Source of the DNA: Hufsiella ginkgonis | GTDB lineage: Bacteria > Bacteroidota > Bacteroidia > Sphingobacteriales > Sphingobacteriaceae | Direction of reading: 5' to 3' | Assembly: GCF_009834915.1 (NCBI RefSeq) | Contig: NZ_WVHS01000001.1 | Coordinates: 1,488,001-1,552,000 of the forward strand | DNA length: 64,000 nucleotides | Part shown: piece after piece, positions 1 through 64,000 of the stretch | Layout: every line of letters begins with the position of its first letter | Numbering within the stretch: position 1 is the first letter of the stretch | Program-made: the position numbers and the translations under genes | Notes under the pieces: model-generated | What the model was told of the DNA's origin: nothing | Database searches by the model: none | Seen by the model: only the letters and a program-made list of their open reading frames with translations

Positions 1-1724
1 CCGAAGCCCTCGATAAACGGATCGGCGAAGCGGAAAAAGATCTTCCGGCTGATCAGCGTACACCCATCGTGGCCGAAACGAGAGAAAGCTTTTTTGGTAC
101 CTGGTTCGTGCAGTTACTAATCCCGATGCTGCTGCTGGTGGGTTTCTGGATCTTTATTATGCGCCGAATGGGTGGCGGAGCCGGTGGTGGCGCAGGTGGC
201 CAGATCTTTAATATTGGCAAATCAAAAGCTACGTTATTCGATAAAGAAGCGCAGGTATCCGTCACTTTTAACGATGTGGCTGGCCTTGAAGAAGCCAAGC
301 AGGAGGTAATGGAGATCGTCGATTTTCTTAAGAACCCTAAGAAATATACCAACCTCGGCGGAAAGATCCCCAAAGGCGCGTTGCTGGTAGGCTCGCCGGG
401 TACCGGTAAAACGTTGCTTGCCAAAGCCGTCGCCGGCGAAGCGCAGGTGCCTTTCTTCTCGCTGTCAGGATCCGATTTCGTAGAGATGTTCGTGGGCGTG
501 GGTGCTTCGAGGGTCCGCGACCTGTTCCGCCAGGCGAAGGATAAAGCGCCATGTATTATTTTTATCGACGAGATCGACGCCATCGGCCGTGCCCGCGGTA
601 AGAACAATATTGTAGGCGGCAATGACGAACGCGAAAATACCCTGAACCAGTTGCTGGTGGAGATGGATGGATTCGGGACCGATTCCGGCATTATCATCAT
701 GGCCGCTACCAATCGTCCGGATGTACTGGATTCTGCGCTGCTGCGCCCGGGCCGTTTTGACAGGCAGGTTTCTATCGACAAGCCCGACCTGGTTGGCCGC
801 GAGCAGATCTTTAAAGTCCACCTGAAACCTATTAAACTGGCGGAAGGCGTAGATGCCAAGAAACTGTCTGCACAAACTCCGGGCTTCGCAGGTGCGGAAA
901 TAGCCAACGTATGTAACGAGGCCGCCCTGATCGCGGCGAGACGTGATAAGCAGGCGGTGGATATGCAGGATTTCCAGGATGCCATCGATCGCGTTATCGG
1001 CGGACTGGAAAAGAAGAACAAGATCATTTCTCCCGAGGAAAAAAAGATCGTGGCCTACCACGAAGCCGGTCACGCTATTGCGGGATGGTTCCTCGAGCAT
1101 GCGGACCCGCTGGTAAAAGTATCCATCGTGCCGCGTGGGGTGGCCGCCCTTGGTTATGCGCAGTACCTGCCGAAAGAACAGTTCCTGTACACTACCGAGC
1201 AGCTTACCGACGGCATGTGTATGACGATGGGCGGTCGGGTGGCCGAAGACCTGATTTTTAACAAGATCTCTACCGGCGCGCAGAACGACCTCGAGCGGAT
1301 CACTAAACTGGCTTATGCCATGGTGACCATCTACGGGATGAATGATAAAGTAGGCAACGTTTCGTTTAACGGACAAGAAGGCGAATACCAGTTTAACAGG
1401 CCTTACTCTGAGAAGACCTCCGAGCTGATAGACCAGGAAGTAAGGCTGCTGATAGCTGAAGTATACGCGCGTACCAAGCAACTGCTTATCGATAACCAGG
1501 AAGGCCTGGAGAAACTGGCCAGGAAACTGTTGGAGAAAGAGATCCTGTTCCAGAGCGACCTCGAGGAGATCCTCGGAAAGCGCCCGTTTGATACCCGCAC
1601 TACTTATGATGAGTTTGTGAACGGGATAGAAGGCGGCGACCAGGAGAAAGCGGCGCAGGGCCTGCTGCACGACGGCGTTGGCGATAACTCCGGCGCGCTG
1701 AAAGCACAAAGCGCAGCCGAATAG
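1..1724 (+). CDS. ftsH: ATP-dependent zinc metalloprotease FtsH (5' end cut by window)
   Basis: Membrane-anchored AAA+ protease that degrades unassembled membrane proteins and some regulatory proteins. The reading frame is open back to base 3, so the N-terminus lies outside the window; the GTG at 69 is an internal valine, not the start. Visible in order: a transmembrane segment (about 105-160), a Gly-rich linker, the AAA module with Walker A GSPGTGKT and Walker B FIDEID, the second region of homology, and the zinc-protease motif HEAGH at 1059-1073. The Walker A has Ser where most FtsH proteins have Pro (GPPGTGKT); the essential G..GKT residues are intact. The C-terminus ends in a low-complexity tail. 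A hairpin terminator follows the stop codon. Confidence 0.97.
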
Positions 1725-1743
1725 CAGATCATGACATTTATTG

Positions 1744-1774
1744 AAGGTCCTTTCTTAATACGGAGGGACCTTTT
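1744..1774 (+). terminator. Rho-independent terminator after ftsH
   Basis: AAGGTCC (1744-1750) pairs with GGACCTT (1766-1772) around a 15-base loop and is followed by a short T run. It lies 20 bases after the ftsH stop, so the LUD gene downstream probably has its own transcript at least in part. Confidence 0.7.
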
Positions 1775-1785
1775 ACATTTACAAT

Positions 1786-1887
1786 TAAAGCCGGAAGCCC
1801 AAAGCCGAAAGCGCATAGCGGGAGCCCGGTACCGGGCACTTGCTGACGAAAGAGAAACATGCTTAAGCTGTAAGCTTAAGCTTTATG
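1786..1887. repeat. Heptad-repeat patch between ftsH and the LUD gene
   Basis: Five 7-base units ending in AGCC or AGCG run from 1786 to 1820 (TAAAGCC, GGAAGCC, CAAAGCC, GAAAGCG, CATAGCG). They are followed by a perfect 14-base palindrome GCCCGGTACCGGGC at 1824-1837 and by a GCTTAAG-rich patch at 1861-1887 that is roughly complementary to the first units. The frame of the LUD gene is open through here, but the repeat composition argues that it is not coding. It resembles the other heptad arrays of the window in period, less so in consensus. Confidence 0.6.
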
Positions 1888-1895
1888 CTCAAAAA

Positions 1896-2534
1896 ATGAA
1901 AGACAATACTTCCTCCCGTGAAAAGATGCTGAAGAAGATCAGGAAAGCATTGCTCGAAAAGCGCGATAACCCTTATCCCAACCTCGAAGAGGCCCCGCTT
2001 TACGAGAGTTATGACGATTATCCCGACATCCTTTTCGCCGAGCAGCTGACCATGGCGGCAGGGAAATTCGTTTTCTGCGAAGACGAGATCCAGTTCATAG
2101 AAAACCTGCTGCTAATGGCCGATGAAAAGAACTGGCGGAAGATCTATTGCTGGGAACCACCCTTGCAGGAGATGCTGGATAAGTACGAGTTCCCCTTTTA
2201 CAGCACCGATACCGACTTTATGCTGGCGGAAGTGGGTATCACCCTGTGCGAGTCGCTTATTGCACGTAATGGCAGCGTAATGGTGTCTAACGGCAGTGCT
2301 GCAGGACGAAGGTTAAGTATTTATCCCCATTACCATATTGTGCTCGCCTACACTTCGCAGCTGGTGCCCGACCTGAAAGACGCGTTCAAATTGCTGAAAG
2401 CCCGGTACGGGCAAAACCTGCCTTCCATGACTTCGGTCATTACGGGGCCCAGTCGTACCGCCGACATCGAGAAAACGCTGGTATTGGGCGCACACGGCCC
2501 CAGGGAGCTGATCGTATTTTTGATAGAAAGTTAG
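1896..2534 (+). CDS. LUD-domain protein (LutC-like)
   Basis: Member of the LUD family (lactate utilisation protein C type, 213 aa), soluble. Family members act with LutA/LutB iron-sulfur proteins in lactate oxidation, but neither partner is present here, so the exact role is open. The family core is visible as CESLIARNGSVMVSNGS, the RRLSIYPHYHIVLA stretch and the C-terminal GPSRTADIEKTLVLGAHGP. I start at ATG 1896 (MKDNTSS); the frame is open 55 codons further upstream but that part is a terminator and heptad repeats. The stop overlaps the stop of the convergent phosphate transporter gene by four bases. A LUD gene close to ftsH is, from memory, a common Bacteroidota arrangement. Confidence 0.85.
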   Translation: MKDNTSSREKMLKKIRKALLEKRDNPYPNLEEAPLYESYDDYPDILFAEQLTMAAGKFVFCEDEIQFIENLLLMADEKNWRKIYCWEPPLQEMLDKYEFPFYSTDTDFMLAEVGITLCESLIARNGSVMVSNGSAAGRRLSIYPHYHIVLAYTSQLVPDLKDAFKLLKARYGQNLPSMTSVITGPSRTADIEKTLVLGAHGPRELIVFLIES

Positions 2535-3538
2535 TTAAATACGTTGATCACCAGGTAAACGACTGCGGCCAGCAAGGCCGATACCGGGATGGTTAATATC
2601 CAGGCCCATACCAGGTTAATAGTAACCCCCCATCTAACGGCAGAAATACGCTTGGTCATGCCTACGCCGATGATCGAGCCGGTAATAGTATGCGTAGTTG
2701 AAACCGGGATCCCGAAGTGTTCTGTAATGCCTAATGTAACTGCACCGGCAGATTCCGCGGCCACGCCCTCCAGCGGCGTAACCTTGGTAATACGTGATCC
2801 CATCGTTTTAACAACCCGCCAGCCCCCGGTCATGGTGCCGCCGGCGATCGCGATGTAACACACGAGCGGAACCCAGCCCGGCATTTCGGTTACGTTGGGA
2901 ACCTTCGCCGCCAGGATGGCGACATAAATGATTCCCATTACTTTTTGCGCGTCATTGCCGCCGTGCGTAAAGCTCAGCGCAGCAGACGAAAGCAGCTGAA
3001 GACCTTTAAACCACTTCTCGGCAGTGTGCGGCCGGACATTGCGGCATGCGTTAATAATGATCAGCGCGATGATCACGGAAAATATAGACCCTATTATCGG
3101 CGCAAGTACAATAAATGAAACGATCTTGATCACATACCCGCCGTTAATGGCGGCGAGCGGGCTGGCACCCATCAGCAATGCGTTGGTGATCCCCGCGCCG
3201 GCAAACCCGCCGATGAGGGTATGTGAAGAGCTTGACGGGATCCCATAATACCAGGTGAGCAGGTTCCAGCAGATAGCTGCGATAAGTCCTGCCAGGATCA
3301 CGTGCAGCGTAATGAAGTTTTCGGTAACTGTTTTAGCTACCGTATTGGCCACTTTATGGTCGGTGAAGTAAAAATAAGCGGCGAAGTTAAAGATCGCAGC
3401 CCAGAGTACCGCCTGGAAGGGACTAAGCACCTTGGTAGAAACGATGGTAGCGATAGAGTTTGCTGCATCGTGGAAACCATTGATGTAATCAAATGCGATA
3501 GCAAGAATAACTACTATAACCAGTAATGAAGTAACCAT
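2531..3538 (-). CDS. Inorganic phosphate transporter, PiT family
   Basis: Low-affinity inner-membrane phosphate transporter (335 aa), normally driven by cation symport. The PiT signature is seen twice, as expected for the internally duplicated family: FDYINGFHDAANSIAT near residues 17-32 and THGGNDAQKVMG near the middle, with SSSSHTLIGG and STTHTITGSIIGVG in the two halves. About ten hydrophobic segments are visible. The start is 12 bases downstream of the DUF47 gene stop, so the two are co-transcribed. It is shorter than PiT proteins with a long central loop, but complete. Confidence 0.95.
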   Translation of the reverse strand: MVTSLLVIVVILAIAFDYINGFHDAANSIATIVSTKVLSPFQAVLWAAIFNFAAYFYFTDHKVANTVAKTVTENFITLHVILAGLIAAICWNLLTWYYGIPSSSSHTLIGGFAGAGITNALLMGASPLAAINGGYVIKIVSFIVLAPIIGSIFSVIIALIIINACRNVRPHTAEKWFKGLQLLSSAALSFTHGGNDAQKVMGIIYVAILAAKVPNVTEMPGWVPLVCYIAIAGGTMTGGWRVVKTMGSRITKVTPLEGVAAESAGAVTLGITEHFGIPVSTTHTITGSIIGVGMTKRISAVRWGVTINLVWAWILTIPVSALLAAVVYLVINVFN

Positions 3539-3550
3539 AGATCCTGTATT

Positions 3551-4198
3551 TTAAGCGTTCTTAACCAGGATCGACTCCATTACGTTGGCAGCATCCTCGC
3601 ACCTGTCTGTGGCCGTTTCGAGGGCGGCAAGTACTTCTTTGTATTTGATAATGGTTTTGGCGTCGTCTTCGTAATCAAAGAGATGGGCAACGGCACGTTC
3701 AAAAACGTAATCGGCCTGGTTCTCCATGCTGTTGATGCGTACACACGAATCGGTAATGATGCGAATGTTCTTCAGGTTCTTTAGCTCGCGTACCGCTTTA
3801 TCTACGTCGATACAACCCTGGTGTACCAGCTCTGCCAGCTTTACGATCGGGTCGGTCATTACCGTAACGTTATAAAGCTCCATCCGGTTGGCCGAGCCCT
3901 GGATGTAATCAGCTATGTCATCGATCGCTGAAGCCAGCGAATGGATATCTTCACGGTCAAATGGCGTAATAAAATTCTTGCTCAGTTCCAGGTAAAGCTG
4001 GTGGGTGATCTCATCGCCTTTATGCTCCAGGTCATTGATTAGCTTAAAAAGCTCGTTCCGGCGCTTGAGGTCGCTGGTTTTTACGGCTTCAACCAATGTT
4101 TCGCCGCATTTAATAAGGTTAGCGCTCGCCTGTTCAAATAGCGGGAAAAATACCCTGTCCTTTGGAACGAAATACTTGAAAATGTTATTTAAGGCCAT
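3551..4198 (-). CDS. DUF47 / PhoU-like Pit accessory protein
   Basis: Cytoplasmic all-helical protein of the DUF47 family (215 aa), distantly related to PhoU. Such proteins are encoded next to PiT transporters and are thought to modulate them. Visible features are the start MALNNIFKYFVPKDRVFFPLFEQ, the motif DLEHKGDEITHQLYLEL (about residues 51-67), the conserved FDREDIHSLASAIDDIADYI (79-98) with acidic metal-ligand-like residues, and a helical C-terminal half. It sits 12 bases upstream of the transporter gene and 60 bases downstream of a sensor kinase gene on the same strand, which supports a phosphate uptake unit. Confidence 0.93.
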   Translation of the reverse strand: MALNNIFKYFVPKDRVFFPLFEQASANLIKCGETLVEAVKTSDLKRRNELFKLINDLEHKGDEITHQLYLELSKNFITPFDREDIHSLASAIDDIADYIQGSANRMELYNVTVMTDPIVKLAELVHQGCIDVDKAVRELKNLKNIRIITDSCVRINSMENQADYVFERAVAHLFDYEDDAKTIIKYKEVLAALETATDRCEDAANVMESILVKNA

Positions 4199-4258
4199 AT
4201 TTATTTAATTGTGACAAAGCTACGATCCATATGTTAATTTAGTGTTAACTTATTGTGA

Positions 4259-5284
4259 CTACCCCTTTCCAAGGGTGAATCCAAACGTGGACCCGATCCC
4301 TTCCGTGCTTCGAACGGAAATGGTTTGCTGGTGCGCCTCGATGATATGTTTTACGATGGCCAGGCCGAGGCCCGATCCGCCGATTTCGCGCGACCTGCTC
4401 TTCTCCGTGCGGTAAAACCGTTCGAAGATCCTGGGCAGGCTTTTTTCTTCTATGCCCGGACCGTTGTCTGTTACTTCCACCAGTACCTGGTCAAAAAGCT
4501 CGAAGATCTTGATAAAGGTGGTGCCAAACTCCGAGCCGTACTTAAACGAGTTGTCGATCAGGTTTACCAATACCTGCCGGATCTTTTCACGGTCGGCGTT
4601 TACCATGACCGGGTAGTTGTATTTGTCTTTAAAGATGAGCGAGATCTTGTATGTTTTTGCCTTGATCTCCAGGGTATCGAATACCTCGCGGATCAGCACC
4701 GAGAGATCGAACCGTTCGAAGGTGACGGGCACTTCGCCGCTTTCCAGCTTGGAGATGGCGTCGAGGTCCTTCAGGAGATAGCTCAGCCGGTCGATGTTTT
4801 TCGACGCCTTGTCCAGGAACCGTATAGCCAGCTCTTTGTCTTCAAACTCGTCGTCCCTGATGGCTTCGATAAAACCCTGGATGGCGAATAAGGGTGTTTT
4901 AAATTCGTGCGATACGTTGGCAAGGAACTCCCTGCGGAAAGCTTCCTGGTTCTTGAGGGTTTCGATCTCGCTTTTCTTATCTCGTGCCCATTCTTTTACC
5001 TCCTGCTGCACGTCGTTGATCGGGTCGCTGCTGAACATATGCTCGCCGAGCGCGTCTTTCAGGTCCTTGCCCAGTTTGAGGTTGTGAATGAGTTTATAAA
5101 TGATCTTGATCTTGCTATACACGTAGCGTTCGATAAGGTAATAGAATACCACGAAGCTAACGATCAGGCTTACCAGGAAGGTAATGGCAAGATTGTACCA
5201 GTTATGCTGAAAGTAAAAGTTCAGTATTGCGAGAGACAGTGCAACAGCCAGGGCATTAATAAATACCAGGACAGAAAATTTCAT
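4259..5284 (-). CDS. PhoR-like sensor histidine kinase
   Basis: Inner-membrane histidine kinase of 341 aa. Two transmembrane helices (about 5-22 and 31-51) flank only about eight periplasmic residues, so it probably senses within or through the membrane. A short linker leads to the HisKA domain with VSHEFKTPL (phosphorylated His about 126) and a HATPase_c domain with the N box NLIDNSFKYG, DNGPGI and GSGLGLAIVK. ATG 5284 is chosen because it opens directly into the first membrane helix. No response regulator gene is adjacent. Gene order kinase, DUF47, PiT on one strand suggests a phosphate link, but identity with PhoR is inference. Confidence 0.88.
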   Translation of the reverse strand: MKFSVLVFINALAVALSLAILNFYFQHNWYNLAITFLVSLIVSFVVFYYLIERYVYSKIKIIYKLIHNLKLGKDLKDALGEHMFSSDPINDVQQEVKEWARDKKSEIETLKNQEAFRREFLANVSHEFKTPLFAIQGFIEAIRDDEFEDKELAIRFLDKASKNIDRLSYLLKDLDAISKLESGEVPVTFERFDLSVLIREVFDTLEIKAKTYKISLIFKDKYNYPVMVNADREKIRQVLVNLIDNSFKYGSEFGTTFIKIFELFDQVLVEVTDNGPGIEEKSLPRIFERFYRTEKSRSREIGGSGLGLAIVKHIIEAHQQTISVRSTEGIGSTFGFTLGKG

Positions 5285-5296
5285 AAGTAAACATAG

Positions 5297-5334
5297 TAAA
5301 AGTGTGCCATACCCCGGGGTGCAGCACACTTTTA
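5297..5334 (-). terminator. Terminator after the small lipoprotein gene
   Basis: An 11-base perfect inverted repeat (TAAAAGTGTGC at 5297-5307, GCACACTTTTA at 5324-5334) lies between the lipoprotein stop and the kinase start. Read on the minus strand it ends in CTTTTA, as an intrinsic terminator would. Confidence 0.75.
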
Positions 5335-5345
5335 TTAATCGAAAC

Positions 5346-5735
5346 TTAATACGATTCCACCAGCACCACCTTGATCTTTACCGATCCGGGAGGTGTGATC
5401 ACTGTTTTCCCGTCAGATGCCTGGATCTCCAGGGCCACCTGGCCTACCCGGTGCGTGAAGCTATAGGCGATGCCGTTGTACACTTCCGGGACCTGCTCAT
5501 ATATGTTGGAGCCGAAAGAAGCATATACCAGCACAGCGCCGTTCTCATTAAAGTAGCCGTCGATCTCGGGCATGTCGATGGCTGCCGTATACGTTTTGCC
5601 GCCATTGGAAGAGATCCAGCTTCCCGAGCCAAGATTTACGATAATGGTACGGTTTGGAGTTACGTATTCTCTTTTCTCGCAGGAGGAGATTAAAAATAAG
5701 ATGGGTAATATGAGTAACAAGGTTGAACGTTTCAT
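5346..5735 (-). CDS. Small predicted lipoprotein of unknown function
   Basis: A 129-aa exported protein. The start at ATG 5735 gives a clean signal peptide, MKRSTLLLILPILFLISSC, whose lipobox (LISSC) predicts lipidation at Cys 19. The mature part is rich in beta-strand-like segments (RTIIVNLGSGSWIS, KIKVVLVESY) and carries no motif I recognise. It sits between terminators of its own and of clpC, so it is probably a single-gene transcript. Confidence 0.7.
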   Translation of the reverse strand: MKRSTLLLILPILFLISSCEKREYVTPNRTIIVNLGSGSWISSNGGKTYTAAIDMPEIDGYFNENGAVLVYASFGSNIYEQVPEVYNGIAYSFTHRVGQVALEIQASDGKTVITPPGSVKIKVVLVESY

Positions 5736-5765
5736 AATCTTCAGAATTAATATACAGGTCAGACG

Positions 5766-5798
5766 AAATAAAAAGGGCCGCGGTTGCAACCGCGGCCC
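5766..5798 (-). terminator. Terminator after clpC
   Basis: A perfect 24-base palindrome occupies 5775-5798 (arms GGGCCGCGGTTG and its complement) and is flanked at 5766-5774 by an A-rich run, which is a T tract on the minus strand. It lies 32 bases after the clpC stop. Confidence 0.85.
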
Positions 5799-5829
5799 AA
5801 TATGAGAAGTTTGTTAAAAGGAGAAGAAA

Positions 5830-8361
5830 CTACTCCTCTTTCTTTTCTTCATGTGCTTCTTTATCGGCCGTTTTACGGGTAACCCTGATCTCGTCGGCCT
5901 CTTTGTCGTAGCTTACTTCCATCACGTCGCCATCGGTAAGGCCACCTTTCAGGATCTCCTCGGCGATAGGATCTTCGAGGTATTTCTGGATGGCCCTTTT
6001 AAGCGGACGGGCGCCGAAGTTAGAATCATATCCTTTATCGGCAATAAATTCTTTGGCGCTTTCGGTCAATGCGATGTCGTAGCCAAGGCTGCTTACCCGT
6101 TCGAACAAGGCTTTAAGCTCAATATCGATGATCTTAAAGATCTCGTCTTTACCCAGCGAGTTAAACACGATCACATCGTCGATGCGGTTCAGGAACTCAG
6201 GTGCGAAAGCACGCTTTAACGCGTTCTCGATCACGCTGCGCGAATGTGTTTCGCTTTGCAATGCCTTGGCGCTGGTGGTAAAGCCAACACCCTGGCCGAA
6301 ATCTTTCAGCTGGCGCGCGCCGATATTCGAGGTCATGATCACAATGGTATTCCTGAAGTCCACTTTACGGCCAAGGCTATCGGTCAGCTGACCTTCGTCG
6401 AGCACCTGGAGCAGGATGTTAAACACATCCGGGTGTGCTTTCTCGATCTCGTCGAGCAACACCACCGAATAGGGTTTGCGGCGTACCTTTTCTGTAAGCT
6501 GTCCGCCTTCCTCATAGCCAACATATCCCGGAGGCGCGCCCACTAACCGTGATACCGCGAATTTTTCCATGTACTCGCTCATGTCGATCTGGATCAGCGA
6601 ATCCTCGCTGTCGAACATAAAGCGGGCAAGCTCTTTTGCCAGTTCAGTTTTACCGACGCCGGTGGGACCGAGGAAGATAAACGAACCGATTGGCTTTTTA
6701 GGGTCCTTTAACCCGGCGCGGGTGCGTTGGATGGCGCGTGTCAGTTTCTTGATGGCGTCTTCCTGCCCGATGATCTTGCCGGAGATCTTGTCTGGCATGG
6801 CCAGCAGTTTCTGGCTGTCCGTCTGGCCCACCCGTTGTACGGGGATTCCGGTCATCATAGATACAACCTCTGCCACGTTATCCTCGGTAACGGTATAACG
6901 TTTAGTCTTGGTTTCGGCCTCCCATTCAGATTTTGCGCGTTCAAGTTCCTCGAGCAAGTGCTTCTCGGTATCTCTCAGCTTGGCGGCCTCTTCGTATTTC
7001 TGGCTCCTCACTACACGGTTCTTTTCTACCTTGATCTCTTCGATCTTCTGTTCAATGTCGATGATGGTTTGCGGTACATGGATGTTGGTCAGGTGTACGC
7101 GCGAGCCCGATTCGTCGAGGGCATCGATCGCTTTGTCAGGTAAGAACCGGTCGGTAATGTACCGGGAAGTAAGCGCCACACAGGCGTTTATCGCTTCTTC
7201 GGTATACGTTACGCCATGGTGTTCTTCATATTTTTCCTTGATGCGGTTCAGGATCTCGATGGTTTCTGCCGGTGACGCCGGTTCTACCATCACCTTCTGG
7301 AAACGGCGGTCGAGTGCGCCGTCTTTTTCGATGTACTGGCGGTACTCATCAAGCGTGGTGGCGCCAATGCACTGGATCTCGCCCCGTGCCAGCGCCGGTT
7401 TGAACATGTTCGAAGCATCCAGCGAACCTGAAGCGCCGCCGGCGCCTACGATCGTATGGATCTCGTCGATGAACAGGATCACGTCAGGCGACTTCTCCAG
7501 CTCGTTCATCACCGCTTTCATTCTTTCCTCGAACTGGCCGCGGTATTTAGTGCCTGCTACCAGCGAGGCAAGATCGAGCGTAACCACCCGTTTGTTAAAC
7601 AGTACCCTGGATACTTTACGCTGCACGATGCGGAGCGCGAGTCCTTCTGCGATGGCCGATTTACCTACGCCCGGCTCGCCGATCAGGATCGGGTTATTTT
7701 TCTTTCTTCTCGACAGGATCTGCGAAACACGCTCGATCTCTTTCTCACGGCCCACGATCGGGTCGAGTTTTCCGTCTTCCGCGGCACGCGTTAAATCGCG
7801 GCCGAAATTGTCGAGAACGGGGGTTTTAGACTTAATGTCAGATACCTTCTTTGGCTGGCTGAATGATTCTTCTTCGCGGAAATCATCGTCGCCTGCGGCT
7901 GAGCCCGGCGCTTCATCCTTAAAACCGTCTTTATTCTGCTCAACCTCAGCTTTAAAAATATCGTAGTTAATATTGAACTGCAATAAGATCTGGGAAGCGA
8001 TGTTGTCGTCGTCGCGCAGGATCGACAATAGCAGGTGCTCCGTACCGATCACTTCGCTTTTGAATATTTTAGCTTCCAGGTAAGTGATTTTCAGCACTTT
8101 TTCTGCCTGTTTGGTTAACGGGATATTTCCCAGGTTAACGGTGGTACTGGTGGTCCCTTTTACCGCGTCCTCGATGGCGCGCCGTAAACGGGGTGTATCA
8201 ACTCCCAGGGCCTTTAATATCTTAATGGCCATGCCATCGCCTTCGCGGATGAGGCCCAATAATAAATGCTCTGTGCCGATATAATCATGTCCCAGCCGCA
8301 ATGCTTCTTCCCTGCTATAGGAAATTACGTCTTTGACACGTGGTGAAAATTTAGCTTCCAT
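5830..8361 (-). CDS. clpC: ATP-dependent Clp protease ATP-binding subunit ClpC
   Basis: Hsp100 unfoldase (843 aa) that feeds substrates to ClpP and can disaggregate proteins. Domains in order: two ClpN repeats (about 1-145), an acidic linker, AAA-1 with Walker A GEPGVGKS (228-235) and Walker B ILFIDE (295-300), a UVR-type segment (about 446-470) in the middle domain that distinguishes ClpC from ClpB, AAA-2 with Walker A GPTGVGKT (565-572), and a Lys/Glu-rich tail. The middle domain is short, as in ClpC. It is transcribed away from ettA; a strong terminator follows. Confidence 0.96.
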   Translation of the reverse strand: MEAKFSPRVKDVISYSREEALRLGHDYIGTEHLLLGLIREGDGMAIKILKALGVDTPRLRRAIEDAVKGTTSTTVNLGNIPLTKQAEKVLKITYLEAKIFKSEVIGTEHLLLSILRDDDNIASQILLQFNINYDIFKAEVEQNKDGFKDEAPGSAAGDDDFREEESFSQPKKVSDIKSKTPVLDNFGRDLTRAAEDGKLDPIVGREKEIERVSQILSRRKKNNPILIGEPGVGKSAIAEGLALRIVQRKVSRVLFNKRVVTLDLASLVAGTKYRGQFEERMKAVMNELEKSPDVILFIDEIHTIVGAGGASGSLDASNMFKPALARGEIQCIGATTLDEYRQYIEKDGALDRRFQKVMVEPASPAETIEILNRIKEKYEEHHGVTYTEEAINACVALTSRYITDRFLPDKAIDALDESGSRVHLTNIHVPQTIIDIEQKIEEIKVEKNRVVRSQKYEEAAKLRDTEKHLLEELERAKSEWEAETKTKRYTVTEDNVAEVVSMMTGIPVQRVGQTDSQKLLAMPDKISGKIIGQEDAIKKLTRAIQRTRAGLKDPKKPIGSFIFLGPTGVGKTELAKELARFMFDSEDSLIQIDMSEYMEKFAVSRLVGAPPGYVGYEEGGQLTEKVRRKPYSVVLLDEIEKAHPDVFNILLQVLDEGQLTDSLGRKVDFRNTIVIMTSNIGARQLKDFGQGVGFTTSAKALQSETHSRSVIENALKRAFAPEFLNRIDDVIVFNSLGKDEIFKIIDIELKALFERVSSLGYDIALTESAKEFIADKGYDSNFGARPLKRAIQKYLEDPIAEEILKGGLTDGDVMEVSYDKEADEIRVTRKTADKEAHEEKKEE

Positions 8362-8526
8362 GTATATACCTTTCTTCGTGTTGAACGCCCTAATCTATTA
8401 AAATGTTTTCAACTAAACCAGTGCGATGTGTGATATCGTAAGTTATCAACAATTACGCCATTTAGGCGCAAATAGTATCTATGGTGTTCAAGATAATAAA
8501 AATTACTAAAAGGTGACCAATTTGGC

Positions 8527-8534
8527 GATATTTG
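8527..8534 (+). promoter_or_regulatory. Possible -7 promoter box for ettA
   Basis: GATATTTG matches five of six defined positions of the Bacteroidota -7 box TAnnTTTG and lies 28 bases before the ettA start. No clear -33 TTG is seen at the usual distance. The rest of the 200-base clpC/ettA gap is AT-rich without other recognisable signals. Confidence 0.35.
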
Positions 8535-8562
8535 CACCCTCATTTCACGAATTAACGAAAGA

Positions 8563-10242
8563 ATGGCAGACGAGAAGATCATATTTTCCATGGCGGGGGT
8601 AAATAAAACCTACCCTCCCCAGAAGCAGGTTTTAAAGAACATTTACCTCTCCTTTTTCTACGGAGCGAAGATCGGTGTGATCGGCTTGAACGGTTCCGGT
8701 AAATCGTCGGTGCTGAAGATCATCGCGGGCATTGATAAATCGTACCAGGGGGAAGTGGTTTTTTCGCCGGGGTACAAAGTGGGCTACCTGGAGCAGGAAC
8801 CGCAGCTCGACCCGGAAAAGACTGTGCGTGAGATAGTTGAGGAAGGAGTGGCGGAGATTACCCAGGTACTCAGGGAGTACGGGGAGATCAACGAAAAGTT
8901 CGGCCTGCCGGAGGTGTACGAGGATGCCGGTGCCATGGATACGCTGCTGGCGCGCCAGGGCGAGCTGCAGGACAAGATCGACGCCACCAATGCATGGGAG
9001 CTCGACTCGCGCCTCGAACGTGCGATGGATGCACTTCGGTGCCCGGAGCCGGATACAAAAATTGCCACTTTGTCAGGAGGAGAGCGCAGGAGGGTGGCGC
9101 TTTGCCGCCTGCTGCTGAGCGAACCGGACGTATTGCTCCTGGACGAGCCTACCAACCACCTTGATGCCGAGAGTATCGATTGGCTGGAGCAGCACCTGAA
9201 ACAATATAAAGGCACTGTGATAGCGGTAACCCACGACCGTTATTTCCTCGATAACGTAGCCGGCTGGATCCTCGAGCTCGATCGGGGCGAAGGTATCCCG
9301 TGGAAAGGAAATTATTCATCGTGGCTCGACCAGAAAGCCAGGCGTCTTGCGTCGGAAGAGCGGTCGGAAAGCAAGCGCCAGAAAACCCTCGAGCGCGAGC
9401 TGGAATGGGTGCGGATGGCGCCCAAAGCGCGTCATGCCAAATCGAAGGCACGTTTGGCCAACTATGAGAAGCTCGCTTCCGAAGAAACCAGGGAGCGCGA
9501 GGATAAGCTGGAGCTCTTTATCCCGCCAGGCCCGCGATTGGGCAACGTGGTGATCCAGGCGCAAAACGTAACGAAAGCTTACGGCGATAAGATCCTGTTC
9601 GAGAACCTGGAATTTTCGCTCCCCCCGGCGGGGATCGTGGGAATTATCGGGCCCAACGGGGCGGGTAAGACTACGCTGTTCAGGCTCATAACCGGGCAGG
9701 ACCAGCCCGATGCGGGCACTTTCCGCGTGGGCGAAACGGTTGCCCTCGGTTATGTGGACCAGCTGCATGATGACCTCGACGCAGGAAAATCCGTTTGGGA
9801 AAATATCACCGACGGCCAGGAAACGATCCTGCTGGGCAACCGGCCGGTGAACTCGAGGGCGTATGTGTCGAAATTCAACTTCAACGGCGCTGATCAGCAG
9901 AAAAAGGTGGGAGTACTATCGGGCGGTGAACGTAACCGCGTGCACCTGGCCATTACGCTGAAGAAAAGTTCGAACGTGCTGCTGCTGGATGAGCCTACCA
10001 ACGACATCGACGTAAACACCCTACGCGCGCTGGAAGAGGGCCTCGAAAGCTTCGGCGGCTGTGCGGTAATTATCTCCCACGACCGCTGGTTCCTGGACCG
10101 GATCTGTACCCACATTCTCGCTTTCGAGGGAAATTCGCAGGTTTATTTCTTTGAAGGTAACTACTCGGAATACGAAGAGAACCGCAAAAAGCGGACGGGC
10201 GATATTACCCCGCACCGCATCAGGTATAAGAAATTGGGGTAG
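8563..10242 (+). CDS. ettA: Energy-dependent translational throttle protein EttA (ABC-F)
   Basis: Soluble ABC-F ATPase (559 aa) that binds the ribosomal E site and gates the first elongation steps according to ATP/ADP state. It has two ABC domains: Walker A GLNGSGKS (41-48) and GPNGAGKT (363-370), two signature motifs (TLSGGERRRVALCR and VLSGGERNRVHLA) and two Walker B/D-loop motifs LLLDEPTN. A charged linker of about 80 residues containing RMAPKARHAKSKARL separates them. The short arm and overall length fit EttA rather than Uup or resistance-type ABC-F proteins. No membrane segments. Confidence 0.95.
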   Translation: MADEKIIFSMAGVNKTYPPQKQVLKNIYLSFFYGAKIGVIGLNGSGKSSVLKIIAGIDKSYQGEVVFSPGYKVGYLEQEPQLDPEKTVREIVEEGVAEITQVLREYGEINEKFGLPEVYEDAGAMDTLLARQGELQDKIDATNAWELDSRLERAMDALRCPEPDTKIATLSGGERRRVALCRLLLSEPDVLLLDEPTNHLDAESIDWLEQHLKQYKGTVIAVTHDRYFLDNVAGWILELDRGEGIPWKGNYSSWLDQKARRLASEERSESKRQKTLERELEWVRMAPKARHAKSKARLANYEKLASEETREREDKLELFIPPGPRLGNVVIQAQNVTKAYGDKILFENLEFSLPPAGIVGIIGPNGAGKTTLFRLITGQDQPDAGTFRVGETVALGYVDQLHDDLDAGKSVWENITDGQETILLGNRPVNSRAYVSKFNFNGADQQKKVGVLSGGERNRVHLAITLKKSSNVLLLDEPTNDIDVNTLRALEEGLESFGGCAVIISHDRWFLDRICTHILAFEGNSQVYFFEGNYSEYEENRKKRTGDITPHRIRYKKLG

Positions 10243-10257
10243 TGGCAAAAATAAACG

Positions 10258-10265
10258 TAAATTTG
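10258..10265 (+). promoter_or_regulatory. Promoter -7 box for ffh
   Basis: TAAATTTG is a perfect match to TAnnTTTG and lies 24 bases before the ffh start. A TTGGGG at 10234 falls at a plausible -33 position inside the end of ettA, so ffh probably has its own promoter. Confidence 0.55.
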
Positions 10266-10289
10266 CTGGCTTTTTAAGAGAGGATTACC

Positions 10290-11633
10290 ATGTTTGAGAA
10301 TTTACAGGATAAGCTTGACCGCGCGTTTAAGGTACTTAAGGGCCAGGGAAGCATCACCGAGATAAACGTCGCCGAAACCATGAAGGAGATCCGCAAGGCC
10401 CTCCTCGATGCGGACGTTAATTACAAGACTGCCAAGGCTTTTACAGACGACGTGAAGGAGAAGGCACTTGGGCAGAACGTGCTTACTTCTGTTTCTCCCG
10501 GTCAGCTGCTTACCAAGATCATGAATGACGAGCTTGCCGGCCTGATGGGCGGTGAGGTGGTAGAAGTAAATCTCTCGGTCAACCCGTCCATTATCCTGAT
10601 CGCCGGCCTGAACGGTGCCGGTAAAACCACCTTCTCCGGTAAGCTTGCCAACTACCTTAAGACCCGTAAAGGCAAGAAGCCGCTCCTGGTAGCGGGCGAC
10701 GTTTACCGCCCGGCGGCCATCGACCAGCTGGAAGTGCTCGCCGGCCAGATCGGCGTCAGCGTATACACCAACCGGGCCTCCAAAGATCCTGTGGGTATTG
10801 CCCTCGAAGGGATCGCCGAAGCAAAAAAGAACGGCCAGAACGTAGTGATCATCGATACCGCCGGTCGGCTGGCCATCGACGAGGAGATGATGAACGAGAT
10901 CGCGCAGGTGAAAACAAGCACGAAACCGAACGAGATCCTTTTCGTGGTAGACGCTATGACCGGGCAGGATGCGGTAAATACCGCCAAAGCATTTAACGAT
11001 CGCCTGGACTTTACCGGCGTGGTGCTTACCAAGCTGGATGGCGATACCCGCGGCGGCGCCGCCCTTTCCATAAAATCGGTGGTGAACAAGCCCATCAAAT
11101 TTATCGGTACCGGCGAGAAAATGGAAGCGCTCGACGTGTTCTATCCGGAGAGGATGGCCTCCAGGATCCTGGGGATGGGCGACGTGGTGTCGCTCGTTGA
11201 GCGTGCCCAGCAACAGTTCGACGAGAAGGAAGCTGCCGAGCTTCAGAAGAAGATCCGCAAGAATAAATTCGACTTCAACGATTTTATCGGCCAGATCCAA
11301 CAGATCAAAAAGATGGGTAACATGAAGGACCTCATGGGCATGATCCCCGGGGTGGGTAAAGCGATCAAAGACATTGATATCGATGACAATGCCTTCAAGC
11401 CTATCGAAGCCATTATCCGTTCCATGACCCCGTATGAACGCGAGAACCCCGACGTGATTGCGCAGAGCCGCCGTGTCCGCATTGCGAAAGGCTCGGGCAC
11501 CGATATAGCCGAGGTGAACAAGCTGATCAAGCAGTTTGATGATATGCGTAAGGTGATGAAGCAGTTTTCAAATCCTGCCGCCGCAGCCAAAATGATGCGC
11601 GGAATGCCAAAAATGCCGTTTGGAAAGCGGTAA
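10290..11633 (+). CDS. ffh: Signal recognition particle GTPase Ffh
   Basis: SRP54-type GTPase (447 aa) that binds 4.5S RNA and signal sequences for co-translational targeting to the membrane. Domains: N-domain helical bundle (1-85), G domain with P-loop GLNGAGKT (106-113; the more usual wording is GLQGSGKT), DTAGRL (about 190), the TKLDGDTRGGAALS motif, and a C-terminal M domain (about 300-447) with the finger-loop region and a Met-rich end MMRGMPKMPFGKR. Length is normal. The NUDIX gene follows after 16 bases and is probably co-transcribed. Confidence 0.97.
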   Translation: MFENLQDKLDRAFKVLKGQGSITEINVAETMKEIRKALLDADVNYKTAKAFTDDVKEKALGQNVLTSVSPGQLLTKIMNDELAGLMGGEVVEVNLSVNPSIILIAGLNGAGKTTFSGKLANYLKTRKGKKPLLVAGDVYRPAAIDQLEVLAGQIGVSVYTNRASKDPVGIALEGIAEAKKNGQNVVIIDTAGRLAIDEEMMNEIAQVKTSTKPNEILFVVDAMTGQDAVNTAKAFNDRLDFTGVVLTKLDGDTRGGAALSIKSVVNKPIKFIGTGEKMEALDVFYPERMASRILGMGDVVSLVERAQQQFDEKEAAELQKKIRKNKFDFNDFIGQIQQIKKMGNMKDLMGMIPGVGKAIKDIDIDDNAFKPIEAIIRSMTPYERENPDVIAQSRRVRIAKGSGTDIAEVNKLIKQFDDMRKVMKQFSNPAAAAKMMRGMPKMPFGKR

Positions 11634-11649
11634 ATAATTTAAACTTTCG

Positions 11650-12120
11650 ATGCAGAAAAAGAGCGCGGGGATCGTATTGTACCGGTTTTTTTCAGGTATC
11701 CCTGAGTTTTTGCTGGTGCACCCCGGTGGCCCGTTCTTTGCCAAAAAAGATGCCGGCGTGTGGTCGGTGCCTAAGGGCGAGTTCACAGACGAAGAGGATC
11801 CATTAACCGCAGCTATCCGCGAGTTTGAAGAAGAATTGGGGTTACCGCTTACGCGTGAAGGCGATTTCTTAGAGCTGGAGCCCGTTACCATAAAGTCCGG
11901 GAAACGGATATTCGCCTGGGCCACCCGCGGCGACCTCGACCCCGCTAAAGTGAAAAGCAACACCTTCCCGATGGAATGGCCGCCGAAATCGGGTAAGATC
12001 AGGCAGATCGAGGAGGTAGATAAGGCGGCGTGGTGCAGCCTGGAGGAGGCCAGGATCCGGTTAAATCCCGCACAAGTGCCCCTTATAGAAGAACTTTACG
12101 CGCTGCTATCAAAACGATGA
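11650..12120 (+). CDS. NUDIX hydrolase
   Basis: Small cytoplasmic hydrolase (156 aa) for a nucleoside-diphosphate-linked substrate; the substrate is not predictable from sequence. The NUDIX box is complete, starting GEFTDEEDPLTAAI and ending REFEEELGL, with all acidic metal ligands. The opening KKSAGIVLYRF and the segment around the box resemble the bacterial diadenosine polyphosphate/ADP-ribose hydrolase types that keep a WSVPKGEF sequence. Gene order right after ffh suggests transcription from the same promoter. Confidence 0.92.
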   Translation: MQKKSAGIVLYRFFSGIPEFLLVHPGGPFFAKKDAGVWSVPKGEFTDEEDPLTAAIREFEEELGLPLTREGDFLELEPVTIKSGKRIFAWATRGDLDPAKVKSNTFPMEWPPKSGKIRQIEEVDKAAWCSLEEARIRLNPAQVPLIEELYALLSKR

Positions 12121-12204
12121 TCATATTTCTTCGCGGTTGCAAATCAAAACGGCCATTTTTTTGTTTTGTGTCAGAGCGTTTAAAAATGCGTTTATTTTAC
12201 CGGT

Positions 12205-13281
12205 TTGCTTACTGAATTTACCTTCCTGAAGACATTTTCCGATGAAACCGGGCAAATGATCTTTGCTTACGATCCTTCCCTTAAACAATTCGTATACGCC
12301 AATCCTGCGTTCAAAAACTTTCTCCGCAGGCTGGGCGTAACCGATACCAATCCGGGTACCATTTTTAAAATGGTACATGACGAGGATAAGGTATTCATGA
12401 AAGAAACTTTCGATCAGGTAGTGGCGGGAATTATCAAGCTCGACCTGGAGTTCAGGCTTAACCTGCCCGGGCAGCAGGAGATCTGGCTCTGTTTATCGCC
12501 TTATTTAATACAGAATGGGGGAACCCAGGTGATCCTGGCGAATGCGTCAGACATTTCCGAGGCAAAACGCAATACGGAAATGCTTCATAAATTCGCCAGC
12601 CGCAAGAACGCGATCATGCATATTATTTCTCACGAGTTGGCAGGCCCCCTGGCGATCATGAAAACACTCTCCTCGTCGCTGCAAACATCGCTCGAAGCGC
12701 TCAGTGATCCGGGATTGCTCCGCATCGTATCGATGATCAGGGAGATCAGTGAACAGAATATCAACCTGTTAAATGAATTCCTGCAAGCCGAATTCCTGGA
12801 AGCGGCCGACACAGACCTCATGCTAAAGCGCGTGAACCTGGCGAAACGGGCCGAAGACATCGTGCGCCAGTACCAGGATATGGACGGTACGGCCGGCAAG
12901 GCGTTCCGCTTCCATTCCCCGACGAATGAAATTTTCGCGATGCTTGATGATGCTAAGTTTATGCTGGTGATAAACAACCTGGTGTGGAATGCCATCAAAT
13001 TTACGCCTGATGATGGAGAGATCAAGGTATCTGTACTGGAAGAGCCTGATGCGGTAGTGCTGCTCGTGACCGACACCGGGATTGGCATCCCGGAAAAATA
13101 CCACACCGCATTGTTCGATAAGTTCACACCGGCTAGGCGTCCGGGTTTGAAAGGCGAACCCACCATCGGCCTCGGTATGTCGGTGATCAAAACGATCGTG
13201 GAGTGGCACCATGGCAGTATCAGCTTTACCAGCCGCGAAAACGCAGGAACAACGTTTAAGGTGACGCTCCCGAAACCGTGA
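12205..13281 (+). CDS. PAS-domain histidine kinase, cytoplasmic
   Basis: Soluble histidine kinase (358 aa from TTG 12205; 341 aa from ATG 12256). I favour TTG because the PAS fold appears to begin before the ATG (FSDETGQMIFAYDPSLKQFVYANPAF). A PAS domain (about 10-120) precedes a HisKA domain with ISHELAGPLAIMK (His about 143) and a HATPase_c domain with NNLVWNAIKF, DTGIGIP and GLGMSVIK. The H box has Gly-Pro where Arg-Thr/Asn-Pro is usual, so phosphatase activity may be altered. No membrane helix and no partner response regulator nearby. The signal it reads is unknown. Confidence 0.85.
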   Translation: MLTEFTFLKTFSDETGQMIFAYDPSLKQFVYANPAFKNFLRRLGVTDTNPGTIFKMVHDEDKVFMKETFDQVVAGIIKLDLEFRLNLPGQQEIWLCLSPYLIQNGGTQVILANASDISEAKRNTEMLHKFASRKNAIMHIISHELAGPLAIMKTLSSSLQTSLEALSDPGLLRIVSMIREISEQNINLLNEFLQAEFLEAADTDLMLKRVNLAKRAEDIVRQYQDMDGTAGKAFRFHSPTNEIFAMLDDAKFMLVINNLVWNAIKFTPDDGEIKVSVLEEPDAVVLLVTDTGIGIPEKYHTALFDKFTPARRPGLKGEPTIGLGMSVIKTIVEWHHGSISFTSRENAGTTFKVTLPKP

Positions 13282-13300
13282 TACGCCGGGCGTACTGCGT

Positions 13301-14830
13301 TTAACGCTTACCCTTTCTCGCCATCAGCTGCGCCATATACAGCGATTTGGGCGTTAACCCCTTTTTGTTCTGCCCTTCCCAGGTCGCTTTGTTGCGGTCG
13401 GGTATGGCGCCAGGCGCGATTTTGCCCTGGGTGCCGATGCTGTAATTCCGGGCAGATACCCACGGGTCCTGCACGGCGGCGCTGGCTACGGTGCAGTTCC
13501 ACATCACCTGGTTGGCACCCGACCAACCATGGCCGCTGCCCATTTTACCGCGGTCCTGCACGTTGATCTCGCCATCGGTTACAATGTTGTCGAACAAGGT
13601 GCCGGTTGCCCACCGGTGGTGCGGGCCGATATCGGCATGCGTATTTTTTGCCGTGCAATTGTAAAACACGTTGGGCCCCGTTACGCGGGCGCCGGTTACA
13701 TAATCGTGGCGGCCTTCCGTGGCCTGGCAATTCATGACCAGGTTCAGCTGGCCGTCTACATTAAAGGAATAACGCCTGCTGCCGGTGATCACCGACTTGG
13801 CATCCAGGCATTTGGAATCGGTTACGGTGATGTATTTGGCGGTGCCGCCGATGCTTACGCACGAGTTGCCGAAATACCTGGAGGTGATGTTCCTCGCCCA
13901 CCCGTTTTCGGTTTTACTGAACTGTACGGCAGTCCAGCCATGGTCCTCGTCGATATCCCCGGCGTAGGCCGATTCGAAGTATAGGTTTTCCACGCCGCAT
14001 TCCGCCGAGCGTCCCGCGAACGTATATTTGCAGAGCTCGCCGCCGCCATATTTGGTTTCCATCTCCATTACCACGGGATTATCGAGGAATATCTTATTGC
14101 CGGTTATTTTTGTGATCACCCGTTCATATTTCAGGTCGTACTCACCGGGTTGCCATTGTTTGGTGCCTTCGCGTGCATCGATCTGGTCCATCTTAAGGTC
14201 GTGGATCCAGTTTTCTGTACCTGGGCGGAAAAGTACTACCGGGTCGCCCGCCTTAAAGCCGGCTGCCGATGTTACGTTAAACGAAAATGCGCCGACCGGC
14301 ACAAACGGGTCGGTGATCTTTACCCGCGAGCCCCTTACTTCGGTTAATGTGCCGCTCCCGGTAATGGTAAGCAATGTCCGCTGGCCCTTACCGGCAGCCA
14401 CGAGCCTCGTCCCCTGCGGAGTATCGCCCTCGCCGCGCAGCACGATGCCGCCCGCGTTAACCGTGATGGTGCCTGGAATGAGGTAGGTGCCTTTTTTTAA
14501 CAGGATAGCCCCGCGGAAACCTTTTGCGTCGGGCGTGCGGCGGGCTACCTCGTTGATGGCATCCTGGATCATTTGCCGGCTATCGCCGGACGCGGCAGGA
14601 GAAATGGTTTTTACCACGGGAACGTCCGGGATGGGTTGGTCGCCCTGGTGGTACCCTACCCGGCTGAAATCAGGAATGATGTTTCCTTTCTCATCAGGTA
14701 CATAGGTAAGCGCCCCGTCTTTGCTGATCTTTACGTACCTGGACTGCCATCCGGGCTCTTCCAGGCGAAAAGCGGAAAATACCAGGACAGGTAACAGGAG
14801 AAACGCGGCGGTGCGGCTGATTATTTTCAT
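13301..14830 (-). CDS. Secreted right-handed beta-helix (pectate-lyase-like) protein
   Basis: Exported 509-aa protein. The start at ATG 14830 gives a signal peptide (KIISRTAAFLLLPVLVFSAF). After it come a pectate-lyase superfamily type segment (MIQDAINEVARR ... GAILLKKGTYLIPGTI, about 75-145) and a run of short imperfect beta-helix coils (VENLYFESAY, ITVTDSKCLDAKS, NVFYNCTAKNT). The PDAKGFRGAILLKKG pattern is typical of Pfam pectate_lyase_3 proteins acting on plant or algal polysaccharides. No catalytic residues can be assigned by eye. It diverges from the GH3 gene, with a LacI-type operator-like palindrome upstream. Confidence 0.75.
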   Translation of the reverse strand: MKIISRTAAFLLLPVLVFSAFRLEEPGWQSRYVKISKDGALTYVPDEKGNIIPDFSRVGYHQGDQPIPDVPVVKTISPAASGDSRQMIQDAINEVARRTPDAKGFRGAILLKKGTYLIPGTITVNAGGIVLRGEGDTPQGTRLVAAGKGQRTLLTITGSGTLTEVRGSRVKITDPFVPVGAFSFNVTSAAGFKAGDPVVLFRPGTENWIHDLKMDQIDAREGTKQWQPGEYDLKYERVITKITGNKIFLDNPVVMEMETKYGGGELCKYTFAGRSAECGVENLYFESAYAGDIDEDHGWTAVQFSKTENGWARNITSRYFGNSCVSIGGTAKYITVTDSKCLDAKSVITGSRRYSFNVDGQLNLVMNCQATEGRHDYVTGARVTGPNVFYNCTAKNTHADIGPHHRWATGTLFDNIVTDGEINVQDRGKMGSGHGWSGANQVMWNCTVASAAVQDPWVSARNYSIGTQGKIAPGAIPDRNKATWEGQNKKGLTPKSLYMAQLMARKGKR

Positions 14831-14903
14831 GGGCTGACAATAACTGGTTGGCACAATGGTAGCCTTTTTTAAAGCCTGCTCCGGGAATTTAACCAAATTA
14901 TTT

Positions 14904-14919
14904 ACGCAAACGTTTCCGT
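14904..14919. promoter_or_regulatory. LacI/GalR-type operator-like palindrome
   Basis: ACGCAAACGTTTCCGT is palindromic at 14 of 16 positions with the AAACGTTT core typical of LacI-family operators. It lies about 75 bases upstream of the beta-helix protein gene and 170 bases upstream of the divergent GH3 gene. A second small palindrome, CTGGTTTACCAG, lies at 14963-14974. No LacI regulator is encoded in this window. Confidence 0.4.
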
Positions 14920-15088
14920 GTTAAATCTCGCCCGTTCAGGGCGATAATTCAGCTATAATACCCTGGTTTACCAGAACAGATCGTGTTTTATGCCAATCTG
15001 CATAGCATTAATAAAAATAATGCCTAGTTTAGAAAGCGCAAAAATTATCACTTGCCAGGTAAGCGGAACTAACTAATATAACTATCGA

Positions 15089-17536
15089 ATGATAAAACAG
15101 GTCATGCTGTTACGTGGTATTGCAGCAGGAATTTTGATACTGCCTTCATTGAGCGGGCTTGCCCAGTCGGGTAAGCCGGTGGCGGACGGCCAGGTAAAAA
15201 ACATCTACCAGAAAGGCTGGATCGATTTTAATAAGAACGGCAAAAAGGACGTATTCGAAGACCCGGCGGAACCGGTGGAAAAGCGGGTAAGCGACCTGCT
15301 TTCGCAGATGACGGTGGAGGAGAAGACCTGCCAGATGGCTACGCTCTACGGCTACGGCCGGGTATTGAAAGATGAAATGCCTACGGCCGGGTGGAAGAAC
15401 GAGATATGGAAGGATGGGATTGCCAACATCGACGAAAACCTCAATTCGCTGGCGTACAATGCCAAGGCCAAAACAGCTTACTCGTTCCCCTTTAGCAAGC
15501 ATGCCGATGCGATTAATACCGTGCAGAAATGGTTTGTGGAAGAAACGCGGATGGGAATCCCGGTAGACTTTACCAATGAAGCGATCCATGGCTTATGTCA
15601 TGACCGGGCGACGCCGCTTCCCGCACCCATCGGCATGGGCAGCACCTGGGATAAAGAGCTGATCAGGCAGGCAGGACGCATGATCGGCCGTGAGGCCAAA
15701 GCATTGGGTTACACCAACGTGTACGCGCCGATACTCGATCCGGCCCGCGACCCGCGCTGGGGCCGTGTGATAGAATGTTATGGTGAATCGCCGTTTCATA
15801 TCGCCGAAATGGGCAAACAGCTGGTACTTGGCATCCAGGAGCAAGGTGTAGCATCTACGTTAAAACATTACGCGGTGTACAGTGTGCCTAAAGGCGGCCG
15901 TGACGGCAATGCACGTACTGATCCGCACGTGGCGCCGCGCGAAATGCACCAGTTGTACCTATACCCGTTCAGGCGGGTGGTACAGGAGGCAATGCCGATG
16001 GGCGTAATGAGCAGCTATAACGATTGGGATGGCGTGCCGGTTACCGGGAGTTACTATTTTCTCACGGAGCTGCTGCGCCACCAATTTGGATTTGGCGGTT
16101 ACATCGTGTCTGACAGTGAGGCGGTAGAATACCTGTTTTCCAAGCACCATGTTGCCGACACCTATAAAGAAGCCGTGCGGCAGGTGGTGGAAGCCGGGCT
16201 AAACGTGCGAACCAATTTTACCCCGCCGGAGAACTTTATCGGACCTTTGCGAGAGCTGGTAAAGGAAGGCAGCATTTCGATGAAAACGCTCGATGAACGG
16301 GTAGGCGACGTATTGCGGGTGAAATTTAAGCTCGGCCTGTTTGATCATCCCTACGTAGCCGACCCCAAAGCGGCCGATAAACTGGTGCATACGCCGCCGG
16401 ATGAAGCGCTGGCGCTCGATATGAACCGTAAGTCGATGGTGCTGCTTAAAAACGCCGGCAACCTGCTTCCCCTCGATAAAAGCAAACTGAAAAATATCCT
16501 GGTCACCGGCCCGCTGGCCACCGAAATGAATTATACCACCAGCCGTTACGGTCCGTCTAACAACCCGGTAACTACGGTGCTGGACGGGATAAGAACCTAT
16601 GCGGGAACGAATATAAACGTCGCCTTTGCGAAAGGTTGTGAAGTGGTGGATGCCACATGGCCCGAAAGTGAGATCATCGAAGAGCCGCTTACCCGGGAAG
16701 AACAGGCCGCCATCAGCGAAGCTGTTGCCGCAGCCATGAAAGCCGATGTAGTTATCGCGGTAGTTGGCGAAACAGAAAAACAGGTGGGCGAAAGCGTGTC
16801 ACGTACCGGGTTAAACCTCCCAGGAAGGCAGCTGCAGCTTATCCAGGCGCTTCAGGCTACCGGCAAACCGGTAGTAATGGTGATGATAAACGGGCAACCA
16901 CTTACCATTAACTGGGAGAACAGGTATGTTCCCGCCATCCTCGAAGCATGGTCGCCAGGCCCGCAAAGCGGAACGGTGATCGCAGAAACGTTGTTCGGCG
17001 ACAACAATCCCGGTGGCAAGCTCACCGTAACATTCCCTAAAAGCATCGGCCAGCTCGAGTATAACTTCCCGTTCAAGCCTGCATCACAGGCCGGGCAGCC
17101 GGCCAGCGGTCCTAACGGCTACGGCAAATCGAGCGTGAACGGCGCCTTGTATCCCTTCGGCTATGGCCTGAGCTACACAACGTTTGCCTATAGCAACCTG
17201 GTTGTCAGTCCCGAAACGCTCAAAGCCCAGGGAACCGTTAAGGTGACAGTAGATGTAACGAATACAGGCAAACGCACGGGCGACGAAGTGGTACAGCTTT
17301 ACCTGAAAGACCAGGTAAGCAGCGTAACCACCTACGATTTCGACCTCCGGGGTTTTGAACGCCTTACCCTCGCTCCCGGCGAAAAGAAAACGGTAACCTT
17401 TACGCTTGAGCCTGACCACTTCGCGTTGCTGGATAAGAATATGAACTGGACAGTAGAACCCGGTAAGTTTACCGTGATGGCGGGCGCATCGGCGGAGGAC
17501 ATTAAATTGAAAAAGGAATTTACGATCACGCAATAG
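15089..17536 (+). CDS. Secreted glycoside hydrolase family 3 (beta-glucosidase-like)
   Basis: Exported 815-aa GH3 enzyme removing terminal sugars (glucose, xylose or related) from oligosaccharides. A signal peptide (to about residue 25) is followed by a DFNKNGKKDVFEDP calcium-loop-like sequence, the N-terminal TIM-barrel domain with DPRWGRVIECYGE and KHYAVYSVPKGGRDG, the nucleophile in GGYIVSDSE (Asp 342), the C-terminal alpha/beta domain, and a fibronectin III-like C-terminal domain (about 715-805; NTGKRTGDEVVQLYLKD). All three GH3 domains are present. The AraC gene starts 34 bases later and may be co-transcribed. Substrate is uncertain. Confidence 0.92.
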   Translation: MIKQVMLLRGIAAGILILPSLSGLAQSGKPVADGQVKNIYQKGWIDFNKNGKKDVFEDPAEPVEKRVSDLLSQMTVEEKTCQMATLYGYGRVLKDEMPTAGWKNEIWKDGIANIDENLNSLAYNAKAKTAYSFPFSKHADAINTVQKWFVEETRMGIPVDFTNEAIHGLCHDRATPLPAPIGMGSTWDKELIRQAGRMIGREAKALGYTNVYAPILDPARDPRWGRVIECYGESPFHIAEMGKQLVLGIQEQGVASTLKHYAVYSVPKGGRDGNARTDPHVAPREMHQLYLYPFRRVVQEAMPMGVMSSYNDWDGVPVTGSYYFLTELLRHQFGFGGYIVSDSEAVEYLFSKHHVADTYKEAVRQVVEAGLNVRTNFTPPENFIGPLRELVKEGSISMKTLDERVGDVLRVKFKLGLFDHPYVADPKAADKLVHTPPDEALALDMNRKSMVLLKNAGNLLPLDKSKLKNILVTGPLATEMNYTTSRYGPSNNPVTTVLDGIRTYAGTNINVAFAKGCEVVDATWPESEIIEEPLTREEQAAISEAVAAAMKADVVIAVVGETEKQVGESVSRTGLNLPGRQLQLIQALQATGKPVVMVMINGQPLTINWENRYVPAILEAWSPGPQSGTVIAETLFGDNNPGGKLTVTFPKSIGQLEYNFPFKPASQAGQPASGPNGYGKSSVNGALYPFGYGLSYTTFAYSNLVVSPETLKAQGTVKVTVDVTNTGKRTGDEVVQLYLKDQVSSVTTYDFDLRGFERLTLAPGEKKTVTFTLEPDHFALLDKNMNWTVEPGKFTVMAGASAEDIKLKKEFTITQ

Positions 17537-17570
17537 GGTTGAACGTTCAAACCCATAAGATTTAGCCTGA

Positions 17571-18443
17571 ATGAAACCCCAGCTCCTCAAGATCTCTCCC
17601 GGCCCCGCGCAATCCTTTAGCGTACGGCAGGACCTGATGCCTATTAATAACAGGTGGCATTACCACCCGGAGGTTGAACTGATCCACATTAAAGAGGGCG
17701 ACGGCACGCGTTTCGTGGGCGATAATATCAGCGTTTTTCACCCAGACGACCTGCTGATGATCGGTACACAACTGCCCCACTATTTCCGGTTCGACGATGC
17801 GTATTATAAAACGGATTCGGGTACCCGGGCCGACGTGCGGGTGTCACACTTCACCGAGAACTTTTGGGGAGATCACTTTTTGAACCTTCCGGAGAACAAG
17901 CCCATTAAAACGGTGCTCGAAAAATCACGGTACGGGTTGCTTATAACCGGCGATACCAAACGGCAGGTGGTAGAGCTGCTGGATAAAATGCTGCATTCCG
18001 AAGGACCGGAGCGTGTGCTAAACCTGATCCGGATCCTAATAGCGGTGTCGAAAGGTAATGATGTGAGCACCATATCATCCATCGGCTTTAAAAACAAATT
18101 CGAAGAATCTGAAAAAGAACGGATTAACGAGATCTACGAATACTCGATGGCTAACTTTAAGCGTAAGATCCAGCTGGAGGAAATTGCCGCAATTGCCGGG
18201 ATCAGCCCGAATTCCTTTTGCCGCTACTTTAAACTGCGTACCCGAAAAACTTATTCCCAGTTCCTCATAGAGATCAAAGTAGGGCACGCCTGCCGCCTGC
18301 TGATAGACAACCGGTTGAGCATTAAACAATTGTGTTATGAGAGCGGCTTTAACAACTTCGCCAGTTTTCACAAATATTTTAAGATCATCACCGGCAAGAG
18401 CCCGTTAAATTACCAGCGGGAGTTTATCAATGGCAGAAATTAA
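17571..18443 (+). CDS. AraC-family transcriptional regulator
   Basis: A 290-aa DNA-binding protein with an N-terminal cupin-like sensing domain (about 15-150; NNRWHYHPEVELIHIKEGDG) and a C-terminal double helix-turn-helix (about 190-288; IQLEEIAAIAGISPNSFCRYFK and NFASFHKYFKIITGKSPLNYQ). The cupin-plus-HTH arrangement is that of sugar-responsive AraC proteins. It stands directly before the mutarotase/dehydrogenase/hydrolase genes and is the likely local regulator of them, which is inference from position. Confidence 0.93.
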   Translation: MKPQLLKISPGPAQSFSVRQDLMPINNRWHYHPEVELIHIKEGDGTRFVGDNISVFHPDDLLMIGTQLPHYFRFDDAYYKTDSGTRADVRVSHFTENFWGDHFLNLPENKPIKTVLEKSRYGLLITGDTKRQVVELLDKMLHSEGPERVLNLIRILIAVSKGNDVSTISSIGFKNKFEESEKERINEIYEYSMANFKRKIQLEEIAAIAGISPNSFCRYFKLRTRKTYSQFLIEIKVGHACRLLIDNRLSIKQLCYESGFNNFASFHKYFKIITGKSPLNYQREFINGRN

Positions 18444-18454
18444 TTAATATTGGC

Positions 18455-18520
18455 CGGTCAGCCACAGTCATCAGCCTCGTTTAAGGCGCCAGGTATGACT
18501 GAAAACCGACCGCTGACAAC
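18455..18520. repeat. Degenerate heptad-repeat remnant
   Basis: GGTCAGC and ATCAGCC near 18456-18476 and an opposite-facing CGCTGACAACC near 18511-18521 resemble decayed copies of the heptad arrays found elsewhere, again as an inverted pair around a short core. The match is weak. Confidence 0.3.
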
Positions 18521-18528
18521 CAAGAAAA

Positions 18529-18858
18529 ATGAAACGATATTGTTTAGCGCTCGACCTGGTAGACGACCCGGCTTTAATTGCCGAGTACGAGGATTACCAC
18601 CAGGCGATCTGGCCCGAGATCAGGAAAAGCATCCTGGATGCCGGGATCACTAACATGGAGATCTACCGCATTGCTACCCGGCTGTTTATGATCATGGATA
18701 CCGACGAAACGTTCGACCCCGTACGTAAACAGGAAGCAGATGCCGCCAACCCCAGCGTGGCAGAGTGGGAGCAACTGATGTGGAAATACCAGCAGGCGCT
18801 TCCGCAAGCCAAGTCGGGCGAAAAGTGGCTGATGATGGATAAAATATTTCAACTATGA
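18529..18858 (+). CDS. L-rhamnose/L-fucose mutarotase family protein
   Basis: Small cytoplasmic protein (109 aa) of the RhaM (DUF718) family, which interconverts alpha and beta anomers of L-rhamnose or related 6-deoxy sugars. Motifs: start MKRYCLALDLVDD, EYEDYHQAIWPEI with the family His, and ITNMEIYRIATRLFMIMDT; C-terminal WEQLMWKYQQALP. The TGA stop overlaps the ATG of the dehydrogenase gene (ATGA), which means translational coupling. Neighbours suggest that the sugar is L-fucose or L-rhamnose that goes through oxidative breakdown. Confidence 0.9.
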   Translation: MKRYCLALDLVDDPALIAEYEDYHQAIWPEIRKSILDAGITNMEIYRIATRLFMIMDTDETFDPVRKQEADAANPSVAEWEQLMWKYQQALPQAKSGEKWLMMDKIFQL

Positions 18859-19625
18859 CCTTATTCAGTTTAGCAAAAAAATCCGCGGTGATCACCGGTG
18901 GCGGAAGCGGGATCGGCCGTGCCATTTCGTCGTTGTTTGCCAGCCAGGGCGCCCGTGTTCATATTATCGAGCTGAATGCCGATGCGGCCGCGCAAACGGT
19001 AAACGAGATCGTAGCAGCCGGCGGGGCCGCCAAAGCATACAGCTGCGACGTAAGTAACCAGGAACAGGTTCTTGCTATTTTTAACGAGATAGGAAATGCG
19101 GATATCCTGGTAAATAACGCCGGGGTGGCGCATGTAGGTAAGGTGGAGAATACCTCGGAAGCTGATTTTACCCGCATCTTTAACATTAACGTAAAGGGCG
19201 CCTATAACTGCCTCTATGCGGCGCTTCCGCGAATGCGCGAGCAGGGTGGCGGTATTGTGCTGAACATGGCTTCGATCGCGGCCCTGGTGGGTATTACCGA
19301 CCGGTTTGCCTATTCCATGAGCAAAGGCGCTATTTATGCCATGACGATGTCTGTGGCACGCGACTATTTACATGACAAGATCCGCTGCAACAGCATTTCG
19401 CCCGCCAGGGTGCATACCCCGTTCGTAGATGGCTTTATCGCGAAAAATTACCCCGGGCAGGAAGAAGCGATCTTTGAGAAACTGTCGAAAAGCCAGCCGA
19501 TCGGCCGGATGGGAAATCCTTCCGAGATCGCCTCCCTGGCCCTGTATCTTTGTTCTGATGAAGCGGGCTTCATTACCGGCTGCGATTACCCGATCGATGG
19601 CGGATTTGTAAAACTAAACAACTAA
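18855..19625 (+). CDS. Short-chain dehydrogenase/reductase (probable 2-keto-3-deoxy-L-fuconate/rhamnonate dehydrogenase)
   Basis: Cytoplasmic NAD(P)-dependent oxidoreductase (256 aa) of the classical SDR family. Cofactor motif TGGGSGIGRA (about 13-22), NNAG (NILVNNAGV region near 90), Ser in LNMASIAALVG, catalytic YSMSKGA (Tyr and Lys), and a C-terminal GCDYPIDGGF typical of classical SDRs. Starts inside the mutarotase stop codon and is followed 10 bases later by an FAH-family hydrolase gene. This pairing suggests oxidation of 2-keto-3-deoxy-L-fuconate (or the rhamnonate epimer) to the 2,4-diketo acid; the specific substrate is inference. Confidence 0.88.
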   Translation: MTLFSLAKKSAVITGGGSGIGRAISSLFASQGARVHIIELNADAAAQTVNEIVAAGGAAKAYSCDVSNQEQVLAIFNEIGNADILVNNAGVAHVGKVENTSEADFTRIFNINVKGAYNCLYAALPRMREQGGGIVLNMASIAALVGITDRFAYSMSKGAIYAMTMSVARDYLHDKIRCNSISPARVHTPFVDGFIAKNYPGQEEAIFEKLSKSQPIGRMGNPSEIASLALYLCSDEAGFITGCDYPIDGGFVKLNN

Positions 19626-19635
19626 TATAGTACAC

Positions 19636-20490
19636 ATGAAACTGATACGATGGGGTCAGCCGGGGCAGGAAAAAACCGGTGTGATCATAAACGGCGTAAA
19701 GCTGGATACTTCCGCTTTTGGCGAAGACTATAACGAACAATTCTTTGAAACAGGCGGCCTCGGGCGCCTAAGCGCTTTTGTTGCCGGAAACGAAGGGCGG
19801 TTACCTGCCATAGACGATGGTGAACGGCTGGGATCGCCCATTGCGCGTCCGTCCAAGATCATCTGTATCGGGCTGAACTATGCCGACCATGCGCGGGAAA
19901 CCAATGCGCCAATCCCCGCAGAGCCCGTGGTGTTCATGAAGGCTACAAGCTCGCTGACCGGCCCCTTCGATAACATCGTGATCCCTAAAAACTCGGTTAA
20001 AACCGACTGGGAAGTGGAGCTGGCGGTAGTGATCGCAAAAAAAGCGAGCTATGTAGAAGAGGCAGACACGGCAGGCTTTATCGCGGGCTATGTATTGCAT
20101 AACGACGTATCGGAGCGTGAGTTCCAGCTGGAGCGTAATGGCACCTGGGATAAGGGAAAAGGTTGTGATACTTTCGCTCCGCTTGGCCCGTTCATGGCTA
20201 CGGCCGACGAAATAAGCGACCCGGACAACCTTCGCCTCTGGCTTACCGTGAACGGCGAGAAGATGCAGGACGGTAATACATCGAACTTTATTTTTAACGT
20301 GCCATACTTGATCTCCTATTTAAGCCGGTTTATGACGTTGCTGCCGGGTGATGTGATCTCTACCGGAACTCCGGCAGGCGTAGGCCTCGGTTTTAAGCCG
20401 CCGGTCTATTTAAAAGCGGGCGATGTGGTGGAGCTTGGGATCGACGGGTTGGGAACATCGAGGCAGGAAGTGGTGGCGTACGGATCTTAA
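19636..20490 (+). CDS. Fumarylacetoacetate hydrolase family protein (probable diketo-deoxy sugar acid hydrolase)
   Basis: Cytoplasmic metal-dependent C-C bond hydrolase (284 aa). An N-terminal RRM-like part precedes the FAH domain, with KIICIGLNYADHARE, the metal-binding ELAVVI (Glu-x-Glu region DWEVELAVV), GYVLHNDVSERE, and C-terminal STGTPAGVGLG. The GKGCDTFAPLGPF segment matches the branch that includes 2,4-diketo-3-deoxy-L-fuconate and -L-rhamnonate hydrolases, which give pyruvate and lactate. Its position after the mutarotase and dehydrogenase supports this. A dehydratase and lactonase needed upstream in the pathway are not here. Confidence 0.88.
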   Translation: MKLIRWGQPGQEKTGVIINGVKLDTSAFGEDYNEQFFETGGLGRLSAFVAGNEGRLPAIDDGERLGSPIARPSKIICIGLNYADHARETNAPIPAEPVVFMKATSSLTGPFDNIVIPKNSVKTDWEVELAVVIAKKASYVEEADTAGFIAGYVLHNDVSEREFQLERNGTWDKGKGCDTFAPLGPFMATADEISDPDNLRLWLTVNGEKMQDGNTSNFIFNVPYLISYLSRFMTLLPGDVISTGTPAGVGLGFKPPVYLKAGDVVELGIDGLGTSRQEVVAYGS

Positions 20491-20530
20491 AGATTTTTTG
20501 CTACCTTAACCCCATATAATTAACTCGATT

Positions 20531-21094
20531 ATGAAAATATTTAAGAAGAATCAGGGCCGTATCGCCCTGGTATGTATGCTGTTCACGGCGGTTTTTGCGG
20601 GTGAAGCCAGCGCGCAGAAAGCGCCTGCGAGCCCGCCGGCCAAAGATTCGGTGGTTATCGGTGGAAAAGTGATCTCGGTAAAATATGCCGCCCCTTCAGT
20701 AAAAGGCCGTGATATTTTCGGCGCCGGTGGCTTGCTCTCCAGGGAAAAGAACTTCCCTGTTTGGCGTGCGGGCGCCAACTCGGCCACTACTTTCCACACC
20801 GATGCGGATCTCGAGATCGGGGGATTAAGTGTTCCGAAAGGCGACTATACCCTGTATGTTTCGCTCGTTGACCCGCAGCACTGGGAGCTCATCATTAATA
20901 AACAACTTGGCCAATGGGGCTTAACCTACGATCAGGCACAGGACCTTGGCCGCGTGAAAATGACCATGGGTAAAATTGACCCGCCCGTTGAAGTACTGTT
21001 CTATAAGCTTACACTCCCCCAGCCCAATAAGGTGAAAATTGCACTTACATGGGAGAAAATGACGGCGTCTGTAGACGTAAAAGTTAAGAAGTAG
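20531..21094 (+). CDS. DUF2911 exported protein
   Basis: A 187-aa protein with a signal peptide (cleavage probably near ASAQK, residue 28) and one DUF2911 domain: VIGGKVISVKYAAPSVKGR, VWRAGANSATTFHTDADLEIGG and PKGDYTLYVSL. The family is common in Bacteroidota and has no assigned function; the fold looks all-beta. It lies 40 bases after the hydrolase gene and may be in the same transcript, but a shared role is not evident. A GGGGAAA/TTTCCCC hairpin (21100-21118) follows. Confidence 0.85.
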   Translation: MKIFKKNQGRIALVCMLFTAVFAGEASAQKAPASPPAKDSVVIGGKVISVKYAAPSVKGRDIFGAGGLLSREKNFPVWRAGANSATTFHTDADLEIGGLSVPKGDYTLYVSLVDPQHWELIINKQLGQWGLTYDQAQDLGRVKMTMGKIDPPVEVLFYKLTLPQPNKVKIALTWEKMTASVDVKVKK

Positions 21095-21166
21095 GAAAAG
21101 GGGAAATATTTTTTCCCCCCTGCAACTTTTCTCCTTTCCGGGAGTCTTCTTCTAAAATCACTTTTG

Positions 21167-23602
21167 ATGAAAACGAATCGGTTTAAAAGGATCGCCGTGC
21201 TTATATATGTAAGCACTTACATAAATATCGGTTTTGCGCAGACGGGCCCCTTCACTATTAAAGGCAGAATGGTTGCGGAGAAGAAGATCAGCTTTAAAGA
21301 AGTAACGCTGCAGTTGGTCAGGGCCGCTGATTCGGCGCTGGTTAAGACGGATATCGCGGATGAATCCGGGAATTTCGCGTTCGAGCTGGTCCCTGCCGGC
21401 GATTACCGGGTGCGGATCTCACATATCGGGCTGCAAACCTATCGCTCTGCGGTGGTGAATGCGGCCAAAGCCGACCTGGGCACCATCCAGTTGCGGGAGC
21501 GTACCAGCGAGTTAAAGGAGGTGGCCATCACGGGGCAGAAGCCGTTCATCCAGCAGCAATTTGATAAAACGGTGCTGAACGTAGAAAGCAGTATCGTGTC
21601 TGCCGGGAGCACCGCTATGGAAGTGCTGGAAAAGGCGCCGGGAATTACCGTAGACCAGAACGATAACATTAAAATGCGGGGCAGGCAGGGGGTGCAGGTA
21701 ATGATCGACGGGAAACTGGTGCCCATGTCGGGCGCAGAGCTGGCGACCATGCTGCGGGGCATGTCGAGCAACGCCATCGAGAAGATCGAGCTGGTGACCA
21801 ATCCTTCTGCCCGGTATGATGCTTCGGGTAATTCGGGAATCATTGATATCAGGTTAAAAAAGGACAAGCGCAACGGCACGAACGGAAGCTTGTCGGCCTC
21901 CCTTTTACAGGGAAAATACAACAAAGCCAATTCCGGGTTGACATTGAATCACCGTAATAAGAAAGTGAACCTGTTCGGATCGTACAATTACATCTTTCGG
22001 CGCGAGTTTACCGACCTGGCCATTTACCGCGATTTTGACGAATCCGGGAATTTTACGGGCGCCGACGACCAGGCCAATTACTTTAAAGCGCGGTACAACA
22101 CCCACAACTACCGGGCGGGGCTCGATTATAACGTATCGGCTAAGACCACCGTTGGGTTTACTGCCAACGGATTTAACCTCAACATAGACCGTAACGGCGA
22201 TAACCAGTCTACGCGCATAAACGCGCAGCATACAGCGTCATCGTACGCGCATACCGCTTCTAACAGCACAAACGGGCGGTTTAACCCGGGTCTTAACCTT
22301 AACCTCCGCCAGCGGCTGGACCAGGCGGGTAAGAAAGAGCTTTCGGTCGACCTGGATTATGCACGTTACAATACCAACGATGACCAGAACTATGTAACCA
22401 CGTACCGTACGGCGGCCAACACGCAGGAAAAGCCCGACTACCATTTGTATGGCGACCTGCACGGTCACCTCAGCATACGGTCGGCAAAAGCCGATTACGC
22501 TCAACCCCTTAATAAAACGGCGCGCCTGGAAGCCGGCTTAAAAAGCAGTTGGGTAAGCGCCGATAATAACCTTTCCTTTTATGACCGCAGCAACGGCAAC
22601 AATATATTAGATATGTCGAAAAGCAACCATTTTTTATACCAGGAGAATATCAATGCCGCCTACGTCAATATCTCTTCGCAGCAAAAGAAATGGACGCTGC
22701 AGGGAGGTTTGCGTATAGAGAATACCAATTCGGAGGGCGAGCAGCTAAACGGGGGCGATTCCTTCGACCGCTCGTACGTACAGTTGTTCCCAAGCGGGTA
22801 TGCGGGCTACAAGTTTAACAATAAACACGAACTGGGTATTTCGGTAAGCCGCAGGATTAACCGGCCTACTTACAACCAGCTTAACCCGTTTAAGTACTAC
22901 ATTAACGCCAGCACCTATAATTCCGGCAATCCTTTCCTCAAGCCAGAGCTCACTTATTCGGTGGAGGTTACACATACCATTAACCAAAGTATTACCACGA
23001 AGTATAGCTACAGCCACACTACCGACAATATGATCTCGGTATTGTCGCCGGATAAATCGCAGGCAAACCTGGTGATCCAGACCGACCGGAACCTTGCCAG
23101 CCTCAACTATTATGGGGTGAGCGTGTCTGCACCGGTGCACCCCGCTCCCTGGCTTACCAGTACCAACAACCTCAATTTTTATTACGGGCTTTACAGCGGC
23201 AACCTGGTAAATACCCATCTGCACAGCGGCACGCCAACATTCGGTATTAATAGCAGCAATGCCATTACCATAAACGCTGGCCTCACGGCCGAAGTGGCGG
23301 GTGTTTACCAGACCAAAGAAGTGTATGCCTTTATGACCGTGCGGCCCATCTGGTCGGTTTCGGCGGGATTACAGCAACAATTATGGAACAGGAAGGCCAG
23401 TGTGAAGCTAAACCTGGCCGACGTTTTTTATACCAGTAAAACGAGGGCGGTTACCCGTTCCACCGGCTATGTAGAAAACTTTTACCAGCAGCGCGATTCG
23501 CGCGTAGCAACGCTTAACTTTACCTACCGGTTCGGGCGCAGCCCATCGTCGGCACCGCGGAGAGTTTCCGGCGCCGAAGACGAGAAAAGAAGAGCCGGCT
23601 GA
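21167..23602 (+). CDS. TonB-dependent-receptor-like outer membrane beta-barrel protein
   Basis: Exported 811-aa outer-membrane protein. Signal peptide ending near GFAQT, a carboxypeptidase-regulatory-like beta domain (about 28-110), a plug-like region (LEKAPGITVDQNDNIKMRGR ... NPSARYDASGNSGIIDIRLKK, about 145-235) and a large barrel of the OMP_b-brl_3 type ending VATLNFTYRFGR. ATG 21167 is preferred to the TTG one codon earlier. After the last strand there is a charged tail of about 20 residues. No SusD partner follows; a MarR regulator gene starts 4 bases later, suggesting co-transcription. The transported ligand is unknown. Confidence 0.9.
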   Translation: MKTNRFKRIAVLIYVSTYINIGFAQTGPFTIKGRMVAEKKISFKEVTLQLVRAADSALVKTDIADESGNFAFELVPAGDYRVRISHIGLQTYRSAVVNAAKADLGTIQLRERTSELKEVAITGQKPFIQQQFDKTVLNVESSIVSAGSTAMEVLEKAPGITVDQNDNIKMRGRQGVQVMIDGKLVPMSGAELATMLRGMSSNAIEKIELVTNPSARYDASGNSGIIDIRLKKDKRNGTNGSLSASLLQGKYNKANSGLTLNHRNKKVNLFGSYNYIFRREFTDLAIYRDFDESGNFTGADDQANYFKARYNTHNYRAGLDYNVSAKTTVGFTANGFNLNIDRNGDNQSTRINAQHTASSYAHTASNSTNGRFNPGLNLNLRQRLDQAGKKELSVDLDYARYNTNDDQNYVTTYRTAANTQEKPDYHLYGDLHGHLSIRSAKADYAQPLNKTARLEAGLKSSWVSADNNLSFYDRSNGNNILDMSKSNHFLYQENINAAYVNISSQQKKWTLQGGLRIENTNSEGEQLNGGDSFDRSYVQLFPSGYAGYKFNNKHELGISVSRRINRPTYNQLNPFKYYINASTYNSGNPFLKPELTYSVEVTHTINQSITTKYSYSHTTDNMISVLSPDKSQANLVIQTDRNLASLNYYGVSVSAPVHPAPWLTSTNNLNFYYGLYSGNLVNTHLHSGTPTFGINSSNAITINAGLTAEVAGVYQTKEVYAFMTVRPIWSVSAGLQQQLWNRKASVKLNLADVFYTSKTRAVTRSTGYVENFYQQRDSRVATLNFTYRFGRSPSSAPRRVSGAEDEKRRAG

Positions 23603-23605
23603 CAT

Positions 23606-24088
23606 ATGGATTTTATCAACAGCCTGGGTGCTTTAGCGTTAGCAACAAGGCTTAAGCGTTTGAGCGACAAGCTTGGCCAGGACGTGAGCCGCGTGTACAA
23701 AGAACAGAACCTGGATTTTGAGTCCAGGTGGTTCCTCGTGATGGCTTTGCTGGAGAAGAAAGGCACGTTATCTGTGGTGGAGATCTCGGACTCATTAAAG
23801 CTGAGCCACCCGGCTATCGTACAATTTACGGCGCAGATGCATGAGCGCGGCCTGATCGTTTCTGTTTACGACCAGTTCGACGCCCGCAAGCGCCTGATCT
23901 CTCTTTCTGACGAAGGAAAGCAGCTGATGACGAAATTGAAGCCGTTACTTGCCATCATTAAAGAACAGAACGAGGCCTGGCTGAGTGAGGCCGGAAGCGA
24001 TTTCCTGGCATTGATCTCGCGGCTGGAAGATTCGCTCGGGTTTAAAAGCATGTATGAGCGTGTAACGGGGGCGATCAACCAGGAGTAA
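23606..24088 (+). CDS. MarR-family transcriptional regulator
   Basis: A 160-aa winged-helix DNA-binding protein. The recognition part is visible as SVVEISDSLKLSHPAIVQFTAQMHERGLI (helix-turn-helix, about 52-80) followed by the wing sequence SVYDQFDARKRLISLSDEG with the conserved Asp-x-Arg. Helices at both ends would form the dimer interface. It begins 4 bases after the receptor gene and so is likely to control or be controlled with it; the effector is unknown. It ends at a strong bidirectional terminator. Confidence 0.92.
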   Translation: MDFINSLGALALATRLKRLSDKLGQDVSRVYKEQNLDFESRWFLVMALLEKKGTLSVVEISDSLKLSHPAIVQFTAQMHERGLIVSVYDQFDARKRLISLSDEGKQLMTKLKPLLAIIKEQNEAWLSEAGSDFLALISRLEDSLGFKSMYERVTGAINQE

Positions 24089-24102
24089 TATTGGTCCATA
24101 AA

Positions 24103-24139
24103 AAAATGCGGCTGTCTCCGAAAGTGACAGCCGCATTTT
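24103..24139. terminator. Bidirectional terminator between marR-type gene and barrel gene
   Basis: AAAATGCGGCTGTC (24103-24116) pairs perfectly with GACAGCCGCATTTT (24126-24139) around a 9-base loop. T tracts are present on both strands, so it serves the + strand regulator gene and the - strand barrel gene ending at 24155. Confidence 0.9.
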
Positions 24140-24154
24140 ATTTCCGGTCCTGAT

Positions 24155-27085
24155 TTAGTTTCCCGTTCCCGGCGGACGGTTGCCGCCACCGAAGCCGCCT
24201 TCTCTCCGGCGATCGCCGTTGTTCTGGTTCATATTGTCAGGCGCGATGGAGCCGCTGGCAAATTTCTGAAGCCGCATGGTGAACGTCATCATGAAATAGC
24301 GTCCAAGGCGGTTGTTGCGGGTTTCGGTACGTGCCCCCGTGGTGCTGATCGTACTTGAAATGCCAGTGTTTTCGTTAAACAGGTCATATCCCTGGAAACG
24401 TAAAGTGGCTCTTTTATCCTCAAAGAATTGTTTTTCCAGGTAAGTGCTCAGGATCTGCGGGTTGTTGGCCACCGAGCCGCTGTAACCGGAGTTGATGTTC
24501 TTGTTGTAGTCGATCCCTACCAGCATGCTTTTGGCAAAGAAGAACTTGCCATCGGTGCTCATCTCCCAGGTTTGCAGGTTATTGTTGGAGTTGGCGAAAT
24601 CGGATAACGAGTTTTTAGTGGCATTGTAAATATAACGCACCTGCGGGGTCAGCTCGAACCTGGTGGAAGGATTGATCTGCAGCCGTACGCGTTGTGAAGC
24701 GATGGTGTTCTTGCCGATGTTCTTCTCAGAGTCGGCATAAGAGATGTTGTTGTTGTAGTTAAGCGATCCGCCGAAGGTTAAGATGTACTTACGCTGCGCC
24801 ATCGGGATAGAATACGTATAGAAACCAAACATGCTGTAGTAGCCATCTGCGTTCAGGAACCGGGTTTCCTGGGTGATGATCTTGTTCTTAATCACCCTTA
24901 CGGAGTTGTTCACGATCTTGTCATTGGTCATGTTTAAGTTAAAGTTAGCGAACAACGTTCTCCCGGTAGTGAACTGCGTATTGTTAAACCGGATGTTAAA
25001 GCTATGGTTAAACTCCGCATTCAGGTTAGGGTTACCGATAATCGGGTTATTCGGGTTAGAGCGGTCGGCCACCGGCTGGATCTGCTGGAAACTTGGTTCG
25101 TTGTTACGACCGAAATAGTTTACGTTAAACTCCTTGGACCGTGAGAATTTGTAGGTGAACCGTGCGATCGGGACGAAGTTAAAACCCGTACGGCGGGAGG
25201 TGACGCCCCGGCTTATCGATTCGCCTTCCAGCAGCGACGGCTGTCCGCTTATCCCGATCGAGTAGTTGTACTTTTTCTCGGTAAACCGGTAAGTTAAACC
25301 GAAGTTGTTGGTGGTAAACGAGTAGTTATAAATATTACTCAGCGAATCTACGCGCACGTCGCCTTTATTAAGATCGAAAGTTTCGCGGGCGTTGTCGTAG
25401 TTTGCACGGCTGTAGTTCCAGTTCGCTTCCAATGACGCACGCTTGCCGATAGGTTCGATATAGAGGAAGCGGGCCCCGCTGCTTACACTTTTATTGTCAT
25501 TGTGCAGGCGCTGGTTCAGCGTCGAATCTTTTACCACGTTATTGGTAGTTACGTCCCTGTAGGTCCCGATAAAGTCTGTTTCCTGGTCTGAGTTGGTATT
25601 GTTGCCGTTAATGTTTAAGAATAACGATACGTTACGTCCCTGTTTGTGGAAGCGGTGGTTCAGCAAAATATTGCCTCCCCAGTTAGGAGTTTCGTTAGAG
25701 GTAAGGGCGCGGGTATTTTGCGTAGAACTGTTAATGATCGAGTTTCCCTGCTGGGCAAGCTGTGTATAGCTGTTGCCGTTGCTTTTGCTGTAGCTAAAAG
25801 AAGGGGAGAACTTAATGTAGTTCATGCTGTCGGGCGCAAATTCCAGGTTCCAGTTAAACCGGTGGTTCAGGGTAGAAGTAAGCGCATCGGTTTTGATGTT
25901 ATTGAGCACGTTACCGTTGGTAGGGTATGGATCTTCGCGGAAAGTAGTGCTTACGCTGTTGTTATCCCTGTTCGAGAAGCTGTAGCTACCATAAGTGGTT
26001 ACGCGTTTGCCAAGCTGGTCGCGGTAGTTAAAACCAACCGCACTAGCGGAAGAGATACCGTCGTTACCGCCGCCGCGCCCGTTCAGGCTGTTTCCGCCTC
26101 GCGGCTGACCACCGTTGTTGCCACCACCGCCGCCGCCATTATTACCACCGCCGCCGCCGTTGTTGCCTCCGCCACCGCCGTTATTACCACCGCCGCCACC
26201 ATTGTTGCCGCCGCCACCGAAGTTGAACAGGTTGGCGTTAGTATTGTTGATGTTTCCGAGGATGTTCATTTGCCGTGTATTGTTAAAATAGTTGGCATTG
26301 GCCGAAAGCTGGTGCCGTTCGGCTTCGGGGGCGCCCGCATCCTGCACGTCGCGACCTGCGCCGGCTACAGCGTTCCCGAAAAATCCTTTGTTTTTATCCG
26401 GGCGAATAGTGATGTTAATGATCTTTTCCGAGTCGCCGTTGCGTGAACCCGTCAGGTTTGCCTGGTCGCCATAATCATCGATGATCTGGATCCGCTCGAT
26501 GAGGTCGGCCGGGAGGTTTTTCGTGGCTGTTTGCAGGTCGCCGCCAAAATAGTCTTTACCGTTTACGCGTACTTTGGTTACGCTTTTGCCCTGGGCGGTT
26601 ACGGCACCGTCTTTATCCACTTCCAGCCCGGGAACTTTTTTCAGCAAGTCTTCGGTGGTAGAGTTCACGGGTAATTTATAGTCAGACGCACGGTACTCGA
26701 TGGTGTCTTCCTTAATGATCACCGAGCGTACCGTGGTGATGTTTACGGTGCCCAACACCTGCGATTCCTCTTTCAGCACGATGGGCTCGAGCACGATGGG
26801 CTCTGCGCCGTCGTTATATGCGTACTTACGCGTTTGCTGGTTGTAACCCAGGTTAGAGATGGTGAGTACGAACTGCGACCTTTTCACGTTATTGAACGAG
26901 AAGGTTCCATCAGTTTTACTGCTCATTCTGAGGGTATCGGTACCGGCAACCAGCTTAATGGTGGCGCCAATTACCGACTGGCCAGTGGTGTCTTTCACCA
27001 CGCCGCTAACTTGCCGGGGCGTTTGCGCGTAGAGCGCGCCGGAACAAAGCATCAGGAAAAAATAGAGATATAGCGTTTTCATCAT
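24155..27085 (-). CDS. Outer-membrane beta-barrel protein with Gly/Asn-rich insert (paralogue 1)
   Basis: Exported 976-aa outer-membrane protein, related in sequence to the two genes upstream. Signal peptide (to about YAQT, 20-22), carboxypeptidase-regulatory-like domain (25-105), a plug-like section (DLLKKVPGLEVDKDG, VRVNGKDYFGGD, IIDDYGDQANLTG), a Gly/Asn-rich insert of GGGGGNN units (about 290-342), then an Asn-rich barrel. After the last strand (YFMMTFTMRLQKF) a tail of about 35 residues ends GGFGGGNRPP. No SusD or TonB-box evidence. A consensus -7 box lies 36 bases upstream. Start is ATG 27085 or the adjacent ATG 27082. Substrate or cargo unknown. Confidence 0.88.
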   Translation of the reverse strand: MMKTLYLYFFLMLCSGALYAQTPRQVSGVVKDTTGQSVIGATIKLVAGTDTLRMSSKTDGTFSFNNVKRSQFVLTISNLGYNQQTRKYAYNDGAEPIVLEPIVLKEESQVLGTVNITTVRSVIIKEDTIEYRASDYKLPVNSTTEDLLKKVPGLEVDKDGAVTAQGKSVTKVRVNGKDYFGGDLQTATKNLPADLIERIQIIDDYGDQANLTGSRNGDSEKIINITIRPDKNKGFFGNAVAGAGRDVQDAGAPEAERHQLSANANYFNNTRQMNILGNINNTNANLFNFGGGGNNGGGGGNNGGGGGNNGGGGGNNGGGGGGNNGGQPRGGNSLNGRGGGNDGISSASAVGFNYRDQLGKRVTTYGSYSFSNRDNNSVSTTFREDPYPTNGNVLNNIKTDALTSTLNHRFNWNLEFAPDSMNYIKFSPSFSYSKSNGNSYTQLAQQGNSIINSSTQNTRALTSNETPNWGGNILLNHRFHKQGRNVSLFLNINGNNTNSDQETDFIGTYRDVTTNNVVKDSTLNQRLHNDNKSVSSGARFLYIEPIGKRASLEANWNYSRANYDNARETFDLNKGDVRVDSLSNIYNYSFTTNNFGLTYRFTEKKYNYSIGISGQPSLLEGESISRGVTSRRTGFNFVPIARFTYKFSRSKEFNVNYFGRNNEPSFQQIQPVADRSNPNNPIIGNPNLNAEFNHSFNIRFNNTQFTTGRTLFANFNLNMTNDKIVNNSVRVIKNKIITQETRFLNADGYYSMFGFYTYSIPMAQRKYILTFGGSLNYNNNISYADSEKNIGKNTIASQRVRLQINPSTRFELTPQVRYIYNATKNSLSDFANSNNNLQTWEMSTDGKFFFAKSMLVGIDYNKNINSGYSGSVANNPQILSTYLEKQFFEDKRATLRFQGYDLFNENTGISSTISTTGARTETRNNRLGRYFMMTFTMRLQKFASGSIAPDNMNQNNGDRRREGGFGGGNRPPGTGN
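26115..26222. repeat. 21-bp coding minisatellite in barrel paralogue 1
   Basis: Five near-identical units of 21 bases (the first 24) run through 26115-26222, starting TTGTTGCC or TTATTACC on the + strand and encoding GGGGGNN on the minus strand. Unit boundaries fall at 26139, 26160, 26181 and 26202. The period is a multiple of three, so loss or gain keeps frame. Confidence 0.85.
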
Positions 27086-27120
27086 AATCGTATTACAACT
27101 TCCGTTTTTTTAAGGGAGCG

Positions 27121-27128
27121 CAAAAATA
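27121..27128 (-). promoter_or_regulatory. Promoter -7 box for barrel paralogue 1
   Basis: On the minus strand the sequence reads TATTTTTG, a perfect TAnnTTTG, 36 bases before the start codon. This suggests that paralogue 1 can be transcribed separately from paralogue 2, whose stop is 105 bases further upstream. Confidence 0.55.
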
Positions 27129-27233
27129 ATTCCTATAGTGTTATTTATCGCCGCTTAAAAGGGGGGTTATCAACATTGTTACCGTTTTCCACACTTTCAG
27201 GAGTAATAAGCCGGGATTGTAACGAAACAATCA

Positions 27234-30044
27234 CTATTGGATAAAGCTGCCATCACCCCTGCGCGGGCCTGCGGTGCGGCGGCTGCCTGAATACTTAGCA
27301 GGACGCCAGGTCATGGAGACCAGGAAGTAACGGCTGTTCAAGTTGCTGGCGGTCACGGTAGATCCGAGATCGGTAACTTGCTTGTTTGCGCCATTATTCT
27401 GGTTAAGAAGGTCGGAACCGCTCACCTGTACCGAGGCGTTTTTTCTTTTCAGGAATTCCATACGAACATAAGTATTGATGATAAAGGGGTCTTTGGTGAC
27501 CGTAGGATTTAGGCCGCTCACGAAGTTTTTGCCAAGGTCGTAACCGAAAACGAGACGCTGTTTGGCGATCACGCGGCCGTCCACCCCCAGGTCCCAGTTC
27601 TTGGTACGGCTATCATTTGAAATGGGAAGCGATAGATTGATCTTCCGGAAGGTATGGTTAATATTGGGGTTGATCTGCAGCCATTCCCTGGGCTCTATTT
27701 GCACGTTGAAGCGTTCGACAAAAGTCCAGGTGGTGCGGATATTCTCAGTTCCGTTATTCATTGAAATACCCCGTTCGGTGCCAACCTGGCCGTTTAGCCG
27801 GAAGCGGAGCACCTGGCTGCTGGTGCTTTTGTTTAAGCTGTAGTTGCCAGAGATCGTACGGTTGCCGCCATCGAGGTTAAAGAAGCGGGTTTCCCGGGTC
27901 CTGTAGAGGTCTTTGTTCTGGATAGAGTTGGTTACCACCTGGTTGCGGGTGGTGGTATAAGAGCCAGAAGCATTAAACGTGATGCGCGATGCCGCGATAT
28001 AGTTATTAAAATTAGCGGTTACGTTATGCCTGAAAGAGGCTTTCAGGTTAGGATTTCCATATACAGTTAACCCTGCGGTCGACACATCCGGCACGTCCTG
28101 GATCTGTGTATAATTCGGTTCCTGGGGATCGCCGTTGTAATTCAGCGTAAACTGTTTTTGGCGTGTCCAGCGGTATTGGAGGCGTACCACGGGCACCATG
28201 TTAAAGCTTTCGCGGCGGGTGGTATTCCCGAGGCTTTGCGACTCGCCCTTCAGCAGGCCCGGAACCCCGCTGATTCCCAGTGAATAATTGAATTTGGTGT
28301 TATTGTTACCACGACGGAAATTGAGCGTTACCCGTTTCTCCGTAAAAGAATAGTTAAACAATTTGCTGAGCGAATCTACGACAGACTGTTGACCCCGGGT
28401 GTTGAGGTTGCTGGTGGTCTGGTCGTTGTCATAGCCACGGTAACTTAACCGCGCATTCAATTCAAGCTGGATGGTTGCGCCAAGACGCTGGGCGAAGGTA
28501 ACGCTGCCCCGGTAGTTGGTGTTGCCGTTATCCGTCAGCCTGATCCGGTTCACCAGCGAATCCTTGTATAGGCTGGCCGGATCGGAAGTAGCGAAATATT
28601 GGAGGTTTGAATAAGACGTATTATCAGACTCGTTGTTCGACCGGGCGCCGCTTCCCTGGAAGGAAATGGTTGATGCCTTCCGCTTGCCGAAATAGCGGGC
28701 ATAGTTTACGGTAAGCCCGTAGTTAGGCGATGACGATGAGCTGTTTGTTTTGGTTTTGGTATCCTGGTTAATGCCGCCCCGCTGTACCCGGTTTGTATTG
28801 TTGTTGTTCGAAGATCCGTTGGTGCTGAACGTCGGGGTGATGATCATCCTGCTCGAACTGTCGGGGGTGAACTGGAACCGGAGATTAAGATTGTGGTTAT
28901 ACCCGGTATTGTCGGTTCCTACGTCGCGTGTGGAGGTTACCGTTTCGTCTATGCCGACGTATTTTTCGGTACTCACGGTGTTCTGGTCCTGGTTCCTCGC
29001 ATTCAGGTTAAACCCGTAGGTGGCTTCTACATTTAATTTGCGGTTAATGCGGTCGTTATAAGTAAACGTTGCGCCGCCGGTTTTAGAGTTACCGGTGCCG
29101 CCGCTACCGCCGAAGTTCCCGCCGCCACCATTACCTCCTCCGCCATTACCTCCTCCGCCGTTCCCGCCGCCTGCAACGCCAAGTACCGAACGATTGCCGT
29201 TCATCCTCACATTCATTTGCTGGTTGCCATTTAACCGCTCCAGGGTGGTATTACCGCTGATGCGCCCGGTTGTTCCCTTGGAGCCGTTAAAGTTCGCCCG
29301 GTTCATTACAGACTTGTCTTTACGGGTGACAATATTCAACACTTTTTGGGGATCGCCCGATTTCACGCCCGACAGAGCCGCTTCATCGCCATAATCGTCT
29401 ATCACCTGCACTTTCTCCGCAATTTCTGCGGGAAGATCGCGGATAACGCCGGCAAGATCGTTGCCCCCATAGTTTTGGCCGTTGATGCGCGCCCTGGTAA
29501 CGGCAATTCCCTGCGATGTTACGTTGCCGTCTTTATCTACTTCTATGCCTTCCATCTTCTTGAGGAGGTCTTCCATGGTCGCATTTTCCCGAACTTTGTA
29601 GTCGGCGGCCCGGTACTCCACGGTATCTGTTTTATAGGTGATAGTGGGGGTGCCGTTAATGGGGATATCTGTGATCAGGATACTGTTGGTCTTTAAAATC
29701 ACCGGGTCGAGTACCAGCCGCGCACTGGTATAGGTGTAAAAGAATTTCTTGACGTAAGGTTCATAACCCAACGATTTCACCGTAAGGGTAAATTCCGGAG
29801 ACTGGATCTTCTTCAGCACGAATATCCCTTCGGCATTGGTGCTTACTTTAACGGTGTCGCGCGGGGAGGTGAGGGTAACGGTGGCGCCGATGACGGCCTG
29901 GTCGGTGGTATCTTTAACAATGCCGCTAACCTCGCGTACGGGGAGCGGTGCCGCGGGCTGTGCAGGCCGACGGGCCGGGGTCTGAGCAAAAACGGTACAG
30001 GCTAAAAGAATGTGCAGGGATAGTAATATGCAGATCTTTTTCAT
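27234..30044 (-). CDS. Outer-membrane beta-barrel protein with Gly-rich insert (paralogue 2)
   Basis: Exported 936-aa protein with the layout of its neighbours: signal peptide (to about FAQT, 19-22), a Pro/Ala-rich spacer, carboxypeptidase-regulatory-like domain (38-118), plug-like section (NGTPTITYKTDTVEYRAADY, LLKKMEGIEVDKDG, VIDDYGDEAALSG), Gly-rich insert of GGGGN units (291-316), and a barrel whose last strand (YFLVSMTWRPAKY) is followed by a basic tail ending RRGDGSFIQ. It is closer to paralogue 3 than to paralogue 1. It lies 97 bases downstream of paralogue 3, behind that gene's terminator. Confidence 0.88.
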   Translation of the reverse strand: MKKICILLSLHILLACTVFAQTPARRPAQPAAPLPVREVSGIVKDTTDQAVIGATVTLTSPRDTVKVSTNAEGIFVLKKIQSPEFTLTVKSLGYEPYVKKFFYTYTSARLVLDPVILKTNSILITDIPINGTPTITYKTDTVEYRAADYKVRENATMEDLLKKMEGIEVDKDGNVTSQGIAVTRARINGQNYGGNDLAGVIRDLPAEIAEKVQVIDDYGDEAALSGVKSGDPQKVLNIVTRKDKSVMNRANFNGSKGTTGRISGNTTLERLNGNQQMNVRMNGNRSVLGVAGGGNGGGGNGGGGNGGGGNFGGSGGTGNSKTGGATFTYNDRINRKLNVEATYGFNLNARNQDQNTVSTEKYVGIDETVTSTRDVGTDNTGYNHNLNLRFQFTPDSSSRMIITPTFSTNGSSNNNNTNRVQRGGINQDTKTKTNSSSSSPNYGLTVNYARYFGKRKASTISFQGSGARSNNESDNTSYSNLQYFATSDPASLYKDSLVNRIRLTDNGNTNYRGSVTFAQRLGATIQLELNARLSYRGYDNDQTTSNLNTRGQQSVVDSLSKLFNYSFTEKRVTLNFRRGNNNTKFNYSLGISGVPGLLKGESQSLGNTTRRESFNMVPVVRLQYRWTRQKQFTLNYNGDPQEPNYTQIQDVPDVSTAGLTVYGNPNLKASFRHNVTANFNNYIAASRITFNASGSYTTTRNQVVTNSIQNKDLYRTRETRFFNLDGGNRTISGNYSLNKSTSSQVLRFRLNGQVGTERGISMNNGTENIRTTWTFVERFNVQIEPREWLQINPNINHTFRKINLSLPISNDSRTKNWDLGVDGRVIAKQRLVFGYDLGKNFVSGLNPTVTKDPFIINTYVRMEFLKRKNASVQVSGSDLLNQNNGANKQVTDLGSTVTASNLNSRYFLVSMTWRPAKYSGSRRTAGPRRGDGSFIQ
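29116..29175. repeat. 15-bp coding minisatellite in barrel paralogue 2
   Basis: Units of 15 bases such as TTACCTCCTCCGCCA (29131-29145 and, with one change, 29146-29160) with more diverged copies on either side encode GGGGN on the minus strand. It sits at the same place in the protein as the 21-bp repeat of paralogue 1. Confidence 0.8.
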
Positions 30045-30103
30045 TATAGTTGGTTATGAGTAAAAATCTCCCGCACATTTCAAGAAGAACCGGCAAAATA
30101 TAA

Positions 30104-30135
30104 AAGTGCGTCCCGACTTCCCGCAGGACGCACTT
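30104..30135 (-). terminator. Terminator after barrel paralogue 3
   Basis: AAGTGCGTCC (30104-30113) and GGACGCACTT (30126-30135) form a 10-base perfect stem with a 12-base loop; on the minus strand it runs into CTTTTATATTTT. It begins 6 bases after the stop codon of paralogue 3. Confidence 0.85.
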
Positions 30136-30141
30136 CACTTA

Positions 30142-32946
30142 TTAGTTGACGAAGCTGCCATCGCCGCGGCGGCGGATCTGCTGCCCGCCACGACCCTGTG
30201 CACCAGTCCATTTCTGCAGGTAAACGCCCAGGTTTACCATGAAGTAACGGCTGTTGGGGTTGGTTTTGGTTTCGGTGAAACCGTTGCCATTAGAGGTAAC
30301 GTTAATAAAGTTGTTCTCGTTAAGAATGTCGAACGCCCTCAGCTGCAGCGTGCCCCTGTTTTTAAGTACGCGGGTCTGGAGGCTGGCATTGATCACGAAC
30401 GGGTTACCGGCCACGTTGTTGGTGGTGCTGTGGATAAAGTTCTTGCTCAGCGCATAGCCGAACTGCCATGTTTTAAGGAAGTAAACGTTACCATCCAGGC
30501 TTAATGCGGTGGTATTTGTTTTAATATCCCTCAGGGTGGGCAGCGTATAGTTGGTCTTGTTGAAATCGTAAGACACGTAAGGGTTAATTTCTAACCAGGT
30601 AGTAGGGTTAAGCCTTGGGCCGAAGTTTTCTTTGAAACCCCAGGTAGTGGCCGTCTGTGTTTTCGAATCTGTTTGCGAAGTACGGTTGTTGTTGTTAACG
30701 CTTCCCGAGAAGGACAGAGAGATCCTGCGGTCGTTCAGCTGTTTTGCTATCAGGTAATCGGCATTGTGCTGGTAAGATCCGCCAAGGTTAATGTAACGCA
30801 CCTCGTTCCTGAAAACACCCGGCGAAGTGATCTTTTCCACCACGTTGGTAGTTACCTGGTCTTCTATAAATGAAGAGTTAGCGTTTAAGCTGAGATTTAG
30901 CTTCGAGTTGGCGATGTAGTTGCTGTACTGGCCAAAAATGGTGTGGGTAAAGGCCACTTTCAGGTCGGGGTTACCCACTATCACGCTGTTCGGGTTAGAT
31001 ACATCCCTTACTGGCTGGATCTGGTCGAAAGAAGGCTCGCTGGCCCGTCCGTTATAGTTTACAGAAAGCTGGTGCGAGCGGGAAAATTTGAGCTGGAACC
31101 GGGCGATCGGGATGATCTTAAAGTACTTTTGATCGGTGCTTGTTCCAAGGCTCGCTTTCGTGCCTACCAGCGAAGTGTTTACCGCAGTTAAACCTAACGA
31201 GAAGTTATAAGTGCCTGCATTGTTGCCGTAACGATAGTTTAACGAGTTGCGGTACTGGGTAAACGAGTATTCGTAAATGTTACTTAAGCTGTCAACACGG
31301 TTTGTGCCTTTGATCAAGTCGCCGGTGAGGCGTGCGTTATCATAAGAACGGCGTTCTACGTTCGAGTTAAACTCCAGCCTCGCCAGTTTGGTCAGCGGCT
31401 CCGCAAAGGTTAAGCTGGTGCGGTAGCTGTTTTGGTGGTTGTCTGTGGTAGTGCGGTAGTTGTAGGTTGAATCGGGACGCAGTCCTTTATAATCAAAGTC
31501 TACGCGCTGGTAGGTGGTGCCTTCGTTTTTCTGGCTGCTGGCGGTCGCCTCGATGGAGAAAGAACGGGAAGGTTTGCTGCGCCATACGTGCTGGTAAGCA
31601 ACCGTTGCGCCTACGTTGGGTGTAGAGCTGTTGTTATTGTTATTGTTCACCTGGTCCTGCAGCATCCTGCCGGTTTGTGAGTTGGTGGTAAAGCCGGTAT
31701 TGTCCGAGCTGTTCAGGGTGATATACGGCCTGAACTGCATGAAGTTCGCACTATCGATATTATATTCTACCTCGAAGTTGATGTTATGCGACCTGCTATC
31801 GTTATTGGTGATGGCTTTGCGGGTCGAATAAGTAGCGCCGAACGTGCTTGCCATTTCCGAATAAGTTTCGGTAACCGCATCGTTGGAGTTATAGTTGAAG
31901 AAGTAGTTTGCATTAAACTCTACTTTCTTTCCAAAGCTGTCGCGGAAAGTAAAAGCAGGGTTTAGTCGCGTGTTGGTTCCGCCGGATGCGTTGCCGCCCG
32001 GGCTGCCGAAGGTGTTACCGGTACGGCCGCCACGGTTTTGCGCGCCGCCTAAGCGGCCAACGCCGCCACCGCCGCCGGCGATCCCGTTTGGCGTTTTGAA
32101 GTAATTGCCGTTTAAAGTAATGGTTTGGTTGCCGTTAATACGGGTTAAGTTGACGCTGCCTTCCAGCTGATCCACGGTACCTGCACCTCCGTTCAGGCGT
32201 AACTGGTTACCTACCGATTTATCCACCCGTGTGGTAAGGTTCAATACTTTAGACGGGTCGCCCTCTTTTACGCCTGTTCTTTTCGCTACGTCGCCATAGT
32301 CGTCAACCACCTGCGCTTTTTCGATAATTTCTGCAGGGAGGTTCTGGATCACCGAGGCCACATCGCCGCCATAAATATCTTTTCCGTTCAGCCTGGCTTT
32401 ACCAATGCTTTGGCCGTTGTAGGTAACGGAACCGTCATTACCCACTTCCATGCCTTCCATCTTCTTTAAAAGCTCATCTACCGTTGCGCCGGCTCTTACT
32501 ACGTAGTCGCTTGCCCGGTACTCCACGGTATCCGTTTTATAGGTGATGGAGGGCGTGCCGTTGATGGCGATCTCGTTAAGGAGCTTTGCTTCGTTCCTTA
32601 AAATGATCGGGTCCATGGTGAGGCGCGGGGTAGCGTCGTTATATTTTCCCTTGACGGCTTTGGTACGGTACCCCATGCTGGTTACGCTCACGGTGAACTC
32701 CCATGATTTTACTGCCTTAAATACATAGATCCCATCGGCATTGGTGCTGGCTTTGAGGGTATCGGCCCGCGAAGTAAGCGTTACGATGGCGCCGATAACG
32801 GCTTCATCCGTACTGTCTTTTACGATGCCGCTTACTTGCCGTAACGGGATTGGCTGTGCAGGCGTTGCTGCGGGTCGCTGCTGTGCCCTGGAGCCGAATA
32901 TGCCAGAGATCATGATCGCGGCAAAGAGGAAGAGGAGTTTTTTCAT
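30142..32946 (-). CDS. Outer-membrane beta-barrel protein with Gly-rich insert (paralogue 3)
   Basis: Exported 934-aa protein. Signal peptide (to about SRAQQ, 19-22), spacer rich in Pro/Ala, carboxypeptidase-regulatory-like domain (38-118), plug-like section (NGTPSITYKTDTVEYRASDY, LLKKMEGMEVGNDG, VVDDYGDVAKRTG), a Gly-rich insert (290-323) that is less regular than in the other two, and an Asn/Ser-rich barrel. The last strand (YFMVNLGVYLQKW) is followed by a tail ending RRRGDGSFVN, almost the same as in paralogue 2. First barrel gene after the secreted CBM9-like protein gene (152-base gap). No SusD partner. Confidence 0.88.
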   Translation of the reverse strand: MKKLLFLFAAIMISGIFGSRAQQRPAATPAQPIPLRQVSGIVKDSTDEAVIGAIVTLTSRADTLKASTNADGIYVFKAVKSWEFTVSVTSMGYRTKAVKGKYNDATPRLTMDPIILRNEAKLLNEIAINGTPSITYKTDTVEYRASDYVVRAGATVDELLKKMEGMEVGNDGSVTYNGQSIGKARLNGKDIYGGDVASVIQNLPAEIIEKAQVVDDYGDVAKRTGVKEGDPSKVLNLTTRVDKSVGNQLRLNGGAGTVDQLEGSVNLTRINGNQTITLNGNYFKTPNGIAGGGGGVGRLGGAQNRGGRTGNTFGSPGGNASGGTNTRLNPAFTFRDSFGKKVEFNANYFFNYNSNDAVTETYSEMASTFGATYSTRKAITNNDSRSHNINFEVEYNIDSANFMQFRPYITLNSSDNTGFTTNSQTGRMLQDQVNNNNNNSSTPNVGATVAYQHVWRSKPSRSFSIEATASSQKNEGTTYQRVDFDYKGLRPDSTYNYRTTTDNHQNSYRTSLTFAEPLTKLARLEFNSNVERRSYDNARLTGDLIKGTNRVDSLSNIYEYSFTQYRNSLNYRYGNNAGTYNFSLGLTAVNTSLVGTKASLGTSTDQKYFKIIPIARFQLKFSRSHQLSVNYNGRASEPSFDQIQPVRDVSNPNSVIVGNPDLKVAFTHTIFGQYSNYIANSKLNLSLNANSSFIEDQVTTNVVEKITSPGVFRNEVRYINLGGSYQHNADYLIAKQLNDRRISLSFSGSVNNNNRTSQTDSKTQTATTWGFKENFGPRLNPTTWLEINPYVSYDFNKTNYTLPTLRDIKTNTTALSLDGNVYFLKTWQFGYALSKNFIHSTTNNVAGNPFVINASLQTRVLKNRGTLQLRAFDILNENNFINVTSNGNGFTETKTNPNSRYFMVNLGVYLQKWTGAQGRGGQQIRRRGDGSFVN

Positions 32947-33098
32947 TGTTTGAGGATTGGGCGGCCAGCTATCGCAGCCGGCGGTTTGAGGGTGTTATTT
33001 GTTTGTGTTATCCGGGGTTTAGACAAAGCGTCCTTGCCCCGGTATTTTACCGAACTTATCGGGTTTAAATTGTTAACTAAAGGTTCAGGAGCGTTCTG

Positions 33099-34052
33099 TT
33101 ATTTTTTGGCGAGCGTGTATTTGGCCCAAAAGTCTGTCGGGGTGAACATCGCCTGGCGATCGTCGTTTCCGCCGCCGCCGCCACCACCGCCACCTGGACG
33201 GTTCCCGCCTCCGAAGCCGCCACCACCTCCTCCTCCGAAGCCGCCGCCACCTCCGCCGAATCCACCGCCACCACGGTTTCCGCCGTTGTTGCCTCCTCCG
33301 AAGCCGTTTCCGCCAAAGCCGCCGAGGTTCAGCCCGTTCACACGAACGTTATAGGAAAACTCTTTGCTGTCGGGTTTTAACCCCATGGATTCGAGCGGAA
33401 TAGAAAGCTCGTAAGTGAAAAGGCCTGCTTCATCAAATGAAGCCGAGGCTTTAACGCCATATTCGTTGTAAATGGAAATAACGCTGTCGGTAATGTTTTT
33501 GAAACCCAATACCTTGATCTCTTTCACACCGGCAAGCTCTGTTTTATGACGTGCAAGCGTCGCCGAGTCGCGTTGCGCCTGGCTCATTTGCGGGCCGCCC
33601 GGACCGCCGAATCCGCCACGGCCTCCTTGTCCGCCCTGGCCTCCAAATCCTCCGCCACCCGGCTGACCCTGGCCCCTGCCCTGCTGCCCGCGTGTACGGG
33701 TTACCAGCGGGTAAGTAACTACGTAAGCGTCTTTCAGTTTCTTCTTGTTATCGGTATTAATCGCCAGGCTGATGCCGCCCAGCATGATCTTGTTATTGGT
33801 CTGGGCGTCGTTTGACTGGATCACCAGGTAAAGGTTCTTGTCGTCGTTAGCCAGCGTGTACATTAGCTTGGTGGCTTTGTTGGTAGCCTGTAGTGCCTGC
33901 CATTCTGCCGACTTGCCGTCTACTTTTACCGCCGATGCCCAAACGGGGGCGGCCTGTACATCCTCTTTTTGCGCGACGGCTGTCATGGTGAAGCCTGCAA
34001 GCGCAAGAGTGCCTATGGTTAATTTAATCCGGGTTATCAATTTCGATTTCAT
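33099..34052 (-). CDS. Secreted CBM9/DOMON-like protein with two Gly-rich loops
   Basis: A 317-aa exported protein (signal peptide to about VAQKE, residue 28; start ATG 34052 chosen for that reason). The ordered parts resemble a CBM9-like beta sandwich: VDGKSAEWQAL (44-54), NDDKNLYLVIQSND (69-82), YELSIPLESMGL (214-225), EFSYNVRVNG (231-240) and a last strand DFWAKYTL (307-314). Two low-complexity loops interrupt it: 121-154 (Gly/Gln/Arg) and 243-296 (Gly/Phe/Asn, with runs such as GGGGFGGGGGG). No enzyme motif. The two-component genes lie just upstream and the three barrels downstream on the same strand. Confidence 0.8.
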   Translation of the reverse strand: MKSKLITRIKLTIGTLALAGFTMTAVAQKEDVQAAPVWASAVKVDGKSAEWQALQATNKATKLMYTLANDDKNLYLVIQSNDAQTNNKIMLGGISLAINTDNKKKLKDAYVVTYPLVTRTRGQQGRGQGQPGGGGFGGQGGQGGRGGFGGPGGPQMSQAQRDSATLARHKTELAGVKEIKVLGFKNITDSVISIYNEYGVKASASFDEAGLFTYELSIPLESMGLKPDSKEFSYNVRVNGLNLGGFGGNGFGGGNNGGNRGGGGFGGGGGGFGGGGGGGFGGGNRPGGGGGGGGGNDDRQAMFTPTDFWAKYTLAKK

Positions 34053-34160
34053 ATTTTTTACAATGAACAATTTTAACTATCTCTATTTGCCTGCTAAAAT
34101 GAATGATACAAGCACGTGTGTAAATTGCGACCAAAAGGCCTTTTTTAGCTATTTTAACAT

Positions 34161-34886
34161 TTATTCCTGGTGGCCGATATAAGCCATCAGGTTATCCCGG
34201 TAATTGTCGCTTACGGGGATCTCGTCCTGCTGCACCATGATCCTGTTTTTCTTAAATGCCGAAATCTTATCAAGTGCAACGATATACGATTTATGCACCC
34301 GCATAAACTTCGCCGGCGGCAGCTTTTCTTCCATGTACCGCATGCTTAAACGCGTGATCACGGCTTTTTGTGTATCGGCCAGGAAAATCTTGATATAATC
34401 CTTCAACCCTTCGATGTAACGGATGTCGTCGATACGTATACGAACGATCGAATAATCGGCATTTACAAAAAGGTGATCCTGCTCCGGTTTGGCCACCGGC
34501 GTTTTTACCGGTTCTTTTTGCTGTTCGCGAAGTGAGAACAGCTCCCATGCCTTGTTCACCGCTTTCATAAAACGTTCGAAAGGAACGGGTTTAACGAGGT
34601 AGTCCACCACGTCGAGGTTAAACCCATCGAGTGCATATTTCTCATACGCGGTTACCATGATCACCATTGGCGGGTTGGTAAGGCTGCTTAGGAACTGCAA
34701 TCCCGACAGCCCGGGCATCTGGATATCCAGGAAGATCAGGTCTACGGGCTCCTTACGTATCAGCTCCATGGCATCCATGGCATTTTTGCATTTGCCGGCC
34801 AGCGAAAGGAAAGGCACCTGGCTCAGGTTATCTTCCATGAGCTCGAGCGCAAGCTTTTCATCGTCCACTAACAGGCAGCGCATCAT
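34161..34886 (-). CDS. LytTR-family response regulator
   Basis: A 241-aa response regulator. Receiver domain (1-115) with the acidic pocket VDDE, phosphorylated Asp 54 in IFLDIQMPG, and the Lys in [12 protein letters not shown]; then a linker and a LytTR DNA-binding domain (about 135-240; [36 protein letters not shown]). Its ATG overlaps the TGA of the kinase gene (ATGA), so the pair is translationally coupled. It is the only response regulator in the window. The nearest downstream genes on the same strand encode the secreted Gly-rich protein and three barrels, its most likely targets. Confidence 0.95.
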
Positions 34887-36028
34887 GCTAATTTGATTTT
34901 AAGATCTGCCACAAAAACACTGCCTGTTTGCATAATATCCATGTTAAAATTGTCTTTGTACAGGAGCTCCAATCGTCTTCTTACGTTCACCAGGCCAATG
35001 CCCGAGCTTTTATCTTTCGAGTCCTGCTGCGGAGCGATGGTGTTCATTACCTTAAAATCGAGCCAGCCGGTTTGTTCGTTGATGGTGAGCAGGATGTTTA
35101 TCTGGGGGTTTTCTACCATTCCCACACCGTGCTTAAAAGCATTTTCCACAAAAGGTGCAAGCAGCATAGGCTCGATGGTTATACCCCCGGTATTTTCCGG
35201 CGGGTTAAAGGTAATAGTTACATCGTCACCAAAACGCAGGAGCTGCAGATTGATATAGCTTTTAAGGTAACTGATCTCCTTATCGAGTGTAACTTTTTCG
35301 TCATCATTCTCATAGAGCATATATCGCATCAGATTGGAGAGCTGGATGAGCGAAGGCTCGAGCAGGTCAGACTTTTTCCGCGCCAGCGAAACCATGTTAT
35401 TGAGGATATTGAAAATGAAGTGCGGGCTCACCTGCGACCGTAAAAAGCTGAGCTCGGTTTTTAGGTTTTCGTTTTCTTTTTCCTTCCGGATCTTAGACTG
35501 GATAGAATTATCGAGCTGCAGCCGGTAGATAAAACTACTGCAGACCACGAAGAAATACGGGAGCAGCCTGAACCACAATTCGCCGATCTTCCACCAAATC
35601 CAGATAAACATACCTGAATCAGGTCCGGGACCTCTCGGTCCGCGTCGTCCGCCCCGAGGCCCCCCCGGGCCTCCCGGCCCCTTGCCCTCATGCACTTCCC
35701 TTTCGAACTTGTCGAAATCCATCTTGTCTACGAGCTCCGAGATCAGGTCAGACAAAAAGTAAAGTATCGCGATACTGGCGATAACCGTCACCACGTACAC
35801 CAGCATCCCCCGCTGGCGGTAGATCACGGGATAAAGGTAGTACGTGTTCAGGTAAAAGAGTATGGCGAGGATCACCTTATAAGCCATTACCTTGTACTGC
35901 CAGTCTGTAAATCCCTTCCACGTTTCGGTATTCCTGAAAATGTAAGGGGAGAAGATAATCAACCCCCAGAACAGGATGTGCAGCAGCGGTTGAATATATC
36001 TGTTTGAATAAAAATTTTTCAGGTTCAT
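34883..36028 (-). CDS. LytS/His_kinase-type sensor kinase with Gly/Pro/Arg-rich periplasmic loop
   Basis: A 381-aa inner-membrane kinase (start ATG 36028; a GTG two codons earlier is possible). Four membrane helices (roughly 13-33, 50-68, 76-97, 141-168), then a His_kinase domain with [14 protein letters not shown] (His about 203) and a HATPase_c domain ([32 protein letters not shown]). With the kinase in the cytoplasm, the loop between helices 3 and 4 (about 98-140) is periplasmic. It is the only sizeable one and carries a [11 protein letters not shown]-type segment. This matches in composition the Gly-rich inserts of the downstream genes. Confidence 0.93.
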
Positions 36029-36133
36029 TGGCACGAAAGTACCGGTAATACTAACCCTGATCAGACATTATAGCCAAAGCGTAACTTTTCAGCGACGAAA
36101 GTGCCCGTTTTAGCGACATTGCTTACGTACGTA

Positions 36134-37387
36134 TCAGGCGTTTTCTTCCCACACTTCAGCCAGGTGAACGATCGTTTTAACGGCATATTCCATATCCTGC
36201 ACCGATATCCATTCCTGTTTGCCGTGAAATGCGTGTTCGCCGGCAAAGATATTCGGGCAAGGCAGCCCCATAAACGACAGGCGAGAACCATCCGTACCAC
36301 CACGGATCCGCTGTGGCCGGGGAATAAGGCCGGCACGTTCGATGGCCGTAACCGCATGTGCAGCCACGTGCGGATGGTTGCGCAGTATCTCCTTCATATT
36401 GCGGTATTGTTCGGTTACCCGCAGCTGGTACGAGGAGTTGGGAAAATGACGCATCACGTCGTCGGCTATCGCTTCCAGCAGCCGCCGGTGTGCAGCCAGG
36501 CCTTCGGTGGCGAAATCACGAAGAATAAACTCAATGGTGGCTTCTTCCACGCTCCCCGAAATACTTACCGGGTGAATAAAGCCCTGTTCGCCTTCGGTGC
36601 TTTCGGGTGAGAGTTTTTCGACCGGCAGGTTTGCCACGATGGCCGATGCGATCTTGATAGCGCTTTCCATCCGCCCTTTGGCGAACCCGGGATGCGCGCT
36701 CACACCGGTGATGGCCAGGACTGCCCCATCTGCAGAAAAGGTTTCATCTTCCAGCGAGCCCAGTGTTTCTCCATCTACCGTATAGGCATAGTCTGCGCCC
36801 AGCCTTTCGAGGTTCACGAGGTTCACGCCCCTGCCGATCTCTTCATCAGGAGTAAACAGGAGGCGGATAGTTCCGTGCTTAACTGCAGGATGACTGACGA
36901 GGAAGTTGGCGGCATCCATTATTTCGGCGAGCCCCGCCTTATTGTCGGCGCCCAGCAGCGTTCTCCCGCTGGCGGTAATGAGGTCGTTACCTAGCTGGTG
37001 CGGCAGATCAGGATGCTCGGATTTACGGATCACAACAGCGGGATCATCGGGCAGCACCAGGTCGTTGCCCTGGTAGTTGGCATGGACGATGGGTACTACG
37101 CCTGCGCCGCTGCAATCGGGCGAAGTATCCATGTGCGAGCAAAAACAGATCACCGGAACATTTTTAGTGGTGTTGGAGGGGATGGTGGCATATACGTAGC
37201 CGTTTCCGTCTACCGCTGCATCGGTAATTCCCATTTGGTGAAGCTCGTCTGCCAGGATGCGGGCCAGGTTAAGTTGTTTTGCTGTCGACGGACAGGTTGC
37301 CGAGGCGGGGTCAGATTGTGTATCGACCGTTACATAGCGTAAAAAACGCTCTTTGGCCGTAAAAGTATATTGATCGAAATAATCCAT
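36134..37387 (-). CDS. pepT: Peptidase T (tripeptide aminopeptidase)
   Basis: Cytoplasmic dizinc M20 peptidase (417 aa) releasing the N-terminal residue of tripeptides. Metal and catalytic motifs: CFCSHMDTSPD, LLGADNKAGLAEIM, LLFTPDEEIGRG, YTVDGE and the C-terminal RIRGGTDGSRLSFMG. N-terminal RFLRYVTVDTQSDPASATCPST is characteristic of PepT. Length is normal. It stands alone, divergent from the next gene across an AT-rich 43-base gap. Confidence 0.96.
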   Translation of the reverse strand: MDYFDQYTFTAKERFLRYVTVDTQSDPASATCPSTAKQLNLARILADELHQMGITDAAVDGNGYVYATIPSNTTKNVPVICFCSHMDTSPDCSGAGVVPIVHANYQGNDLVLPDDPAVVIRKSEHPDLPHQLGNDLITASGRTLLGADNKAGLAEIMDAANFLVSHPAVKHGTIRLLFTPDEEIGRGVNLVNLERLGADYAYTVDGETLGSLEDETFSADGAVLAITGVSAHPGFAKGRMESAIKIASAIVANLPVEKLSPESTEGEQGFIHPVSISGSVEEATIEFILRDFATEGLAAHRRLLEAIADDVMRHFPNSSYQLRVTEQYRNMKEILRNHPHVAAHAVTAIERAGLIPRPQRIRGGTDGSRLSFMGLPCPNIFAGEHAFHGKQEWISVQDMEYAVKTIVHLAEVWEENA

Positions 37388-37430
37388 AGGAATAATATTT
37401 AATTCTTAATTAATTTAATTATCTTCGTGT

Positions 37431-38135
37431 GTGAACAAGATAGTATTGATCATCCTCCCGCTGTTTTGTGGCGCCGTACAAATATCGGTTGCCCAGGTTA
37501 ACTATTACAAGTTAAACGTTGACGTTCGAGATGGTTTTACCCGGGCGTATGCCGACGTAGATTCTTACACGCCGTTAAAAAATGCTTCGCTGGCCTCTTT
37601 CGGCATCCGGCTGAGTCCCTATTTTACGTTAGGTACGGAGCTTCAATACGGTATGATCTCTGCGGGCGACAGTATCCGTGATCCGCACCAGCGATTTTTT
37701 CGCAATGCCTATTCGGCGGTAAACATGTTCGCGGTTTTCTATCCTTCCTGTTTTTTTGATGAGCGACGCATGCCTCTTACCAGGAAGATAGAGCCCTACC
37801 TGCGCCTGGGCGCCGGGGTGGTGTACAACCGGATCACCAGCATCAAGCGGTCAAAATTGAATGCAAACGGGGCAAGGTATGTCTTCCCGGGCGATCAACA
37901 AAGCGTTGAACCTTGTTTCCCCGTGGAGGCGGGATTGGCACATTTCTTTACAGATGATTGGGGTTACCCCCGTATCGGTATCAAGGTCGCTTACCAGTTT
38001 ACGGTAACTATGGCCGAAGGGCTGGACGGGTATGCCGATCCGGCCGCGTTATTCAGGAACAAGAGTCCCGATATGTATGGATTAGCTTCCATTGGGCTAA
38101 CCATACTTTTCGGTCCTGTTGGCTTTCACTGGTGA
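37431..38135 (+). CDS. Exported protein of unknown function, probable outer-membrane beta protein
   Basis: A 234-aa protein starting at GTG 37431; the first 20 residues form a signal peptide ending near SVAQV. The rest alternates hydrophobic and polar residues, with glycines and aromatics as in small outer-membrane barrels (FGIRLSPYFTLGTELQYGM, LRLGAGVVYNRI, IGIKVAYQFTVT), and ends on an aromatic GPVGFHW, like a barrel targeting end. No family recognised. A TATCTTCG at 37420-37427 resembles a -7 box but is only 3 bases before the GTG, which would make a nearly leaderless mRNA. Confidence 0.65.
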   Translation: MNKIVLIILPLFCGAVQISVAQVNYYKLNVDVRDGFTRAYADVDSYTPLKNASLASFGIRLSPYFTLGTELQYGMISAGDSIRDPHQRFFRNAYSAVNMFAVFYPSCFFDERRMPLTRKIEPYLRLGAGVVYNRITSIKRSKLNANGARYVFPGDQQSVEPCFPVEAGLAHFFTDDWGYPRIGIKVAYQFTVTMAEGLDGYADPAALFRNKSPDMYGLASIGLTILFGPVGFHW

Positions 38136-38965
38136 CCGGTTTTTTTCCTGATCACCAGGTTTTTGTTTTGTGCTTTTGCCACGGCTTCCATAAATTGCTG
38201 CATTTCGGTGTATTTGGCGGCGGGGATGACGTGTGCGCTGAATATGAACTTGTTTATCACCTTAACCTGGTTTTTTCCGCGTCGTAAGCGTAGGTGGCAT
38301 CGTAGGCGCCGCAGGTGAACTTCGTGCTGGTATTCCCGACTGTCTCGGCTACGAATCAAAAGGGGGGTTGATCAATGGATTTACCGCGAACGGCGCGAAG
38401 ATATCCGGCTTGAAGTAAATGTAGTCGCCATCATTGTTCAGATCCTGTTTAAAGTCGACAGCTGTGTTGCCTGAAGCATATCGATATCTGCATTTTCAAA
38501 CTTCCAGCGCGGAGATCTTTATAGTTGGATCAACGTTTTTCAATTGATCCTTATATCTATCCCCGGTGGTGGATTTGAAATCCCGTGCCGACTCAAACGG
38601 TGATCAATTCACTGTACCTGATCTCCGGTTTCCATTCACCAGGTTGATGGTTTGCGCCTGTACCACATAAATGTTTTCGGAACGGCCGCCGGTGTAGCAT
38701 TCTATATGGATGCTGGCCTCATCTTTACCTTTATCGTTAAGGATTTTAATGCGTTTCTGTCGCTCCGTAATAATACCGGAATCGATATCATCATACACGT
38801 CGGCTTTATCAAAAAGCAGCATGGCGTTGGCGTCTTTTTCAAAGTCACATTTTTTAGTTCGAGGTCGGCGACTTCCATTTTTCCAAAAGCACCGGTATTG
38901 GTTTGCGCGGGCGTAGCGGTTGTCGTAAAACATAAGAGAGCAATTAAACGGACGAGCTTATTCAT
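38126..38965 (-). pseudogene. Decayed DUF3857 (transglutaminase-like) gene
   Basis: Fragments of one protein family lie in order on the minus strand but in different frames. A start with signal peptide and FGKMEVADLELKNV (from 38965), then in another frame FEKDANAMLLFDKADVYDD, ERQKRIKILNDKGKDEASIHIE and QAQTINLVNG (to about 38640), as in DUF3857 N-terminal domains. After a large gap come KDQLKNVDPTIKISALE, a shift to FENADIDMLQATQLS, a shift to DGDYIYFKPDIFAPFAV and PLINPPFDS before a TAG, and finally FIFSAHVIPAAKYTEMQQF to the end at 38126. About 280 codons remain of a family usually above 600, so a central deletion plus several frameshifts are present. The end overlaps the convergent gene. 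Confidence 0.8.
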
Positions 38966-39127
38966 GAATAGTAGTTCAGGTTGGAAATAAGATAGAAGAA
39001 ATCTGCATTAAACCCGCGTTTTCAGAATAAATCAACCCGTATGCGCGGTGTATTTCTTACTAATTTAACGTGGTGGCGCGGTTGCCTGTTATTTTGCTAT
39101 CTTTAAGCTCTAAACCTATTTCCCTTA

Positions 39128-41197
39128 ATGAGTTGCCTTACCGACGCGGTTTATCGGTGTTCTTACGTATTAGTGGTCCTGTTGCTGGTAGTCGGCAGTT
39201 CATGTGATCGCACTCCTGGTAAGGCAAAGGTCAAAGATCCGTTTGCAGGCTATATCGCTACCGCCAATAAGCACGTGGGTGAAGACCTGGAGCGCGTATT
39301 CCGCTATGTAGATTCGATGTACCGCAGCACGCCTGACCACACGGTACTTGAAAAACTCGGCTACTACAATTTCTGCAGTGCCAACTACTTCAACGTATTT
39401 CATGACAATGCCAGGGCTGTAGCCTATTCAGACAGTATGGTGGCCATTATAGAAAAAGATAACAACCAGGAAAAATACCCGGAACTGGCAGTGCTCGGCT
39501 ACATTTCCAGGGGAGAAACCAACTTTGCCGCGGGAAGGTATAACGTAGCCTACAACGCTTTCTTTAAAACGAAGCTTTTGGTAAGACAGACCCTGGACTC
39601 TTGCGCACTGAGCGATTACAACTATCGCCTCGGCATGGTGCTCTACAAACAGCAGCGTTACCATAAAGCTGCGGCTTATTTTAAGGAAGCATTTGATGGT
39701 CTGGGTACTTGCCCTGATAAAAAAGCGGTGTTCTGGCGTCGCCAGGAGATCCTGAACAACACCGCTTTAAGCTATTCGAAAACGGAACTCATCGACAGCG
39801 CTTTTCTTTACTATGACAAGGCGTTGGCCTTTATCAGCAGCGGGGTATCTCTTTATGACGATCCCTTTATGATCAACCTCGGGAAAGCGGTAATGTATGG
39901 CAACCAGGGCGATGTTTTCCTGAAAAAGGGAGATAGCCTTTCGGCCGAAAGGCTGTACCTGAAAAGTGCGAAGATGAACTCACAACAGGGCTACGAGGTG
40001 AACGACATGATGTTTACCCGCATTAAACTGGCCCGGTTGTACAAAGAGGAAGGACGTAAAAACGACATGTACGTCCAGTTACAGCTGGTACGCAATACGC
40101 TGGATACGCTGGACAACCGCGAGGTGCGTACCCGGTGGAACGAGTTGATGAATGATTACTACTCGTCAGTAGATCAGCCGGCGAACGCCTATCCTTTCCT
40201 CAAAGAATACAACCGGCTGAAAGATTCGGCCAGGATAAGTACCCGGCAACTGCTGAGCGGCGATGCCAACGTGCAGCTGCAATCGCTCGAAAAACAATAT
40301 GAGATCGACATCTTGAAAAAGAACACGCAGCTGCAGCGCCTTTACCTGCATATCGTGATCACCATCTCGGTGCTCACGCTGGTGATCCTGTTCCTGATCT
40401 ATAAATATTGGCGACGGTCTAAGGAAAACGTAAAATCCCTTGCTTCGCTTAACGAAACGGTAAAGCAGCAAAACGAGGCGCTGGGCAATACCCTCGCGGC
40501 CCTGAAGCTGAGCAGCCTGGAGAAAGACCGCATCCTTCGCGCCGTGGCGCACGACCTGCGCAACCCGATCGGCGGTATTGCCTCCGTAAGCGAACTGATG
40601 CTGAGCGAACCCGATGCGCCACTTGACCAGCGCGAAGAATTGCTTGGCCTGATCAACAGTACCTGCACCGATTCCCTGTTGCTGATTAACGAGATCCTCG
40701 AAGCGGCCAACACACAGGATGCGGGTAATATGCCGCTGCAGCCGGTAGAGATCAACACCGTGATTACCAATTGTATAGAGCTGCTTCGGTTTCGCGCCGC
40801 GGAAAAGGCGCAGGACCTGTCGGGAAAGCTCGGCGTTGAACCGCTCGAATTACACATCAACCGGGAAAAGATCGGGCGTGTGGTGAACAACCTTATCAGC
40901 AACGCGATAAAGTTCAGCCCGCGGGGAAGCACCATCGTGGTGAGCACACATAACCAGCCGCACAAACTGCTCATCTCGGTAAAGGATAACGGCATCGGCA
41001 TCCCAGCCGAGATACAACCCAAGATCTTCGACATGTTTACTTCCGCCCGCCGTAAAGGTACCACCGGCGAAAAACCCTTTGGCCTGGGGCTTTCCATCAG
41101 CAAACAAATCGTGGAAGCACATAAAGGCCGCATCTGGTTCGACAGCGAAGAGGGAAAAGGGACCACGTTTTTCGTGGAACTAAGAAAGAATCATTGA
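39128..41197 (+). CDS. TPR-containing sensor histidine kinase (exported sensor part)
   Basis: A 689-aa kinase. The N-terminus has a signal/lipobox-like sequence (VLLLVVGSSC, Cys about 33); a periplasmic part of some 370 residues made of tetratricopeptide-like helical repeats follows (YNYRLGMVLYKQQRYHKAAAYFKEA and others), then a coiled-coil stretch, one membrane helix (about 408-428; LHIVITISVLTLVILFLIY), a second coiled coil, HisKA with AHDLRNPIGGI (His 475), and HATPase_c (NNLISNAIKFS, DNGIGIP, GLGLSISKQIV). No receiver or regulator gene is adjacent. This TPR-kinase layout is widespread in Bacteroidota; its ligand is unknown. Confidence 0.9.
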   Translation: MSCLTDAVYRCSYVLVVLLLVVGSSCDRTPGKAKVKDPFAGYIATANKHVGEDLERVFRYVDSMYRSTPDHTVLEKLGYYNFCSANYFNVFHDNARAVAYSDSMVAIIEKDNNQEKYPELAVLGYISRGETNFAAGRYNVAYNAFFKTKLLVRQTLDSCALSDYNYRLGMVLYKQQRYHKAAAYFKEAFDGLGTCPDKKAVFWRRQEILNNTALSYSKTELIDSAFLYYDKALAFISSGVSLYDDPFMINLGKAVMYGNQGDVFLKKGDSLSAERLYLKSAKMNSQQGYEVNDMMFTRIKLARLYKEEGRKNDMYVQLQLVRNTLDTLDNREVRTRWNELMNDYYSSVDQPANAYPFLKEYNRLKDSARISTRQLLSGDANVQLQSLEKQYEIDILKKNTQLQRLYLHIVITISVLTLVILFLIYKYWRRSKENVKSLASLNETVKQQNEALGNTLAALKLSSLEKDRILRAVAHDLRNPIGGIASVSELMLSEPDAPLDQREELLGLINSTCTDSLLLINEILEAANTQDAGNMPLQPVEINTVITNCIELLRFRAAEKAQDLSGKLGVEPLELHINREKIGRVVNNLISNAIKFSPRGSTIVVSTHNQPHKLLISVKDNGIGIPAEIQPKIFDMFTSARRKGTTGEKPFGLGLSISKQIVEAHKGRIWFDSEEGKGTTFFVELRKNH

Positions 41198-41254
41198 TAC
41201 GCTTTATAAAAACAAATCGTTTAATTAGTTGGTACCTATTTAAAGCGGTAACCT

Positions 41255-42451
41255 ATGAAACGCAGAGAGTTCCTGAAAAACACAGCGCTGGTTTCGGGCG
41301 CTTGGATGATCCCTTCCTTTCTGAAACCTTTTGAGGCGATGGCGTTCGATGCGCTGCCGGGACATAAGAACCTGGTGATCATCCAGCTTTCGGGAGGTAA
41401 CGACGGCCTGAACACCGTGGTTCCGTACGGCATGGATGCCTATTACCAAAAGCGTAAAACCATCGCGATAGCGCCGGCAGCGGTGATTAAGCTGAACGAG
41501 GTCCAGGGACTTAACCCAGAAATGGCCGCTTTGCGCGAGATTTATGACCAGGGATGGATGAACGTGATCAATAGCGTGGGCTATCCCAATCCGGACCGGT
41601 CGCATTTCAGGTCGATGGACATCTGGCATACGGGCAGCGATGCTAACCAGTTTCTTACCACCGGCTGGATCGGGAGATATCTTGATTCTAACTGCCAGAC
41701 ATGCAAGTTCCCGTATACGGCCATCGAGGTTGACGATACCCTATCGCTCGCCATGAAAGGCCTTACTAAAAAAGGCATTGCTGTAAGCGACTACGGGCAG
41801 CTGTATCGCAATACGCGCGAACCGTTTTTTAAAGACCTGGTAAAAGAACACGGCGATAACCTGACGGAAGACAACATGGGCTACCTCTATAAAACCATGA
41901 TCGAAACGTATTCGTCGGCAGATTATATTCAAAATACCGCCAAAACCTACCAGGCGAAGGGCGTATACCCGCAAACAGGATTTGCTAACCAGCTAAAAAC
42001 GGTGTCGCAATTCATTAACGCGGGGCTGCAAACGAGTATCTATTATGTATCGCTGGGCGGGTTCGATACGCATTCGGGGCAAATAGCGCAACAGGGGCGC
42101 CAGTTGAAAACTTACGCAGAAGGCGTGGCGGCCTTCCTGAAAGACCTGCACCAAACCGGTAAGCTGGATGAAACGCTGGTGCTCACTTTCTCGGAATTTG
42201 GCCGGCGGGTGGAGCAAAACGCCAGCAACGGCACCGATCACGGTACCGCCAACAACGTGTTCGTTTACGGCGGCAAGCTCAAAAAAGCGGGTATTTACAA
42301 TGATGCGCCCAACCTGACCGACCTGGAAGAGAACGACCTGAAATTCCAGGTGGACTTCAGACAGGTTTATGCCACCGTACTCGACAAATGGCTTGCAGTG
42401 AACAATAGCGATATCCTGGATAAAAGCTTTAAAGGACTTGATTTTATTTAA
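41255..42451 (+). CDS. DUF1501 protein with Tat-type signal
   Basis: A 398-aa exported protein. The N-terminus MKRREFLKNTALVSGAWMIP has the twin-arginine pattern and a hydrophobic stretch. DUF1501 hallmarks follow: LVIIQLSGGNDGLNTVVPY (37-55), HFRSMDIWHTG, and the C-terminal LVLTFSEFGRRVEQNASNGTDHGTAN (sulfatase-like metal site residues). The family belongs to the alkaline-phosphatase-like fold but no reaction is established. The DUF1800 gene begins 5 bases after the stop, so the two are co-expressed; the order is DUF1501 first. Confidence 0.92.
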   Translation: MKRREFLKNTALVSGAWMIPSFLKPFEAMAFDALPGHKNLVIIQLSGGNDGLNTVVPYGMDAYYQKRKTIAIAPAAVIKLNEVQGLNPEMAALREIYDQGWMNVINSVGYPNPDRSHFRSMDIWHTGSDANQFLTTGWIGRYLDSNCQTCKFPYTAIEVDDTLSLAMKGLTKKGIAVSDYGQLYRNTREPFFKDLVKEHGDNLTEDNMGYLYKTMIETYSSADYIQNTAKTYQAKGVYPQTGFANQLKTVSQFINAGLQTSIYYVSLGGFDTHSGQIAQQGRQLKTYAEGVAAFLKDLHQTGKLDETLVLTFSEFGRRVEQNASNGTDHGTANNVFVYGGKLKKAGIYNDAPNLTDLEENDLKFQVDFRQVYATVLDKWLAVNNSDILDKSFKGLDFI

Positions 42452-42456
42452 GCGTT

Positions 42457-43938
42457 ATGATGCCCGATCGCGTAAAAAATAGTGTAAAGCTAAAGCACCT
42501 GTATGCCAGGGCCGGCTTTGGGATTACGCCTGCGGACCTGAAGAACCAGGAACACTGGCCGGTAGGTAAAACGGTGAGAAGCCTATTTGAGAGTTCTGAG
42601 CGTTTCAGCCCCATTACGGTAGTGAATGAAAATACCGACCTGGTTTATAATGGTCAGCCGATGATGGCCGCCAACGTGAATATGACGGGAGGAATGACCG
42701 GCAGTTCCGGCGGCATGATGGCTTCCCAGGCAGACGCCATGCGCAGTGAGGAAACGAAGCGACTGATCCAGGAAACACGTAACCGGCAGGAACGCGACCT
42801 GAATATTGCATGGATGACCTTGATGAGCACCACACAGGCTCAGCTTCGCGAGAAGATGACGCTTTTTTGGCACAACCATTTTTCGTGCCGCGTGGGTAAT
42901 TTCATGTATATGCAGGACCTGAATAATATCCATCGCAAGCACGCCCTGGGCAATTTCAAGACGATGCTGACCGAGGTTGCGCAAACGCCGGCCATGCTGC
43001 AGTTCCTGAACAACCAGTCGAACAATAAGGTACACCCTAATGAGAATTTTGCCCGGGAGCTGATGGAATTATTTACCATCGGGAGGGGAAATTATACGGA
43101 ACAGGACGTAAGGGAGTCGGCACGTGCCTTTACCGGCTGGCAATATGATGGTAAAACTTACCAATATTCATTTCGGGAAAAAAGCCACGACGATGGCACC
43201 AAAACCTTTTTTGGCAAAACCGGGAACTGGCGTGGAGAAGACATCATAAACATGATCCTGGAAAGAAAGGAAACAGCGCAGTTTTTGAGCCGTAAACTAT
43301 ACCGTTACCTGGTAAATGACGTGCCCGATGAAGTGCATATCCGGGAAATGGCCGACGTTCTTTACCGGTCGGGGTACGAGATAAAACCATGGCTCGAAAA
43401 AGTACTTACCGCCGGTTGGTTTTACGAGCCCCAAAATATAGGTAACCTGGTAAAGTCGCCGGTTGAGTTCCTGGTGGGGCTGAACCGCCAGTTCTATATC
43501 ACCTATGAAAATCCCGGTGTGCTGATACAATTTCAGCGCACCCTGGGCCAGGTGCTTTTTAATCCGCCCAACGTAGCAGGCTGGCCTGGCGGCCGGAACT
43601 GGATCGATAGCTCTTCGCTGATGCATCGCCTCAAAATGCCGTCGCTGATCCTGAACGCGGGGTTGATCGAGTTCGCCGGCAAAGCTACGCCCGAGGAGGA
43701 AGCGTACATCGCCGCGATGCGGAAACAACAGGACAGCGTGATAAAAAGGGTGCAGGCAAAAGCCGATATCAATAAGTTTATTGCCGGGCTGCCGCCAAAA
43801 ACCTCGAAGGAAGAGATCGCCGGATTTATGCTGGAGCCGCCCGTTAACCCGTCCATGCTTGCCGAAGCTGCTAACTCGCCGGATATCAAAACGCTGCTGA
43901 TCCGGCTTACCTCTACGCCGGAATACCAGTTGTGTTAA
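42457..43938 (+). CDS. DUF1800 protein
   Basis: A 493-aa protein of the DUF1800 family, which is regularly encoded beside DUF1501. Family motifs: LKHLYARAGFGITPADL (14-30), LREKMTLFWHNHFS, HPNENFARELMELFTIG, FTGWQYDGK and NPPNVAGWPGGRNWI. A Met/Gly-rich low-complexity stretch (about residues 68-95) lies in the N-terminal third. No signal peptide is evident, so export might depend on the Tat-routed partner; that is inference. Function unknown. Confidence 0.92.
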   Translation: MMPDRVKNSVKLKHLYARAGFGITPADLKNQEHWPVGKTVRSLFESSERFSPITVVNENTDLVYNGQPMMAANVNMTGGMTGSSGGMMASQADAMRSEETKRLIQETRNRQERDLNIAWMTLMSTTQAQLREKMTLFWHNHFSCRVGNFMYMQDLNNIHRKHALGNFKTMLTEVAQTPAMLQFLNNQSNNKVHPNENFARELMELFTIGRGNYTEQDVRESARAFTGWQYDGKTYQYSFREKSHDDGTKTFFGKTGNWRGEDIINMILERKETAQFLSRKLYRYLVNDVPDEVHIREMADVLYRSGYEIKPWLEKVLTAGWFYEPQNIGNLVKSPVEFLVGLNRQFYITYENPGVLIQFQRTLGQVLFNPPNVAGWPGGRNWIDSSSLMHRLKMPSLILNAGLIEFAGKATPEEEAYIAAMRKQQDSVIKRVQAKADINKFIAGLPPKTSKEEIAGFMLEPPVNPSMLAEAANSPDIKTLLIRLTSTPEYQLC

Positions 43939-44032
43939 ACCTGGAATCAAATATAAATCGGGGAGAAGCGCAATTCTCCTCCCTCCGCCCTTTTCCCCTT
44001 CGGAACTGCCGAAGGCGCAGAAGGACGATCAG

Positions 44033-45325
44033 TTACTTAACCTGCATATAATCAAGGGTCAGGTTACACAGCGCTTTTACACCCAGGGTGAACCCGCTTT
44101 CATCGATAAAGAAATCGGGGGTATGGTGCGAGGGTGCTTTTAGCGGGTCCTGGCCTTTGGGCATCCCGCCGAGAAAGAAAAACAGTCCCGGCACTTTTTC
44201 CTGGTAGAAGGAAAAATCCTCGGCCCCGGTTACCGCCGGTTTGAGCACGGTATTGCTGATACCGGCGGTGGCCTGCAAGGTTGGGAGCATTTTCTCCGTG
44301 AGGGCGGGATCGTTGTACGTAACGGGGTAATGCACGCTGAACGGGATCTTTACCTCCGCTACGGCGCCGGCGCTTTCTGCCGTTTTGGTGGCCACCTCCT
44401 TTACACGGGCAATGATCATTTTCTCATCTTCGCGGCTCAGCGCACGGAGTGTACCCATCATTTCTGCCTGCTCGGGGATAATATTGGAGCGGTTGCCGGC
44501 ATGGATGGAACCAACGGTTACGACACTCGGGTTCTGTGTGATATCGAGGTTGCGGCTCACCACGGTTTGTAAGTTATTGATGATCTGGGCAGCCACTACG
44601 ATCGGGTCTACAGACGACCAGGGATAAGCGCCGTGTGCCTGCTTCCCTTTTACGATGATCTGCATATCGTTCACGGCTGCCATGGTTCCGCCGGGGCGAT
44701 AAGTGATCTTGCCCACCTCGGTCTGCGAATTTATATGGAGGCCGAAAATTACGTCTACCTTCGGATTTTCCATCACGCCTTCTTTTACCATCAGCTCTGC
44801 GCCGCCTTGTTCGCCAAACGGGGGACCTTCCTCCGCAGGTTGGAAGATGAATTTTACAGTGCCTTTCAGGTCGTTTTTAACGGACGACAGTACCTGGGCC
44901 ACACCCATGAGAATAGCCATGTGCGAGTCGTGCCCGCAAGCATGCATGGCACCTGCTTCCTGGTTGTTAAACGTGGTCTTTACTTTAGACGCGAATGGCA
45001 GCGGTGTACGTTCTACTACGGGTAAGCCGTCCATATCCGCCCGCAGCGCCACTACCGGACCGGGCTTACCGCCCTTTAAGATCCCTACCACCCCTGTTTT
45101 GGCTACCCCGGTTTTTACCGCTATACCCAGCGATTGCAGGTATTTGGCAATGATAGCCGCGGTACGGTCTTCGTGGTTGCCCAGTTCCGGATGTTCGTGG
45201 AAATCGCGACGCCAGGCGATTACCTGCTGCTCTATCGCATCGGCTTTTTTCGAGGTAAGCTGTTTAACGGATTGCGCGTGTACGGCCGCGGTGGCGAAAA
45301 GTAGAATAGTAAGTAGTTTCTTCAT
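44033..45325 (-). CDS. Exported M20-family amidohydrolase
   Basis: A 430-aa metallo-amidohydrolase of the M20D group (N-acyl amino acid or hippurate type). Start ATG 45325 gives the signal peptide MKKLLTILLFATAAVHAQS. Motifs: WRRDFHEHPELG, ALRADMDGLPV, MHACGHDSHMAILMG (metal Cys/His), FIFQPAEEGPPFGEQGG (Glu-Glu), and C-terminal VTGAEDFSFYQEKVPG. A short dimerisation domain lies between. The heptad array just upstream of the start probably contains or borders its promoter. Natural substrate unknown; it is periplasmic. Confidence 0.92.
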   Translation of the reverse strand: MKKLLTILLFATAAVHAQSVKQLTSKKADAIEQQVIAWRRDFHEHPELGNHEDRTAAIIAKYLQSLGIAVKTGVAKTGVVGILKGGKPGPVVALRADMDGLPVVERTPLPFASKVKTTFNNQEAGAMHACGHDSHMAILMGVAQVLSSVKNDLKGTVKFIFQPAEEGPPFGEQGGAELMVKEGVMENPKVDVIFGLHINSQTEVGKITYRPGGTMAAVNDMQIIVKGKQAHGAYPWSSVDPIVVAAQIINNLQTVVSRNLDITQNPSVVTVGSIHAGNRSNIIPEQAEMMGTLRALSREDEKMIIARVKEVATKTAESAGAVAEVKIPFSVHYPVTYNDPALTEKMLPTLQATAGISNTVLKPAVTGAEDFSFYQEKVPGLFFFLGGMPKGQDPLKAPSHHTPDFFIDESGFTLGVKALCNLTLDYMQVK

Positions 45326-45330
45326 AATAG

Positions 45331-45429
45331 CGTTGGCTGATAGCTGTTGGCTGATAGCTGATAGCTTTGATTCAACCCTAAATATAAGAAATATACTCAT
45401 ACCGGGTATTCACAAGCCAACAGCCGGTA
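45331..45429. repeat. Heptad-repeat array, inverted pair
   Basis: Five 7-base units from 45331 to 45365 (CGTTGGC, TGATAGC, TGTTGGC, TGATAGC, TGATAGC) and two opposite-facing units at 45416-45429 (GCCAACA, GCCGGTA) flank a 50-base AT-rich core. GCTGTTGGCT in the first arm is complementary to AGCCAACAGC in the second. It fills the gap between the amidohydrolase and the lipoprotein genes. Confidence 0.75.
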
Positions 45430-45430
45430 A

Positions 45431-45901
45431 CTACTTACACGGTGCCGGCTTAAATACCCTGTCGAAGCTTGAGCCGTCGTCCAGGTATTCTTTCCCGGTG
45501 GCCTGGTCGATAGCGTAGCTTCGCTGAAGCACGTTATTGCCGGAGATCTTAAATTCGACCTCCAGGGAATCGCTCATGCCTTCCTGCGAAAAGGTCCATA
45601 TGCCGCGGATGAGGTCGCCTTGCCGGGTACCCCGGATCATGCCTTTACGGGCGTCCTTTTCTTTAGGGATCCAATTCAGCTCCCCGGTAACTTCATCGTT
45701 GTTTATCACCAGGTGCAAAGCGGTTACGTCGGTGCTGTCTGTTCCTTCAAGATGTTCGAAACAAGAGTTGATCTCTTCATGCTTTTTTACCGCATTTTCG
45801 GTGTTATCGGCAATGGCTGTGCTATCGTTGGCCGGGTTGGTAGCTGAATTGGTACATGCCGCAAAAAGCAGCATGAGAACCAGTAGATACGGTTTTTTCA
45901 T
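45431..45901 (-). CDS. Predicted lipoprotein of unknown function
   Basis: A 156-aa protein with a lipoprotein signal (MKKPYLLVLMLLFAAC, Cys 16), a Ser/Thr/Asn/Asp-rich linker (17-45) and a beta-rich domain (VTALHLVINNDEVTGELNW, GTRQGDLIRGIWTFSQEG, KEYLDDGSSFDRVFKPAPC). Cys at about 47 and 155 might form a disulfide. The domain resembles small lipoproteins that are widespread in Bacteroidota without known function. It may be co-transcribed with the glycosylasparaginase gene 35 bases upstream. Confidence 0.75.
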   Translation of the reverse strand: MKKPYLLVLMLLFAACTNSATNPANDSTAIADNTENAVKKHEEINSCFEHLEGTDSTDVTALHLVINNDEVTGELNWIPKEKDARKGMIRGTRQGDLIRGIWTFSQEGMSDSLEVEFKISGNNVLQRSYAIDQATGKEYLDDGSSFDRVFKPAPCK

Positions 45902-45936
45902 ACTCCATTAACGTAATTGAGGAAAGTTTGTTGATC

Positions 45937-46974
45937 TTATCGGATGGCGCTCTTGCTTTTCACCAGCAATTTCTGGTCGTTATTATCGCATACGGCAAAG
46001 CTAAATCCTGTCTGGATTGCAAAAGCGCCGTACTCTCCTTTTTTATTGAGGGCGATAAATCCTACCTGGATGTTTTTGGTAAGCTCAGGCTTCTTTTCCA
46101 TGATGCGTTTAACTGCTTCGCGGCAGGCATTTTCGGGATTAAGACCCTGGCGCATCAGTTCTACCACGAGGAAACTGCCAACGCTGCGCACCACTTCTTC
46201 GCCTACCCCGGTGGCGGCTACCGCACCTACCTCGTTATCAACATATAAACCGGCGCCGATAATGGGCGAATCGCCTACGCGTCCATGTAGTTTATAGGCC
46301 ATGCCGCTGGTGGTACAAGCGCCGGAAAGGTTACCGGCTGCATCCAGCGCAAGTATGCCGATGGTGTCGTGATTTTTGCTGTCGCCGGGCATGGAAGGCA
46401 GCCCGTTCTCGCTGTTGATCACGGGTTTGTATTCCGATTTGATCAGCCACTTTTTCCAGGCGGCTTCACTTTTTGGCGTAAGCAGTTTTTCTTTTTTAAA
46501 TCCCTGGCTCAGGGCGAATTGGCGGGCGCCATCGCCTACAAGCATTACGTGCGGCGTGTTTTCCATCACCTTGCGCGCCACCGAAATGGCATGTTCGATG
46601 TCTTCCAAACCGGCAACACTCCCGCAGTTGCCTTTTTCGTCCATAATGCAGGCATCGAGCGTTACGATACCGTCGCGGTCAGGTAGCCCACCCTTACCCA
46701 CGCTCTGGTTAGAGAGGTCTGATTCGGGAACGCGTGCACCCATTTCCACGGCATCCAGGGCACGTCCGCCGGCTTTCAGGATCTTCCAGGCTTCGGCATT
46801 TGCCGCTACGCCGAAATCCCAGGTGGAGATGACGATCGGTTTGCCCTGCGCCGGTTCAGTCTCCTGTCCTGTGGCGAGGGAGGATGCTTTTAATTCTTTA
46901 TCGCCCAGCAGCACCGAAGCGCCGGCCAGGGAGGTAGCTTTAAGGAATCGACGACGGTTGAATAATTTTTTCAA
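45937..46974 (-). CDS. N4-(beta-N-acetylglucosaminyl)-L-asparaginase (glycosylasparaginase)
   Basis: Ntn hydrolase (345 aa) that cleaves the GlcNAc-Asn bond left after glycoprotein breakdown. The N-terminus has a Tat-type signal (NRRRFLKATSLAGASVLLG). The self-cleavage site and nucleophile are in NHDTIGILALD (Thr 204), with the downstream substrate-binding HGRVGDSPIIGAGLYVDN and GAVAATGVGEE. These closely follow the bacterial enzyme known from Elizabethkingia. Position between aspS and a lipoprotein gene gives no pathway context; the substrate would be host or environmental N-glycopeptides. Confidence 0.93.
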   Translation of the reverse strand: MKKLFNRRRFLKATSLAGASVLLGDKELKASSLATGQETEPAQGKPIVISTWDFGVAANAEAWKILKAGGRALDAVEMGARVPESDLSNQSVGKGGLPDRDGIVTLDACIMDEKGNCGSVAGLEDIEHAISVARKVMENTPHVMLVGDGARQFALSQGFKKEKLLTPKSEAAWKKWLIKSEYKPVINSENGLPSMPGDSKNHDTIGILALDAAGNLSGACTTSGMAYKLHGRVGDSPIIGAGLYVDNEVGAVAATGVGEEVVRSVGSFLVVELMRQGLNPENACREAVKRIMEKKPELTKNIQVGFIALNKKGEYGAFAIQTGFSFAVCDNNDQKLLVKSKSAIR

Positions 46975-46990
46975 GACAACGTAAATTAAG

Positions 46991-47017
46991 AAAAATTCCG
47001 GTACACCGGCGCGAATT
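46991..47017 (-). terminator. Probable terminator after aspS
   Basis: CCGGT (46998-47002) and ACCGG (47005-47009) extend with AATT/GAATT at the ends, with a three-base bulge. On the minus strand the hairpin is followed by an AATTTTTC run. It lies 52 bases beyond the aspS stop and before the next minus-strand gene. Confidence 0.45.
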
Positions 47018-47068
47018 GTATGTAACGAAAATAGCGATTAAACGCTTAGGATTTGATGTAAACCTTTT

Positions 47069-48814
47069 CTACAACGTCGTCCTGATACTCAGCTCCGCCA
47101 GCTGTTTATCATCTATCGTGGACGGTGAATCGATCATTACGTCTTTGCCGGAATTGTTTTTCGGGAAAGCGATCACATCACGGATAGAATCCAGCCCGGC
47201 GAAAAGCGAGCAAAGCCTGTCGAACCCGAACGCGATGCCGCCATGTGGGGGAGCGCCGTATTCAAAAGCTTCCATCAGGAAACCGAACTGCTTTTGTGCT
47301 TCTTCCGGCGAAAAGCCGAGGTGTTTAAACATCAGCGACTGCAGGCCGCGGTCGTGGATCCGGATAGATCCGCCGCCGATCTCGGTACCATTCAGTACCA
47401 TATCATAGGCGTTGGCGCGAACATCGCCCGGGTTGGTATCGAGCAGTGCGATATCGTCCGGCTTGGGGGATGTAAACGGGTGGTGCATGGCATGATAACG
47501 GCCGGATTCTTCGTCCCACTCAAGCAGCGGGAAATCAAGCACCCATAACGGGGCAAACGTGTTCTTATCGCGAAGCCCGAGCCTGTTGCCCATTTCCAGG
47601 CGAAGCTCACTGAGTTGTTTACGGACCTTATCGGCTTTGCCGGCAAGCACCAGTACCAGGTCGCCCGGCCTGGTGTTAAACGCCGCCGACCATTTCCGGA
47701 GCTGTTCTTCATCGTAAAACTTGTCGACCGAAGATTTTAATGTTCCATCGGCATTGTGGCGGCAATAGATCATACCGGTGGCGCCTACCTGCGGGCGTTT
47801 CACGAACTCGGTAAGCTCATCCAGCTGTTTGCGGGTGTATTCTGCACAGCCTTCGGCATTAATGCCCACTACCAGTTCAGCCTGGTCGAATACCGGGAAG
47901 CCCACGCCTTTTACTACGTCGTTCAGCTCCACGAACTGCATGCCAAAGCGGGTATCAGGTTTATCGGAACCATATAAGCGCATGGCATCGGCATAAGTCA
48001 TTCGTGGAACTTCGGCCAGGTCGACGCCTTTTACGTTTTTAAACAGGGCGCGGATCAGCCCTTCGAACACGTTCAGGATGTCTTCCTGTTCGATGAACGC
48101 CATTTCGCAGTCGATCTGCGTAAACTCAGGCTGCCGGTCGGCGCGCAGGTCCTCATCGCGGAAGCACTTAACGATCTGGAAATAACGGTCGAAGCCGGAA
48201 ACCATCAGCAGTTGCTTAAATGTTTGAGGCGATTGCGGGAGTGCATAAAACTCACCCGGGTTCATCCGGCTGGGCACCACGAAATCGCGGGCGCCTTCGG
48301 GTGTCGATTTAATCAATACCGGTGTTTCAACTTCGATAAAGTTGAGGCCGTCTAAATATTTACGGGTTTCCTGGGCCATTTTATGGCGCAGCACCAGGTT
48401 GTTGCGCACCGGGTTACGGCGCAGGTCGAGGTAGCGGTATTTCATGCGGAGATCGTCGCCGCCATCCGTTTCGTCCTCTATCAGGAACGGCGGCAGCTTG
48501 GCCGGGTTCAGTATTTCCATGCCGGATACCTTGATCTCGATCTCCCCGGTGGGGATCTTCAGATTTTTGCTGGTACGCTCGATCACCTTGCCGGTTACCT
48601 TGATCACAAACTCGCGGCTCACTTCACGGGCGGTGGCCCTGAGCGCGGCATCATCGTCGGTATTAAACGTAAGCTGGGTGATGCCGTAACGGTCGCGCAT
48701 GTCGACGAAAGTCATACCGCCGAGGTCGCGCGATTTTTGTACCCATCCCGCCAGGGTAACTTCTTTCCCGAGGTCGTTAATGTTTAACTCGCCGCAAGTG
48801 TGTGTTCTATGCAT
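47069..48814 (-). CDS. aspS: Aspartate--tRNA ligase
   Basis: Class IIb aminoacyl-tRNA synthetase (581 aa) of the bacterial type. N-terminal OB-fold anticodon-binding domain (1-105; [24 protein letters not shown]), catalytic domain with the flipping-loop and [21 protein letters not shown], motif 2 [19 protein letters not shown], an inserted GAD domain typical of bacterial AspRS (about 285-410), and motif 3 GIAFGFDRL. Length is that of the bacterial enzyme. A consensus -7 box lies 20 bases before the start. Confidence 0.97.
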
Positions 48815-48833
48815 AAAAATCTGTTAAGAGGGG

Positions 48834-48841
48834 CAAAAATA
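48834..48841 (-). promoter_or_regulatory. Promoter -7 box for aspS
   Basis: The minus strand reads TATTTTTG, a perfect TAnnTTTG, ending 20 bases before the aspS start. No clear -33 element was found. Confidence 0.6.
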
Positions 48842-48937
48842 GGATTTTTGGTCGTTAACTCGGAGACTGATTACGGCAATGGTTAAATTTCCGGTTGTGA
48901 TGACTTCAACGGTTCTTACCGCCCGTAAGGGAGCATA

Positions 48938-49609
48938 TTATGTCGCCCCGACACGGTCCGGATCCGTGGCGCGCGTGTTACCGTTCAGGATATCCATGTA
49001 TTCCTTCCTGCTGATCATTTGGGCGCCGAGGCTCTCCAGGTGTTCGGTATACGTCTGGCAATCGATGAGCCGGTAGTTTTTTTCCCTGACCAGGGTGATG
49101 AACGCAGTTTTCGAAGCGTTGCTGCGCTGGCTGAACATGCTTTCGCCGCAAAAGACGCCGTTCATTTCGACGCCGTAGAGCCCTCCTGCCAGCCTGCCGT
49201 TTTCCCAGGCTTCCACAGAATGCGCGAAACCTTGCTGGTGGAGGCATATATACGCGTTCTGCATGTCGCCGGTGATCCAGGTTCCGTCCTGCCCGTTGCG
49301 TTTACTTGCCGCGCAGGCACGGATCACCCCGGCAAAATCCTGGTTAAAGGTGATGGTGAATTTACCTGACCGCAGCACATTCCGCATGCTCTTGCTCACC
49401 TTTAATTTTTCGGGGAACAGTACAAAGCGTTGATGCGGCGAGTACCAGAGCACGGGCGTATCATGACTGTACCAGGGAAAAATGCCGTTGCGGTAGGCGG
49501 TTAGCAGGCGTGGTATGGAGAGGTCGCCGCCCACTGCCAGCAGGCCGTCTTCTTCGGCCAGTTCCGGTGAGGGGAACCGGGTGTCGCCGGGATCCAGTTG
49601 AAAGATCAT
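48938..49609 (-). CDS. aat: Leucyl/phenylalanyl-tRNA--protein transferase
   Basis: Cytoplasmic enzyme (223 aa) that adds Leu or Phe to proteins with N-terminal Arg or Lys, marking them for ClpS/ClpAP-type degradation. Family motifs: FPSPELAEEDGLLAVGGDLS (N-terminal), YRNGIFPWYS, and GGLYGVEMNGVFCGESMFSQ followed by SNASKTAF. It starts one base after the stop of the large kinase gene and so is the last gene of a fabD-kinase-aat run on the minus strand. Confidence 0.95.
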   Translation of the reverse strand: MIFQLDPGDTRFPSPELAEEDGLLAVGGDLSIPRLLTAYRNGIFPWYSHDTPVLWYSPHQRFVLFPEKLKVSKSMRNVLRSGKFTITFNQDFAGVIRACAASKRNGQDGTWITGDMQNAYICLHQQGFAHSVEAWENGRLAGGLYGVEMNGVFCGESMFSQRSNASKTAFITLVREKNYRLIDCQTYTEHLESLGAQMISRKEYMDILNGNTRATDPDRVGAT

Positions 49610-49610
49610 A

Positions 49611-52600
49611 TCAGGCCAGCGGAAGCGTAATGTAAAAGGTTGTGCCGACGTCGTGCTCCGTTTTAAAATGGATGGAGCCCAGCATGTTTTCGATCGCCTG
49701 TTTTACAAAGGCCAGGCCGAGGCCGGTACCCGAGCTTTTGGTGGTGAAGTTGGGGTTGAAGATGCGTTCGCGCAGGCCGTCGGGAATTCCCTTGCCGTTA
49801 TCGCTGATCTCGACAAACACCTTGTCATTGCGTTGCGCGATGGAGATGCGGATCAATCCTTTGCGGTTTTCGGGGATCGCTTCGATGGCGTTCTTGATCA
49901 GGTTGTTAAAACAGCGGAGCAGCTGGTCTTTGTCGCCTTTTACCATTTTGTCATAACCCAGCTGGTCATCGAGTACCACCGAGGTATGTTCCAGTTTGCT
50001 GAACACCTCGATTGAGCGTTCGACCACTTCGCGCAGGCGTACGCTTTCCAGCGATGTTTCGGGCATCTTGGCAAAGTTTGAAAACTCGTTGGCGATATGC
50101 GCCAGGCTTTCGATCTGTTCGATAAACGACTTGCTGAACCGCTCGAACTTTTTATTAAAGTTGGGATCGTTCTCTTTCCATGATTTGTCGAGCAACTGTA
50201 CGCCTAATTTTAGGGGAGTTAACGGGTTTTTGATCTCGTGTGCTACTTGTTTGGCCATTTCTTTCCATGCGGTTTCGCGTTCAGAACGTGCCAGCCTGCC
50301 GGCGCTCTCTTCCAGCGCTTCGATCATGGTATTGTATTCGCGGATCAGGCTGCCGATCTCGTCGTTCCTGTGCCATTTTATGGCCTCGTTCTTACGGCCG
50401 ATCTTGGTGAGGCGCAGGCTCTTCTGGATGATGGTAAGCGGGTAAGTGATGCGGTTAGCCATAAAAACGGCGAAGAAGCCGATAGATACCAGGATGAGCG
50501 AAAAAACATTGATCAGCGTGTTTAGGAACTGCCCTTTATGTTCTTCCAGCTCGTGTTTGTTTGAGAAATACGGCAAGGTGAGGTACCCTATTATTTCGTG
50601 ACGGCTGTTCCTTACCGGGCGCGAGCCGGAAATGAACAGCATACGCCCTACATTGTCCTCGGGGTTAAAATATTCCGACCGGTGATACCGGCTCAGGTAG
50701 TTAAAGGTAATTACGTTCAGCTTGCGCGCGATGAGGAACGAATCATAGATCTTGGGTTGGGTGGAATAGATCAGCGTACCGTCCGCTCCGTAAAAGCTGA
50801 GGTCTGCCGAATTTACGTCGGCAAAATTATTAAACGACTGGAAAGTGATATTCAGCTGGTCGTTTTTAAGCATCTGGTTCTCAAATGCCGTGGTGATCCT
50901 GGCAATGCGCTCGGTGATCTGCTGTTCCTGCTGCTTGCTGTACTGTTTACTGATGCTGTAGTAAGTGATCACTCCCACCAATACCAGGGTAGTTACTACC
51001 GCGGCCACGATGGAAGCCTGTATCCTTGTTTTGTACAGAATGTGCCCGCCCGAAATAAAGTACTTCCATGCCGCCAGGGTACTTTCCTGGTGCGTGCGCA
51101 CGAAGTTTTTCCAGCTCCAGTTAACCAACACGCATACCAGCGAGAAGGTAAGCAGCACCAGGAAGAGGAACGATACCGACCCAAGCTCAATTAACCAACC
51201 CTGCACCGGTACGCTTACCACGATAAGGTTGCGGTTGTTGGGCCGGTACACCAGGTGATCGTACCCGCGTACTCTCCGGTTTTCGAACTCGTTCTTTACT
51301 TCGGTGAATTCGTTGTTTCCCAGGTTGTACACAAACTTGCCATATTTGTCTACCAGCCTGTTGTCGCGGTAAAACGCGAAAGAATAGTCGCGGATAATGC
51401 CGGTTTCATCCGCCCTTCCCTCTGCCAGTACCTGTGGAAAAGCATCAGGCTCATCAAAGGTTTTGGATTTGAGCTCCACTACCAATGTTCCCAGGTCGCG
51501 GTTTTTTGCCGACATCGGCAGGATGGCGAAATAATGCCGCATCCCGAAAGTATTGTTCACCCGGTAAAAATATTGCGAAACCTTGATGGTCCCCGTTACC
51601 ACGAGCTCGCGGAACTGGTCGATGGTATTGCTGGTGTCGCCATCCATCGAGTTGCCGGCAGGGTCGTATTCGCTGGTGCTAAGGTCGTAACGTGTCAGGT
51701 AGCCATCAAAATAGAATTTCTGAAGCTTGTTTTTCATCAGGCTTCGCTCGGGTTTGGTATGGTCAAAGTACCCGGTTAAGTCTTCGTCCTGTACCAGGTT
51801 CGATTCAAACTGGTTGAAGTAGGTAACGGCGTTCTGGTCGTCCGATAGATCCAGCCGATGCGCCCATACCCTGCGCGCTTCCCGGTCCTTAATGAACTGG
51901 TAACGCGAGAGCTTGATGGAAGCTATGGTGGCGAACAGGAGCACGGTGGCTACTAAGATCACGAGGTTGAACTCATTGTTTTTGCGGTAGATGGCCCATC
52001 CCCGCAGGTATACCACCAGGGCGAACAACAGGAAAAATATATCGAAATTTTGCTGTACCAGCTTAACGATCGCCGTGAACAACACCATCGCCGCAAAGGC
52101 GGCAAACCGCTGTTTATCCGACAGGGGCAGGCTGCGGCCGATGATGAGCAGGATCTCCATCAGGAGGTACAGGTTAAGAAACGCGATGCAGAGGACCAGG
52201 ATTCCCAGCCAGCTGAACGGGTTGAGGTCGATAATGAGGCTTGTGATATCGAACCGGATGCTTGAGTTGAGTACCAGGCCGTGCAGCGAGTTGTTAAGGT
52301 GGATAGCTGTGAGCGATAGTATAGCTCCCATCCCTATAAATACCGCGATGCTTAACGGAGTGCCGGCCTGCCCCGGCGCCAGGCGGATGCGTGCCCGGTA
52401 TTTATACGCAAAGCAAAGGCACCAGGTAGCCGCGATACCGTTAAGCAGGAAATCGCCCATGGACGGGTAAAAGAACCCTGCGCCATAAAACTGGGGATCG
52501 AAAACCGGCTGGTTGAAATGCGATATAAACCAGTCGGAATGTAGCCCCCACAGCCGGGTAAGCAAAAACCAGCCGCATAAGCCGGCGATACCTGCTTTAA

Positions 52601-53318
52601 TGTACCCGCGGTCTGCCAGCCATGAGCAGAGCAGGTTAACAAGGATACAGCTTAATAGTACGGTTGCCAGCCACGCGAAGGCTTCGGCACGCGAAAAATA
52701 AGTATTGTTGGTAACTGGTTTTAGCTTTAATGCGAAGAGGTAGCGGCTGTCGATGCTGCTGCGGATATTGTATACCTGCTCGTCGCCCAAACCGGCGATG
52801 TCCAGGTTATCGGTTTGGATCAGCGTTTTTGCGAATACGTTCTGGAGGTACTGGTTCTGGATGGGATAGTTCGCCTTGATGGGGATGTAGCAAACCGCAG
52901 AGAACTTGCCATCGGTCCGCTTGATGGCTTCGTACCAGCCATTCTGCCAGTTCACCATGTTGCTGCCTTCCTTAAGGCCTGCGTCTGTTTGGGGCGCTAT
53001 GCGGTTAGCGCCCCAGAAGACAAGCACATTGCTGTTATAGGTAAACACGTACACGGCGCGTGCTATCCGGAACTCCGTGAGGAATTTTTCGGCCAGTACC
53101 GCGTTGGTGTCGAGCGTTTTCAGCGACTCGAAATCCGCGCGGTTATGCAGGAATTCATTAACGAACTGCTCCTGTTCGTGCAGGTTTTTTTCCAGCTCCT
53201 GTGCATCCGTTTTCAGGACGTCCTCCCGGTGATAGGTGAGCCTCAGCGTGAGCGCCGTGATCACGAAGCTCAGCGTAAGCAGGAATAACAGCAGCCGGAT
53301 CTTAAAACCTGTAGCCAC
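49611..53318 (-). CDS. Very large NtrY-like sensor histidine kinase
   Basis: A 1235-aa multi-pass inner-membrane kinase. N-terminal helix (8-25), an extracytoplasmic sensor-like region (about 30-205), a block of about eight hydrophobic helices (about 210-475), a second extracytoplasmic region (about 480-700), further helices, another loop region, a final helix (about 935-955), HAMP, HisKA with VAHEIKNPLTPLKLG (His 1027) and HATPase_c with NLIKNAIEAIPE, DNGKGIP and SGTGLGLAFVK. The kinase core is of the NtrY type. No NtrX-like regulator is nearby. It sits 6 bases after fabD and 1 base before aat. Confidence 0.88.
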   Translation of the reverse strand: MATGFKIRLLLFLLTLSFVITALTLRLTYHREDVLKTDAQELEKNLHEQEQFVNEFLHNRADFESLKTLDTNAVLAEKFLTEFRIARAVYVFTYNSNVLVFWGANRIAPQTDAGLKEGSNMVNWQNGWYEAIKRTDGKFSAVCYIPIKANYPIQNQYLQNVFAKTLIQTDNLDIAGLGDEQVYNIRSSIDSRYLFALKLKPVTNNTYFSRAEAFAWLATVLLSCILVNLLCSWLADRGYIKAGIAGLCGWFLLTRLWGLHSDWFISHFNQPVFDPQFYGAGFFYPSMGDFLLNGIAATWCLCFAYKYRARIRLAPGQAGTPLSIAVFIGMGAILSLTAIHLNNSLHGLVLNSSIRFDITSLIIDLNPFSWLGILVLCIAFLNLYLLMEILLIIGRSLPLSDKQRFAAFAAMVLFTAIVKLVQQNFDIFFLLFALVVYLRGWAIYRKNNEFNLVILVATVLLFATIASIKLSRYQFIKDREARRVWAHRLDLSDDQNAVTYFNQFESNLVQDEDLTGYFDHTKPERSLMKNKLQKFYFDGYLTRYDLSTSEYDPAGNSMDGDTSNTIDQFRELVVTGTIKVSQYFYRVNNTFGMRHYFAILPMSAKNRDLGTLVVELKSKTFDEPDAFPQVLAEGRADETGIIRDYSFAFYRDNRLVDKYGKFVYNLGNNEFTEVKNEFENRRVRGYDHLVYRPNNRNLIVVSVPVQGWLIELGSVSFLFLVLLTFSLVCVLVNWSWKNFVRTHQESTLAAWKYFISGGHILYKTRIQASIVAAVVTTLVLVGVITYYSISKQYSKQQEQQITERIARITTAFENQMLKNDQLNITFQSFNNFADVNSADLSFYGADGTLIYSTQPKIYDSFLIARKLNVITFNYLSRYHRSEYFNPEDNVGRMLFISGSRPVRNSRHEIIGYLTLPYFSNKHELEEHKGQFLNTLINVFSLILVSIGFFAVFMANRITYPLTIIQKSLRLTKIGRKNEAIKWHRNDEIGSLIREYNTMIEALEESAGRLARSERETAWKEMAKQVAHEIKNPLTPLKLGVQLLDKSWKENDPNFNKKFERFSKSFIEQIESLAHIANEFSNFAKMPETSLESVRLREVVERSIEVFSKLEHTSVVLDDQLGYDKMVKGDKDQLLRCFNNLIKNAIEAIPENRKGLIRISIAQRNDKVFVEISDNGKGIPDGLRERIFNPNFTTKSSGTGLGLAFVKQAIENMLGSIHFKTEHDVGTTFYITLPLA

Positions 53319-53324
53319 GGGTGT

Positions 53325-54206
53325 TTATACTGATGCGCTCCGGGTTTCCATGGCGCGGTTCACTTTTTTAACGAGTCCCTGTAATACATTTCCGGGGCCT
53401 ACTTCTGTAAAGGAAGTAGCGCCGTCGTGGATCATTGCTTCGATGGTTTGCGTCCACCGCACAGCGCCGGTAAGCTGTGCCACCAGGTTATGCTTGATGG
53501 CTTCCGGGTCGGTATAATGTTTTGCGTTTATATTCTGGTAGATCGGGCAAACGGGCGCTTCGATCCGGGTGTTGTTGATGGCCGCTTCGAGCTCCACGCG
53601 TGCCGCCTCCATCAGCGGCGAGTGGAAGGCGCCGCCTACATTAAGTTTTAGGGCGCGTTTGGCGCCGCGTTCGAGCAGCAGGGCACAAGCTTTATCTACC
53701 CCTTCGATACTGCCGGAAATAACCAGCTGGCCCGGGCAGTTATAATTTGCGGGTACCACCACCTCGCTCACCAGCCGGCAAACATCTTCTACCGTGAAAT
53801 CATCGGCGCCAAGGATCGCCGCCATCGCCGAAGGCTGAATCCCGCATGCTTTTTGCATAGCAGTGGCACGGATATAGACCAGCCTGAGGCCTTCTTCGAA
53901 CGACAAAGCCCTGGCCGCAACCAGCGCAGAAAATTCACCCAGCGAATGACCCGCAACCATGCCGGGTTTAAAGCCGTCGCCCAACGTTTTGGCGAGGATC
54001 ACCGAATGAAGGAAAATCGCAGGCTGCGTTACCCGTGTTTGTTTCAGGTCCTCGTCTGTGCCATCGAACATAATATCGGTGATCCGGAAGCCGAGGATCT
54101 CGTTGGCCTGCTCAAAAAGGCTTTCGGCGGCTTCGGATTTCTCGTACAGGTCTTTTCCCATCCCGGGAAATTGCGCCCCCTGTCCGGGGAAGATATAAGC
54201 GTTCAT
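53325..54206 (-). CDS. fabD: Malonyl-CoA:ACP transacylase
   Basis: Cytoplasmic enzyme (293 aa) that moves malonyl from CoA to acyl carrier protein for fatty acid synthesis. Motifs: the start AYIFPGQGAQFPGMGKDLY, oxyanion TQPAIFLHS, nucleophile GHSLGEFSALVAA (Ser 88), IRATAMQKAC with the CoA/malonate-binding Arg, and GGAFHSPLM with the catalytic His. Length is normal. First gene of a minus-strand run into a sensor kinase and aat. Confidence 0.97.
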   Translation of the reverse strand: MNAYIFPGQGAQFPGMGKDLYEKSEAAESLFEQANEILGFRITDIMFDGTDEDLKQTRVTQPAIFLHSVILAKTLGDGFKPGMVAGHSLGEFSALVAARALSFEEGLRLVYIRATAMQKACGIQPSAMAAILGADDFTVEDVCRLVSEVVVPANYNCPGQLVISGSIEGVDKACALLLERGAKRALKLNVGGAFHSPLMEAARVELEAAINNTRIEAPVCPIYQNINAKHYTDPEAIKHNLVAQLTGAVRWTQTIEAMIHDGATSFTEVGPGNVLQGLVKKVNRAMETRSASV

Positions 54207-54235
54207 ATAGAGTCAGTAATAATTATCATTTGGCT

Positions 54236-54328
54236 GGTAGCTATTTAGCTAATAGCCTGATAGTGGTTAATGTTTTATATTACCATCTTTATTGTGGTGA
54301 GCTGTCAGCCGTCAGCTATTGGCTGGGC
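54236..54328. repeat. Heptad-repeat array, inverted pair, fabD/folE gap
   Basis: A first arm (about 54236-54264) has TGGTAGC, TAATAGCC and TGATAG-type units with some 8-base spacing, and is itself a partial palindrome. The second arm has in-phase units GCTGTCA, GCCGTCA, GCTATTG and GCTGGGC (54301-54328). An AT-rich core separates them. The whole 124-base gap between the genes is occupied. Confidence 0.65.
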
Positions 54329-54331
54329 CGG

Positions 54332-54970
54332 TTATGCCAATTTCGCCGTAATCAGCCTTAAAAACTCCGCTCTTGTTTTCTCATGCACGAATTCGCCGGT
54401 AAAAGCGGAAGTGGTGGTTACGGAATTTTGTTTCTGGATCCCGCGCATCGCCATGCATAAATGGCGGCATTCTATCACTACGGCAACGCCGGCCGGCTGA
54501 AGGGTGTCCTGGATACAGTCGCGGATTTCGTTAGTGAGGCGTTCCTGCACCTGCAGGCGGCGCGAGTAGGCGTCCACTACACGCGGGATCTTGCTCAGGC
54601 CCACAATATGCCCGTTAGGGATGTAAGCAATGTGCGCTTTTCCAAAAAAAGGAAGGAGGTGATGTTCGCACATGGAGTATACCTCGATGTCTTTTACAAC
54701 CACCATCTGGCTATAATCTTCTTTAAACATGGCGCTCCGCAAAAGCCCGGCGGGGTTAAGGTCGTACCCATGTGTGAGGAACTGGAGGGCTTTCGCCACT
54801 CTCTCGGGGGTCTTGAGCAGCCCTTCGCGCGCCGGGTCTTCGCCCAGGTCCTTCAGGATGTCGCTATAATGAGAGGCTATGCGGTCGACCTTTACCTGGT
54901 TATACCGGTTTGACTGCACGTAGCCAAATTCGTTTTCGTCGGCGGTGAAGCCGGTTTGTTCGTTCTCCAT
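54332..54970 (-). CDS. folE: GTP cyclohydrolase I
   Basis: Cytoplasmic homodecameric enzyme (212 aa) converting GTP to dihydroneopterin triphosphate. Zinc and catalytic motifs: [21 protein letters not shown] (Cys-x-x-His), [23 protein letters not shown] and [20 protein letters not shown] with the second Cys. An N-terminal extension of about 30 residues precedes the domain. It lies 22 bases downstream of the pyruvoyltetrahydropterin synthase gene, so both steps of tetrahydropterin formation are made together. Confidence 0.97.
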
Positions 54971-54992
54971 TGAAATTGTTTAAAACCGGCGC

Positions 54993-55406
54993 TTATTCGC
55001 CAAAGTAATCAACATAGTTGTTTTCTGTCTCCCAAAGCCTCACCCTGTGTAAAAATGCGCCGTTTGCCTCTACGTGAGGCTTAAGCTGGTTAAATATTTC
55101 CACCGCCAGTACTTCCGTGGATGCCATCTTTCCTTTCATAAAGTCTACATCCAGGTTAATATTACGGTGGTCGAGCTTATCGGTTACATAAACGCGTGTG
55201 AGACGCTTTAGTTCTTTAAGGTCCATAACAAAACCGGTAACCGGGTCAATTTCGCCTTTAACCGTAACATACAGGTAATAATTATGCCCGTGCCAGTTTG
55301 GATTGGAGCATTTTCCGAAGGTTTCGAGGTTCCGTTCGTCGGTCCATTCTTCTTTAAAAAGTTTGTGGGCCGAATTAAAACTTTCCCTGCGGGTGATGTA
55401 GATCAT
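54993..55406 (-). CDS. 6-pyruvoyltetrahydropterin synthase family protein (PTPS/QueD)
   Basis: A 137-aa zinc enzyme acting on dihydroneopterin triphosphate. Zinc ligands are in FNSAHKL and WHGHNY; the catalytic Cys is in FGKCSNPNWHGHNY; LDHRNINLD supplies the Asp-His pair and VRLWETENNYV the pterin-binding Glu. The Cys-to-HGH spacing and the EIDPVTGFVMDLKEL segment are closer to animal-type PTPS than to the short E. coli QueD. Both queuosine and tetrahydropterin roles are possible; the partner folE fits both. A consensus -7 box lies 20 bases upstream. Confidence 0.9.
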   Translation of the reverse strand: MIYITRRESFNSAHKLFKEEWTDERNLETFGKCSNPNWHGHNYYLYVTVKGEIDPVTGFVMDLKELKRLTRVYVTDKLDHRNINLDVDFMKGKMASTEVLAVEIFNQLKPHVEANGAFLHRVRLWETENNYVDYFGE

Positions 55407-55425
55407 ATCTTTACAATTGAGTGCG

Positions 55426-55433
55426 CAAATATA
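55426..55433 (-). promoter_or_regulatory. Promoter -7 box for the PTPS-folE pair
   Basis: The minus strand reads TATATTTG, a perfect TAnnTTTG, 20 bases before the start codon. It lies 28 bases from the opposite-facing box of mqnB. Confidence 0.6.
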
Positions 55434-55460
55434 GGGAAAACTGTAGTCACGTGAATTTGA

Positions 55461-55468
55461 TAACTTTG
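55461..55468 (+). promoter_or_regulatory. Promoter -7 box for mqnB
   Basis: TAACTTTG is a perfect TAnnTTTG, 26 bases before the TTG start of mqnB. The two divergent promoters share the same 89-base gap. Confidence 0.6.
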
Positions 55469-55494
55469 AGCGGCCACCAGTTAAATATCATCCC

Positions 55495-56166
55495 TTGAAA
55501 ACACTAATAGTCGCTGCTACATTACCTGAAATTTCGCCGCTAATGGCATCCATGGCCCTCAACGAAGGTGTTAATAACTACCGGGAGCATGTAGTGTATG
55601 TGTTAATAACTGGTGTGGGGATGGTGGCGACAGCTTATGCATTAGGATATCACCTGGGCAATTTTAAATACGACCTCGCCATTAACCTGGGTATCGCAGG
55701 CAGTTTCGACAGGTCGATCGCGTTAGGAGAAGTGGTCCATGTAACACGAGATCATTTCGCTGAACTTGGCGCCGAAGATGGCGATGGATTCCTAACGATA
55801 GATGAGTTAGGGTTTGGCGCGTCGGCGGTCAGCCATCAGCTATCAGCCGTCAGCAGCCAGTTATCAGCCGGCAGTCGTGAGCCGGATATTCGAACGGTAA
55901 CAGGGATCACGGTAAACCGGGTCCACGGAAACGTGCACTCCATTGAGGCTACTGTTAGCAGGCTCGCGCCGCATACCGAAAGCATGGAAGGTGCGGCCTT
56001 TTTTTACGCCTGTAATTCGGCGGCGGTCCCGGCTATGCAGCTCAGGTCGATATCAAATTACGTGGAACGCCGCAACCGCGAAGCCTGGAATATAGGTCTG
56101 GCCATCAAAAATCTCAATATCTTTGCGGAGAAATTTATTACGGACCTATTAAAAGCCGGCAGCTAA
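55495..56166 (+). CDS. mqnB: Futalosine hydrolase
   Basis: Nucleosidase of the PNP/MTAN fold (223 aa) that releases hypoxanthine from futalosine to give dehypoxanthine futalosine, in menaquinone synthesis. The TTG start at 55495 is kept because MKTLIVAATLPEI matches the expected family N-terminus. Motifs: LITGVGMVATAYALG, INLGIAGSFDRSIALGEVVHV, DHFAELGAEDGDGF, VNRVHGN and SMEGAAFFYAC (catalytic Glu region). A stretch of about 19 residues (SAVSHQLSAVSSQLS and following) before RTVTGITVNRVHGN is encoded by a heptad-repeat array. The stop codon overlaps another small array. mqnD follows after 22 bases. Confidence 0.92.
   Translation: MKTLIVAATLPEISPLMASMALNEGVNNYREHVVYVLITGVGMVATAYALGYHLGNFKYDLAINLGIAGSFDRSIALGEVVHVTRDHFAELGAEDGDGFLTIDELGFGASAVSHQLSAVSSQLSAGSREPDIRTVTGITVNRVHGNVHSIEATVSRLAPHTESMEGAAFFYACNSAAVPAMQLRSISNYVERRNREAWNIGLAIKNLNIFAEKFITDLLKAGS
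55825..55880. repeat. Heptad-repeat array inside mqnB
   Basis: Eight in-phase 7-base units: GCGGTCA, GCCATCA, GCTATCA, GCCGTCA, GCAGCCA, GTTATCA, GCCGGCA, GTCGTGA. These share units (GCCGTCA, GCTATCA-like) with the arrays at 54301 and 62614. The length of 56 bases is not a multiple of three, so gain or loss of one unit would shift the frame. Confidence 0.85.
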
Positions 56167-56184
56167 TGGCTGATGGCTAGCCGC
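56164..56184. repeat. Short heptad array at the mqnB stop
   Basis: TAATGGC, TGATGGC and TAGCCGC, in the orientation opposite to the array inside mqnB. The first unit contains the mqnB stop codon TAA and the array ends 4 bases before the mqnD start. Confidence 0.6.
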
Positions 56185-56188
56185 TACC

Positions 56189-57040
56189 ATGAAACTAACA
56201 CTCGGTTTTTCGCCCTGCCCCAACGATACGTTTATTTTTGATGCCCTTATACACCACAAGATAGATACCGAAGGCCTCGACTTTGAAGTATATTTCGACG
56301 ATGTGGAAACTCTCAACCAAAAGGCCTTTCGCGGTGAGCTAGATATCACTAAGCTCAGCTTCCATGCCTTTGCCTACGTAGCCGGCCGGTACGTGCTGCT
56401 CGATTCGGGTAGTGCACTGGGTTTTGGGGTGGGCCCGCTGCTTATTTCAGCCAACGGCGATCGGCCTTCGGCCATCAGCTCTTTAACGGTAGGTATCCCC
56501 GGCAAATATACCACGGCCAATTTCCTGCTTAGCCTGGCCTACCCGGAGCTGCAGAACAAGAAAGAAATGATTTTCTCGGATATCGAGAACGCCCTGCTCC
56601 GGGGGGAGATAGACCTTGGCCTCATCATCCACGAGAATAGATTCACCTACCAGCAAAAAGGATTGAAAAAGATCGTGGATCTTGGCAAGTTCTGGGAAGA
56701 CGAAACCGGCTGTGCCATCCCGCTGGGCGGCATCGTGGTGAAACGCGGCCTCCCGGAAGAAGTAAAACATAAAGTGAACCGCGTGCTTCGCAGGAGCGTG
56801 GAGTTCGCCTTCGCTAACCCAAAGTCGGGGATCGGCTTCATCCGCGCGCATGCACAGGAGATGGAGGAGGCGGTAATGTACCAGCACATCGAACTGTATG
56901 TAAACCAGTATTCGCTCGACCTGGGAGCAGAAGGCCGCAATGCCGTCAACCTGCTGTTTGAAAAAGCGGCGGAAAAAAAAGTGATCCCCCAAATAAATAA
57001 AAACCTATTTTTAACCGACCTAAACGTCCAGTCACTATGA
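56189..57040 (+). CDS. mqnD: 1,4-dihydroxy-6-naphthoate synthase
   Basis: Enzyme (283 aa) of the futalosine route that turns cyclic dehypoxanthine futalosine into 1,4-dihydroxy-6-naphthoate; its fold is that of periplasmic binding proteins but it is cytoplasmic. Motifs: LGFSPCPNDTFIFDALIHHKI (4-24), the substrate-binding KLSFHAFAYV, GPLLISANG, GKYTTANFLLSLAYPE, LGLIIHENRFTYQQKGL with the catalytic His, and PLGGIVVKRGL. It overlaps the next gene by an ATGA. Coupling with mqnB places two menaquinone steps in one unit. Confidence 0.95.
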   Translation: MKLTLGFSPCPNDTFIFDALIHHKIDTEGLDFEVYFDDVETLNQKAFRGELDITKLSFHAFAYVAGRYVLLDSGSALGFGVGPLLISANGDRPSAISSLTVGIPGKYTTANFLLSLAYPELQNKKEMIFSDIENALLRGEIDLGLIIHENRFTYQQKGLKKIVDLGKFWEDETGCAIPLGGIVVKRGLPEEVKHKVNRVLRRSVEFAFANPKSGIGFIRAHAQEMEEAVMYQHIELYVNQYSLDLGAEGRNAVNLLFEKAAEKKVIPQINKNLFLTDLNVQSL

Positions 57041-58002
57041 TCATCATCACCGGCGCCGCAGGATTTATCGGAAGCTGCCTTATACATAAACTTAATTCGG
57101 AGGGATATACAGACCTGGTATTGGTCGACGATTTCAGCGATGCCGCGAAAAACAAGAACCTGGATAACAAGAAATTTACGCTGAAGGTTGACCGCGAAGA
57201 TTTTATTGCCTGGATACCGCAGCACCAGCTGCATATCCAGTTCGTTTTTCACATCGGCGCCCGTACGGATACCACGGAGTTCGACCGCTCGGTACTCGAC
57301 AAGCTTAACCTCGACTACACCAAAGAGGTTTGGAACGCCTGCGTGGAGTTTGGTTTGCCATTAGTTTATGCGTCATCCGCCGCTACCTACGGCCTTGGCG
57401 AAGAAGGATATGATGACGACGAGCAGAAGATCCCCTTGTTAAAACCTCTTAACCCTTACGGTGATTCTAAAAACGATTTCGACATCTGGGCCCTGCAACA
57501 GGAAAAGAAACCATATTTCTGGGCAGGCCTAAAGTTTTTTAACGTGTACGGCCCCAACGAATACCATAAAGCAAGGATGGCGTCCGTGATCTTCCACACG
57601 TTTAACCGGATCCGTGAAACGGGGGAAATGAAGCTCTTCCAGTCGCATAAACCCGGTATAGCCGATGGGGAGCAGCAACGCGATTTCGTGTACGTAAAAG
57701 ATGTGCTCGACGTGCTTTATTTCCTGATGCATCACCGTAAAGATTGCGGAATTTATAACCTTGGGTCGGGTAAGGCGCGTACGTTCAGGGATCTCGCAAG
57801 CTTAACTTTTAACGCGATGGGACTCGAGCCCAGGATCAGCTTCATCCCGACACCGGAAGATATCAGGGACAAATACCAGTATTTTACCGAGGCGACCATG
57901 GATAAGCTGGCTTCGATAGGCTATCACAAGCCGTTTCACACGCTGGAAGAGGGAATTAGCGATTACGTGAAGAATTATCTTACTCCCGGGAGGTACCTGT
58001 AA
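57037..58002 (+). CDS. hldD: ADP-L-glycero-D-manno-heptose 6-epimerase
   Basis: NADP-dependent SDR-type epimerase (321 aa) making the heptose donor for lipopolysaccharide inner core. Motifs: N-terminal ITGAAGFIGSCLIHKL, the catalytic YASSAATYGLGEEGY and LNPYGDSKNDFD (Tyr-x-x-x-Lys), and family signatures FFNVYGPNEYHKARMAS and QQRDFVYVKDVLDVLYF. Coupled to mqnD by a 4-base overlap, although the pathways differ. The convergent permease gene follows. Confidence 0.95.
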   Translation: MIIITGAAGFIGSCLIHKLNSEGYTDLVLVDDFSDAAKNKNLDNKKFTLKVDREDFIAWIPQHQLHIQFVFHIGARTDTTEFDRSVLDKLNLDYTKEVWNACVEFGLPLVYASSAATYGLGEEGYDDDEQKIPLLKPLNPYGDSKNDFDIWALQQEKKPYFWAGLKFFNVYGPNEYHKARMASVIFHTFNRIRETGEMKLFQSHKPGIADGEQQRDFVYVKDVLDVLYFLMHHRKDCGIYNLGSGKARTFRDLASLTFNAMGLEPRISFIPTPEDIRDKYQYFTEATMDKLASIGYHKPFHTLEEGISDYVKNYLTPGRYL

Positions 58003-58004
58003 TT

Positions 58005-58060
58005 ATCCTCCCCCGCCTGCGGCACCCATCAGCTTAGCGGTCCTGCCTGGTTAGGAGGAT
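58005..58060. terminator. Possible hairpin between convergent hldD and permease genes
   Basis: ATCCTCC (58005-58011) and GGAGGAT (58054-58060) can pair around a 42-base GC-rich interior that may fold further. There is no good T tract, so this is a weak assignment. Confidence 0.3.
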
Positions 58061-59287
58061 TTACAGATCCTTTTTCAATTCCACCAGATGTTTAACGCTT
58101 AACCTCGACGACACTGCCGAAGTGATGGTCGAGATAATGGTCACCGTGGCAAAAACCAGCAGGAAATCCTGCCATTTCAAGCCAACCGGGTACGAGTCGG
58201 TGATCATGTTTTCCGCATTCATTTTTACGAAACCATAATGCATCTGCAGGAGACAGAAGCCCAAACCGGCGACCATGCCCGAAACACATCCCATCATGGA
58301 GATCATCATACCTTCGGTAAAGAAGATGTTGCGGATCAGGCGGCTGTCTGCGCCGATGCTGCTCAGGATGGCGATATCCTGCCGCTTATCGATCACCAGC
58401 ATGGTAAGTGACCCAATAATGTTAAATATGGCGATAATAAGCACAAAGGTGAGGATCAGGTAGATCGAGAATTTTTCCACATTGAGTGTTTTGTACAGGT
58501 TTTGGTCCTGCTGCATGCGGTTTTTCACGATAAAATCGGAGCCGATGAGCTTGATGATCCGCTGCTGCATCTTATCCACGTTGTTTTTATTCTTTAGGGT
58601 GATTTCTATAGCCGATACATTGGTTTGTTCTTCGAGTAATTCCCGCGCAAAGCGAAGGGGCACGATAATGATCTCGTCGAACTGCTGTTGTACCGAAAAT
58701 ACGCCCGCCGGATGGATCTCCTTTACATTGAACGGATCGGTGGAGTTTAGCTTAGCGGCATCGCCCTTGCGGGGCGAATAGATCTCGAGGTCGGTAAAAT
58801 CATCATTGACGTTAATACCCAGGTTTCCCTGTACGGCGGCGCCCACCACGGCAAAGTCGTGTTTTTTATCGTGCAGGGTAAATGCGCCGGCGATGATGGT
58901 GCTGTCGAGCATTTTCCCCTCCAGGAACTTGTCGTCGACCCCTTTTATCAGCCCGATATATTTGCCTTTGCGGTAACCTACCAAGGCTTTTTCCTGCAGC
59001 ACCTCGGCAAAACTGCGTATCTCAGTATCCTTTCTCAGCACGGTAAAATAAGGCGCCGAAGGATCGAAGGTTTTCCCCAGGGCCGGCTCGATCCTGATCT
59101 CCGGCGTAAAAGTATTGTACATGGAGAGGATTACATTCTCAAAACCGTTAAACACCGAAAGAATGATGATCAGCGCCGCACTGCCTACGAACACCCCGAG
59201 CACCGAAATCCCCGAGATGAAGTTGATCGCGTTAAATGATTTCTTGGAGAAAAGGTAACGTTTGGCGATGTAGAAGCTGGTATTCAT
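58061..59287 (-). CDS. LolE/FtsX-type ABC transporter permease
   Basis: Inner-membrane permease (408 aa) of the MacB/LolE type: an N-terminal helix, a large periplasmic domain (about 50-270), and three C-terminal helices (about 275-395) forming the FtsX domain (LTFVLIIAIFNIIGSLTMLVIDKRQDIAILSSIGA). The N-terminus FYIAKRYLFSKKSFNAINFISGISVLGV is typical of LolC/LolE. Start ATG 59287 is chosen at the conserved N-terminus. Lipoprotein release from the inner membrane is the likely role, but no LolD-type ATPase gene is adjacent. Confidence 0.88.
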   Translation of the reverse strand: MNTSFYIAKRYLFSKKSFNAINFISGISVLGVFVGSAALIIILSVFNGFENVILSMYNTFTPEIRIEPALGKTFDPSAPYFTVLRKDTEIRSFAEVLQEKALVGYRKGKYIGLIKGVDDKFLEGKMLDSTIIAGAFTLHDKKHDFAVVGAAVQGNLGINVNDDFTDLEIYSPRKGDAAKLNSTDPFNVKEIHPAGVFSVQQQFDEIIIVPLRFARELLEEQTNVSAIEITLKNKNNVDKMQQRIIKLIGSDFIVKNRMQQDQNLYKTLNVEKFSIYLILTFVLIIAIFNIIGSLTMLVIDKRQDIAILSSIGADSRLIRNIFFTEGMMISMMGCVSGMVAGLGFCLLQMHYGFVKMNAENMITDSYPVGLKWQDFLLVFATVTIISTITSAVSSRLSVKHLVELKKDL

Positions 59288-59394
59288 GGGGTTGGACGTT
59301 AGGCGCTGGACGCCGGGCGTCTCCGGCATGGCGTATGATCAGGTCCTGGGATAGTATTAATCATGATTGTTTCTTTTCAGGAACGTTTAGCGTA

Positions 59395-60033
59395 TTACCT
59401 AAAAAACGGGTTGTGCCTTTTTTCGTACGCTATCGTCGTTTCCGGTCCGTGTCCCGGATACACAACTACATCCCCCGGGAGCGTAAACAACTGAGTTTCG
59501 ATACTGTTGATCAGTTGGTCATAATTTCCGCCAGGGAGGTCGGCACGGCCGATGCTGCCGCGAAAAAGTACGTCGCCACCGGCCAGGACCTTGTCAGCTT
59601 TGCTGTAAAAGCATAGATGTGCCGGTGAGTGGCCGGGCGCAAATATCAAATCGAGTGTGCTGCCGCCAAAGGTAACGCTGCCGGATTCGGGGAGGAAGGT
59701 TTCGGGCATCGGCGAAACTTCGTAACGGATCCCCATTTCGGGCGCGTATGCCGGAACGGCTGCCAGCAGCGCCGCTTCGCCTTCGTGGAACTGTGGGAGT
59801 AGGCCGTACACGTCGTGCACAAACTTATTTCCGAGCACGTGGTCGATGTGGCAATGGGTATTTAACAACAGCACCGGGGTTAGTTTTTCCTGCCGGATGA
59901 AGCTCACAAGGCGGTTTTCGTCCTCCCCGGAGTACATGCCCGGGTCGATAATGGCGCACTCCCCGGTTTCATCATAAAACACGTATGAATTTTCCTGGTA
60001 GGGATTCCATGAAAAGATTTGCACTTTGATCAT
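59395..60033 (-). CDS. Metallo-beta-lactamase fold hydrolase (glyoxalase II-like)
   Basis: Cytoplasmic MBL-fold hydrolase (212 aa). The metal-binding signature THCHIDH is present (HxHxDH) together with IIDPGMY, APGHSPAHLCFY with the third ligand, GGDVLF with the bridging Asp, and VVYPGHGPETT. This is the short YcbL type of the glyoxalase II group. ATG 60033 is chosen because IKVQIFSWNPYQENSYVFYD is the usual start of the family. It diverges from frr; no metabolic context is given by neighbours. Confidence 0.9.
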   Translation of the reverse strand: MIKVQIFSWNPYQENSYVFYDETGECAIIDPGMYSGEDENRLVSFIRQEKLTPVLLLNTHCHIDHVLGNKFVHDVYGLLPQFHEGEAALLAAVPAYAPEMGIRYEVSPMPETFLPESGSVTFGGSTLDLIFAPGHSPAHLCFYSKADKVLAGGDVLFRGSIGRADLPGGNYDQLINSIETQLFTLPGDVVVYPGHGPETTIAYEKRHNPFFR

Positions 60034-60070
60034 GCGGTAAAAGTAAACATCTGTAACATCGAAATTTTTA

Positions 60071-60078
60071 TATTTTTG
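60071..60078 (+). promoter_or_regulatory. Promoter -7 box for frr
   Basis: TATTTTTG is a perfect TAnnTTTG, 20 bases before the frr start, in an AT-rich region between the divergent genes. Confidence 0.6.
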
Positions 60079-60098
60079 CACATTAAAGCAGAATCTAC

Positions 60099-60662
60099 AT
60101 GAGCGAGCTTATTAAAAAACAACTGAACGACTCCAGGGCTGTGATGGATAGGGCCATCGAGCATTGCGAAAGCGAATTGTTAAAAATACGGGCCGGCAAA
60201 GCGATGCCTTCCATGCTCGACGGCATTTTCGTAGACTATTATGGTGCGGCGACACCGCTGGCAAACGTAGGTACGGTGAGCACGCCCGACCCGCGCACCA
60301 TTACGGTGCAGCCATGGGAAAAAAATATGCTCGTGCCTATCGAACGGGCCATCCAGGAAGCCAATATCGGCCTGAACCCGCAGAACGACGGCCTCATGAT
60401 CCGCCTCAACGTTCCGCCGCTTACCGAAGAACGCCGCCGCGACCTGGTGAAAAAAGTGAAGGAAGAAGCGGAACGCGGGCGCATAACGATCCGTAACATC
60501 CGCAAAGACGCGAACGAGAAGATTAAAAAACTGAAATCCGAAGGCGTTTCTGAAGACGAAATTAAAGCCGGCGAAGGTGAAGTACAAAAACTGACCGACG
60601 CCTATATAGTAAAAGTCGACAAGATCGCCGAGATCAAGGAAAAAGATATCATGACGGTATAG
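60099..60662 (+). CDS. frr: Ribosome recycling factor
   Basis: Cytoplasmic translation factor (187 aa) that splits post-termination ribosomes with EF-G. The two-domain, three-helix-bundle layout is visible: LLKIRAGKAMPSMLDGIFVDYYGAATPLANV, the central beta domain (PDPRTITVQPWEKNML, IGLNPQNDGLMIRLNVPPLTEERR) and long C-terminal helices ending KIAEIKEKDIMTV. Own promoter and terminator, so it is monocistronic. Confidence 0.97.
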   Translation: MSELIKKQLNDSRAVMDRAIEHCESELLKIRAGKAMPSMLDGIFVDYYGAATPLANVGTVSTPDPRTITVQPWEKNMLVPIERAIQEANIGLNPQNDGLMIRLNVPPLTEERRRDLVKKVKEEAERGRITIRNIRKDANEKIKKLKSEGVSEDEIKAGEGEVQKLTDAYIVKVDKIAEIKEKDIMTV

Positions 60663-60681
60663 CGTAAGCTGTGTGTCATTT

Positions 60682-60717
60682 AAAAGGGAATCAGGGAATT
60701 AGCTGGTTCCCTTTTTT
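60682..60717 (+). terminator. Terminator after frr
   Basis: AAAAGGGAA (60682-60690) pairs with TTCCCTTTT (60707-60715) around a 16-base loop and runs into a T tract. Confidence 0.85.
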
Positions 60718-60730
60718 ATTTTTGCGTAGG

Positions 60731-60844
60731 GTGATCAGTGATCAGTGGTCAGTGATCAGTACTGCACAGCGCCGTCCGTGGTGGCTGAAACCTTATCTCT
60801 TACACAAATCCAAAACTGATCACTGACAACTGATCACTGACAAC
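60731..60844. repeat. Inverted pair of heptad arrays (30-bp arms, 54-bp core)
   Basis: The left arm, 60731-60760, has four heptads (GTGATCA twice, GTGGTCA, GTGATCA). The right arm, 60815-60844, has TGATCAC and TGACAAC alternating twice after AC. The right arm in reverse complement matches the left at 27 of 30 positions. The 54-base core between them has no coding sense. The element ends 3 bases before the ABC transporter start codon. Confidence 0.85.
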
Positions 60845-60847
60845 TCC

Positions 60848-62614
60848 ATGAAACTACTCCTCAACTACCTCAAAAACTATAAAGCCCTGATCGGCCTTGC
60901 CCTGGTGCTTGCAGCCATTAACCAGATCTTTTCCCTGCTCGACCCGTATATCTTCCGCAAGATCATCGATACTTACGTAACGCCGTTTGCCACACACCAG
61001 AAATCATTTACCACGGGGGAATTTTTTAAAGGTGCGGGCCTGCTGATCCTGGCCGCGATGGGGGTCGCCATGGTGTCGCGCATCGCGAAAAATTTCCAGG
61101 ATTATTACGTGAACGTGATCACACAGCGCCTGGGGGCGAAGGTGTATGCCGACGGTTTGGCCCATTCCCTGGAGCTTCCTTACCAGGTATTCGAGGACCA
61201 ACGCAGCGGCGAAACACTGGGTATTCTGCAAAAAGTACGACTGGATTCGGAGAAGCTGATCATCGCTTTTATCAATATCCTGTTCACCTCGCTGGTAGGC
61301 ATCGTATTTGTTTTCTGGTATGCGATCGCCATCCACTGGTCTATTGCCGTGGCCTATATTTCTATCATTCCTATCCTGGGCACTATCAGCTCCGTATTGA
61401 GTAAGCGCATCAAGGTCATCCAGAAAAAGATCGTTTCGCAAACCACCGCCCTGGCCGGGTCCACTACTGAATCGCTCCGGAACATCGAGCTGGTGAAAAG
61501 TCTCGGGCTGGCCCAACAGGAGATCAAGCGACTGAACTCTACCACTGACAGTATCCTTAAGCTCGAGCTTCAAAAAGTAAAGTACGTACGCAGCCTGAGC
61601 TTTATCCAGGGAACGCTGGTGAACCTGCTGCGGAACGGCATCCTGCTGCTCATGTTGTACCTGATCTTTGCAGGGAAGATCACCGTGGGGGAATTTTTCT
61701 CCCTGTTTATTTACTCTTTCTTTATTTTCGGGCCTTTACAGGAGTTGGGTAACATCATTAATACCTACCGGGAAACGGAAGTGTCGCTCATCAACTTTAA
61801 AAAGATCCTCGATACACCCAAAGAGGCGAAGCCGGCCAACCCGGTACTGTTGCCGCGCATCACTCGTCTCGACTTTAACCAGGTAAGCTTCAAACACCTA
61901 ACCGCAAGGCGGAACGCGTTGAACGACATCACCTTCGGGGTGAGCAAAGGCGAAACCATCGCTTTTGTAGGCCCTTCGGGTTCGGGGAAAACCACGCTCG
62001 TGAAACTGCTCGTGGGATTGTATCACCCGATGGAGGGCGAAGTATTGTACAACCAGATTTCGGGGCACGATATCGACCTCGACCAGCTTCGCGAAAAGAT
62101 CGGTTTTGTGACACAGGATACGCAGCTGTTTTCGGGTACGATCCGCGAAAACCTGTTGTTCGTGCGCCCGGGCGCTACCGACGAAGAATGCCTCGAAGTG
62201 CTTCAGAAAGCGGCATGCCAGAGCTTGCTTGAACGTGCCGAGAACGGGCTTGATACCATTATCGGCGAAGGCGGCGTAAAAGTATCGGGCGGCGAAAAAC
62301 AGCGCCTTTCCATTGCACGTTCACTCCTGCGCAAGCCCAATATCCTGGTGTTCGACGAAGCGACTTCGGCACTCGACTCCATTACCGAGGAAGAGATTAC
62401 CCGTACCATCCGTGATGTTTCGGAAATGCACGACCACATTACCATCCTCATCGCGCACCGGTTATCGACCGTCATGCACGCCGACCGCATCTATGTGCTC
62501 GAAAAAGGCGATGTGGCCGAATCCGGTAAGCATTATGACCTCCTGGAAGAAAAGGGCTTGTATTACGCGATGTGGAGGCAGCAGATCGGGGAACGGGTGG
62601 AAGAGAGCTATTAG
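60848..62614 (+). CDS. ABC exporter half-transporter (membrane and ATPase domains fused)
   Basis: A 588-aa half-transporter with an N-terminal membrane domain of about six helices (20-310) and a C-terminal nucleotide-binding domain: Walker [11 protein letters not shown]-loop FVTQDTQ, signature [14 protein letters not shown], Walker [14 protein letters not shown] and the H-loop IAHRLST. It would function as a homodimer or with another half. The layout is of the MsbA/multidrug or lipid exporter type; substrate cannot be told. The last base of its stop codon is the first base of a heptad array. Confidence 0.95.
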
Positions 62615-62683
62615 CCGTTGGCGATCGGCGATCAGCCGTCAGCAATCAGCGATCAGCCGTCAGCTATTAGTCGTCGGCGATCG
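62614..62683. repeat. Ten-unit heptad-repeat array at the ends of two convergent genes
   Basis: Ten units of exactly 7 bases, all starting with G: GCCGTTG, GCGATCG, GCGATCA, GCCGTCA, GCAATCA, GCGATCA, GCCGTCA, GCTATTA, GTCGTCG, GCGATCG. The array starts on the last base of the ABC exporter stop codon and includes the stop codon and last four codons (PIADD area) of the acetyltransferase gene on the other strand. Confidence 0.9.
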
Positions 62684-63158
62684 GCTTTCTCATTACATAA
62701 TCATTTAACTCGAACTGGTAATACGCAATATCTACCGTCTGATAGATCTCAAAGCCCAGTTTCCGGTAAAATCCCCGGGCCGGGTTGTCGCGCTTAACGT
62801 TCAGCTCGAGGATTTTCGCCCCGGCGGATCTCGCTAGGTCTTCTATATGGCCGATCAGCGCTTTCCCGCTTCCTTTTCCCTGTTCGGAGGGCAGCAGGTA
62901 GATCTTGTGAAGCTTGTAAACCTCCGGTTCGGTGAGGGAACAGCCGGCGAAGGCTACAGGTTGGCCGTCGCGTTCCCCGATAAGGAAAGTTATTTCGTCA
63001 AACTGCGCCGTAAGCGCGTCTTCGGAGTACATGTTCTCCAGCATAAAGCGGAGTTGTTCGGCCGGCATCAGCTGCCGGTAAGTAGCGGGCCAGATCTCGG
63101 CGGCAAGCCGGTGGATAACCGGAACGTCGGAAAGGGTGGCGGGGCGTATACGGATCAT
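62667..63158 (-). CDS. GNAT-family N-acetyltransferase
   Basis: Cytoplasmic acetyltransferase (163 aa). The acetyl-CoA-binding motif is seen in LHKIYLLPSEQGKGSGKALIGHI (about 85-108) with the Q-x-x-G-x-G/S core, followed by ILELNVKRDNPARGFYRKLGFEI. Substrate unknown. Its start overlaps the upstream gene's stop by ATGA, so it is coupled to the thiamine pyrophosphokinase-like gene. The final residues ADD and stop codon are made from a heptad repeat, so the natural C-terminus may have been replaced by repeat insertion. Confidence 0.92.
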   Translation of the reverse strand: MIRIRPATLSDVPVIHRLAAEIWPATYRQLMPAEQLRFMLENMYSEDALTAQFDEITFLIGERDGQPVAFAGCSLTEPEVYKLHKIYLLPSEQGKGSGKALIGHIEDLARSAGAKILELNVKRDNPARGFYRKLGFEIYQTVDIAYYQFELNDYVMRKPIADD

Positions 63159-63721
63159 AAATCTTCGCCCACAAAGATAAACGGCTGGTCGAAAACAAGC
63201 ATATAAAAGCCGTCTTTCCCGGTTTCCATTACCTGGCCGGTCGTAAAACGTAAACCGGATGCCTGCAGGTTCCGCACATCATGCATCAAATAAACCTGTT
63301 CGCCGGCTTGTTTCCACTTGCTGAACCCGGAGCGTACCGGGAAGATCTTTTTGTCAGGCGTAAAGATCACCAGCCCGATCAGGTCTGCAAAGAGGGCAAA
63401 ATCCTTAAGGCTGAAAGTATCGGTCACTACGTTTACCGTGGGGTATTGTTCGCCAACCAGGTACTTCAACCCGTCTTCGAGCGGCGACGCAGTGGTATGG
63501 ATACGCCTGGTGGACGGCTGGAAATCAGGCGTATCGCCGGAAGTGATCACGGCATCGATCTTTATGCCCATGGAATCGAGGGTTTCATAGAGCGGCCCGT
63601 CGGCGATCACCGTAGGGCTCCATTCCAGCAGCTGGCCGAGATGCTCGCGGTCAAAACCATCAAGACTGGTGATGAGCAAAGCGGGCTCCTGTTTTTCGCG
63701 AACGATGTGGTGAGAAGACAT
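63155..63721 (-). CDS. Thiamine pyrophosphokinase-like protein
   Basis: A 188-aa cytoplasmic protein. It has the start SSHHIVREKQEPALLI, the segment VIADGPLYETLDSMGIKIDAVITSGDTPDF (Asp-Gly and Gly-Asp motifs equivalent to those of thiamine pyrophosphokinase) and ASPLEDGLKYL, followed by a C-terminal beta half. From family knowledge this would transfer pyrophosphate from ATP to thiamine; context supports it, because thiE lies 8 bases upstream on the same strand. It is rather diverged, so the call rests partly on context. Confidence 0.7.
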   Translation of the reverse strand: MSSHHIVREKQEPALLITSLDGFDREHLGQLLEWSPTVIADGPLYETLDSMGIKIDAVITSGDTPDFQPSTRRIHTTASPLEDGLKYLVGEQYPTVNVVTDTFSLKDFALFADLIGLVIFTPDKKIFPVRSGFSKWKQAGEQVYLMHDVRNLQASGLRFTTGQVMETGKDGFYMLVFDQPFIFVGEDL

Positions 63722-63729
63722 GTTTAAAG

Positions 63730-64000
63730 TTACAGAACCTTCCTGTAAATTTCTTTAATCATAGCTCCTGGTTCCGGCGACAAATTAACGGCCCCCGAAA
63801 CAGCCACCCCGAAAACTCCCGTTGCCAGTACCTGTGTAACATTGGCCGCGTTAATGCCGCCAACCGCGATCAACGGGAGATCGATGCCATCCGGGATCAG
63901 TTGCTGCAGGATTCCCTCATAGCCGATCGTGCCAAGTGGCGGGAAATTATTGGGTTTGGTTTGCGTTACCGCGAAGGGTCCGCAGCCCACATAATCGGCT
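63730..64000 (-). CDS. thiE: Thiamine phosphate synthase, 3' part (cut by window end)
   Basis: Only the C-terminal 89 codons are in the window. DYVGCGPFAVTQTKPN and LPLIAVGGINAANVTQVLATGVFGVAVSGAV are the phosphate-binding loops of thiamine phosphate synthase, which joins the pyrimidine and thiazole moieties. The frame stays open to base 64000. It is the first of a minus-strand run thiE, pyrophosphokinase-like gene, GNAT gene. Confidence 0.88.
   Translation of the reverse strand, partial: ADYVGCGPFAVTQTKPNNFPPLGTIGYEGILQQLIPDGIDLPLIAVGGINAANVTQVLATGVFGVAVSGAVNLSPEPGAMIKEIYRKVL

Follow-up and report, generated by a model that had tools for sequence, protein, structure and literature searches.

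The window, a 64,000-nucleotide stretch of the Hufsiella ginkgonis genome, contains six consecutive minus-strand genes (24155-36034; Table 1) for three PF14905 barrels, a 317-aa exported protein, a LytTR regulator and a PF06580 kinase, as an earlier sequence-only reading had proposed. The barrels scored 108.8 (B1), 85.7 (B2) and 114.2 bits (B3) against a cut-off of 27, and all three also carry CarboxypepD_reg domains. The kinase adjoins a regulator with both Response_reg and LytTR domains and the two are a LytS/LytTR pair; the regulator reached 140.2 bits with the BtsR model NF008677, below its cut-off of 246. No SusD-like gene was present among the six genes and the four neighbours scanned, and a profile scan found no glycosidase at the locus. 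Unlike Bacteroidota TonB-transporter pairs, B1-B3 matched OMP_b-brl_3 and neither the Pfam Plug model (PF07715, absent among matches at E 0.1) nor the SusC/RagA model TIGR04056. The locus is not a standard SusC/SusD polysaccharide-utilisation locus, and on this point the sequence-only reading was correct.

Table 1. Features of the six-gene locus, in coordinates of the window.
Feature	Position	Strand	Basis or remark
Operator half-site 1 5' of kinase, GTCGCTAAA	36109..36117	-	Predicted autoregulation
Operator half-site 2 5' of kinase, GTCGCTGAA	36088..36096	-	12-bp spacer; predicted autoregulation
LytS-type sensor histidine kinase (PF06580)	34883..36034	-	82.8 bits, cut-off 25.2; 4 TM helices predicted
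Kinase probable start, ATG	36026-36028	-	
Kinase periplasmic loop, residues 104-141, Gly/Pro/Arg-rich	35612..35725	-	Conserved in net positive charge but not in composition
LytTR response regulator (Response_reg + LytTR)	34161..34886	-	PF00072, PF04397 above cut-offs
Operator half-site 1 5' of CBM gene, GTCGCAATT	34123..34131	-	Predicted, motif match
Operator half-site 2 5' of CBM gene, GTATCATTC	34101..34109	-	13-bp spacer; predicted, motif match
-7 promoter element, TAAAATTG	34068..34075	-	25 bp after second half-site; Bacteroidota consensus, PMC6847099
Exported CBM9/DOMON-type-fold protein, 317 aa	33099..34052	-	Fold from model; signal peptide without lipobox
CBM-like protein, Gly-rich disordered loop 1, residues 121-150	33603..33692	-	pLDDT under 50
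CBM-like protein, Gly-rich disordered loop 2, residues 245-293	33174..33320	-	pLDDT under 50 almost throughout
Barrel B3, 934 aa, CBM-linked partner barrel	30142..32946	-	PF14905 and clade placement
B3 Gly-rich extracellular loop, residues 287-321	31984..32088	-	AlphaFold2 model
Terminator-like hairpin between B3 and B2, 13-pair stem	30103..30136	-	Strongest in region
Barrel B2, 936 aa, within CBM-linked barrel clade	27234..30044	-	PF14905 and clade placement
B2 Gly-rich insert, richest 40-aa window, residues 285-324	29073..29192	-	Composition
Barrel B1, 976 aa, outside CBM-linked clade	24155..27085	-	PF14905 and clade placement
B1 Gly-rich insert, richest 40-aa window, residues 287-326	26108..26227	-	Composition

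The 317-aa protein (hereafter the CBM protein) has a plain leader, and its predicted model matches both CBM9 (7nwn; VIA Z 12.7 over 155 residues, rmsd 3.6) and ethylbenzene dehydrogenase gamma (2ivf_C; Z 12.5), a fold that it shares with CBM9 modules and DOMON-type heme domains; it differs from these in its two long Gly-rich loops and in falling below Pfam CBM9_1 detection. The CBM9-like scaffold of the sequence-only reading was therefore upheld as a fold and not as a Pfam domain: no Pfam domain was found in the protein, CBM9_1 was unmatched in it and in 21 close relatives, and weak matches were confined to 3 of 30 proteins from the wider family (best E 0.0014). Sequence searches for relatives of solved structure returned low-complexity or marginal matches only, and the GLPGLI model TIGR01200 did not match. 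Both loops were found as that reading had described them, with 20 Gly among 34 residues in segment 121-154 and 39 among 54 in segment 243-296.

Comparison of 79 homologous CBM loci, mostly from the Sphingobacteriaceae, a family of soil bacteria, placed a barrel of about 950 aa next downstream of the CBM gene in 75 (median gap 32 bp), with single-barrel pairs as the rule, whereas the genes upstream varied (subtilase, cytochrome bd, MgtC or LytTR) and a LytS/LytTR pair lay near only six of the 79 pairs. The CBM family was present in 106 and the barrel in 105 of 151 sampled Sphingobacteriaceae genomes, and CBM relatives adjoin a barrel in two other families, in the same order in one (f39) and reversed in the other (f35). 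Judged by these gene neighbourhoods, the conserved unit comprises the two genes for a secreted Gly-rich protein of CBM9 fold and for one barrel, not the six proposed earlier as a module, and the LytS/LytTR pair is optional beside it. As to the two findings named beforehand as counting against such a module, the regulator indeed usually lies apart from the pair, and Gly-rich segments were present in most members rather than absent. This conserved unit of surface genes is uncatalogued; a literature search that took in few subscription journals found no paper on the CBM-barrel pair. The window would hold an enlarged version of it, with a kinase pair predicted to be autoregulated, CBM-B3, and extra barrels from within (B2) and outside (B1) the CBM-linked lineage.

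The AlphaFold2 model of B3 (pLDDT 76) is a plugged barrel with an N-terminal plug fold, as Foldseek also indicated, and its nearest structural matches are TonB-dependent transporters (best E 2.3e-15, modest TM of 0.3-0.5), XusA among them. A glycine-rich insert near residue 290 in all three barrels had been placed at the plug/barrel junction; the richest 40-aa windows (68%, 58% and 43% Gly) do start at residues 287, 285 and 284, but in the B3 model the insert is disordered and follows the third barrel strand, which makes it a modelled extracellular loop rather than a junction. Most of the 30 barrels compared across the Bacteroidota are Gly-rich in this same loop, and on this comparison the insert is a trait of the barrel subfamily and not, as first supposed, of the locus. 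Among CBM homologues 72%, and among barrels 67%, have a 40-aa window with at least 40% Gly, against 0 of 503 unrelated neighbouring proteins of at least 200 aa; at least 25% was reached by 71 of 74 CBM proteins and 65 of 74 barrels of pairs. Co-tuning of Gly content between partners was considered and rejected (Spearman -0.35 over 74 pairs). The literature search, limited as above, returned nothing on Gly-rich loops in such barrels.

Disordered Gly-rich segments in both partners, several tandem barrels and the finding of no transporter, enzyme or SusD adjoining the pair in the window would fit a structural or adhesive surface layer, in which barrels anchor a hydrated matrix of Gly loops and exported protein, nothing is imported and the regulator tunes the surface. 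We consider this unlikely because the plugged barrel is closest to TonB-dependent transporters, the partner retains a folded domain of CBM9 type in which many residues are invariant, and pairs with several barrels are the exception. Less probable still is that the Gly tracts are functionless, having grown neutrally by repeat slippage in exposed loops that tolerate them, as might be suggested by the 21/42-bp tandem repeat underlying the B1 tract (26123-26219), the shorter repeats in B2 and the CBM gene, the disorder of the tracts in models and the want of positive covariation between partners. However, the loop is Gly-rich in most barrels compared across the phylum and in 65 of 74 pairs, many of the tracts are non-repetitive, and unrelated proteins have nothing similar.

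Reading of promoters, with statistical testing afterwards, yielded a candidate operator in which a 9-bp half-site (consensus GTATCATTT) is repeated in the same orientation after a 12-bp spacer; 22 of the 34 promoters linked to a regulator carry it. Half-sites at this 21-bp offset compare with 0.5 regions expected and at most 3 in 500 shuffles, and every other spacing between 8 and 39 bp gave 3 at most, counts in which promoters from within one genus are non-independent data. A Bacteroidota -7 element (consensus from PMC6847099) lay 24-25 bp 3' of the operator in 19 of 23 cases (0.2 expected), and among CBM promoters outside the regulator set the operator occurred in 1 of 67. The repeat length of 9 nt and spacer of 12 (13 at the window CBM promoter) fall within the ranges for LytTR sites (9-11 nt repeats, 11-13 nt spacers; PMC4847170), while the half-site GTATCATTT and the distance to the -7 element set the window-type LytTR group apart; scanning the promoters for the textbook consensus (ACCGTT-type repeats) gave no match. 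The strict 21-bp pair is missing in 12 of the 34 regions, including that of the window, whose operator the fixed-gap pattern missed because its spacer is one base longer. The looser GTCGN{16,18}GTATCWTT matched five times in the whole genome, including the window CBM site, but a control pattern also matched five times, so it defines no regulon in this genome; the strict GTATCWTT pattern matched eight times family-wide, half of them outside recognisable CBM or barrel promoters.

Where the regulator lies elsewhere in the genome, the operator is still found at CBM promoters: in eight such genomes these outscored the CBM promoters of regulator-less genomes (p = 4e-5), with seven of the eight in the top 1.3% of null promoters against 0 of 15 controls. 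Across 151 genomes a variant operator was found at three places, all of them CBM or barrel promoters of the type described here. In this genome the LytS/LytTR pair very probably controls the CBM-barrel pair, to judge from predicted operators that recur across several genera. The earlier proposal that it governs the exported protein and the barrels is supported by operator evidence for CBM-B3; co-regulation of B2 and B1 is unsure because a hairpin separates B3 from B2 and no operator was found 5' of B1-B3, nor 5' of other barrels or CBM paralogues of this genome save for one weak pair at L042. That hairpin is the strongest of the terminator-like sites, whose total count in the region is near chance; sigma-70 promoter and terminator scans of the window were likewise at chance level, the sigma-70 consensus being inapplicable to Bacteroidota.

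All 17 regulators of at least 59% identity, the window's own included, are followed by a same-strand barrel of this family, with or without a CBM gene between, and many HK-RR-barrel loci have no adjoining CBM gene. The Gly/Pro/Arg-rich periplasmic loop reported for the kinase is present, but its composition is not conserved among linked kinases, whose loops range from 9 to 81 aa and from 0 to 33% Gly (the shortest, of 9 residues, having 0%) and are net positive in 23 of 23. Because a loop that can be so short is always basic, the kinase signal is probably small or anionic, at the membrane, rather than the Gly-rich protein. That the kinase directly senses that protein through this loop, as the sequence-only reading held, is highly improbable and was rejected as a conserved function, since operator and linkage persist through this variation and barrel loci without a CBM gene are common, even though CBM relatives occur beside LytTR pairs that lack such a barrel (L208, HK-RR-CBM; L057, CBM-HK-RR) or have another transporter type (L289, L293).

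We favour, with moderate confidence, the interpretation that these genes specify an outer-membrane system of two parts for uptake or surface capture, controlled by a two-component pair. Its most certain step is that the kinase, through the regulator, would switch on CBM-B3 and its own operon; next, the CBM-like protein would be a soluble partner working with the barrel; third, what the pair captures or imports may be some small nutrient, with glycan fragments and metal/heme complexes as candidates; and least certain, the extracellular Gly loop could serve as a flexible gate, or a brush, where the barrel opens. By analogy with SusCD, XusAB and barrel/GLPGLI pairs, the locus can be read as coding for a TonB-transporter-like barrel that is under regulation and has a soluble partner; import by the barrel is proposed on this analogy. 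As in SusC/SusD, XusA/XusB and BT2172/BT2173 (a TBDT/DUF4249 pair; PMC11003636), a barrel gene adjoins that of a small exported partner, but here this is a soluble CBM9-fold protein and not SusD, XusB or DUF4249. In other Bacteroidota families, barrels of the same Gly-loop subfamily lie directly 3' of a GLPGLI gene, their partners matching TIGR01200, in contrast to the CBM9-fold partner described here. Direct-repeat operators are likewise used by the LytTR regulators of E. coli YpdA/YpdB and BtsS/BtsR and by AgrA; YpdB has one transporter gene as its target (PMC4847170), whereas the predicted targets here are outer-membrane genes.

A bolder and doubtful extension of the uptake reading would make the system a novel kind of accessory to TonB transporters: matching disordered Gly loops would let the soluble CBM9/DOMON-fold protein dock on the barrel and would form a selective gate, a dedicated LytTR operator would switch production, and the Gly-loop theme would reappear with different barrel types and partners (GLPGLI, DUF4249) throughout the Bacteroidota. 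About 70% of sampled Sphingobacteriaceae genomes encode the CBM family and the barrel, and Pfam has no family for the partner. The fixed-spacing operator offers a handle that predicts which Bacteroidota genes are under LytTR control and from which the regulon, and after it the signal, can be traced, and the occurrence of a Gly-rich extracellular loop across the phylum raises the testable question of disordered gates on bacterial surfaces.

The six consecutive minus-strand genes that the sequence-only reading had grouped as one module are present as described (see table), but the unit kept across relatives is smaller: the gene for the Gly-rich exported protein with a CBM9-type fold (CBM) and the barrel that follows it, B3 in the window. 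CBM homologues occur in 106 of the 151 Sphingobacteriaceae genomes, and in an independent set of 79 CBM loci taken from named genomes (Pedobacter, Mucilaginibacter, Daejeonella, Sphingobacterium, Pelobium, Paradesertivirga and Pararcticibacter), 75 have a same-strand barrel of the window's family immediately downstream (median gap, 32 bp), while the neighbouring genes differ from locus to locus (subtilase S8, cytochrome bd oxidase, MgtC/M50, YHYH). Two other families also have a CBM relative adjoining a barrel, in the same order (L233) or reversed (L212).

Several neighbourhoods have features of their own. Locus L240 has the order CBM-barrel-CBM-CBM, and its genome (G130) has 19 CBM matches. 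In many Pedobacter loci (L100, L102, L105, L108, L111 and others) a subtilase S8 gene precedes the pair and lies close to the end of the contig, as would be expected if a repeated element (perhaps an rRNA operon) stood immediately upstream. The window holds a further PF14905 barrel of 812 aa without a Gly-rich loop (21164-23602, +), followed by a MarR-like regulator (23606-24088). An M20-type peptidase (36134-37387, -) adjoins the kinase; this placement appears conserved in several relatives (L275-L280), read directly only in L275.

Features of the locus (window positions)
Feature	Position	Strand	Description
B1	24155-27085	-	PF14905 outer-membrane barrel, N-terminal CarboxypepD_reg domain
B2	27234-30044	-	PF14905 outer-membrane barrel, N-terminal CarboxypepD_reg domain
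B3	30142-32946	-	PF14905 outer-membrane barrel, N-terminal CarboxypepD_reg domain
CBM exported protein	33099-34052	-	Pfam: no family
-7 element of CBM promoter, TAAAATTG	34068-34075	-	25 bp past second half-site
CBM promoter half-site, GTATCATTC	34101-34109	-	Predicted operator
CBM promoter half-site, GTCGCAATT	34123-34131	-	Predicted operator, 13-bp spacer to second half-site
Regulator	34161-34886	-	Response_reg+LytTR
Kinase	34883-36034	-	PF06580
Kinase promoter pair, GTCGCTAAA-N12-GTCGCTGAA	36088-36117	-	Predicted operator

Glycine richness in CBM proteins and barrels is extreme and above background: some 40-aa window holds at least 40% Gly in 72% of the CBM homologues and in 67% of barrels, but in 0 of 503 unrelated proteins of at least 200 aa from 80 fetched loci. 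In the 74 pairs the barrel's Gly-rich window begins between residues 253 and 339, with six exceptions. This loop is a trait of the barrel subfamily; nearly all of 30 members fetched across the phylum have their richest Gly window (23-72% Gly) at about 230-350. Directly upstream of several subfamily barrels stands a GLPGLI protein (TIGR01200) instead of a CBM protein, and GLPGLI-barrel loci with Gly-looped barrels were seen in other Bacteroidota families (L304, L307, L308, L318, L320).

A second class of module joins a LytTR kinase/regulator to a Gly-rich transporter of a different class (CarboxypepD plus Plug) and a DUF4249-type protein (L287, L288, L289, L293). L289 and L293 run kinase, LytTR regulator, transporter (also with Gly-rich stretches), DUF4249-type protein and a CBM-Gly protein with a lipoprotein-type leader, the last split over two frames in L289. 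Among distant CBM relatives, over half have lipoprotein-like leaders; most barrel-paired CBM proteins have plain signal peptides.

The exported protein matched no family in a Pfam search, and its AlphaFold2 model, built from alignments of the window and named-genome relatives, shows, with confidence, a beta-sandwich in which two Gly-rich loops (121-150 and 245-293) are disordered. The CBM9-like scaffold proposed from sequence is borne out at the fold level (7nwn, Z 12.7); since the nearest solved folds include both CBM9 modules and the ethylbenzene dehydrogenase gamma subunit (2ivf_C, Z 12.5), which binds heme, the fold leaves a sugar or a heme ligand undecided. TonB-dependent transporters are the nearest solved structures of B3, with modest TM-scores. 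The Gly insert, placed earlier at the plug/barrel junction, falls instead at 287-321 in the predicted B3 model, directly after the third barrel strand (first strands 245-256, 261-271 and 274-286), and because this strand heads outward given a periplasmic plug, the loop is predicted to be extracellular.

The regulator is optional, yet linked to barrels. Each of the 17 regulators with 59% identity or more in the 151 genomes, the window's own included, has a same-strand barrel of the window's family after it, either with an intervening CBM gene (window, G002, G025, G064, G074, G147, G053, G039) or without (G011, G047, G030, G033, G075, G006, G090, G102, G117), but a kinase of the window type is near only 6 of the 79 CBM loci. 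B3 and B2 fall inside the CBM-linked clade of the barrel tree and B1 outside it, and regulator-linked barrels are spread over several clades, which argues that the regulator probably joined barrels more than once; the window itself looks like a merger of the regulator-CBM-barrel and regulator-barrel arrangements. L208, from another family (f45), repeats the window's order with a kinase fragment, then a LytTR regulator and a CBM-Gly gene; its contig is short and shows no barrel. In Hufsiella ginkgonis itself, a CBM paralogue at L057 (9514-12900) is followed by a large exported-domain kinase and then a LytTR regulator; no barrel of the window's family accompanies them.

A bipartite site, first spotted by reading promoters after regulators, is a candidate LytTR-type operator. 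When pairs of the half-site GT[AC][TGC][CA] were counted at all spacings in 34 regulator-linked regions, 22 had two half-sites exactly 21 bp apart (shuffles: mean 0.5, maximum 3), a count that is not fully blind, as the half-site was picked after some of those promoters were read, and to which, as to the other operator counts, genera contribute several related promoters each. Other spacings from 8 to 39 bp never exceeded 3 regions, and of the 67 CBM promoters not in the regulator set, only one had the pair. Independent of that choice are the peak in spacing, the distance to the promoter and a trans test. In 19 of 23 cases the Bacteroidota -7 element, of the TAnnTTTG class (PMC6847099), starts 24 or 25 bp past the last half-site (expected, 0.2). 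A weight matrix from regulator-adjacent promoters was run on CBM-barrel pairs far from the regulator: where the genome encodes the regulator, 7 of 8 CBM promoters scored within the top 1.3% of null promoters, against 0 of 15 in genomes without it (P = 4e-5, Mann-Whitney). The cleanest examples have perfect 9-bp repeats, GTATCATTT-N12-GTATCATTT (G011, G033), some Mucilaginibacter-type promoters carry triple sites, and a variant operator searched across the 151 genomes occurred three times, always at a CBM or barrel promoter of this kind. The direct-repeat architecture is that of known LytTR sites, whose 9-11-nt repeats are separated by 11-13 nt (PMC4847170). The window's kinase promoter has such a pair, and in several relatives a comparable one lies about as far from the kinase start, so autoregulation is predicted. 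A hairpin between B3 and B2 puts transcription of B2 and B1 from the CBM promoter in doubt.

The proposal that the kinase monitors the Gly-rich protein through a Gly-rich loop fares poorly: among 23 linked kinases, the loop between the third and fourth helices varies from 9 to 81 residues and from 0 to 33% Gly, which argues against such recognition. Its net charge is nevertheless positive in all 23 (+2 to +9), which weakly suggests an anionic ligand or surface.

Barrels with partners and LytTR control of transporters are already known kinds; the literature searched contained no description of this combination, its operator or the phylum-wide Gly loop. Comparative evidence points to regulation and to CBM-barrel pairing. 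Most likely, a signal would reach the kinase, the regulator would be phosphorylated and bind the direct repeats, and the kinase operon and CBM-B3 would be activated, after which the CBM-fold protein would serve as partner and the barrel as transporter. Import, what is carried and what the Gly loops do may be surmised by analogy with other Bacteroidota barrel/partner pairs.

Follow-up and report, generated by a model that had tools for sequence, protein, structure and literature searches.

In-frame heptad repeats in a variable loop of futalosine hydrolase from Hufsiella ginkgonis, with a probable origin in a lineage-specific repeat family

Results and Discussion

The futalosine hydrolase gene (mqnB) of Hufsiella ginkgonis contains nine degenerate TCAGYNN units in its reading frame (63 bp, 21 codons). 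This array probably reflects the spread of a mostly intergenic heptad repeat family (TCAGYNN, or NNRCTGA in reverse) into permissive protein loops, a process that would be lineage-specific and near-neutral. The array keeps the coding frame, is unique among the mqnB loci compared and lies where the enzyme varies most and where its structural model has the lowest confidence, and a matching array is found in truA. The features discussed below are listed in Table 1; the window is the whole stretch of 64,000 nucleotides that was analysed.

Table 1. Features of the window, with positions counted from its first nucleotide.
Feature	Position	Strand	Remarks
Heptad array	45327..45366	-	Directly 5' of M20 peptidase gene
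mqnB, futalosine hydrolase	55495..56166	+	223 aa, TTG start; TIGR03664, PF01048
Length-variable block GAED...VNRVHG of MqnB	55768..55929	+	Contains the array; 54 aa here
Heptad array in mqnB	55822..55884	+	Nine in-frame TCAGYNN units; encodes SAVSHQLSAVSSQLSAGSREP
Possible weak reverse-strand heptads	56160..56190	-	Overlap mqnB stop codon and mqnB-mqnD gap; found by eye
mqnD-like menaquinone biosynthesis gene	56189..57040	+	Directly downstream of mqnB; PF02621, 246 bits
Convergent array pair between two genes	60735..60840	.	TCAGT arm 60735-60762 (+), arm 60813-60840 (-); long hairpin
Heptad array	62625..62687	+	Just past ABC transporter gene

The heptad array in mqnB

The ORF that carries the array scores 176.9 bits against TIGR03664, above the cut-off of 124.7, and is thus a member of the MqnB family. 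The closest named matches of mqnB come from a Sphingobacteriaceae MAG, Hufsiella arboris and Mucilaginibacter, which places its relatives in the Sphingobacteriaceae; the nearest of them is 62 % identical. The source genome (G000) measures 5.2 Mb in 25 contigs and is 99.99 % complete.

The nine units read, in order, TCGGCGG, TCAGCCA, TCAGCTA, TCAGCCG, TCAGCAG, CCAGTTA, TCAGCCG, GCAGTCG and TGAGCCG. The TCAGY core is exact in five of them and has a one-base mismatch in the remaining four. Adjacent units are never identical and have 3-6 of their 7 bases in common. The exact TAACTGA unit is absent as a unit type from mqnB, where the units consist of TCAGC and two variable bases; TCAGTTA units are present in other arrays of the genome. 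An earlier reading, made from the sequence alone, had placed heptads in the mqnB coding frame upstream of the VNRVHGN motif. The unit register, the TRF calls (55829-55854 with period 7 and 55828-55874 with period 21) and the TIGR03664 match all confirm this, and the peptide encoded there is SAVSHQLSAVSSQLSAGSREP. The same reading had counted eight heptads over 56 bp (55825-55880); that segment does lie inside the array, but the full array has nine units and its 63 bp are divisible by three. The array as a whole is therefore frame-neutral, whereas a single unit is not. The array is open in two forward frames, one of them the frame in use, and stops interrupt each of the three reverse frames.

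The window contains five period-7 runs at least as strong as the mqnB array (16/21 matches), and no such run appeared in any of 20 Markov simulations. When the codon order of mqnB was shuffled, none of 5000 sequences reached three consecutive exact units, where four are observed. Synonymous shuffles, in which the protein was held fixed, gave at least four consecutive exact units in 16 of 5000 cases. As shuffling so rarely recreates the heptads, the repeat belongs to the DNA level and does not simply follow from the peptide.

The array occupies a variable loop

To compare this region between relatives, the block from GAED to VNRVHG was taken from 110 mqnB loci. Two were dropped where the anchors were missing, and 98 distinct loci were measured, the window's own included. 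The length of the block ranged from 43 to 59 aa with a median of 49; five loci are longer than that of the window and 92 are shorter. The window's loop exceeds the median by just 5 aa, within the range of the 98 loci, and so shows no sign of a clean insertion. The block sequences are unrelated between many of the relatives. Only the window's locus has at least three TCAGY motifs in the block (five); of the remaining 97 loci, one has two and the others have at most one.

An AlphaFold2 model, run on a 42-sequence alignment, had a mean pLDDT of 91.5, falling to 73 for residues 111-120 and to 55 for residues 121-130. The array corresponds to residues 110-130, the lowest-confidence part of the model. 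The modelled protein resembles MTAN/futalosine hydrolase structures, with TM scores (query) of 0.70-0.81 among the 50 matches listed. The array fills or replaces a freely varying loop and is not a clean 56- or 63-bp insertion; it could have arisen within a pre-existing loop. The insertion proposed in the sequence-only reading is thus unsupported as a clean event, given a loop length that varies in relatives. That reading had named two findings that would speak against it. One was unrelated sequence of the same length, lacking the repeat, in relatives, and this holds in half, with blocks that are unrelated and of similar length. The other was an absence of arrays elsewhere in the genome, where the repeat is in fact genome-wide. 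Its suggestion that the repeat had spread into a tolerant loop is borne out by the genome-wide repeat, the uniqueness of the array among mqnB loci, the variable loop with low pLDDT and the truA case described below.

The heptad family is genome-wide and mostly intergenic

A three-unit TCAGC pattern, TCAGCNNTCAGCNNTCAGC, had 86 + 53 = 139 matches in the genome and none in the reversed control. The corresponding figures for a four-unit TCAGY pattern were 247 and one. At least one three-unit match was found in 24 of 151 genomes of the family, the own genome included; next to its 139, the highest number was 32. All sites from the two patterns were read on contig C1, the largest, together with a chosen set on other contigs. 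Contig C1 contains 40 array clusters, 39 of which are not inside an ORF of at least 130 aa; the one that is inside lies in mqnB. Among the 25 further clusters chosen on other contigs, two lie inside ORFs, namely truA and an ORF without a family match, which is regarded as spurious. These arrays have the properties of heptamer repeats: tandem 7-bp units with a TCAGT or TCAGC core, many loci per genome and a mostly intergenic location.

Two candidates for a third in-gene array were set aside. A 187-aa ORF without a Pfam match (L204) has its array between two plus-strand ORFs and was treated as intergenic. At L203/L247, a glycosyltransferase ORF has the array at its N-terminal edge, ahead of the Pfam match, which makes the start of this ORF doubtful. 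No in-gene arrays were seen in four chosen frames of other genomes.

The arrays on C1 tend to lie at gene borders: 34 of 64 are at most 15 bp from an ORF border or overlap it, and 52 of 64 read away from the nearest border, while the remaining 12 do not. A REP/RAYT origin of the heptads was rejected, as the genome has no match to the Y1 transposase (PF01797), which was found in 5 of 14 control genomes. A search of the window against Rfam at the gathering score gave no match.

A second in-frame array in truA

The truA gene carries about 19 heptads between FDLE and NALLP (L207:1416-1548, corresponding to G000:C12:999815-999947), all in a single orientation. Its identity is supported by a TIGR00071 score of 155.7 bits (cut-off 142.85). 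The linker block of TruA from GRTDTG to ALLPFEI measures 79 aa here, compared to 38-55 aa in 28 of 29 other aligned loci, whose linkers are shorter by 24-41 aa, and 67 aa in the last. This 67-aa linker (G002) contains a different repeat with a period of 7/14, GAGCGGAGAACGGG, at the same place (L212:1741-1774). A change by one or two units in the truA array results in a truncated protein, and a change by three does not. The heptad-encoded peptide period of MqnB recurs in this unrelated protein. The truA array is a clearer insertion than that of mqnB, and it supports the entry of such repeats into permissive loops.

We propose that the heptad family multiplied in this lineage, mostly in the gaps between genes, and that one copy came to occupy a surface loop of MqnB that would tolerate almost any sequence. 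The array may have grown as heptad DNA was duplicated in tandem or copied by template switching, and all variants with a broken frame, stops or impaired folding would have been lost to selection. Within genes, stops on the reverse strand are likely to make the TCAGY orientation the only tolerated one. The mqnB segment presumably has little or no function of its own, although an altered function of MqnB is possible as far as sequence shows. This shows a route by which non-triplet repeat DNA can enter housekeeping enzymes and persist in them, through a stop-free strand and loops that were already variable. With two in-frame cases in one genome and a different repeat in the truA linker of a relative, the idea that permissive loops act as sinks for repeat DNA can now be tested.

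Alternative origins of the mqnB array

The intergenic convergent pairs that hug gene borders are more surprising than the mqnB array itself. In each of the 23 C1 clusters with arrays on both strands, and in nine clusters elsewhere, the left arm is of the TCAGY form and the right arm of the reverse form; these counts include some copies of a 188-bp element described below. There is one longer +-+- cluster besides, and the opposite order opens no cluster. The arrays of the other 17 of the 40 C1 clusters are on one strand only. Eight chosen pairs were folded and all eight formed strong hairpins (z -3.8 to -8.4), with none of 200 shuffles as stable. Compact pairs have a common core near TTCCTTTATGGCGCC (11 sites picked by eye). 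Covariation in the core alignment is weak, with changes on both sides in 2 of 9 pairs, and the core therefore rests on sequence likeness in these 11 sites. No convergent heptad pairs are reported in the portions consulted of the open-licence literature on Bacteroidetes heptads, palindromes, the unit or the peptide. A tentative alternative is that the heptads are the arms of an undescribed dispersed hairpin element, (TCAGYNN)n followed by a core near TTCCTTTATGGCGCC in compact copies and by (NNRCTGA)n, with a location at gene borders, a fixed convergent orientation and a genome-wide spread. The mqnB and truA arrays might then be single arms that entered the reading frames of these housekeeping enzymes and were retained there as domesticated, disordered loops.

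A dispersed element of 188 bp was also seen, with the ends GGATCAAGCT...AGCCTGATCC and internal heptad arms (L141-L160, e.g., G000:C1:57222-57409). It has 18 copies with 83-100 % identity across most of its length. Perfect 8-bp flanking duplications, the mark of a transposed MITE, are present in 6 of 20 examined copies.

In a related explanation, a palindromic or MITE-like element landed in mqnB in the fashion of a Rickettsia palindromic element, and the array is what was left of one arm after decay. Numerous intergenic arrays are indeed arms of inverted pairs, the 188-bp element with its flanking duplications combines heptad arms with signs of transposition, and weak reverse heptads are found at the mqnB stop. 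However, mqnB has neither the end sequence of the 188-bp element nor a second strong arm, and the truA array has a single orientation only. Both in-frame cases are one-orientation arrays rather than palindromic elements, and the reverse heptads near the mqnB stop amount to only one exact and one near unit. We therefore consider this origin improbable.

Under ordinary divergence, a variable loop would have drifted to a sequence rich in Ser, Gln and Ala, and the peptide would account for the heptads. This explanation agrees with the free divergence of the loop in all relatives and with a loop length here within their range. It is nevertheless very unlikely, as heptads of the same consensus occur throughout the genome, the four consecutive exact units are kept in just 16 of the 5000 synonymous shuffles and the same peptide period is found in the unrelated TruA.

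The sequence-only reading had further raised a potential switch. As a phase switch of the kind of the neuO heptanucleotide tract in E. coli K1, slippage by one heptad would toggle MqnB, and hence menaquinone synthesis. The point of that reading that slippage by one unit would shift the frame is correct: changes by -2, -1, +1 or +2 units were computed to truncate the protein at 123-139 aa, and +3 or -3 keeps the frame. A coding heptad switch also has a precedent in neuO, as described in the part consulted of PMC13001214. However, the mqnB array lies mid-gene and lacks the identical, slippage-prone neighbouring units of phase-variable tracts, whereas neuO has a single heptanucleotide repeated in 3-53 copies according to the same source. 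Perfect arrays of 13 and 15 units exist elsewhere in the genome, unlike in mqnB, and truA, which bears a similar array, is likewise a housekeeping gene.

The genome encodes four PF01048 proteins, of which MqnB alone scores above the futalosine hydrolase cut-off. The best models for the other three are purine nucleoside phosphorylase, AMP nucleosidase and uridine phosphorylase, the last below its cut-off. No second futalosine hydrolase or MTAN above the cut-off was found among them, and no MenD above the cut-off was found in the genome (best score 63.3 against a cut-off of 244.2 bits). Judged by the PF01048 proteins and MenD, a backup enzyme and the classical menaquinone pathway thus appear to be missing. 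As MqnB is the sole futalosine hydrolase above the cut-off and MenD falls below its own, an 'off' state should stop menaquinone synthesis. Given that each unit differs from its neighbours and that neither a backup enzyme nor another pathway was found, a switch at mqnB is very unlikely; rare slippage is possible.

The two perfect arrays mentioned above (L184:1472-1562 and L205:1421-1525) consist of 13 and 15 TCAGCTA units, respectively, each followed by near-identical sequence. These are the best places in the genome to seek slippage.

Comparison with known heptad repeats

Spread of a heptad family into permissive loops, the origin that we favour, can be compared to several known systems, described here from the portions consulted of each paper. 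Heptad repeats of the TAACTGA/TCAGTTA kind are already known, including cases within ORFs, and the mqnB and truA arrays add to this kind. Direct repeats of this type occur in Beggiatoaceae, Cyanobacteria and some Bacteroidetes (MacGregor 2015, PMC4679880) and are the closest to those found here. Their core is nearly the same (TCAGT TA versus TCAGY NN), they are mostly intergenic and near gene borders, and inside ORFs the stop-free strand is used. Their peptide LSVISYQ has the period and frame of the SAVSHQL kind found here, and their in-ORF cases are likewise mostly outside functional regions. Unlike in that system, two of the seven bases vary freely here, a single genome has mid-gene arrays in two housekeeping genes and convergent pairs are frequent, whereas one indirect repeat is reported there for the main genome.

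GGGAATC and related heptamers of Xanthomonas and Nostoc (Rehm 2015, PMC4692102) follow a similar rule as to the side of the gene, but they are G-rich and form quadruplexes, while the present unit has no G tract. In neuO (PMC13001214), as in mqnB, heptads lie in the coding frame and only changes of three keep this frame. However, neuO is a phage cargo gene with copies of a single heptanucleotide in its 5' region, whereas the mqnB array is degenerate and mid-gene with no visible backup. Rickettsia palindromic elements (reviewed in PMC10969869) also place repeat DNA in frame within metabolic genes, but these are palindromic elements of ~150 bp, in contrast to the one-orientation heptad arrays of mqnB and truA. 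Geobacter metallireducens has tandem heptanucleotide elements (PMC2700814), of which one kind, MTYCTGA, is CTGA-cored and another occurs within genes as well as between them. They differ in consensus and phylum from those found here and were proposed to be regulator binding sites or RNA elements. The open-licence literature, as far as it was covered, contains no report of heptads in mqnB or truA.

The window itself holds one further array with a possible coding role. Upstream of the M20 peptidase start (45327-45400), the frame is open through the array, which could extend the N-terminus ahead of a likely signal peptide.
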